Origin: Candidatus Methanophagaceae archaeon GoMg2
Lineage (GTDB): Archaea; Halobacteriota; Syntropharchaeia; Alkanophagales; Methanospirareceae
Assembly: GCA_013180585.1 (NCBI GenBank)
Contig: QBUM01000248.1
Coordinates: forward strand, 1 to 38,058
Length of the DNA stretch: 38,058 nucleotides
Direction: 5' to 3'
The notes beneath the pieces were generated by a model. It saw only the letters and a list, made by a program, of their open reading frames with translations, was not told where the DNA came from and made no database searches. Positions within the stretch are counted from its first letter, which is position 1. Every line of letters starts with the position of its first letter. The position numbers were made by a program, and so were the translations under genes. Below, in pieces: positions 1-38,058 of this stretch.

Positions 1-522
1 TAGCTATTTTAGGACAAAAGAGAGCAATTATGGTTTCTTTTTCCTCCTTTGTCTGTTTTATAATCTCGTTCAATGCACGCACTCGGAACTGCCCGCCATG
101 AGCTTTAAAGACGTTTTGGAGCATCTGTCAAGTTATTTATTGTACGTAGACCCACCAAAATGCGTGTTTGCTGTTGAAGAGCCTTTTAAAAGCTTGCTCC
201 GAAATATTGGATATGCGGTGCCAGATAAAATGAATACCGAGTTAACAGAGGCTATGTTACTATCAGGCGTGGCAGCTACTTAAAAAAGAAAAATGGAGCG
301 GTGTGAATATGAGTTAGTTGAATATTATGCTTTCTTGTTCGCTAATTATACGTGAAAGGCTAAATCAAGATAAAATTCTTTCTTACAGATATATACCGAT
401 AATCCACCATCAGCAAGCACGACGTCTTCAACCGGAATCTTACCAAAATACTTCGGCGTAGTGATAGTTAACTATAAATATCGTCATTTGATTTTGAAGT
501 ATAAAAAATTGGTTTTAGACTG

Positions 523-1430
523 ATGCCAACTCAACTACGAACTCAGGACCGACTAAAAAAGGCAATCGTGATAACCATAATCGGTGCAGTCATCAACGTA
601 GGACTTGCCACTGTTAAGATTATGGTCGGTTATTATACAGGATACCTGGCATTGGTTGCCGATGGGGTCCACACATTCTCTGACCTGCTATCGGACTTCA
701 TCGCGCTGGTAACCTTAATGTTCGGTGCACGAGAGGCGGATGTGCACATGCATTATGGATACCGCCGTGTAGAAACGCTGGGGGTATTGTTTTTCTCTCT
801 GCTGTTAGCGTATGTCGGAAGTGGGCTTAATTGTGGATGCAATCCATGCCGAGTACAAATACACACAGTTTCTGTTTGACGTCGGATTGATTGCCGCAAT
901 CGCAGTGGCAGTAAAAGAAGTCCTTTTCCGGGTGACACTGCGGCGTGGGATAGATTTAAGCAGCCCCGTGCTGGTTGCGAACGCCTGGCATCACCGAAGT
1001 GGCTCCGTCAGTTCAATGGCCGTGCTTTTCCGTGTGGTACTCTGTTATATCTTTCCCGAGATCGTCCTCATGTAAAGCATCAGGACCGTGATTATTGCAG
1101 GACTTATCCTTCACGTAGCCTGGGAAGAAGGAGTGCAGTCAGTAAAGGAGCTGATTGATTTCTCGCCTTCGCTGGAAATCGTTGCTTTGATAGAAGAAAT
1201 GGCAGCCCGAAGTAACGTTCACACACAGCCTTCGCATCCGCACCATGGGTGGCGCTTTGCACGTGGAGTTATATGCGGAAACCGATCCGAGTTTTACCAT
1301 AGAACAGGGTCATGAAATCGCCGAACGGATACGTAACGAGATTATTCGGAACGTCCCGAACGTAATAGAGGTAATGGTCCATATTTCACCGAAAGGTGAG
1401 TATCTTCGGAAAGAGCTGGCAGAAATTTAA
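523..1430 (+). pseudogene. Cation diffusion facilitator (CDF) family transporter, frameshifted/decayed
   Basis: Collinear CDF-like segments in three frames: 523..879 (TM region, VADGVHTFSDLLSDF), 812..1075 (VGLIVDAIHAEY...NAWHHRSG), 1088..1315 and 1245..1430 (MGGALHVELYAETDPSFTIEQGHEIAERI). There are two frameshifts and an in-frame TAA at 1073-1075. Summed length (~300 codons) matches a full CDF protein. Confidence 0.85.
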
Positions 1431-1590
1431 GCTGAATCTAATTTTGTGGGTGCATATTTCTTCGCATTCCTGTAAACGCTTCAATAGCTCAATACGCGCA
1501 CCGTGTACGCTGTGATGAACCTTAAGTCGCACCCTACAATTTACGATATGTTTTTATACACATAAAATCTGATTTATTAAAAGTTGCCAG

Positions 1591-2421
1591 ATGCCGAGCG
1601 AAGATAAAAGCGAAGGAACAGGAATGAAGACAATTGGTGTTCTAATTGTAGGGCTGATAGTGGGTATTCTTATCGGGGTGGCAATCGGGGCTATCGTTTT
1701 CCCGCAACCACAAACGCAAAGTATTGGTGCGGCAAATGAGTTGAAAGCTGGAGAGGCAGGAGAGAATGTGCTTGTATTTCTCAAGGATTATGTCGTTTCG
1801 CCTGGTGTTGAGGTTGAGGTGATAAATACAACAGAGGTAGAAGGCGCAAACCTGTATAAAATAGTGGTTAATGTATCTTCGATGGGTAGGTCCCAGGAGG
1901 CAGCAGCATATATAACAAAAGACGGTGGATTGTTATTCCCGGAAGGAATTGACATAGAAGATTTTAAAGAGACGGTGGAGCAGCAGCGGAAGGAAGCGGA
2001 AGAACGTGCAAAAGCGCAGCAGGAACAGAACAGAACAATCGGCAGTTTCACCGTGAGCAATGACGAAATCAGCATGGAGGATGGAAAACCAATTATTTAT
2101 TACTTTGGTTCCGATGCTTGTGGGCATTGTAAATGGGAGCATCCAGTAATAGTAAACGTAACATCAAACTTTGAGGGGTATATCTCTTTCCACGATAATA
2201 TGAACTCTGACGAAGATAGTGACATATTTTCTAAATACAGCACTGGTGGCGTGCCGACGTTAGTATTTGGCTGCAAGTATTATCGCGTTGGCTCGGGTAG
2301 CGGTATGGGTAAAGAGCAGGAATCAAATGTGTTAACCGCCCTTATTTGTGATTTGACAGGTAATAAACCCGCGGATGTTTGTTCGGTACCGGAAATAAAA
2401 GCTTTGTTGGCTCAGCTATGA
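1591..2421 (+). CDS. Membrane-anchored thioredoxin-fold protein (CGHC motif)
   Basis: 276 aa; N-terminal hydrophobic segment (TIGVLIVGLIVGILIGVAIGAIVF); C-terminal YYFGSDACGHCKWEHP and cis-Pro-type GGVPTLVF. The real start may be the internal Met at about 1624. Confidence 0.75.
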   Translation: MPSEDKSEGTGMKTIGVLIVGLIVGILIGVAIGAIVFPQPQTQSIGAANELKAGEAGENVLVFLKDYVVSPGVEVEVINTTEVEGANLYKIVVNVSSMGRSQEAAAYITKDGGLLFPEGIDIEDFKETVEQQRKEAEERAKAQQEQNRTIGSFTVSNDEISMEDGKPIIYYFGSDACGHCKWEHPVIVNVTSNFEGYISFHDNMNSDEDSDIFSKYSTGGVPTLVFGCKYYRVGSGSGMGKEQESNVLTALICDLTGNKPADVCSVPEIKALLAQL

Positions 2422-2498
2422 CGTTAACGAAGCAAAAAAGAGCGAGCAGCATCTGTTGATATGCACTATTAATATGCCAGTTTCAAAACTAAGATGAA

Positions 2499-3161
2499 AT
2501 GAAGTACGATTTGCACACACACACGAAATACTCGCTTGATGGCGTTATTGAGCCCGAGCAGCTTATAAAAACAGGTATAAAAAAAGGCTTAGACGGAATT
2601 GCAGTCACAGACCATGACACGATAAAAGGTGGCGTAGAAGCGAAGAAATACGAAAAAGATGATTTTATGGTGATTGTCGGTTCGGAAATCAAGACAGAAA
2701 GAGGCGAGATAATCGGGCTTTTCCTCGAAGAAGAAATCAAATCAAAGGACGTTCCCGGTGTTGTCGCGGAGATCAAGGAACAGAATGGCATCAGCATAAT
2801 ACCTCATCCTTTCGATGTAGTAAGAAAATCAGCACTGCAGCCCACAGACGAAGATGCAAAACTCGTGGACTGTATAGAAGGATTTAATTCAAGATGCGTT
2901 TCCCAAAAACACAATAATAAAGCAGTGGAATTCGCATTGAAGCATAATTTAACGATTACCGCGGGAAGCGATGCTCATTTCGCATGGGAAATCGGTAACG
3001 CATTTATCTTAGCGGAATCTTCAAGCGAGGACGAATTGAAGCGGAAGATACTGAAGAACGAAATTAGTTTTAAAGGAAAACTGAGCAACCCTTTCAATGA
3101 ATGCATGACAAAGGTGCTGAAAACATGGAGAAAAGCAGTAAAGCAAGACACGCATGGCTGA
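2499..3161 (+). CDS. PHP-domain metal-dependent phosphoesterase
   Basis: 220 aa; MKYDLHTHTKYSLDG, GLDGIAVTDHDT, IIPHPFD and TAGSDAH motifs typical of PHP proteins. Confidence 0.88.
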   Translation: MKYDLHTHTKYSLDGVIEPEQLIKTGIKKGLDGIAVTDHDTIKGGVEAKKYEKDDFMVIVGSEIKTERGEIIGLFLEEEIKSKDVPGVVAEIKEQNGISIIPHPFDVVRKSALQPTDEDAKLVDCIEGFNSRCVSQKHNNKAVEFALKHNLTITAGSDAHFAWEIGNAFILAESSSEDELKRKILKNEISFKGKLSNPFNECMTKVLKTWRKAVKQDTHG

Positions 3162-3205
3162 GTATTATGTGCTCCGACCGCAAGCACTCAAGGAACACCC
3201 ACAGA

Positions 3206-3310
3206 TTTTATCTGCTTGAACTCTATTCCTTTAATCACCCTCTCCTCTAGCACACCAAAACCACAGTCCAAACATGTGGGATTAACCGTTTTGCTAACAT
3301 CTTGTTTTTA
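3206..3310 (-). pseudogene. hisF 5'-end relic A
   Basis: Minus strand reads MLAKRLIP..(shift)..[23 protein letters not shown], aligning by eye to the start of the intact hisF (19575-19678; [30 protein letters not shown]). Contains a frameshift and no continuation. Confidence 0.8.
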
Positions 3311-3374
3311 TTGCTTTTTCATCTTGTTAATAAGTTCAAATATATGTCATACTAAAGTATAACTAGAGGTATGA

Positions 3375-3635
3375 ATGATAATGGGGGCGATGAAAATTGG
3401 GCAAAAAGGACAAGTAGTCATACCAAAGATGTTTCGGAAGGCTATGAACATTGTTCCAGGCACAAAAGTTATTTTTGAGCTCAAAGAAGATGGTATTCTA
3501 ATAAGAAAGCCTACAATTAAAACAGAAGAAGTTTTTGAACGGATTGCAAAGGCAGGGAAAACCGTGGAAGATATTCACCCGCATGAAGCTTATGAGGGTG
3601 AGATAGAGGAAAGATTTAAGAAGATGAAAAGATGA
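3375..3635 (+). CDS. vapB: AbrB/SpoVT-type antitoxin (VapB-like)
   Basis: 86 aa; MKIGQKGQVVIPKMFRKAMNIVPGTKVIFELKEDGILIRKP is a swapped-hairpin AbrB fold signature. Overlaps the downstream PIN gene by ATGA. Confidence 0.85.
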   Translation: MIMGAMKIGQKGQVVIPKMFRKAMNIVPGTKVIFELKEDGILIRKPTIKTEEVFERIAKAGKTVEDIHPHEAYEGEIEERFKKMKR

Positions 3636-4039
3636 GATACCTTGATGCAAACGTATTCATTTATGCAGCCCTATATGAAGGTGAAAAAGGTGATAAGGCC
3701 AGAAAACTGATAAAAAAAGTTAGGGAAGGAGAAGAGGTCGCATTTACTTCTGTTTTGACATTTGATGAATTTTTCTGGATAGTGAAAAAAGAACGTGGTT
3801 TTGATTCCGCTCTTGAGGCGGGAAAAGCTTTTCTGGAAACACCGAACTTGACTTTTCTGGAGGTTGATGGTATGGTACTCAGGCAGGCGTATGAATTTAT
3901 TAAGAAATACCGATTGGACCCCCGAGATGCTATTCATCTATCCTGCGCTTTTGTTCATGGAATATTTACGATAATCTCGGAAGATGGTGATTTTGATACG
4001 GTGAAAGAGGTCGAAAGGATTGGATTGGATGAGGTATGA
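3632..4039 (+). CDS. vapC: PIN-domain ribonuclease toxin (VapC-like)
   Basis: 135 aa; MRYLDANVFIYAAL, TFDEFFWIV, LDPRDAIHLSCA, ISEDGDFD: PIN acidic residues present. ATGA overlap with vapB. Confidence 0.88.
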   Translation: MRYLDANVFIYAALYEGEKGDKARKLIKKVREGEEVAFTSVLTFDEFFWIVKKERGFDSALEAGKAFLETPNLTFLEVDGMVLRQAYEFIKKYRLDPRDAIHLSCAFVHGIFTIISEDGDFDTVKEVERIGLDEV

Positions 4040-4095
4040 GGGACTCAACGGATTGCCTTTGCTTATTTTTTGGATAGGCAAATTGTACCGGCTGA

Positions 4096-4196
4096 TTTTA
4101 TCTGCTTGAATTCTATTCCTTTTACTACTCTACCTCAGGGCACGCCGAAGTCACTGTCCAAACAGGGAATTATCCGTTTCGCTAACATTTTGTTTT
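4096..4196 (-). pseudogene. hisF 5'-end relic B
   Basis: Minus strand reads [30 protein letters not shown]. Very close to intact hisF 5' end at 19575-19678, with an in-frame stop replacing Gly. Confidence 0.88.
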
Positions 4197-4381
4197 GTTT
4201 TCCATCATATTTTAAACACCTTTACGCATTTTAATTGTTTTTTTATTCTTTCTAAGAGTGGCATTGGGCCTATAGTTTAGCGATATCTGTGTATGCGAAG
4301 TTGCCTGACCGATAGATGGAGAGCAATTTTGGAGAGCATCCGAGGTGCGAAGCGCATATACTGTGTTAGGTGACGTAGGAC

Positions 4382-4819
4382 TCATTCCTTCATATTTGAC
4401 TTAACATATTTGAGGATTATGGCCCTAAGATAGTCACAATTCCCTTTTGACGCTTTAAGCTCGCCTTCTATCGTAGTATCCATCTCGAATTCTAAATGAA
4501 GTCTCGACTTTTCTGTCGCCTTTTTGAAATCATAATCCTGTTTTTTTAGCATCCAGTAAATTATTTGGTTCTTTATTGGTGTGATATCAAAGTCATCCGT
4601 TGTTATAAATTGCTTTGCTTCCATGCAGTATTTCTCAGAAAAAAACCAAAGATGCTCATACACCCGTTCTCCGTCTTCCTTTATGTAGTCGGTTATGAAA
4701 ATACCTGTGATTTCATCGGGGCAAATCTCCTGGTAAAAATCATAGATCCTCTCAACCCTTCCACGAATATCTCCTGTTATGCCTACATCCTCTAAATATT
4801 TTTTAAACTTCTCTTTCAT
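4382..4819 (-). CDS. Small protein of unknown function, partner of the RelA/SpoT-like gene (candidate antitoxin)
   Basis: 145 aa ORF; its start overlaps the upstream gene's stop (4816-4819, ATGA), implying translational coupling. Family not recognised. Confidence 0.65.
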   Translation of the reverse strand: MKEKFKKYLEDVGITGDIRGRVERIYDFYQEICPDEITGIFITDYIKEDGERVYEHLWFFSEKYCMEAKQFITTDDFDITPIKNQIIYWMLKKQDYDFKKATEKSRLHLEFEMDTTIEGELKASKGNCDYLRAIILKYVKSNMKE

Positions 4820-5610
4820 GCTATCTCCTCCGTTTGCTTTTCCCTAATCTCCATAATCATGCCCTCAACATAATGAAGTATATGCCCTAAATAATTTGTA
4901 GCAAATTCATCGCTTTTATAATCCCATTGCCACTTTATATCTTCTTCTCTAATCCCTTTTCTCTTATCTTCATAGTATTTATGCAGCAATCTCCGAATTA
5001 CCTCCTGTAGTTGTGTTGTTATTTGAATCTCAATTGAAATATCAATCTTTTCTGTATCCCAATTAACTCCTGGAATCTCAAATTCTCGTTTCGTATATAC
5101 ATGTGCCGCATAATACCCCTCTTCTCTAGCTTCGAGAAAAACTCTGCACTCCATACTACGTGACTCACAAAGTGATTTTATTTTATCTATCATAAACTCA
5201 ACACCATCTAGATATTTAACTACAAATAGTGTTCTTATAATGTCATTTACCTTAGTACACCAGCTATCAGGAAGTATCCATTCACCTTCCGGCTCATCGG
5301 GCCAACGCTTGTTCTCTAAGATATTTTTCCTAAATGTTTTTAATAAAAATGAATCGAAAGACTTTATGTATATCTTTGGTTTAAACTCCGGTATCAATAG
5401 AGAGTATCCTGTTTTTACTAAATAATCCTCATCATACTTTTTGAGATTCTCGGTTAGTTGAATCCAAAAATCGGATTTTTCGAGATTATGCTTGATTCTA
5501 CCTGTTACGGACTCATAATATGTCTGGGTCCTATCGGAAATCTCAAATTCATGTTTCTCTTTCAACCATTTTTTGTATTCATCAATGTTTTGGGGCTTTT
5601 TAGTATCCAT
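4816..5610 (-). CDS. RelA/SpoT-domain nucleotidyltransferase-like protein (short alarmone-synthetase-like)
   Basis: 264 aa; VTGRIKHNLEKSDFW (G-loop-like RxK), VNDIIRTLFVVKYLDGVEFM (D-I-x-R region), EEGYYAAHVYTK (GYxxxH), ISIEIQITTQLQEVIRRLLHKYYE (EIQI...HK-Y) follow the order of RelA/SpoT synthetase motifs. Confidence 0.75.
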   Translation of the reverse strand: MDTKKPQNIDEYKKWLKEKHEFEISDRTQTYYESVTGRIKHNLEKSDFWIQLTENLKKYDEDYLVKTGYSLLIPEFKPKIYIKSFDSFLLKTFRKNILENKRWPDEPEGEWILPDSWCTKVNDIIRTLFVVKYLDGVEFMIDKIKSLCESRSMECRVFLEAREEGYYAAHVYTKREFEIPGVNWDTEKIDISIEIQITTQLQEVIRRLLHKYYEDKRKGIREEDIKWQWDYKSDEFATNYLGHILHYVEGMIMEIREKQTEEIA

Positions 5611-5840
5611 ATTCTCACCCTTGGACCTTTCCTATGTTGTCTAACGTTGAATAAACGAACCTAACTTCGGTTATCCCTCCAATAAGTGAATTAATGCGAA
5701 GTACTTCGTTTATCCACGACTCGTGACGAACTATCCCGCTTATCATTTTCACATCATTTTATAGTGGCCTTTTTATTTTATCTATATGCGTATTGCTTAC
5801 CTACGTTTCAGAGCATAAAAGCTTTTCGAATCTCAACATT

Positions 5841-6019
5841 CACACACCCTTACAAAATCACTCAAAACATGCAACCCTTTCTTTGACGACTTCTCTGGAT
5901 GAAACGGAACGCCATACACGTTGTCCTTATTCACAACCGCAGCTAACTGCATGCCGTATTCTACCGTTGCTACAACATCCGCTCATATTCCCTCTTCCAG
6001 AATCTATTATTGCAATTAT
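5841..6019 (-). pseudogene. hisH relic C (3' end plus start-codon region, internal deletion)
   Basis: 5841-5972 closely matches the 3' end of intact hisH (19680-19812: cacaccc..acaaaat.actcaaaacatgcaaccctttctttgacgacttctc.ggatgaaac). tctattattgcaattatg at 6002-6019 matches the hisH start region (tctattattgcgatcat, near 20270). The middle is missing. Confidence 0.82.
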
Positions 6020-6174
6020 GCCTATCTTCGTTTCATTGTAGTCAACCACCCTTTATCTGGTCATACTATTGTTTATTCTGCTAATTTACTCATCATAGTA
6101 GCATATTATAGGGCAGCCACATAAAGCTCGTAGATCTCAGAGCTGTTTCTTCGGAAACACAGCCAATCCCTGCT

Positions 6175-9100
6175 TCACGCTTCATGATATTCCTGAATAG
6201 ACTTAACCACTACATCTCCGGACTTCACCGTCTCTATTCCCGCAACCGTAGCCATCGCCGCAGCAGCAGTAGTAATATACGGTATTTTGTGCTGGATTGC
6301 GGTTTTCCGGATATAGCTATCGGCATATTTACCTTTCTTGCCTACCGGCGTATTGATTACCATCTGGACACGGCCATTATGGATGTCGTCAGTTATATTG
6401 GGACGACCTTCGTTCAGCTTTAGCGCTAAATCGGATTCTACACCATTCTTATCCAGGAACGCTTTCGTACCCTTTGTTGCAAGTATCCGGAACCCTAACT
6501 TTTTAAGTCTGGTTGCTACCTCAAGAATGTCTTGTCTGTCGTTATCAGCAACAGAAATCAGCACGGTTCCTTCAGAGGGTAATTTCATACCCGCAGCTTC
6601 CTGCGCTTTGTAAAACGCTAATCCAAAGGTAGATGCAATACCCATCACCTCGCCCGTGCTCTTCATCTCAGGTCCCAGCACAGGGTCAACATCGGGAAAC
6701 ATATTAAAAGGAAATACAGCTTCCTTCACACCAAAATAAGGTATTTCCTTTTTAACCGTAGCTAAATCAAGTAACTCGTTCAGCTTTTTGCCTAACAGCA
6801 CCTTCGTTGCTATTTTGGCTACCGGAACGCCAGTAACCTTACTTACTAATGGAACGGTACGTGACGCACGTGGGTTTGCCTCTAAAATATAAACCTTACC
6901 ATCAGCTATTGCGTATTGGATATTCATGAGTCCAACGACCTGGAGTGCATCCGCAATTTTCTTTGTATAATCCTCTATTTCAGCAAGATTACGTTTTGAA
7001 ATATTACGCGAAGGAATTACGCAGGCACTATCTCCCGAGTGAACTCCAGCAAGCTCTATATGCTCCATTACTGCGGTAATATACACGTCCTCGCCATCTG
7101 CAATCGCATCCACCTCGGTCTCGATCGCGTGCTCTAAGAATTTATCTATTAGCATCGGATATTCAGGACTAACATCTACCGCAGCTTTTGCGTAATCTCG
7201 GAGCATCTTCTCGTCATACACTACCTCCATGCCCCTGCCACCAAGTACAAAAGAGGGTCGCACCATCAATGGGAATCCTATTTCATGGCCAACCGCAAGC
7301 GCCTCTCCTACGGACCGTGCGGTGCCGCTTTCCGGCTGTGGAATACCAAGCTTTGTTATCACTTCCTTGAATAGCTCCCTATCCTCAGCCAGATGAATGC
7401 TATCCGGACTCGTACCCAGAATCTTCACGCCTGCGTTATAAAGCTCCCGTGCTATATTTAATGGGGTTTGCCCGCCAAACTGGACGATTACACCATCTGG
7501 CTTCTCCTTCTCGTAAATGCTTAACACGTCCTCTACTGTTAGAGGCTCGAAATAAAGCTTGTCCGAGGTATCGTAATCGGTAGATACCGTTTCGGGGTTG
7601 CAATTGACCATTACCGACTCAAGCCCCTCTTCTCGTAATGCGAATGCGGCGTGCACACAGGTATAATCAAACTCTATGCCCTGACCTATTCGATTGGGTC
7701 CGCCGCCTAAAATCATTACCTTGCGCTTGGGCGATACACTAACCGAATCTTCAGCAATATATGTTGAGTAATAATATGCGGCATCGGCACCGCTTACCGG
7801 CACTGGTGCATACGCCTCCTTCTTCCCTGCGTTGAGGCGCTGTGTGCGTATCTGCTGTTCTGTCTTGTCCAGTAGTTGTGCGAGGTATCTGTCCGAGAAT
7901 CCGTTCTCCTTTGCACTTTTAAGCATGTCGTCTGGCAAATCCATACCGTAAAACTTCTTTAGCTCTTCCTCGAGTTCTACCAGCTCCTGCATCTGGCTTA
8001 TGAACCATCTACCGATTTTTGTCATCTGATAAAGCTCTTCAACTGACATCCCTTTGCGCAAAGCTTCATAGATCAAGAAAATGCGCTCACTCGACGGATA
8101 AACTATTTTCGTCTTGAGTTCCGGAAGGGAAAGCGCTGCAAAATCATTCACGCCACCAACACCGTATCTTTTGATCTCAAGAGAGCGAATCGCCTTTTGA
8201 AACGCCTCCTTGAAATTCTTACCGATGCTCATCACCTCACCCACGGCTTTCATCTGTGTCCCCAATACGTCTTGCGTCTGGGTGAACTTCTCAAATGCCC
8301 ATCTGGCGAATTTTACCACTACGTAATCACCGCTCGGTGTATATTTGTCAAGCGTACCTTCTTTCCAGTAAGGGAGCTCGTCAAGGGTTATACCCGTAGC
8401 GAGTTTCGCGGATATACGCGCGATAGGGAACCCAGTAGCTTTGGATGCTAATGCAGAGGATCGTGAAGTGCGTGGATTGATCTCAATAACCACTATTCTG
8501 CCATCTTCTGGGTTATGCGCAAATTGCACGTTTGTTCCACCCAATACTCCAATGGCATCAACGATCCTGTAAGACATCTCCTGTAACTTCTGCTGCAGCT
8601 CTTTCTTAACCGTTAGCATCGGCGCTACACAAAAACTATCGCCTGTATGCACGCCCATGGCATCCACATTTTCAATAAAACAAACAGTAATCTTATTACC
8701 CTTTTTATCCCTGATCACTTCAAGTTCGAGTTCTTCCCAGCCTAAGACCGATTCCTCTATGAGTACCTGTCCTATTAAGCTTGCTGAGATACCCCGGGTG
8801 ACAATTGTCTTCAATTCTTCTACGTTGTATACAATCCCGCCGCCGGTTCCACCCATGGTATATGCCGGTCTGACGACCACAGGATAACCCAATTCCTGTG
8901 CTATCTTCTCTGCTTCCGCGATAGAATAAGCGGGCGAGCTTTCAGGCATTGGAATATCCAGTTTTGCCATGGTCTCTTTGAATGCAATACGGTCTTCACC
9001 ACGTTCAATTGCATCAGCTTTTACACCTATCATCCTAACACCGTATTTGGCCAGTATCCCGCTTTTGTTGAGTTCCGCAGAGAGATTTAGCCCTGTCTGA

Positions 9101-9375
9101 CCGCCAAGATTGGGCAGCAACGCATCCGGTCGCTCCTTTGCTATTATCTTCTCCACGTTCTCCACAGTAAGCGGTTCGATGTACGTCCGGTCAGCCATTC
9201 CCGGGTCTGTCATGATGGTCGCGGGATTGGAATTCACCAACACGACTTCATAACCCTCCTCCTTTAGCGCTTTGCACGCTTGCGTACCCGAATAATCAAA
9301 TTCGCACGCTTGACCAATGATAATAGGTCCAGAGCCTATTACTAATACCCGTTTGATGCTTTTGTCTTTTGGCAT
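6175..9375 (-). CDS. carB: Carbamoyl-phosphate synthase large subunit, orphan second copy
   Basis: 1066 aa; two ATP-grasp halves (VLVIGSGPIIIGQACEFDYSGTQACKAL; VMILGGGPNRIGQGIEFDYTCVHAAFAL), C-terminal MGS-like domain. Confidence 0.95.
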   Translation of the reverse strand: MPKDKSIKRVLVIGSGPIIIGQACEFDYSGTQACKALKEEGYEVVLVNSNPATIMTDPGMADRTYIEPLTVENVEKIIAKERPDALLPNLGGQTGLNLSAELNKSGILAKYGVRMIGVKADAIERGEDRIAFKETMAKLDIPMPESSPAYSIAEAEKIAQELGYPVVVRPAYTMGGTGGGIVYNVEELKTIVTRGISASLIGQVLIEESVLGWEELELEVIRDKKGNKITVCFIENVDAMGVHTGDSFCVAPMLTVKKELQQKLQEMSYRIVDAIGVLGGTNVQFAHNPEDGRIVVIEINPRTSRSSALASKATGFPIARISAKLATGITLDELPYWKEGTLDKYTPSGDYVVVKFARWAFEKFTQTQDVLGTQMKAVGEVMSIGKNFKEAFQKAIRSLEIKRYGVGGVNDFAALSLPELKTKIVYPSSERIFLIYEALRKGMSVEELYQMTKIGRWFISQMQELVELEEELKKFYGMDLPDDMLKSAKENGFSDRYLAQLLDKTEQQIRTQRLNAGKKEAYAPVPVSGADAAYYYSTYIAEDSVSVSPKRKVMILGGGPNRIGQGIEFDYTCVHAAFALREEGLESVMVNCNPETVSTDYDTSDKLYFEPLTVEDVLSIYEKEKPDGVIVQFGGQTPLNIARELYNAGVKILGTSPDSIHLAEDRELFKEVITKLGIPQPESGTARSVGEALAVGHEIGFPLMVRPSFVLGGRGMEVVYDEKMLRDYAKAAVDVSPEYPMLIDKFLEHAIETEVDAIADGEDVYITAVMEHIELAGVHSGDSACVIPSRNISKRNLAEIEDYTKKIADALQVVGLMNIQYAIADGKVYILEANPRASRTVPLVSKVTGVPVAKIATKVLLGKKLNELLDLATVKKEIPYFGVKEAVFPFNMFPDVDPVLGPEMKSTGEVMGIASTFGLAFYKAQEAAGMKLPSEGTVLISVADNDRQDILEVATRLKKLGFRILATKGTKAFLDKNGVESDLALKLNEGRPNITDDIHNGRVQMVINTPVGKKGKYADSYIRKTAIQHKIPYITTAAAAMATVAGIETVKSGDVVVKSIQEYHEA

Positions 9376-9389
9376 TTATTCCATTTCAC

Positions 9390-10367
9390 CTACATAAAAC
9401 TCTTTCTCAGTGTCTCCTCAGAATGCGGGCTCAAATACCTTGGCGGGATATCGAGCATGGTAAAAGCACCCTTGCGCCCCTCTTTGCTCAGTCTAAATGC
9501 TGCTCTTGCGCACGCGACCAAAACGTTGGCTGTAAACTCAGGGTTGCTCTCCAATTGACACCGGTACTCAAGTATTTGCTTATTGCCCTCGCCTGTCACG
9601 CCAGAAGCAAGTACAAAACCGCCATGAGGCAGTTTAGAATGTTCTTCCAGCATCGCCTCTTTGCTGATGAACAATACTTCTGTATCATATTCACCATAAT
9701 AATGTGGCATGGTTACTATTTCCCTTCGTATTCGCTCTGTATCCGCCCCTTCTTCTGCAACAACATAAACCAAGCGTTTATGCATCTCTCTTTTGGTGAA
9801 TTCCTGAGCTTCTCCTGTTCTTACACGTTGTATCGCTTGCTCTATCGGAATTGTGTACGCTCTGGCATCCAGGACGCCCTCAACTTTTCTTGCCGCATCG
9901 GAATGCCCCTGGCTGACTCCTCTACCCCAAAACGTGTACTGTTTGCTTCGTGGTATAAATGCCTCGCCTAAGACCCGCATCAGAGAGAAAATCCCGGGAT
10001 CCCAACCTGCGGAAATTACATGGACATGTCCCTGCTCTTTTGCGATTGAATCCATCTTCTGAAAATAGCTCGGGATATCTGCATGCGTATCAAAACTGTC
10101 AACCGTATTGAATCTCCTGGCAAACTTTGGACCCTGAACCGGGATGTCTTCCTTTGAGCCACCGCAGAGAATCGCCACATCTATTTGAATATCTTCTGGG
10201 TCTTCCTCGATATGGAATGCCGGGACATCATTTAGCTCTTTTCTTACTTGTTCCGGTCTTCTGGTTAAAACTGCTACTAACTCCGTATCAACATTTATTT
10301 TTATTGCCTCTTCGACTCCTCTGCCCACGTTTCCATAGCCAACCAACGCAATATTTATCTTTTCCAA
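9390..10367 (-). CDS. ddh: meso-Diaminopimelate dehydrogenase
   Basis: 325 aa; NIALVGYGNVGRGVEEAI Rossmann start, VDSFDTHADIP, ISAGWDPGIFSLMRVLGEAFIP, FWGRGVSQGHSDAARKVEGV are characteristic of DapDH. Confidence 0.92.
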   Translation of the reverse strand: MEKINIALVGYGNVGRGVEEAIKINVDTELVAVLTRRPEQVRKELNDVPAFHIEEDPEDIQIDVAILCGGSKEDIPVQGPKFARRFNTVDSFDTHADIPSYFQKMDSIAKEQGHVHVISAGWDPGIFSLMRVLGEAFIPRSKQYTFWGRGVSQGHSDAARKVEGVLDARAYTIPIEQAIQRVRTGEAQEFTKREMHKRLVYVVAEEGADTERIRREIVTMPHYYGEYDTEVLFISKEAMLEEHSKLPHGGFVLASGVTGEGNKQILEYRCQLESNPEFTANVLVACARAAFRLSKEGRKGAFTMLDIPPRYLSPHSEETLRKSFM

Positions 10368-10412
10368 GATCCTGTTCCTCCTTTTAGAACTTTAGAGAAT
10401 AAAGAGTTAAAA

Positions 10413-11219
10413 TTACAATTTTAGCCCCTTTTCCCGCAGATAATCCTTTATCTGCCCAACCGTGTACGTCCCGTAATGGAAAATACTCGCTGCCAGGCAT
10501 GCGTCCGCCGCACCATTAACAAACCCCTCGTAAATGTGCTCTAAAGTCCCCACACCACCAGAAGCAATTACGGGAATGTCCACCGCTTCTGCAATTGCTT
10601 TTGTAATGGGTATGTCGTAGCCGTCTGTTGTACCATCTCTATCCTTAGAAGTTAGCAATATCTCCGCAGCACCGAGCGTCTGTACCTCTTTTGCCCACTT
10701 TATCGCATCAATTCCTGTGTACTCACGCCCGCCGTAAATTACGACATCATACCAGGCACTCGTTCCATCCTCTAATTGCACCTGTGTTTTGCCTTCCGCA
10801 TCCTCTAACTTCCGCTTGCAGTCAATTGCAACCACGATACGATTCCCAAAATTCTCGGCTGCTTCTTTTATTAGCTCCGGGTTCTTAACCGCTGCGGTAT
10901 TCGCGCCTATCTTATCAGCGCCAGCATCAAACACCTTTTCAAAATCCGCTATGCTCTTTATCCCGCCACCTACGCATAACGGGATGGATACTTGCTCTGC
11001 TATCTTCTTTACCATTGAGACCATTGTGTCCCTTCTCTCGACGGACGCGGAAATATCGAGAAAAACGAGTTCATCCGCTCCCTGCGCATCGTATCGCTTT
11101 GCGAGTTCGACCGGGTCGCCCGCATACTTGAGTTGCTCAAATTCTATTCCTTTCACTACAACCGCCTTTCCCTGCTCATCGAATGTTGTATCAAGGCAGG
11201 GTATGATTCTTTTTTTCAT
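10413..11219 (-). CDS. hisF: HisF-like imidazole glycerol phosphate synthase cyclase paralogue
   Basis: 268 aa TIM barrel: [57 protein letters not shown]. Diverged from the second HisF in the window. Confidence 0.85.
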
Positions 11220-11536
11220 TTCTGTTCTCCTATTTTAGTTTGTGATTTTATTTTAATTGCTGGGATTTCATCGCCGAAGCGAAGCGCTGTAATTATCCAT
11301 GCTTCTATTGCATCCTTCGCCATCTCCACAGCCTCTCTTCTTGTTATACCCCAGGTGATGCACCCGGGAAGCACAGGTACTTCCACCGTCCAGGACGCAT
11401 CTTCATTCCGAGAAAATATTGCATGACTCAAAGTCAGCCTTACATACTGCTCAAAAGTTATCTTGTTCGTTTGTTCCACTCCTCTTACCTTTTTAATCTT
11501 TTTCTCCCATGGCAATGTGATAGAAGCAGCACCCAC
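11216..11536 (-). CDS. HicB-like protein (solitary)
   Basis: 106 aa; [33 protein letters not shown] is a HicB-type partial RNase H fold. ATGA overlap with the downstream hisF-like gene; no HicA beside it. Confidence 0.75.
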
Positions 11537-11753
11537 GATTATTCTCCTCCTATGTTAGCAGCGGCATATAAACAAATGCATTTACTTTTGTTTTTTCTCC
11601 ATTTATACATCTCGTAAGAATCTGTGTAATCTTGTGGTTCTCCTATTGAAATTCTATCGTTGCCTGTGGCTTATCCATTAGAGAACGACGAAGAGAATAT
11701 AATTCTTTCGGTTATGCAAATTTTAACCGCCCGGATTTTTATGTTTCCTGGTT

Positions 11754-11767
11754 CTATAAATTTATAG
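11754..11767 (+). promoter_or_regulatory. Candidate TATA box for guaA (palindromic CTATAAATTTATAG)
   Basis: Perfect 14-bp palindrome centred ~26 nt upstream of the ATG at 11787, compatible with archaeal TATA spacing for a leaderless or near-leaderless transcript. Confidence 0.5.
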
Positions 11768-11786
11768 ACAACGAAAAGACTATACG

Positions 11787-13376
11787 ATGCCAGACAGAAA
11801 TAGCATGATAGGAAATATGAAAGCAAAAGACAAAGTAGTAGTGCTCGATTTTGGGGGGCAATATAGCCATCTCATCGTGAGAAGGTGTAGAGAATTAGGC
11901 GTTTATACAGAACTTCTCCCGTATGATATACCCGTAGAGGCGCTTAAGGACGGAATAGGGATAGAAAAAGGTAAGATTAAAGGTATTATCCTTTCCGGCA
12001 GTCCGTTTAGCGTTCACGAACCAGGCAGTCCAAGATGCAATTTCGAGGTTCTTGATTTGGAGATACCTATTCTCGGGATTTGTTATGGTGCACAGTTGAT
12101 TGCGCATATAAATGGTGGCGTGGTAGGCGAAGGAATGAAAAGCGAATTTGGGCGGGCGGAACTGCTCTTTAAAGATTCTGACATGTTTAATGGGTTAACT
12201 GAGAGCGGAAAGATAAACGTGTGGATGTCTCATGGCGACGTGATAGAGCAATTTGATGGTGCGGATATAATAGGCCATACGATGAATACGCCCGTTGCCG
12301 CATTTCGCATCGCCAATAAATATGGTGTTCAATTCCATCCTGAGGTTCACCATACGGATAAGGGCGATAAAATCCTGTGGAACTTCTTATACAAAATATG
12401 CGGCTGCGAGCGCAATTGGGCAATTGAATCATTTATTACCGATAAGATAGAAGTGATAAAGAGAGTGGTAGGTGATGATGGAAGGGTAGTATGTGGACTC
12501 AGTGGCGGAATAGACTCTTCTACTACTGCATTGCTCGTCAATAAAGCCATAGATGATAGACTCACGTGCATCTTCGTTGACAATGGACTACTGCGAGAAG
12601 GCGAAAAGGAAGCGGTTATAAATACGTTCGAGAATAACTTCAATATGAAACTGGTGTTTGTAGATGCGAAAGAGCGTTTTTTGAATGGTTTGCGGGGCGT
12701 TAAGGACGCCGAAGCGAAGCGGATGGTAATAGGCGAACAGTTCATAAATGTCTTTGAGGAAGAGGCGATTAAGCTAGGTAACGTGGATTTCCTCGCTCAG
12801 GGTACCATATATCCGGATAGAATAGAGAGTGCGGGGGCGAGCTCGCAAAAGTCATCACGAATAAAATCGCATCATAACGTGGGTGGGCTTCCGGAGAAGC
12901 TGGGACTGAAGCTAGTAGAACCACTCGCGGATTTGTATAAGGATGAAGTGCGGGAAGTGGCGAAGGAACTCGGTATGCCGCTTCCGATACTGAACCAGCA
13001 TCCTTTTCCTGGTCCGGGTCTCGCAGCTCGGGTAATAGGTGAAGTTACAGAGGATAAACTTCGGATATGTCGTGAAGCATCGCATTTGGTAGAGGCGGAA
13101 TTGAAGAATAGCGGGTGGTATGGCAAAGTGTGGCAGGCATTTGCAATAGTGGGCGATGATGTCGCTACGGGCGTACTCGGCGATGCAAGAAGCTTGGGCA
13201 GAATCGTTACGATAAGGGTGGTTGAGTCTAAGGAGGCGATGACTGCGGATTTCGTGAAACTGCCCTATGATGTGCTGGAGAGCATGAGTAAACGAATAAC
13301 AAATGAAGTTAAAGGCGTGACTTGGGTAACCTATGCGATTTCTTCTAAGCCGCCGGCAACGATAGAGCCATGTTAA
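11787..13376 (+). CDS. guaA: GMP synthase (glutamine-hydrolysing), single polypeptide
   Basis: 529 aa; VLDFGGQYSHLIVRRCRELGVY, GICYGAQL, VCGLSGGIDSSTTALLV, HPFPGPGLAARVIG, SSKPPATIE. Confidence 0.97.
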   Translation: MPDRNSMIGNMKAKDKVVVLDFGGQYSHLIVRRCRELGVYTELLPYDIPVEALKDGIGIEKGKIKGIILSGSPFSVHEPGSPRCNFEVLDLEIPILGICYGAQLIAHINGGVVGEGMKSEFGRAELLFKDSDMFNGLTESGKINVWMSHGDVIEQFDGADIIGHTMNTPVAAFRIANKYGVQFHPEVHHTDKGDKILWNFLYKICGCERNWAIESFITDKIEVIKRVVGDDGRVVCGLSGGIDSSTTALLVNKAIDDRLTCIFVDNGLLREGEKEAVINTFENNFNMKLVFVDAKERFLNGLRGVKDAEAKRMVIGEQFINVFEEEAIKLGNVDFLAQGTIYPDRIESAGASSQKSSRIKSHHNVGGLPEKLGLKLVEPLADLYKDEVREVAKELGMPLPILNQHPFPGPGLAARVIGEVTEDKLRICREASHLVEAELKNSGWYGKVWQAFAIVGDDVATGVLGDARSLGRIVTIRVVESKEAMTADFVKLPYDVLESMSKRITNEVKGVTWVTYAISSKPPATIEPC

Positions 13377-13380
13377 AATT

Positions 13381-13486
13381 TTTCTTTTTCAGAAAAAGAA
13401 AATTTAGCCTGTGCTAAAAGAAAAACAGATAAGTTCTTTTGGTAAAGCTTTTCTTCCTAAGAAAAGGTTTGTGCTAAAAGAAAAAT
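13381..13486 (+). repeat. Interspersed hairpin-containing repeat, copy 1 (upstream of dapL)
   Basis: Contains tgtgctaaaagaaaaa twice (13410-13425 and 13470-13485) around ttcttttggtaaagcttttcttcctaagaaaaggttt. Reverse complement matches 20279-20360. Confidence 0.8.
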
Positions 13487-14656
13487 ATGATTAAAAAGAT
13501 GTATGCAAAGGGAATAAGTTCACTGCCCCCTTATCTATTTGCGGGAATAGATAAGAGGAAGGAGGAAGCGAGAAAGAAGGGTGTGGATGTAATAGACTTA
13601 GGTATCGGCGATCCTGATTTGCCGACACCTCCGCACATAGTAGAAGCACTGTGCCACGCCGCAAAAGACCCTTCAAATCACAGGTACCCGTCTTACGAAG
13701 GACTGCTGTCGTTCCGAGAAGCAGTAGCGACATGGTATAAACAGAGAAAGCACGTTAATTTGGATGCCGATGATGAAGTTCTAACGTTGATAGGGTCGAA
13801 GGAAGGGCTAGCGCATTCGGTATTCGCATTTTTAAATCCCGGCGATATTGCTCTCGTCCCGGACCCCGCATATCCGGTATATAATAACGCAACGGTATTG
13901 GCTGGTTCTACACCGTATTCGGTACCATTAACAGAAGAGCACGATTTCAAGCCGGACTTAGAGAGTATAGATAAAGAAATAGCGAGGAAAGCAAAAATCA
14001 TGTTCTTGAATTACCCGAATAATCCCACAGCCGCAACTGTCGAAAAAAACTTCTTTAAAGAGGTGGTGGATTTCGCTCATGAGAACGACATCATCATCCT
14101 CCATGATAACCCTTACTCCGAGCTTACGTTCGATGGCTATGAAGCGCCGAGTTTTTTGGCGGTCAAAGGCGCAAAAGAAGTGGGTATCGAGTTTAACTCG
14201 CTTTCCAAGACTTACAACATGACGGGGTGGCGAATAGGATACGCAGTAGGGAATTCTGAAATATTAGAAGGTCTGCGGATTGTGAAGACCAACATTGATT
14301 CTGGAGCTTTCCAGGCTGTTCAGATAGCAGGGATAGTAGCGTTAACTGATTCACAAGACAGTGTAAAGCGGAATATGGAGATTTACCGAGAACGAAGAGA
14401 TATTGCAGTCACTGGATTGAGAGCCGCAGGTGTAGAAGTGAAAACGCCAAAAGCTACGTTCTATCTCTGGGCAAAGGTTCCTTCAGGATTCTCGTCTATT
14501 CAGTTCTCCATGTTCTTGCTGGAGCGTACGGGCGTAGTTGTAACGCCCGGGCTAGGGTTTGGTAAGCACGGAGAAGGGTTTTTTCGACTTGCTTTTTGTA
14601 TAAGTGGCGAGAGGTTAAAGGAAGCGTGTGAACGGATAAAAAGGTTGAACTTATAA
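13487..14656 (+). CDS. dapL: LL-diaminopimelate aminotransferase
   Basis: 389 aa fold-type I PLP aminotransferase; DVIDLGIGDPDLPTP, NYPNNPTAA, FNSLSKTYNMTGWRIGY, FYLWAKVP. Confidence 0.93.
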   Translation: MIKKMYAKGISSLPPYLFAGIDKRKEEARKKGVDVIDLGIGDPDLPTPPHIVEALCHAAKDPSNHRYPSYEGLLSFREAVATWYKQRKHVNLDADDEVLTLIGSKEGLAHSVFAFLNPGDIALVPDPAYPVYNNATVLAGSTPYSVPLTEEHDFKPDLESIDKEIARKAKIMFLNYPNNPTAATVEKNFFKEVVDFAHENDIIILHDNPYSELTFDGYEAPSFLAVKGAKEVGIEFNSLSKTYNMTGWRIGYAVGNSEILEGLRIVKTNIDSGAFQAVQIAGIVALTDSQDSVKRNMEIYRERRDIAVTGLRAAGVEVKTPKATFYLWAKVPSGFSSIQFSMFLLERTGVVVTPGLGFGKHGEGFFRLAFCISGERLKEACERIKRLNL

Positions 14657-14705
14657 ATATATAATTTATGCAATCAAAACATTAGGCATATAATGGGGGT
14701 TCCAG

Positions 14706-15365
14706 ATGAATAGCGTTTCAAATAACTGCGTGATAACCGGAGATATAAAAGGTTCCAGAGCTTTTAACGCTGCGGATTGGCGCATAATTCAGGGTAAAAT
14801 AAAAAAGGCTTTAGTGGATATTAACAAAAGCCATAGTTCAGCAATATTGAGGGATTTTACTATAACACTGGATGATGAATTCCAGGGAATTCTAAACACT
14901 CCAGAAGATAGTTACGACATTTTTGTCCATTTACAGAACATTATGCCCGTGGAATTCCGGTGTGGAATTGGTATTGGAAAGATCGAAGTACTCTCATACA
15001 AAATCACGGAGATGCGTGGGGAATCATTTTTCAGATCTCGTGAGGCACTTGAATTAGCAAAAAAATCTGGCTATCCTGTCATCGTAAAATCCTCGGATGT
15101 TGAGGATAATTTAATAGACGATACCATAAACACGATTTTAGGTCTTATTAATACCCTTCAGAGCACGTGGAGTACCAGACAAAAGGAAATAGTGAAACAT
15201 TGTAGATCTCATAAGGATTATACATATAGTGATATAGCGAGAGAATTAAATGTGAGTAAGCAATCAATTTCCCAAGTATTGAATGCCGCACATTGGAAGG
15301 TTGTACAAAATGGCGAACAGTCAATAAGAAGGCTATTAAAGGAGCTAACAACTACGAGTGGATGA
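14706..15365 (+). CDS. SatD-like protein with C-terminal helix-turn-helix
   Basis: 219 aa; N-term CVITGDIKGSRAF, FRCGIGIGKIEV; C-term SDIARELNVSKQSISQVLNAAHWK HTH. Resembles the SatD family. Confidence 0.7.
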   Translation: MNSVSNNCVITGDIKGSRAFNAADWRIIQGKIKKALVDINKSHSSAILRDFTITLDDEFQGILNTPEDSYDIFVHLQNIMPVEFRCGIGIGKIEVLSYKITEMRGESFFRSREALELAKKSGYPVIVKSSDVEDNLIDDTINTILGLINTLQSTWSTRQKEIVKHCRSHKDYTYSDIARELNVSKQSISQVLNAAHWKVVQNGEQSIRRLLKELTTTSG

Positions 15366-15439
15366 CAAGCACGATGGTAAAGCGTAAATGGTTGACAATG
15401 AAAAGTAAAGCGAAAATGCTTGACTGGAGTGACTGATAT

Positions 15440-15802
15440 ATGGCGATCCCGTGGCACAGCATCAGTGTTGTTGCTATCTATTTCTTCGCATATTTGCTTG
15501 TAATTATTGCGGGATATTATCTAGTACACAGCATTCTGAGTAAATTTCCCATTGACGATGGTGCAGGCCTTAAACATGCAGGTCTCGCCATTGGGGTACT
15601 CGAACGAATATTCACGCTTACTTTAGTTCTATTAGGGCAGTTTACCGCCATCTCTTTAGTACTGGCCGCAAAATCGATAGCAAGATTCGAAGATCTTAAA
15701 AAGCGGGAATTCGCAGAGTACTATCTTATAGGAACCTTTTCAAGCATGCTTTTTGCGCTTTTCGTGGGCTTGGTGACAGTGTGGCTATTAAAACAGATGT
15801 AA
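15440..15802 (+). CDS. Small multi-pass membrane protein resembling the C-terminal half of DUF3307 proteins
   Basis: 120 aa; hydrophobic segments; VLERIFTLTLVLLGQFTAISLVLAAKSIARFEDLKKREFAEYYLIGTFSSMLFAL recalls the DUF3307 C-terminal region. Next to the SatD-like gene. Confidence 0.65.
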   Translation: MAIPWHSISVVAIYFFAYLLVIIAGYYLVHSILSKFPIDDGAGLKHAGLAIGVLERIFTLTLVLLGQFTAISLVLAAKSIARFEDLKKREFAEYYLIGTFSSMLFALFVGLVTVWLLKQM

Positions 15803-15846
15803 ATATTAAGAGGATACTTTGCGATAAGTGTAAGAAACATAGAGCG

Positions 15847-16683
15847 ATGACAGAAGTAAGATTCACCAAGATGCAAGGCTGTGGTAATGATTTCATACTG
15901 ATAGACGATCGAGAATCAGGAATACCAGAGCAGAAGAAGGGCGAACTCGCCGCGTATATATGCCAACGCGGATTCTCAATAGGTGCAGATGGTGTATTAT
16001 TCCTTTGTAAACCTACTACAAGTTCGTATGAGGTGCGGATGCAGGTTTTCAATGCCGATGGTTCCGAGGCAGAGATGTGCGGAAATGGAATGCGATGCTT
16101 TGTCAAATATGTGTACGAAAGAGAGATAGTACGAAGTAGTAGAATGAAAGTGGAGACGTTAGCCGGGTTGATTGTTCCGGAAGTGGAAGTTGATGAAAAG
16201 GGCGCAGTAACTTCTATCCGGGTTTTTATGGGCGTGCCGGAGTTTAATAAAATAGAGCAAATGTTTTTCGTGAATGATGAAATAGGTGAGATTAAACTGA
16301 CAGCGTTGAGTCTTGGCAATCCACACGCTGTTGTCATTGTCGACTCCTTTGATGGGCTGGAGGTTGATAGCGTGGGAAAAGCTATAGAATCTCATAAGGC
16401 GTTCCCTAACAAGACTAATGTTGATTTTGTAGTGCGTAACGCTAAAAGAGAGATAAGCGTGAGGACGTATGAGCGAGGAGTAGGGGAGACGTTATCGTGT
16501 GGCACCGGGTCAACAGCATCGGTACTTACATTAAATAAGCTTGGGTATGTGAATCTAAATGAACCTGTTATAGTGCATACGAAAGGTGGCGATTTGGTGG
16601 TGGAGCTAAAGGCGGAAGGCGCTTATCTTATGGGTCCTGCGGAAGAAGTGTATGAGGGTGTAGTTAAAGTGGGGATGGAGTAA
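15847..16683 (+). CDS. dapF: Diaminopimelate epimerase
   Basis: FTKMQGCGNDFILIDDR, AEMCGNGMRCF, ETLSCGTGSTAS (both catalytic Cys). The ORF track extends to a GTG at 15781 but the ATG at 15847 (MTEVRFTKM) is the likely start. Confidence 0.95.
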   Translation: MTEVRFTKMQGCGNDFILIDDRESGIPEQKKGELAAYICQRGFSIGADGVLFLCKPTTSSYEVRMQVFNADGSEAEMCGNGMRCFVKYVYEREIVRSSRMKVETLAGLIVPEVEVDEKGAVTSIRVFMGVPEFNKIEQMFFVNDEIGEIKLTALSLGNPHAVVIVDSFDGLEVDSVGKAIESHKAFPNKTNVDFVVRNAKREISVRTYERGVGETLSCGTGSTASVLTLNKLGYVNLNEPVIVHTKGGDLVVELKAEGAYLMGPAEEVYEGVVKVGME

Positions 16684-16764
16684 TTCATAGGCTTAGAGCT
16701 TAATTTTTTATTATAGACTGGTTAACAATTCGATTTTTGATTTAATGTTTTAATGTTTTAAGGA

Positions 16765-17415
16765 CTAATAAAGCTCCGAAATCTGTTTAAGAAACACCTT
16801 CACTTTCTGAAAAGCATTGTCTTCCCATGGCACATATCCCACTTTTGCTGCCCTTCGTATCCCGATTACCTCTTTTTGCCTTGAAGCCAGAAACGCTTGA
16901 ACTTTCGGTTTGCATAGTTTAGATGGTAGGGAGAGTTCTGTTTGTTCTAAACATTCAAAATATGCATTTACACAAGGCATTGCTGGATCTTTCTCCACTG
17001 ATTTGAGGTAGAGGTCTTTCAACTCGCCTTCTTCGTTTTCATCAGGCAATATTAGGACGGTGACTTTCGGATTTGAGCCCACGGACTCTAAGGATTTGCT
17101 CGGTAGGGGTAATTCTGCTTCACGTAAAGCATCAACTACGCTTTTAAAAGCATCACTTGGACTAGTATCTGCGTCTCTTACTAAACCTAAAGATATAACA
17201 TTTTTTAAAAAATCTTCCCTATCCTTAATAAGCTTCACTTTTCTCCTCCAATTTGTTTTCCCCCCTAACTGTTCGACCTGAATATCCTGTAAAGATAGAT
17301 GGTCTCTAAATGCTTCAAAGAAAACCTTGTCGTCCTCACCTTCTACGAGAAGTAAAATTGACTTTTCGGGAGTCCATGTTGGTATATTGCTTTGCTCAGT
17401 TACCTCATCAACCAT
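16765..17415 (-). CDS. TOPRIM-like protein (DUF3226-like), partner of AAA ATPase
   Basis: 216 aa; ILLLVEGEDDKVFFEAF, LGGKTNWRRKVKLI, SLGLVRDADTSPSDAFKSVVDAL: E..., GG, DxD TOPRIM arrangement. TAATG overlap with upstream ATPase. Confidence 0.78.
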   Translation of the reverse strand: MVDEVTEQSNIPTWTPEKSILLLVEGEDDKVFFEAFRDHLSLQDIQVEQLGGKTNWRRKVKLIKDREDFLKNVISLGLVRDADTSPSDAFKSVVDALREAELPLPSKSLESVGSNPKVTVLILPDENEEGELKDLYLKSVEKDPAMPCVNAYFECLEQTELSLPSKLCKPKVQAFLASRQKEVIGIRRAAKVGYVPWEDNAFQKVKVFLKQISELY

Positions 17416-18515
17416 TATCGTACCTCGATACCTATTTCAAAAGCGGCTTCTAAGTCTTCCCGGTCATAGGTTACAGCATGTACATCTCCATTTTTTGAAA
17501 ATTGTAACCGATGCACGAGAAACTCGTATGTGTCCTCGTTAGAAAATGCTTGGTGAGCCGCTTTGATACATTCTAGGCTATGTGTGGTAGCAAAAACTTG
17601 AGTGTTATACTTTTTTGCCATTTTTCCAATAACACTCCATAATTTTGGCAGGATAGAATAATGTAGGCCGTTCTCAATTTCATCTATTAGTACGACACCA
17701 TCAGGCGCATTAGCAATACGCAATATAAAGCTCAATAAACGAACCATTCCCTCACCCATCATAGGCAAGGGAAGAAGACGATCACTATCCATATCTCCAT
17801 GAAAAATCGGTTTTCCCATGCTATATATGAGTCTGAGGCTCTTAAGATTCGGCTCAATAATTTGTAAGAATTGTAAGATATCCTGTTCTCCCTTCTGAAT
17901 TTCAAGTCTTCCAAAAAGCTCAGCTTCAATCTCAAAAGGTATACGTATCCGGGAAGCCAGAAAAAACGCAGGGAAAGGAGGATTTGGCGGAGTAGGTGTT
18001 ATATACGGAGTTCTCTTAGGGTCTGAAGGGTCAAGGTCAAAGACTAAATCGTAAGAACTACTTCCACTTTTATCTTCGTACTGTAGCCTGAGTATACGGG
18101 CGCGGGCACTGACTTGTTCTAGATTTAGTCGAGATCCTTTCGTTTTCTTGACTTTTTTGGTGCCTACTAATGCTTGATCTGGAAGCATTTCATTTATTCG
18201 AATCACCCGAGTACCTTCTGTTGTATCCTCACCATGCAATTCTATGCTCTTTGTGGTATCAAACCCGGTAAAAAGGGAATTCCAAGGGAATTCAGCAGTC
18301 TTTCCTAATTCTAACCTTACTTCCTCGATGCCACGGAAGGCGTTTACTGTCAGACCTAATTCTGGGTGGTATGAACCAGAATGTATAAATAGCGCCTCTA
18401 GTAGGGCCGTCTTGCCGACGTTATTCCTCCCGGCAATCAGATTAACACGATCTAGCTCACGGAGGGTCAGATCTTGAAAACCACGAAAATTTTTCGCTTC
18501 AAATGATTTTAACAT
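17415..18515 (-). CDS. AAA ATPase (AAA15/AAA21, RecF/OLD-like ABC-type)
   Basis: 366 aa; FRGFQDLTLRELDRVNLIAGRNNVGKTALLEAL (Walker A), GVVLIDEIENGLHYSILPKLW (Walker B), VFATTHSLECI (H-loop). Confidence 0.9.
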   Translation of the reverse strand: MLKSFEAKNFRGFQDLTLRELDRVNLIAGRNNVGKTALLEALFIHSGSYHPELGLTVNAFRGIEEVRLELGKTAEFPWNSLFTGFDTTKSIELHGEDTTEGTRVIRINEMLPDQALVGTKKVKKTKGSRLNLEQVSARARILRLQYEDKSGSSSYDLVFDLDPSDPKRTPYITPTPPNPPFPAFFLASRIRIPFEIEAELFGRLEIQKGEQDILQFLQIIEPNLKSLRLIYSMGKPIFHGDMDSDRLLPLPMMGEGMVRLLSFILRIANAPDGVVLIDEIENGLHYSILPKLWSVIGKMAKKYNTQVFATTHSLECIKAAHQAFSNEDTYEFLVHRLQFSKNGDVHAVTYDREDLEAAFEIGIEVR

Positions 18516-18776
18516 AGCTTATCTCCTCAGTATTTCAATGCACGTAGTCTACTATAGTTGATCCATACATATAAAACCTTTGCGTTATCTCAATAACTCG
18601 CGCTACTAACTGAATGCATCAAATTATGAGGGGGATTATCGCTCAAAAAGCAACACTTTCAAAAACCCTCTTAGAATGGCTCCCTAGGATTTTGAGAATA
18701 ATTGTGGGTTCCGCCATTTCGATGCCATGATCGTTTTTTAATAATTTATTGCGAAGCGTTTCTGATAAGACAAATC

Positions 18777-18866
18777 TTATCGAACGTGAACCTCTTCTTC
18801 CGACAACATTATTTCCAAGTTTCTTTGGTTAAGCTTTCTGTACAAAGAATGGTTATCGAACGTGAA
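18777..18866. repeat. 14-bp direct repeats (ttatcgaacgtgaa) flanking a degenerate hairpin-repeat copy at the hisF 3' end
   Basis: ttatcgaacgtgaa at 18777-18790 and 18853-18866 (the latter covers the hisF stop). Between them tttctttggttaagctttctgtacaaagaatggtt resembles the interspersed repeat core. Confidence 0.6.
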
Positions 18867-19683
18867 TACCATTAGCCTTAAGATACTGTTTCACCTCACG
18901 AATTGTGTATTCCTTGTAGTGGAATATAGAAGCGGCAAGTGCTGCGGAAGCGTCCGTGAACTTGAATACGTCCTTTATATGCTCGGGCAGCCCGCAACCT
19001 CCAGATGCTATTACCGGTATATTTACTCGATCGCAAATAGCACTCGTTAATTCCAGATCGAATCCGTCTTTTGTTCCGTCTCGGTCCATACTCGTGAGCA
19101 TTATTTCACCCGCACCTCGTTCCTCTACCTCAATCGCCCATTTTAGCGCGTCCACACCTGTAAACTTCCGACCGCCGTAGAAGGAGCATTCAAACCAGCA
19201 TTTGCCTTCTTTCGTTTCTATTATCTCTCGTGCCGCATCTTCACTTCGCACATACCTCCTCTTCGCATCTATTGCAACCATACAAGCCTGACTACCAAAC
19301 CGTCTCGCAATATCGTTCACCAGTTTGGAGTTCTTTAGTGCTGCTGTGTTCACCGAGACCTTATCTGCGCCCGCGTTGAATGCTCGTCTCGCATCCTCTA
19401 AGCGGTGAATACCGCCACCCACGGTAAGAGGCATGAACACGTTACTCGCGGTTTTTTCTATTACATGCGCCATCGTTTCCCTTCTTTCGTGCGATGCGGT
19501 GATGTCTAGGAAAACAAGCTCGTCTGCGCCTTGCTCATCGTATTCTGCTGCAAGATCCCAGGGAATACCTGCGTATCTTATCTGCTTGAATTCTATTCCT
19601 TTTACTACTCTACCTCCGGGTACGCCAAAATCGCAGTCCAAACAGGGGATTATCCGTTTCGCTAACATTTTATTTATTTGCAC
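18853..19683 (-). CDS. hisF: Imidazole glycerol phosphate synthase subunit HisF
   Basis: [75 protein letters not shown]; overlaps hisH. Start probably at MLAKR (about 19668). Confidence 0.95.
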
Positions 19684-20276
19684 ACCCCCACAAAATTACT
19701 CAAAACATGCAACCCTTTCTTTGACGACTTCTCCGGATGAAACTGAACGCCATATACATTGTCTTTGCTCACAACCGCAGCTAATTCCACCCCGTATTCT
19801 ACCGTTGCTACCGTATTGTCATCATCACTCGGCACGCAATAATAAGAATGCACGAAATAGAAATAATCGGCATCCGTAATCCCATCCAGTAGCTCTGAAT
19901 GCCTTTGCAGATGCAAATTGTTCCAGCCCATATGTGGTACGCGCACATTCGCGGGTAATCGAACCACATCTCCTGGTATCAACCCCCACCCTTTTTCATT
20001 GCCCTCTTCGCTCGCGTCAAACAGAATCTGCATCCCTATGCATATCCAGAGAACGGGCACGTCCGATCCTACAACCTCTATTAACGCTTCAGAAAACGGC
20101 TTTAAGTTCCGTATGCAGTCATCAAATGCACCCACGCCGGGCACAATAACGCCTTCCGCGCTCGCAATATCCGTAATATTATCGACCGTAATCAGCATCG
20201 GGCGATCATACACTCTTTTCAACCCGTTATATATGCTGAACAGATTCCCCATCCCATAGTCTATTATTGCGATCAT
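19674..20276 (-). CDS. hisH: Imidazole glycerol phosphate synthase subunit HisH
   Basis: 200 aa; [57 protein letters not shown]. Confidence 0.94.
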
Positions 20277-20278
20277 AA

Positions 20279-20395
20279 ACCTTTTCTTAGAAAGAAAAGC
20301 TTTACCAAAAGAAATTGTTTTTCTTTTAGCACAGGTTTTCTTTTTGGAAAAAAGAAAAAGTGTAAAGAAAGCTTTACCAAAGAACTATTTTTTTG
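20279..20395 (-). repeat. Interspersed hairpin-containing repeat, copy 2 plus partial copy (upstream of hisH)
   Basis: aaccttttcttagaaagaaaagctttaccaaaagaaattgtttttcttttagcacaggttttctttttgg matches the reverse complement of 13381-13486; a second core (aaagaaagctttaccaaagaa) at about 20364-20384. Confidence 0.8.
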
Positions 20396-20531
20396 TCTTG
20401 ATATCGTTTTGGAATTTTCACTCATTATTGAAAAAGAAAGCGAAAGTATATTTCTTTGAAAAAGATACCCCCATGACATTTTTATTCAAGCGGTCACATT
20501 AATTATTATTGTGTGGAAAATGTGAGGTAAA

Positions 20532-20786
20532 ATGAGGACTTATATCTTTAAGGTGGCTGTTGAACAGGACGAGGATAAATGGGTCGCTTACTCTCCAGAA
20601 CTCAAAGATAGGGGGGGTGCAACCTGGGGTGAGACCAAAGAAGAAGCACTGAAGAATTTACAAGAGGTAATTCGCTTGGTTCTCGAAGATATGGTGGAAT
20701 GCCGGGAGCTACCCTCTTTTGAGATGGAAATGAAGAATAAAGGGATAATCATATCAGATGCGCCTTTAATTACGGTGACTGTTTAG
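20532..20786 (+). CDS. hicB: HicB-family antitoxin
   Basis: 84 aa; DEDKWVAYSPELKDRGGATWGETKEEALKNLQEVIRLVLEDM; immediately followed by a HicA-like gene. Confidence 0.88.
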   Translation: MRTYIFKVAVEQDEDKWVAYSPELKDRGGATWGETKEEALKNLQEVIRLVLEDMVECRELPSFEMEMKNKGIIISDAPLITVTV

Positions 20787-21041
20787 ATGCTTTCTGTGGA
20801 TTATTCTAAATTGAGAAGTTTGACTGTAAGAAGACTCATAGCGGCTTTAACAAAGGAGGGCTTCTCTCTTGTTCGTCGGTCAGGAAGTCATAGAATCTAC
20901 CGCCATCATGATGGGAGGCGAGTAACTGTTTCTTTTCACAAAGGAAGCCAGACTTTTAGTCCAAAAATCCTCAAAATTGTGATTGAAGATCAAGCAAAAT
21001 GGACTGTAAATGATTTAAACCGTAACTTCGACCATTTTTAG
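20787..21041 (+). CDS. hicA: HicA-family mRNA interferase toxin
   Basis: 84 aa; LIAALTKEGFSLVRRSGSHRIYRHHDGRRVTVSFHKGSQTFSPKILKIVIED; catalytic-type GSH motif. Confidence 0.9.
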   Translation: MLSVDYSKLRSLTVRRLIAALTKEGFSLVRRSGSHRIYRHHDGRRVTVSFHKGSQTFSPKILKIVIEDQAKWTVNDLNRNFDHF

Positions 21042-21315
21042 GAATATGTTTTTGTGTGATGGTTTTAGATGTCTTTTTTCGTGTATTCATTGCTTTTCCT
21101 TACTTATCCTTATTTGTGTGGATATTACTAATTTTGGTAATATGAAAGGTGGGAACAATAAAAAACGAAAAACGCAGAAGTACCCCCAAAATCAAAAAAA
21201 CTACGGGAAAAACTAGAACACAAACTAACTGAAGAACCTATTACGAAAAGAGGTTAAAGTTACAGTTTAAAGCGTTTAAAAATTTTAAAATAACAAGACA
21301 AGTGGCGTACTCAAA

Positions 21316-22383
21316 TCAACAAAAATTGTCAAAGAAAATCTTTTCCGTGTCCCACGGGCCGGGACTCGCCTCTGGATGATACTGCACGCATTTTATGCCC
21401 AGATAAGAGTTCTCAAAACCTTCCACCGTGTTATCATTCGCATTTATCTGCGTTAGTTCCGCTATACCGTCTATCGAATCGTTATCAACAGCAAAACCAT
21501 GATTCTGCGCTGTTATGTACACACGCCCGCTTTTGAGGTCTTTCACGGGTTGGTTTGCACCCCGATGCCCAAATTTTAGTTTATACGTGTCACAACCAAG
21601 CGCAAGCGCTATTATCTGTAAGCCGAGACAAATACCGAAAATGGGTATCTCACCCGCAAAATTTTTTACCACTCTCATTGCGTTTTTTCCCCGCTTCGGG
21701 TCACCGGGTCCGTTTGAAAGCAGCAAAGCATCGGGTTCCGAACCTCGTATCTCGGATTCCTCGGTGTTTGCCGGGAACACAAAAATGTCCAAATCCCTTT
21801 CTGCTAAGTTCTTTAGTATGTTCCTCTTTACACCCAGATCAATTACCGCTATCCTTTTTCCCTTCCCTTTTAGCCTATATGGCTTCTTGCACGTAACCTG
21901 CTCGATCAAATCAAGCTCTGATATATCGGGTTGAGCCCTTGCGAGTTCTAAAGTATTCGCTTTTTCCTCCTCACTGCAATCTTCTACCACTTTCAAACAT
22001 GCTTTCATCGTGCCGTATTGTCTCGTCTTTATCGTCAGCATCCTCGTATCAATTTCGCATATCCCGGGCACTCCTTCTTCTATCAAGAACTGTTCTATAC
22101 TCCGATTACTTTTATAATGCGAAGGGAAATCGCATTTCTCTCTTACCACAAAGCCTTCTACTTTTATCCCGTCTGATTGGAATTTAGCGCCACTCACACC
22201 GTAGTTCCCGATGAGCGGATAGGTTAGCATCAATATCTGTCCCTTATACGAAGGGTCGGTCAGAGCTTCTTCGTAACCCGTAAACGGGGTTGCAAATACG
22301 AGTTCGCCTAATGCGGTGCCTTCTGCACCCCAACCTTCTCCCTCTACTACTGTTCCGTCTTCAAGTGCGAGAATTGCTTTCAT
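21316..22383 (-). CDS. carA: Carbamoyl-phosphate synthase small subunit
   Basis: 355 aa; MKAILALEDGTVVEGEGWGAEG, LLSNGPGDPKRG, IFGICLGLQI, VQYHPEASPGPWD; ATGA overlap with carB. Confidence 0.96.
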   Translation of the reverse strand: MKAILALEDGTVVEGEGWGAEGTALGELVFATPFTGYEEALTDPSYKGQILMLTYPLIGNYGVSGAKFQSDGIKVEGFVVREKCDFPSHYKSNRSIEQFLIEEGVPGICEIDTRMLTIKTRQYGTMKACLKVVEDCSEEEKANTLELARAQPDISELDLIEQVTCKKPYRLKGKGKRIAVIDLGVKRNILKNLAERDLDIFVFPANTEESEIRGSEPDALLLSNGPGDPKRGKNAMRVVKNFAGEIPIFGICLGLQIIALALGCDTYKLKFGHRGANQPVKDLKSGRVYITAQNHGFAVDNDSIDGIAELTQINANDNTVEGFENSYLGIKCVQYHPEASPGPWDTEKIFFDNFC

Positions 22384-25300
22384 TTTACAAAATACTCATT
22401 CACCGACTTCACTTCCAGTTCCCCACTTTTCATCCCCAATATAGCAGATGCTGCTGCCTTCGCCGCCTGCATCGTTGTTATATACGGAACACCGAGCTCA
22501 ATACAAGCCCTCCGTATCTGGGATCCATCTTTATAGGACTGTTTATCAGTAGGCGTATTTATCACCAGCTTTATCTCTTGCGAGTGCATCATCTCTATCA
22601 CATTTGGAGACCCGTCTTGCAACTTCTTTAGTTTCTTTGCGTCAATCCCGCATAGCCTTAGATACTCCACAGTGCCTTTTGTGCCGACAATAGAAAGCCC
22701 CGCTTTTTTTAAGTTCTGTGCAACATTCTCTATCTCCTCTCTGTCCTCTTCACATACCGAAATGAAGACAATGCTACCCATATCCAGTGGTAAAGGATTA
22801 TAAGCCGCAAGTTCCGACTTGAAAAAGGCTTTATCGAACTCGTCATCTATCCCCATCACCTCGCCCGTGCTCTTCATCTCAGGTCCCAAAATAGTGTCAA
22901 CACCCGTAAACTTCAAAAAAGGCAATACTACCTCCTTTACTGCTACATGCCCTGGTTCTACTTCTTTAACATCCAAATCACGTAATTTATGCCCCAACAT
23001 CACCTTAGCCGCGAACTTTGCAAGTGGCAATCCGGTTGCCTTCGCAACGTACGGGATTGTCCTACTAGACCTCGGATTCACTTCCAGCACGTAAACCACA
23101 TCATCTTTAACCGCCATCTGAAGGTTGAGCAACCCTTGTATCTGCAATCCGAGCGCTATCCGCCGCGTGTAGTCCCTTACCGTTTCTATAACCCCCCTAG
23201 ACAATGATTGCGGTGGAATAACACAAGCGGAATCGCCGGAATGAACGCCAGCTTCCTCTATGTGCTCCATTATCGCACCAATCAGAACCTCTTCGCCATC
23301 ACACACTGCATCCACGTCTATCTCAGTAGCTTTTTCCAGGAATTTATCTATTAGCACTGGCTTCTCTTTTGATACTCGCACCGCCTCACGCATGTATCTA
23401 ATCAGCTCTTCTGCGTCATACACTATCTCCATTGCTCGTCCACCCAACACGTAGGATGGGCGAACAAGCACAGGAAAACCTATCCTCGATACTACTTCCT
23501 TCGCACCTTCAAGTGAGGTTGCATATCCGTTATCAGCCTGTGGTATTTGCAGCCGTAGCAGGAACTTGCTGAATCTCTCCCTATCTTCTGCAATATCTAT
23601 GTTCTCTGGGTCTGTACCCATGATTATCGTCTTTGCTCCCAACCGTTCCAGTTCTTTCTTCAGTGGAACCGCTAAGTTGATCGAGGTCTGACCGCCAAAC
23701 TGCACCATCACTCCATCGTAGTTCTCCTTCTCTATCACGTTCATCACGTCTTCAAACGTCAAAGGCTCGAAGAAGAGTTTGTCTGATGTATCGTAGTCTG
23801 TGGATACCGTCTCCGGATTGTTATTTATTATATGCGTTTCTATTCCTTCTTCCTTCAGCGCTTTGACCGCATGCACGGTGCAATAATCAAATTCGATTCC
23901 CTGCCCTATTCTGATAGGACCCGCACCAATAATCAACACCTTCTTTCGTGTCGAGGGCTTTAATTCACATTCTTGCTCATAAGAGGAATAGAAATAAGGT
24001 GTTTTCGCCTCGAATTCTGCTGCGCACGTGTCCACCATCTTATAGGTAGGCAAGAGACCTTCTTTTCTTCTGAGGTCGCTTATCTCTTCACTGCTTCGCC
24101 CGGTTAGCGATGCGATCCGTTCATCGGTGAACCCCATTCTCTTCGCTTTTCGCATATTTTCGCGTAGGTTCGCCTTCAATTTCGTCTCCATCTGCACTAT
24201 CTTATCTATCTTATTTATGAAGAACGGGTCTATGCAGCTCAGTTCAGATATCGCTTTTATGCTAATAATACCTCGTTTCAAAGCCTCGTAAATCGCGAAA
24301 ATACGATCGTCAGTTGGAATTTCTAAAAGCCGTTTCAGCTCCGTTTCTGACCAGTTCTCATAGCCAGCGCCAAAGTCCTTGTCTATGTCTAAGGACCGAA
24401 GCGCTTTTTGTAACGCCGCTTCAAAAGTCCGCCCTATCGCCATTACCTCTCCTGTGCTCTTCATTGAGGTCGTTAACGTTCTATCAGCATTTGAGAACTT
24501 ATCAAAAGGCCATCGCGGTATCTTCACCACCACGTAATCTATTGCGGGCTCAAAGGAAGCAGGTGTCTCCTCCGTCACGTCATTTCTTATCTCGTCCAGA
24601 TGGAGCCCGATCGCGATCTTCGCCGCTACACGTGCAATTGGATACCCGGTAGCCTTTGATGCTAGTGCAGACGACCTGGACACACGCGGATTTACTTCTA
24701 TTACCCTGTAAGAACCGTCTTTTAATGCTAACTGGACATTGCAGCCGCCTTCTACTCGTAACGCACGTATTATTCTTATCGATGCGGACCTCAACATCTG
24801 ATGCTCATCATCGGTTAAAGTCTGTGTGGGCGTGACCACTATAGATTCGCCGGTGTGAATGCCCATTGCATCGAGGTTCTCCATGTTGCAGATCGTAATG
24901 CACGTGTCATTTGCATCACGCATCACCTCATATTCTATCTCCTTCCAGCCAAGTACGCTCTCTTCTACCAAAACCTGATGAATACGCGAAATTTGTAGCC
25001 CGTAAGATACCATCCCCCTAAGCTCCTCAAGCGTCCTCGCTATTCCTCCTCCGGTGCCGCCCAGAGTGTAAGAAGGTCGGATTATAACGGGTAGGCCCAG
25101 TTCAGTCGCAACTTCTTCGGCTTCTGCCACGGAAGTAACCGTAACGCCTCGCGGTATCGGCTCGTTTATGCGTTCCATCGTTTGTTTAAATCGTTTTCGA
25201 TCTTCAGCGTCATAGATGGCTTCTAAAGGCGTACCAAGAACTTTCACGTTGTTTTTAGATAATACACCGAGTTCTGCTAATTCGGCCGTCAGGTTCAATG

Positions 25301-25583
25301 CGGTTTGGCCACCAAAACCCGCTAATATGCCATCAGGTCGCTCCTTCTCCACTATCTTCGCTATCACATCCGCCAGCAGCGGCTCTATGTATATGACATC
25401 GGCCATCTCAAAATCGGTCATTATCGTTGCTGGATTGGAATTCACAAGTACTACTTCCACGCCTTCTTCTCTTAACGCGCGGCAAGCTTGGGAGCCCGAG
25501 AAATCGAACTCGGCTGCTTGCCCTATCTGTATCGGACCGGAACCTATTACCAGTACTTTTTTAACGTCTTCTGCTTTTGGCAC
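22380..25583 (-). CDS. carB: Carbamoyl-phosphate synthase large subunit (archaeal-type, paired with carA)
   Basis: 1067 aa; VLVIGSGPIQIGQAAEFDFSGSQACRAL, VLIIGAGPIRIGQGIEFDYCTVHAVKAL, GEVMGIDDEFDKAFFKS. Confidence 0.97.
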   Translation of the reverse strand: MPKAEDVKKVLVIGSGPIQIGQAAEFDFSGSQACRALREEGVEVVLVNSNPATIMTDFEMADVIYIEPLLADVIAKIVEKERPDGILAGFGGQTALNLTAELAELGVLSKNNVKVLGTPLEAIYDAEDRKRFKQTMERINEPIPRGVTVTSVAEAEEVATELGLPVIIRPSYTLGGTGGGIARTLEELRGMVSYGLQISRIHQVLVEESVLGWKEIEYEVMRDANDTCITICNMENLDAMGIHTGESIVVTPTQTLTDDEHQMLRSASIRIIRALRVEGGCNVQLALKDGSYRVIEVNPRVSRSSALASKATGYPIARVAAKIAIGLHLDEIRNDVTEETPASFEPAIDYVVVKIPRWPFDKFSNADRTLTTSMKSTGEVMAIGRTFEAALQKALRSLDIDKDFGAGYENWSETELKRLLEIPTDDRIFAIYEALKRGIISIKAISELSCIDPFFINKIDKIVQMETKLKANLRENMRKAKRMGFTDERIASLTGRSSEEISDLRRKEGLLPTYKMVDTCAAEFEAKTPYFYSSYEQECELKPSTRKKVLIIGAGPIRIGQGIEFDYCTVHAVKALKEEGIETHIINNNPETVSTDYDTSDKLFFEPLTFEDVMNVIEKENYDGVMVQFGGQTSINLAVPLKKELERLGAKTIIMGTDPENIDIAEDRERFSKFLLRLQIPQADNGYATSLEGAKEVVSRIGFPVLVRPSYVLGGRAMEIVYDAEELIRYMREAVRVSKEKPVLIDKFLEKATEIDVDAVCDGEEVLIGAIMEHIEEAGVHSGDSACVIPPQSLSRGVIETVRDYTRRIALGLQIQGLLNLQMAVKDDVVYVLEVNPRSSRTIPYVAKATGLPLAKFAAKVMLGHKLRDLDVKEVEPGHVAVKEVVLPFLKFTGVDTILGPEMKSTGEVMGIDDEFDKAFFKSELAAYNPLPLDMGSIVFISVCEEDREEIENVAQNLKKAGLSIVGTKGTVEYLRLCGIDAKKLKKLQDGSPNVIEMMHSQEIKLVINTPTDKQSYKDGSQIRRACIELGVPYITTMQAAKAAASAILGMKSGELEVKSVNEYFVK

Positions 25584-25639
25584 TTTCTCTATCTCTCATT
25601 CTTTTATTATCACAAAAACACATCATTCAACTTTAAACG

Positions 25640-28189
25640 TTAATCCTCCCCCTCTTCACACTCCACAAGCACAGAGTTTTTCAACGGTTTAACCTTCCTG
25701 TACACCTCCTGCGGCGTCTTCTTATCGCCGTTCACTACCAGGAGGTCATCTTCGATAGAGATACCAAACAGCCGCTCGTTCTCCTTTAAATAGGGTAATA
25801 TAAGCGCCCAATCTTCTGTCGTAAGACTTGAGAATTCACCACCGTTTAATTGCTCCTCCACCAGCTTATGATGCGGGTCTCTCATATAAATCGCACCGCC
25901 AGATGCGAGTGAAAACAGATTTGAACCCGGGTATGGCGTATCCTGCTCTATAAACTTACCGTTCCCATCGTGTTCAAGCCCATTCAGTACTACAAAACCT
26001 CCGCCGTTCAAAGGGTCACCAGCCATGAACGATTCCGCTAAGTAATCAAGGCATGACCCATTTATCACCACACGAGGTTTTCCCACTGCGTTTATTAGCG
26101 GTCTGCCAGCCGCATTTCCCAGCACGTATGCTTCACCGCCTTTTGCACCATACATGAACGTTTGCCCGACATCTCCAAACACCACGAGCTTACCACTCTT
26201 CAATATCTGCCCGAGCTGATCCTGTCCGTTTTCGTGTAGGTACAGTTCCGCACCATCCATAGACGAGCCGAGATAATCGCCAGAACTATCATAAACATCA
26301 ATCCTAACTCCTGTTGTATGATTGCCCAATCCCGAACCACAAAAACGCTGCCCTTGTGCGTTATAAACAATAAATCTTTTCCAACCCATCTCATATGCCT
26401 TCACGATAAGCCTCGCATCACACTCTACGCCTTCGGGTGGAAAACCTGCTGCATTTACTATCAAAATCTCTTCTACACCCTCCGGCGGCCTTAAACCGTC
26501 CTTATTCGACCAGCCAATCAGGTGATAGATACCATCGTGTTTAGTCCCTATCGCCGGAGTATCGTCAAATATCCGGTGAAGTGCTTCTTTTGCTATCTGG
26601 ACTACTGAACTCCTTTTTTTAGTACCTGTATCATACATACGGTCGTTAAGGAGTGTCAAACCCTCTATCACAATCGTCTTCTTGCGTTCATCGTCCTTTG
26701 CATACTGTGGAAGCTCAGATACGGTCCATCGCAGTGTATCCCAATCCCAATCCTTAACACCGCGTCGTAAGAACTCAAATAAAGTTGGCGGGCTTTTCAA
26801 TTCCGCCGCTATCTGTTCTCTTTGTCTATTGCTTTCCGGTGGAGGCGTGATCGTCTTTGTGAAATCGCAATGTGTCTGTCCTTCTGGTGTTTTTACAACG
26901 TCACCGAACTTATTTGTGCACACGAGCTTATCATCACCGTCTATTGAGAACATAAAAGCACCACCATCTGTATAGCTCCCGCCACGTGCATTCCAGTACT
27001 TATCTGCGACAGAAGGGAATCTCTTATCCTCTTCGGATAAACTCTTAAGCGTTGCGTCTATCGCTTGCTTTTCCGACCCGATGAGTCCTATCTGGACCTC
27101 TTTGCCTTCTATAAGTGCAAATACCTGAGGTCTCAGCATAGAAGTATCTGTTATCCCAATCAACTGGAAATAGTTCTCGTAAGGCTCGTTTCGCGCGATT
27201 ATAAAGAACCATGGTCCGTCGGGCGACCCATGTATATGCGTGGTCTGTATGGCCTGGTATACTTTCTTTTTTTCTGGCGGCAGCATATCAAAGTCAAACT
27301 CAGTTGTGGGCGCCATCGCCTCTATAATATACTCCAGCGGATAGTTATACTCCCTGTTTAACAGGTCAAATGACAGGACAGAAACCTCTGTATCGGTTAA
27401 GAATAGTGGATGCCTGCCTCGCTGTGCAAGATATTCCACTATAGAATGATAGTTGGCGAAATCGCCATTGTGAACGAGCGCTTCATGCATTCCTATGAAT
27501 GGATGCGCTCCGCCGGGGTGCCAGACCCTACCCCTTGTGGGATAACGTTGATGCGCTATCCAAACATGAGCTCTGAAATCCTCAAGTTTGTAGTATCTTA
27601 CTATGTCCTCGGCATAACCAACGATCTTCAATATCATCATATTCCTGCCATGAGAGAGCACAAACGCTCTCTTATCGCCGAGCGAAGCGTAGAACTTCGT
27701 ATTGATTTTGAAGCTATTTTGATATATGAATTCGTCTTCTGCCTTTCTTCGGCCTATATCTTCTAATTTGTTTTCACTTAGGAACTTGTCGAGCACGTCC
27801 GCCTTAACACGGACAAAATAGTGCCATACCTCCGGTGGTTTCGTTTCTAACCCATCTATCGTACGATAATCAGATACGGTTGGTATAATTTCTGACTTAT
27901 CAATGTCCATAAAAGGCGTTATGAACTCTGCTTCTATCTCTTTACGAGCTTCCGGGTCGAGTAGTGCAATTTGTAGCAGATAATCGTTTTTTAGTATTGA
28001 CTCAGAAACGCTGAGGTCTTCGTGCGAGAGCCCAACCGCTGCGATACCGCCGCCCTTTCCGTTACCCCTGTTATGCATCTGGATAGAGGGTTCGAATATG
28101 TGCTTACCTCTGACTGGAATCGTAGATGCGAAACCTACGACTCCGCAGCCACCTTCATCCTCGGATTTGTGTATTTTCATAACCGCCAT
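25640..28189 (-). CDS. Glutamate synthase: fused class II glutamine amidotransferase + GXGXG domain protein
   Basis: 849 aa; N-term GGCGVVGFAST and HQRYPTRGRVWHPGGAHPFIGMHEALVHNGDFANY (GATase II); C-term MGWKRFIVYNAQGQRFCGSGLGN...GDVGQTFMYGAKGGEAYVLGNAAGRPLINAVG (GXGXG). Confidence 0.9.
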   Translation of the reverse strand: MAVMKIHKSEDEGGCGVVGFASTIPVRGKHIFEPSIQMHNRGNGKGGGIAAVGLSHEDLSVSESILKNDYLLQIALLDPEARKEIEAEFITPFMDIDKSEIIPTVSDYRTIDGLETKPPEVWHYFVRVKADVLDKFLSENKLEDIGRRKAEDEFIYQNSFKINTKFYASLGDKRAFVLSHGRNMMILKIVGYAEDIVRYYKLEDFRAHVWIAHQRYPTRGRVWHPGGAHPFIGMHEALVHNGDFANYHSIVEYLAQRGRHPLFLTDTEVSVLSFDLLNREYNYPLEYIIEAMAPTTEFDFDMLPPEKKKVYQAIQTTHIHGSPDGPWFFIIARNEPYENYFQLIGITDTSMLRPQVFALIEGKEVQIGLIGSEKQAIDATLKSLSEEDKRFPSVADKYWNARGGSYTDGGAFMFSIDGDDKLVCTNKFGDVVKTPEGQTHCDFTKTITPPPESNRQREQIAAELKSPPTLFEFLRRGVKDWDWDTLRWTVSELPQYAKDDERKKTIVIEGLTLLNDRMYDTGTKKRSSVVQIAKEALHRIFDDTPAIGTKHDGIYHLIGWSNKDGLRPPEGVEEILIVNAAGFPPEGVECDARLIVKAYEMGWKRFIVYNAQGQRFCGSGLGNHTTGVRIDVYDSSGDYLGSSMDGAELYLHENGQDQLGQILKSGKLVVFGDVGQTFMYGAKGGEAYVLGNAAGRPLINAVGKPRVVINGSCLDYLAESFMAGDPLNGGGFVVLNGLEHDGNGKFIEQDTPYPGSNLFSLASGGAIYMRDPHHKLVEEQLNGGEFSSLTTEDWALILPYLKENERLFGISIEDDLLVVNGDKKTPQEVYRKVKPLKNSVLVECEEGED

Positions 28190-28208
28190 TCCTCATCATT
28201 TTCTTGTG

Positions 28209-29714
28209 TTAATCTTGTGTAATCTCGCAGTTTTCGATCAAACAATCATACCGCCCAACCAACTCTTTTATACTCATCATCCCAAACCTTTTAAGCACAT
28301 CCACTATCTCGCCTTGCCATGCCGCATACAGATTAATCAGACGCTGTGCACCCCATACTACATTAACTGCCTCAGAAAGTTCCGGGTCGGTCGTTGCTAT
28401 TCCTCGTGGGCACCCCCTACCGGATTCGCAATTACCGCACCGTACACAACCCAGTGCAACGAGTTCGGCTGTGCCGATAACAACACCATCAGCACCCAGC
28501 GCAATCGCCTTTAACGCATCATGGGCTGTTCTTATACCACCACTTGCGATAATCGTCATCGTATCACGTATACCCTCCTGTTTAAGGAACTCATGCACCT
28601 TCGGTATTGCATACTCGATAGGCATCGCGATGTTCTTCTTCGCAATATCGGGTGCCGCGCCCGTGCCACCATAGCCACCATCCAGATGGATAATATTTGC
28701 ACCTGCGTAATAGCTGCCCACTGCAACCATATCTACATCCGTTGGCGTGGAAACCTTTACCGAGACAATAGCATCAGGATTTAGCTCTTTTATCCAATCC
28801 AGATGTTTTTTATGGTCTTCCACCGAATATACACTATGAAATGGAAAAGGCGAGAACAGGCTACTACCTGAAATTGCTTCGCGCATACGCGCAACTTCGG
28901 GTGTTACTTTATCGCCCAGTAAATGCCCGCCAAGACCCGGTTTTGCTCCCTGGGCATATTTGAGTTCAACAATCTTTACACGTTGAATGGTATCTTCCAT
29001 CACACCAAATAACCCGGTTGCAACCTGTGTAATCACGTTATCATCGTATTCCTCTAATGCTTCCGGGTAACCGCCCTCTCCGGTACATGTAAATGTCCCC
29101 CAGGCTCTTGCCGCTTTTGCTTTTGCAAGCATTACTGATAGACTGATAGAGCCAAAAGACATCCCACCACCATAGAACGGCACCCTAATACTGATTTTCG
29201 TCCCCTCTCTCTTATTCAGGTCTATCTCTGTGCTTATATCGGTATCTTCAAGCTTGTGAGTTGTGAGTTGTGAATTGTTACCCCTATTCCCTTCATTCTC
29301 CGGGAAATTGAATGAAATACGGTCAAACCCACCGCCGGAATTACCTATTTCGTATCTTCGCCCTTTAAGCGGTATTCCCGTCTCTGCCTGCTTCCATGTT
29401 CCGATTATAAGGTCTCTAGTCCAGCGATAATCGCCAATAGTTCTGTATTCAGAACTTATATCAAGCGAAAGCGCTTTTCTGGGGCAGTGATTGACACAGT
29501 AAAAAGGCTTATCTTCACAGGAACTGCCTATACAAAAATAACTCAATGGCTTAGAAACCCTATTATAACCCGTTTTCCTTTCATGTACTCCAAATGGACA
29601 TACTTTAGCGCATGTGCCGCAGTTTATGCATTTGGAAAGGTCCCTTATTACTTCTATCTCACTTATCTCGTTCGGGAATCTTGAGGGGGCTATTTTAATC
29701 GTGGGACTTATCAT
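28209..29714 (-). CDS. Glutamate synthase central FMN-binding domain protein with N-terminal ferredoxin domain
   Basis: GAKPGLGGHLLGDKVTPEVARMR, HLDGGYGGTGAAPDIAKKN, ASGGIRTAHDALKAIALGADGV; CINCGTCAKVCPFGVHERK. Track start at 29732; the ATG at 29714 gives an ATGA overlap with the upstream gene. Confidence 0.92.
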   Translation of the reverse strand: MISPTIKIAPSRFPNEISEIEVIRDLSKCINCGTCAKVCPFGVHERKTGYNRVSKPLSYFCIGSSCEDKPFYCVNHCPRKALSLDISSEYRTIGDYRWTRDLIIGTWKQAETGIPLKGRRYEIGNSGGGFDRISFNFPENEGNRGNNSQLTTHKLEDTDISTEIDLNKREGTKISIRVPFYGGGMSFGSISLSVMLAKAKAARAWGTFTCTGEGGYPEALEEYDDNVITQVATGLFGVMEDTIQRVKIVELKYAQGAKPGLGGHLLGDKVTPEVARMREAISGSSLFSPFPFHSVYSVEDHKKHLDWIKELNPDAIVSVKVSTPTDVDMVAVGSYYAGANIIHLDGGYGGTGAAPDIAKKNIAMPIEYAIPKVHEFLKQEGIRDTMTIIASGGIRTAHDALKAIALGADGVVIGTAELVALGCVRCGNCESGRGCPRGIATTDPELSEAVNVVWGAQRLINLYAAWQGEIVDVLKRFGMMSIKELVGRYDCLIENCEITQD

Positions 29715-31156
29715 CGTATGACACCCCCCCACACAAAAACATTATCAAACGTCTCTTTCTCTATATCGTCAAAGAAAATCGCCCTTCTAACTTCACCACG
29801 CAGCCTTCTGACTTCTCTTAATCCCATAGCGCCCAAGATTTCAAGAAGCTGGTTCCTCCATGCACCGATAATATTTATTATGCGTTGTGTTCCCCATTGC
29901 GGATTTACATCTTTCAACTCTACCGGACACGATAAAACCTCACGACATTCTTTACAATATCTGCATTCAAGAGCGAAAAGAAGCGGCAGGTCAATAGCAG
30001 TCAAATCCGCTCCACATAATATTACTTTAGCCACATGCTCTGCCATTGCGATACCGCCACTCACAATGAGCGTGACCTCATCTCTGATTTTGTGCTCTAC
30101 CAGATGTCTATGGACATTCTGCGTCATATCCTTTATAAACAAACTTTTTCCAAAAGTTTGTCCATTGAGGTCTGCATAAAGATGAATGACTTCTACGCCC
30201 GCATAAGTCAATTCCTCTACGAGTTCCTCTACATTATCGCCAAAAGGGACCCTTACAGAGATAATAGTCTTTGGATTTATCCTTTTTACCTCGTTTATCG
30301 CACTCAGAACCACTTCATCATATTCTAATTCCACCATCTTGCACGTCTTAATCCAATCTACGTCAAAGCCATGTAGTGTGGGCTGTGTGATGTAAGGTAT
30401 AAGATGTGACCTTTCGCCTTTTGCCATTCGCCCATCTCCCATCTCTTTTCTCCCCACTCCTTTAAACCACTCTTCAGCGTCCACAATCATAAAGGTGCCT
30501 AAATAAGAAGCTGCCTTTGCCATTGCTTCATAGACGTTCTCAAACCCGCCGAATGGAAGTCTATCAAAGATTATTGGCACTGGTATGTTCAATGTAGGGG
30601 GTATTGGCGATGCGATTAGCCCCTGGCTATCAAATTTGATTGCAGGTAACTTTCGCCCGACATCCACTGCGGTACTGATGTACTCTCTACCATGAATCCC
30701 ATCCCTCGTGGGTCTTACGATCTCAGACATATCTGTCCACATCGAATCGAACCCTTCACCGGAGAAAGGACCACGGTATCCCGCACCTGAGACGGGAATC
30801 TTACCGGTCTCTGCTTGATACCAATTCGTACTGATTATCTCTGGAGTCCAGTAAGAATCGCCGAGACGCGAATACTCCTCATTCTCCTTGATGCTCAACG
30901 CCGCTCTCGGACATTCCTGGATGCAGCAGAAGCATCCTTTGCAGCGATAAGCAACAGGCTCTGCCATACATCGCAGGTCCTCGTCCTGTCTTTTGTGGAC
31001 TTCGTAGATGCAGACTATTGCGCACCTTCCGCAATTTATGCAGTCCTCGCCCCGTTCTATCTCAAACTTTCCGATGGGTATATACCTAGGCGGTGTTAGC
31101 GTGACCTCAACGTTATATTTTTTGGGCATTATATACAAACCTCCAGTAATCTTCAC
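29711..31156 (-). CDS. Glutamate synthase-related protein, diverged FMN-domain paralogue with ferredoxin domain
   Basis: 481 aa; CINCGRCAIVCIYEVHKRQ...CKGCFCCIQECPRAAL; YWTPEIISTNWYQAETGKIPVSG; C-term VSGGIAMAEHVAKVILCGADLTAIDLPLLFALECRYCKEC. Lacks the KPGLGG and GGYGGTGAAP motifs of its neighbour. Likely start at about 31129 (MPKKYNVEV). Confidence 0.82.
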   Translation of the reverse strand: MKITGGLYIMPKKYNVEVTLTPPRYIPIGKFEIERGEDCINCGRCAIVCIYEVHKRQDEDLRCMAEPVAYRCKGCFCCIQECPRAALSIKENEEYSRLGDSYWTPEIISTNWYQAETGKIPVSGAGYRGPFSGEGFDSMWTDMSEIVRPTRDGIHGREYISTAVDVGRKLPAIKFDSQGLIASPIPPTLNIPVPIIFDRLPFGGFENVYEAMAKAASYLGTFMIVDAEEWFKGVGRKEMGDGRMAKGERSHLIPYITQPTLHGFDVDWIKTCKMVELEYDEVVLSAINEVKRINPKTIISVRVPFGDNVEELVEELTYAGVEVIHLYADLNGQTFGKSLFIKDMTQNVHRHLVEHKIRDEVTLIVSGGIAMAEHVAKVILCGADLTAIDLPLLFALECRYCKECREVLSCPVELKDVNPQWGTQRIINIIGAWRNQLLEILGAMGLREVRRLRGEVRRAIFFDDIEKETFDNVFVWGGVIR

Positions 31157-32954
31157 TTGATTCCATTGTCGATACGAAATCCCTTATTGCTTCTTCAGGC
31201 GCGCCAAATTCGGCTTCAAGCAGCTTCTCCAGCTCTGTCCATGCCGCGACAAGGTCTAAATCATTCTGACAGACAGCTCTACACATCTCGCAATGTGTGC
31301 ATAAAAAAATCTTGTCAGAATCGGTCTTCGAAATCGCATCTCCCGCGAGCAGTTTTTTTGCAAGATACAGCTTGTTCTTGGGGGTCACAGATTCCTCGTT
31401 GGTAACAAGATATGCAGGGCAGGTAGCGGCACAGCTTCCGCATTTGATGCATGAATATACTATCTTCTCAAGTACTGATTCCTCTTTAAGACCTCCCTTG
31501 GACGATGCGCGTTTACCAAGAATCGGTGTAACAGTAGCTGAAATACGTATTAGCTGTCTGAAGATGAGCGGTTTAAACATTATTCCCGGTATATTCGCCA
31601 TTTTCGTCTTCACCGTGAAGAATTTGTTCGGATTGAGAATGTTATTCGGGTCAACCTCCTTTTTATACGCTTTGTAGAGTTCAAGCGTCTTCGTATCATA
31701 TTTATCATTTATAAAGGGCGTATTCCAGATGCCGATACCGTATGGAACACCGCCAAACTTTAGCCCAAGTCTCGTAAGCACCGGGATAAGTGCCATGTTG
31801 GCAAGGTATGTCTTTGGCTCTCTTACATCAGACATGTATGTCAACATCAGTAGTGCACGGTCTTTTCCCACAATATGCGATTCTACTTCTACATCCACAC
31901 CACATTTTTTAAAATATCTTTTCGCCTCCTTGAGATACGAAACAGCATTTGCTAGGGGGATAACAACTTCACACGCCAACGGGGTTGGCTTGCCGCTTCT
32001 CTTCTTCATGGGGAATAGCCGTTCGTGCCAGAGGTAATTTGAGAGATAATCGTCTGCAAGAATACCTCGGCCTTCTGCGAAGTCACGAAATTTCGTAGCC
32101 TCTTCCTCTTCTTCAAACTCCACTAATACTGCATCTTTCAGCCTGAACAAATGCTCACCCAGAAAGGTGTTTGCCTCTTCAAGATGTGAAGCACCCATAT
32201 ATTTTATGTGGTTGGGTTTGAGTCCCGCGTTTATCATGCCCGTTATGAACACAAAAGCATCTTCGGCACTTTCCAGGTAGATCAGATGCGGTAGTGATTT
32301 TTCTGGCTTCTTCCTCAGTTTCAAGACAGCACTCAGAACTATGCCAAACTGCCCTTCTGTACCGAAGAATCGTGCGAACTCCTCTTCCCTTGAATTGATG
32401 GATTTCACTTCGCCCGACGGAAACATCACTTCGATTGATTCTATCTGGTCTTTGAGATGCCCGAACCGGTAGCTACCGATGCCGTAGCCACCAGTAGCAA
32501 TCCAGCCACCAAGAGTGGAAAAGAAGCTTGAGGGGTACGTTCTAACAGAAAGATTTTCCGGATTTAAAAACTCCTCAAGTTCCGACCATCTGACGCCTGT
32601 TTGGACTTTTACTGTCTCCTTTTCCCTATTCAGTTCAAAAATCTTATTTAAGGATGACAAGTCAAGAACGATGCCCTTTTCCGTGGGAACCACACCTCCA
32701 AGCCCAGAAGAAGCCGACCCTCTTGGGAATAAAGCTACTTTCTCATCGTTTGCGAATCGAACGATTTTCTTGAGTGCGTCCACGCTTTTTGGCAGGATTA
32801 CAAGTTCCGGCGTGGTGTCAAAGAGCCGCGTTGCGAATGGTACTTCACCAATGTCCATGCTGTATAGCTCACGCTCGAAATCGCCTTCTATCACCTTTGC
32901 TTCATCTCCAACTAGTTCTTCTATACTAGTTTTTAGTGTTTCGGCCATGCTCAC
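31113..32954 (-). CDS. FAD-binding oxidase (GlcD/lactate dehydrogenase-like) fused to a two-cluster Fe-S domain
   Basis: 613 aa; VALFPRGSASSGLGGVVPTEKGIVLDLSSLNKI (FAD_binding_4), STLGGWIATGGYGIGSYRFGHLKDQ; C-term CIKCGSCAATCPAY and CTHCEMCRAVCQND. Confidence 0.9.
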   Translation of the reverse strand: MSMAETLKTSIEELVGDEAKVIEGDFERELYSMDIGEVPFATRLFDTTPELVILPKSVDALKKIVRFANDEKVALFPRGSASSGLGGVVPTEKGIVLDLSSLNKIFELNREKETVKVQTGVRWSELEEFLNPENLSVRTYPSSFFSTLGGWIATGGYGIGSYRFGHLKDQIESIEVMFPSGEVKSINSREEEFARFFGTEGQFGIVLSAVLKLRKKPEKSLPHLIYLESAEDAFVFITGMINAGLKPNHIKYMGASHLEEANTFLGEHLFRLKDAVLVEFEEEEEATKFRDFAEGRGILADDYLSNYLWHERLFPMKKRSGKPTPLACEVVIPLANAVSYLKEAKRYFKKCGVDVEVESHIVGKDRALLMLTYMSDVREPKTYLANMALIPVLTRLGLKFGGVPYGIGIWNTPFINDKYDTKTLELYKAYKKEVDPNNILNPNKFFTVKTKMANIPGIMFKPLIFRQLIRISATVTPILGKRASSKGGLKEESVLEKIVYSCIKCGSCAATCPAYLVTNEESVTPKNKLYLAKKLLAGDAISKTDSDKIFLCTHCEMCRAVCQNDLDLVAAWTELEKLLEAEFGAPEEAIRDFVSTMESSEDYWRFVYNAQKI

Positions 32955-32989
32955 ACATAAGATTTAAAAAATAGTTTCTTTGATTTGGC

Positions 32990-34324
32990 TCACAGCACTC
33001 CTAAATACGCCTTCAACTCCCATTCCGTGACGTTCACGCGATAATTGTCCCACTCTACCTTCTTTGATGTGATGAAGTTGTTGAAGACATGGTCACCTAA
33101 AGCTTCTCGCACCAGTTCGCTCTCCTCTGTAAGTCCAATTGCCTCGATTAAACTACCGGGCAGCGATGTTATTCCTTCCTTTACCTTTTCCTCTGCATTC
33201 AGCAGGTAAACGTCCTTCTCCGTTGGTAGTCTCAATTCATACTTGTTCTTTATTCCCGCTAAGCCGGCCGCAAGCATCACTGAAAAAGTTAAGTACGGGT
33301 TGCATGCCGGATCGGCACTGCGGAATTCCACTCGTGTCGCGTTCTCTTTACCAGGCTTATACATCGGCACCCTTACTAGCGTAGAGCGGTTGCGGCGTGC
33401 CCAGGAGATGTAAACGGGTGCTTCATATCCCGGTACCAGGCGCTTATATGAGTTTACCCATTGATTGGCAACCGAAGTTATCTCTGGTGCGTGTCTTAGC
33501 AATCCCGCGATATAACCCTTACCCGCCTCTGATAGGTGGTATTCGTCATTCGGGTCGAAGAACGTATTTCTATTCCCTTGGAATAACGATTGATGCACGT
33601 GCATGCCTGAGCCATTCACCCCGAAGATGGGTTTTGGCATGAACGTGGCATAAACCCCATAGCGCTGTGCAATTTCCTTTACTACAATCCGATATGTCAT
33701 CACCTGATCAGCCATCGTAAGCGCATCTTTATAACGAAGGTCTATCTCGTGCTGTGAAGGTGCAACTTCATGATGGCTGTACTCCACATCTATCCCCATT
33801 TCTTCCAGTGTTAAGATTGTATCCCTTCGTAAGTCACTTCCCGCATCCAGTGTCGTCAGGTCAAAGTATCCACCTTCATCCAGGACTTCGGTCGTCTTAT
33901 CGTCCCGGAAGTAGAAATACTCCAGTTCCGGACCGACATAGAAAGTGTAGCCTTTCTCTTCCAACTGCTCCAGATTCCTTTTCAGTACGTATCTCGGGTC
34001 GCCCTCGTAAGGACTTCCGTCTGGCTGTAGAATGTCACAGAACATCCTCGCTACTGCATGCTCCTTTGGCCGCCACGGCACAATCCTGAATGTGGCAGGG
34101 TCGGGTTTCGCGAGCATATCGCTCTCGTCAATCCTTGCAAAGCCCTTTATCGAGGAACCGTCAAAACCCATGCCCTCGTCAAACGCACCTTCCAACTCTT
34201 TTGGCGTGATTGCAAAGCTCTTCAACTGCCCTAAGATGTCCGTGAACCACAGCCTTACGAACTTTATCCCTTGCTTCTCTACTACTCCCAATACATCTTC
34301 CTTTGTCTTTGTCTCTTTTTCCAT
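32990..34324 (-). CDS. glnA: Glutamine synthetase type I
   Basis: 444 aa; VRLWFTDILGQLKSF, GMGFDGSSIKGF, VGPELEYFYF, NGSGMHVHQSLF, VEFRSADPACNPYL. Confidence 0.97.
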   Translation of the reverse strand: MEKETKTKEDVLGVVEKQGIKFVRLWFTDILGQLKSFAITPKELEGAFDEGMGFDGSSIKGFARIDESDMLAKPDPATFRIVPWRPKEHAVARMFCDILQPDGSPYEGDPRYVLKRNLEQLEEKGYTFYVGPELEYFYFRDDKTTEVLDEGGYFDLTTLDAGSDLRRDTILTLEEMGIDVEYSHHEVAPSQHEIDLRYKDALTMADQVMTYRIVVKEIAQRYGVYATFMPKPIFGVNGSGMHVHQSLFQGNRNTFFDPNDEYHLSEAGKGYIAGLLRHAPEITSVANQWVNSYKRLVPGYEAPVYISWARRNRSTLVRVPMYKPGKENATRVEFRSADPACNPYLTFSVMLAAGLAGIKNKYELRLPTEKDVYLLNAEEKVKEGITSLPGSLIEAIGLTEESELVREALGDHVFNNFITSKKVEWDNYRVNVTEWELKAYLGVL

Positions 34325-34369
34325 CTTCTATTCACCTTAGGATATTAAAGATCGCTAACCCTTCCTAAA

Positions 34370-34412
34370 AGTATTTGAGAACTTTTCAGAACTTTTCATA
34401 AATGTTATGAAA
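34370..34412 (-). promoter_or_regulatory. Candidate nitrogen-regulon promoter/operator upstream of glnA
   Basis: Perfect inverted repeat TTTCATA-N5-TATGAAA (34394-34412), and agtatttgagaa at 34370-34381; both elements recur (palindrome as a half-site) upstream of amt with near-identical spacing. Confidence 0.55.
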
Positions 34413-34561
34413 GACGAAATGAGCGGATATAGCCAAAAAAGAATAGTTATTCGGCCCTCTCCAAAATGTAACTACACAACTCTTTTTGCGGAATGACGAG
34501 TTTTTCCGGGCTGTAAGCCGAAGAGTAGCAGAAAAAGTAAAGACTATATGACTTTATAAAA

Positions 34562-35116
34562 ATGAAACTACCGGAAAGGGTCACAATTGTTCTGGATGAA
34601 GAGACTGCTGAGCTATTCAAAGAGGCGAAGAAGGAGTTACGAGTATCACAAAGCGAGTTAATGCGAGAAGCGTTAAAATTTTACTGCAAATATAAAACGC
34701 TCTTTGTGGCGATTGATGAGGCTGTGGTGCGTACATATATCGAGATGCTTTCATCTGGCGAGCATATCATTGTAGATATAGACCACTGGCTCTTATTTCT
34801 GAACTTTATTGAATCACATCAGGAGAAGGAGAAATTCTGGGCATTGCATCGTGATGTTTGCCAGGCGCATGCAGAGCAGTTTAAATACAGACAATATCAT
34901 GCGGAACAGATACTAAAACGGCTCGAAGCTTGCAATCTCTTCACGTTAAGGAAAGATTCCGAAACTTCGTTTACTCTGGTTTTAGGTCATGACAGCACCC
35001 GCAAATTCATAAGAACCGAGCTTGAAGAGATATTTGAGGGAATGGGTCTCAAAGTGGATATAAAAGAGGATCTGGCAAAGCTAAGAGTGAGAGTTTTGAA
35101 AGATTTAAATCGCTGA
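34562..35116 (+). CDS. Ribbon-helix-helix (CopG-like) DNA-binding protein with C-terminal domain of unknown function
   Basis: 184 aa; N-term PERVTIVLDEETAELFKEAKKELRVSQSELMREALKFY is RHH-like. Divergent from glnA. Confidence 0.72.
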   Translation: MKLPERVTIVLDEETAELFKEAKKELRVSQSELMREALKFYCKYKTLFVAIDEAVVRTYIEMLSSGEHIIVDIDHWLLFLNFIESHQEKEKFWALHRDVCQAHAEQFKYRQYHAEQILKRLEACNLFTLRKDSETSFTLVLGHDSTRKFIRTELEEIFEGMGLKVDIKEDLAKLRVRVLKDLNR

Positions 35117-35157
35117 GTTCACGGTAGCTTATTAAAAAATAAAAAGAGAGAAAAATC

Positions 35158-35502
<345 letters not shown>

Positions 35503-35520
35503 TTACACCTCTCATTTGTC

Positions 35521-36720
35521 TCATGCGTACGCTTCTTCTCCATGCTGTGATATGTCCAGACCAACGTACTCTTCCTCTTCGGTAACACGTAAGCCTATTG
35601 TAGCATCAACGAGTTTTGCGAGGATGAGCGTGATTGTGAAAGCATAGACTATTGCCGCCACAGCACCTATTATCTGAGCTGTGAACTGACCAACGTTTCC
35701 GTAGAGCAAACCTGTGTAGCCACCTACCGCTGCGGTTGCGAATATGCCCGTAGCAATTGCACCCCATAGCCCTCCGACTCCGTGTATCGCCCACGCATCA
35801 AGACTCTCATCAAAGCCCCTGTTTATTCTGAAGAGCATTGCCTTGTAGCAGATCACTCCCGCAACAGCACCTATTACTAATGCGGATATTGGACCTACGA
35901 ATCCCGCAGCCGGTGTTATCGCAACCAATCCGGCTACCGCACCACTTACCATACCCAAAGAGCTTTGCTTACCGTGGTTCCAGCTTGCTGCCATCCAGCC
36001 GATAGCACCAGCCGCGGCGGATGTGTTCGTCACCACGAGAGCGTTTGCGGCCACTCCGTTAGCTGCTAAAGCACTTCCGCCGTTGAAGCCGAACCAGCCG
36101 AACCAGAGCAAAGCCACTCCGAGCAGAGTCATCGGGATGTTGTGAGGTCCCATCTGCTGCTCTCCGAATCCCCGCCTCTTGCCTATGACAAGCACCACAG
36201 CTAAAGCCGAGAATCCAGAACATATGTGTACCACTGTCCCACCAGCGAAATCCAGTGCACCGAGCTGTGCAAGCCAGCCGCCGCCCCATACCCAGTGAGC
36301 AAGCGGATCATAAACGAGCGTGGTCCACAACAACCCGAAGACAATGAAACCACTTATCTTCACCCTCTCTGCCATCGCACTGGTCAGGATTGCAAGTGTA
36401 ATAACTGCAAATGCAAGCTGGAACGCCATGAATGCTAATTCTGGTATGGTTAAATCACCGCAGCCCATGCCTACTCCGTTCAGCCCAACGAAACCTAAAT
36501 TGCCAATGAATCCCGCTATGTCCGAGCTGAATGCTAAGCTGTAGCCCACGAGCACCCACTGGACACTGACCAGTACAAGCGCTACAAAAGCGAGTGCAAT
36601 CATCGAAACAACGTTCTTGCCTCGTACCATCCCAGCGTAGAACAGCCCTACGCCTGGTGTCATCAACACCACAAGGGCTGTTGAAGCAAGAATCCATGCG
36701 GTATCTCCACTATCCAACAT
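35521..36720 (-). CDS. amt: Ammonium transporter Amt
   Basis: 399 aa; [66 protein letters not shown]. Directly upstream of glnK on the same strand. Confidence 0.97.
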
Positions 36721-36768
36721 TTTTGTCTTCTATCACCGATAGCACATTCTCTTGGACATATTTTAAGA

Positions 36769-36810
36769 GTATTTGAGAAAAGCGCATAAATAATCACAAA
36801 AGTTATGAAA
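36769..36810 (-). promoter_or_regulatory. Candidate nitrogen-regulon promoter/operator upstream of amt
   Basis: agtatttgagaa (36769-36780) and tatgaaa (36804-36810) with the same relative spacing (~35 nt) and similar distance to the start codon as upstream of glnA. Confidence 0.5.
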
Positions 36811-36856
36811 AACCTTTCTTTTGAAAAGAAAGCTTTACCAAAGAAACATTTTTTGA
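36811..36856 (-). repeat. Interspersed hairpin-containing repeat, short copy 3 (upstream of amt)
   Basis: aacctttcttttgaaaagaaagctttaccaaagaaacattttt matches the core of copies 1 and 2. Confidence 0.7.
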
Positions 36857-36948
36857 GCATGTTTGGGAAGGAAGGTTGATGCGGTCAAACATCGTAAATT
36901 CATACCTATGAAATTTTATAAAGCAATTTATGCATAGTATAAATCATC

Positions 36949-37191
36949 ATGGTAAAAAGAAATTATATCGCGGATATAGAAAAGGCACTGAAAGAACGAA
37001 CAATACGGAAATATATCCAGCGATTAGACCATGAAGGATTTATAATTAAGAAGGTAGAAGAAGGTAAAAGGCTTAAATACGTTTATACTGCGGTTCCTAT
37101 TCAGGAAGCATGGAATAAAGTAAAAGGGAAAATACAGCAAATAATAGATGAGATTACCAGAGTTCTGGAAATAAAGGCGGTACTCTTTTAG
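36949..37191 (+). CDS. Small winged-helix-like transcriptional regulator
   Basis: 80 aa; TIRKYIQRLDHEGFIIKKVEEGKRLKYVYTAVPIQEAWNKVKGKIQQIIDEI. TATA-like ttttataaag about 30 nt upstream of the ATG. Confidence 0.55.
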   Translation: MVKRNYIADIEKALKERTIRKYIQRLDHEGFIIKKVEEGKRLKYVYTAVPIQEAWNKVKGKIQQIIDEITRVLEIKAVLF

Positions 37192-37195
37192 TAGA

Positions 37196-38032
37196 TCACC
37201 AATATGCATCTTCAAACGTTCCTACACCTTCGCCTACACCCTCTAAAGTAATCATTCTGCCTTCGGTTTTTAGATAAAACTCTTTAGGTGTAATAGCATA
37301 TACAATATAAACTTGCGAACCACCACCACTCATATCATATTGTTTTGTTGCATAAGTTTCTAAGACGATTCTAAGGGTTTTGTCATTATCTTGTCCCGCA
37401 ATGGCCCAATTATTTCCCCTTTTTGATATTTTCAGCTGTGGATTATCAAATCTGATAATTTTGTTATTTTCAACATCATGAAAAGTTACAGACTCACGAA
37501 AATACGTTTTTGAACTCTTCCCTGTTTTGAGACAGAAAAATGAAATTGAAGAACCATTTTGAAATATTATTCTCCCCCAGTGAAACGGCCCGAATATCGT
37601 TGCACCAACAACTTTTTGTAGATGTGCTGTCCCCTTGAACTTTTTTCCTAACACAAAGCCATCAACATCTGAAAAAACATCTACCCACCCCACACCGAAT
37701 GGTGGTAAGAACACACCACACGCGTTTTTGTCTTCCAAATAATTTCCTTTTGTTATTTCTAAATTAATCAAATCCCCGACACTCAATTCATAATTTGGAA
37801 AACTACCACTAAGTCTCACTTTTTGACCAGAAATCTCGGAAACAATCTTTTTTTCTTGGATTTCTACAATAGCGTTTGTATCTCCTAAATCACGAAGTTT
37901 TTCTCCATCATATACCCAACCAGCAGTAACAGCGTGGAATTTATTTTTTTCCGATTCTCTAAATACCATTTCTTTATTGTTAAACAACATCTTCTTCCCG
38001 TATTTTCTGAATATTAATAGCATAAATTGCAC
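37196..38032 (-). CDS. Uncharacterised beta-rich protein, possibly lipocalin-like (AttH/CrtC-like)
   Basis: Long 278 aa ORF; GTAHLQKVVGATIFGPFHWGRIIFQNGSSISFF loosely recalls AttH/CrtC-type lipocalin repeats. Family assignment weak. Confidence 0.5.
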   Translation of the reverse strand: MQFMLLIFRKYGKKMLFNNKEMVFRESEKNKFHAVTAGWVYDGEKLRDLGDTNAIVEIQEKKIVSEISGQKVRLSGSFPNYELSVGDLINLEITKGNYLEDKNACGVFLPPFGVGWVDVFSDVDGFVLGKKFKGTAHLQKVVGATIFGPFHWGRIIFQNGSSISFFCLKTGKSSKTYFRESVTFHDVENNKIIRFDNPQLKISKRGNNWAIAGQDNDKTLRIVLETYATKQYDMSGGGSQVYIVYAITPKEFYLKTEGRMITLEGVGEGVGTFEDAYW

Positions 38033-38058
38033 CGGATTTTCACCATCATGGCCAAAGA

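Follow-up and report, generated by a model that had tools for sequence, protein, structure and literature searches.

Toxic small alarmone synthetases (toxSASs) such as FaRel2/ATfaRel2, CapRel, PhRel/PhRel2 and FaRel are stand-alone SYNTH-type proteins with a common catalytic set. They are encoded in overlapping two-gene operons, show a patchy horizontal spread, and related synthetases are found with different partners. Most characterized toxSASs modify tRNA (PMC8832971), and CapRel sets a precedent for a RelA/SpoT effector in phage sensing (PMC11782079). In FaRel2 the residues K66, S70, K74, R77, D90, Y128, E145 and Q147 hold the ATP phosphate, Mg2+ and the acceptor, and R64 and R95 stack on the donor adenine (PMC11782079). 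Tas1/Tis1 likewise consists of a divergent toxSYNTH protein plus a small partner (PMC11782079). For the archaea, Atkinson et al. described in 2011 one small alarmone synthetase (SAS), divRel, in Methanosarcina acetivorans (PMC3153485).

A two-gene locus that shares the listed toxSAS features lies in a 38,058 nt stretch of DNA from the methane-oxidising archaeon Candidatus Methanophagaceae archaeon GoMg2, here called the window; its source genome is split into 251 contigs. The first-pass annotation had placed two open reading frames of 264 and 145 aa with an ATGA overlap here, and both are present on the minus strand at these coordinates and lengths, joined by the 4-bp overlap (Table 1).

Table 1. 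Features of the two-gene locus and its surroundings in the window
Feature	Position	Strand	Basis
Candidate toxin, divergent small alarmone synthetase-like protein, 264 aa	4816..5610	-	ORF, SYNTH profile homology and invariant catalytic residues
Candidate antitoxin or regulator, partner without known family, 145 aa	4382..4819	-	ORF; adjoins synthetase in 7 loci
Possible operator (weak), 12-bp palindrome CGAAGTACTTCG, upstream of synthetase	5697..5708	.	Perfect in window and L004 only
hisH 3′ remnant, left module junction	5843..5968	-	88.9% identical to window 19681–19806
hisF 5′ remnant, right module junction	4086..4195	-	89.1% identical to window 19566–19675; protein match 4087–4188
Unoccupied site: hisH end, then full-length hisF	18856..19806	-	Same window
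vapBC-like pair, AbrB/MazE-type antitoxin and PIN toxin, beside module	3375..4039	+	Pfam PF04014, PF01850

Comparison with described synthetases

In contrast to the toxSASs, the window protein stays below the Pfam RelA_SpoT cut-off and has lost the equivalents of R64 and R95, none of the antitoxin models in the search recognizes its partner, and the pair is found mainly in archaea. Compared with FaRel2 it also has ~16 aa inserted after the phosphate helix and ahead of the Mg-binding Asp (FaRel2 numbering). Because the two missing donor-site arginines are typical of active RelA/SpoT enzymes, we do not simply file the family as an established toxSAS. RelP/RelQ (YjbM, YwaC) have the phosphate-helix motif (KSFESIVNKLMRK in YwaC, KSFDSFLLKTFRK in the window family), the G-loop GY..(S/A).H and EIQI in common with the window family; the first Arg of RxKS as well as the R of QIRT are missing in the window family. 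To our knowledge, no overlapping partner gene is known for these non-toxic SASs. Unlike in Tas1/Tis1, the partner has no sequence match to any PDB chain, Tis1 included, and no secretion context was seen.

One member of the family, P0013 at locus L024, is encoded in genome G805, which we take to be M. acetivorans C2A. A 177-aa protein of the same organism (P0018, L028) scores above the Pfam cut-off and is probably the divRel SAS; it shares with the window family an archaeal stand-alone synthetase domain, whereas P0013 is encoded in addition to it and is the more divergent of the two. By title and abstract, no publication found on toxSASs or small alarmone synthetases in archaea describes the pair, with preprints and most subscription journals outside the scope of this search.

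RelA/SpoT homology and active-site residues

Searched as single sequences against Pfam, PADLOC, NCBIfam and PDB, neither the synthetase nor the partner gave a match, in agreement with the partner having been called a protein of unrecognized family, and searches that included PHROGs yielded nothing useful. AlphaFold2 models of both proteins reached a pLDDT of 45 (for the synthetase, the mean of a run with 5 sequences) and were kept out of the fold comparison. Since the window protein falls below the gathering score of PF04607, its RelA/SpoT membership rests on profile–profile comparison: the family profile was compared by hhalign with 15 reference SYNTH domains, all PF04607 matches from archaeal and bacterial genomes. 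The two aligned over 110 columns (Prob 85%, P ~6e-6) with a score of 43.2, well above the maximum of 26.5 obtained with 300 query-column shuffles and the 13.9 of the reversed alignment, and the motifs of the family align to the SYNTH domains in order. The most divergent family member shows a weak Pfam RelA_SpoT match in the right region (E 0.017; 9.9e-4 within its genome). HD, TGS and ACT domains were not matched in the synthetase, which bears out the earlier description of a RelA/SpoT-like protein free of hydrolase and regulatory domains. By its sequence, the 264-aa protein is very probably a divergent RelA/SpoT relative, and the family would represent a RelA/SpoT subgroup overlooked by standard models.

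The ATP-phosphate motif of the window synthetase is K83-x3-S87-x3-K91-x2-R94 (KSFDSFLLKTFR), which corresponds to K66, S70, K74 and R77 of FaRel2 with identical spacing. The annotation had counted GRIK among its synthetase-like motifs; this is not the ATP motif, and its R38 and K40 are not conserved in the family. Furthermore, D123 corresponds to D90, Y166 to Y128, and E194 and Q196 to E145 and Q147; all eight residues are invariant in five divergent members. The K/S/K/R phosphate residues, the Mg2+-binding Asp, the G-loop Tyr and E-x-Q are thus conserved, but the donor site is not, as both arginines are absent: the position of R64 is occupied by Y/H/N/V/L and that of R95 by L/M. In addition, QIRT has T in place of its R in every member. 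A new invariant arginine, R126, lies two residues ahead of the R95 position; it may point to the same face of the strand and stack on the adenine instead. Enzymatic activity appears likely from the conserved residues, and donor choice or activity may differ because the R64/R95 equivalents and the QIRT Arg are lost.

Distribution, pairing and insertion site

Homologues of the synthetase occur in two other Methanophagales (ANME-1) assemblies (L001; L004 with L007), in a bacterium of the Candidatus Neomarinimicrobiota (L002, 75% identity), on a Desulfurellaceae contig (L003, 89% identity over 199 residues, stopping at the contig end) and in the genomes G101, G273, G722, G720 and G805. L003 is possibly a misbinned or chimeric assembly. 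The locus had been announced as an archaeal module: it is found mainly in archaea, but bacterial contigs carry it too. The family has a low prevalence: in the archaeal phylum 5 of the 295 genomes sampled have it, in one class 4 of 238 and in the bacterial phylum 1 of 245. PF04607 matches were found in 14 of the 295 genomes of the archaeal phylum, so that RelA/SpoT proteins are indeed rare there, as the annotation had assumed. The patchy spread together with 75–89% identity between archaeal and bacterial proteins indicates horizontal transfer of the synthetase family. A search of viral contigs, phages and plasmids returned no homologue and thus no hint of a viral link. The candidate defence family PDC-S33 of PADLOC is matched by two further proteins with a RelA/SpoT domain, one from an ANME-1 relative (L029 637–2034) and one from the Neomarinimicrobiota genome (L032 1375–2445).

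A conserved pairing had been predicted, and the neighbourhood survey places the partner directly after the synthetase, in the same gene order, in seven loci (window, L001, L007, L002, L012, L024 and L023), i.e. in three ANME-1 genomes, the Neomarinimicrobiota bacterium, M. acetivorans, G101 and G722. L003 and G720 were kept out of this count because of contig ends or disruption. The overlap measures 4 bp at four loci (window, L001, L002 and L007), 8 bp in M. acetivorans and ~29 bp in G722; in G101 the two genes are separated by 82 bp. Between the window and L002, changes in both genes are mostly at third positions, and a dN/dS of ~0.17 for each gene points to purifying selection. No Pfam or PDB match links the partner at sequence level to the known toxSAS antitoxin types (Panacea, pZFD, Tis1-like, alarmone hydrolase), although it may resemble one of them in fold; a PH-like fold was considered on account of its strand pattern and C-terminal helix.

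G273 (L013) has, in place of the partner, a pentapeptide-repeat protein of 541 aa that overlaps the synthetase by 17 bp; this protein (L013 5637–7262) carries a C-terminal domain of no assigned family. G060 encodes three stand-alone partner paralogues (L056 5153–5650, L057 4901–5455 and L058 4416–4976), one of them beside a transposase gene, with no synthetase detected next to them. As homologues also stand alone, not every member of the partner family is a dedicated antitoxin. A partner match in G006 turned out to be a different type of protein and was rejected.

The annotation had located the module among his relics next to vapBC and suggested mobility. The hisH and hisF remnants and the AbrB/PIN pair are real. 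An unoccupied hisH–hisF site in the same window supports the insertion of a piece the size of the module between his genes. As the flanks are 89% identical to this site, ~1.65 kb was gained or lost at the junction; gain is favoured because the unoccupied order is that of a compact operon. In L015 (CSMAG_829) hisH lies on one side of the module and a full hisF on the other. Convincing terminal inverted repeats were not found around the module. The window holds two truncated hisF copies (3176–3308 and 4086–4195), which flank the vapBC-like pair, and two full-length ones (10413–11219 and 18856–19675). At 523–1430 a cation-diffusion-facilitator-like transporter appears to be broken up among several overlapping ORFs in different frames, which suggests frameshift or assembly errors.

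Upstream of the synthetase, the 12-bp palindrome is not perfect in L001, L002, L003, L012, L013, L023 and L024, and an operator common to the family was rejected. A perfect 14-bp inverted repeat with a 2-bp spacer is located ~35 bp upstream of the bacterial synthetase (L002 5938–5967); it is a possible operator and is absent from the other upstream regions looked at.

Candidate function of the two-gene unit

We think it fairly probable that the pair is a mobile toxSAS-like module for toxin–antitoxin action or defence, whose partner belongs to a family not described before. The evidence comprises the homology, the invariant residues, the conserved operon, its presence on archaeal and bacterial contigs, the replacement of the partner in one lineage and the insertion context. 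The 264-aa protein would act as a stand-alone RelA/SpoT-fold pyrophosphotransferase. Its pyrophosphate donor would be a nucleotide, most likely ATP, and the accepting 3′ hydroxyl would belong to a purine nucleotide or to the CCA end of tRNA. We put tRNA modification first for the sole reason that most characterized toxSASs act in this way (PMC8832971). The co-translated 145-aa partner would bind the synthetase and hold it inactive, and release of the synthetase, for example on viral infection, would lead to growth arrest. Enzymatic activity, toxicity, neutralization and trigger are what we infer from these sequences.

Three synthetase genes are broken beside intact partners: in L001 codon 200 is changed from CAA to TAA, G722 has a TAA at codon 17, and in G035 an insertion near codon 135 separates halves that lie on different contigs. 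This would fit, weakly, a toxin that is lost while its antitoxin is kept. The synthetase makes up ~65% of the coding length, and all three disruptions would fall into it by chance in ~27% of cases; the number is not significant because the synthetase is the longer gene. In assembled genomes sequencing error possibly lies behind such disruptions.

The repeated inactivation argues against a non-toxic signalling pair, in which the synthetase would produce a purine alarmone, e.g. (pp)pGpp, for regulated stress signalling under the control of the partner as sensor or activator. Such a pair would agree with the conserved catalytic core, with partner-domain homologues that exist alone and with G273, where a gene ~0.4 kb upstream of the synthetase (L013 8585–9265) codes for a protein that resembles HD_4 alarmone hydrolases and has an HDxxED motif. 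G273 has two HD_4 hydrolases, and G101 has one, elsewhere in the genome. However, no HD_4 hydrolase was detected in the window genome (G000), G037, G035, G805 and G722, so an alarmone would be left there without a known hydrolase. The patchy, horizontally spread occurrence in few members of each lineage and the replaced partner in G273 also speak against signalling, which we regard as unlikely.

Even less likely is a defence system in which the synthetase is switched on by a virus sensor; the partner, or in G273 the pentapeptide-repeat protein, would have this role instead of being the antitoxin of a free toxin. Defence-type neighbours, namely a type IIG restriction gene in L002 and an HEC-01A-like ATPase in L013, would suit this arrangement as well as the favoured one, as would the swapped partner in G273 and phage sensing by CapRel (PMC11782079). 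Against it stand the lack of homologues in the phages, plasmids and viral contigs searched and the broken synthetases with kept partners, which fit an antitoxin at least as well. A catalytically altered relative that uses another donor nucleotide or is a pyrophosphotransferase no longer is very improbable: the loss of both adenine-stacking arginines and the QIRT Arg in every member and the new invariant R126 point that way, but the Mg2+ ligand D, E-x-Q, the G-loop Tyr and the phosphate set are invariant across archaea and bacteria, and R126 could take over stacking.

Returning to the toxSAS-like module, the two-gene unit is probably a toxin–antitoxin or virus-defence switch of a kind seldom seen in archaea. 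More tentatively, the family may be an undescribed RelA/SpoT subgroup centred on methane-cycling archaea, with a rebuilt donor site, that acts together with a new family of antitoxins as a toxin–antitoxin system or antiviral effector. The two-gene unit of this methane-oxidising archaeon is also present in methanogens and at least one bacterium. RelA/SpoT proteins are seldom found in archaea, and alarmone biology is not settled there; if our reading is true, the toxSAS strategy of tRNA or adenosine pyrophosphorylation would be brought to this domain, along with a RelA/SpoT subgroup missed by standard models and a partner family that is new. The pair would then be a first toxSAS-type system to test in archaea, with M. 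acetivorans, which is cultured and has established genetics, as a possible test host.
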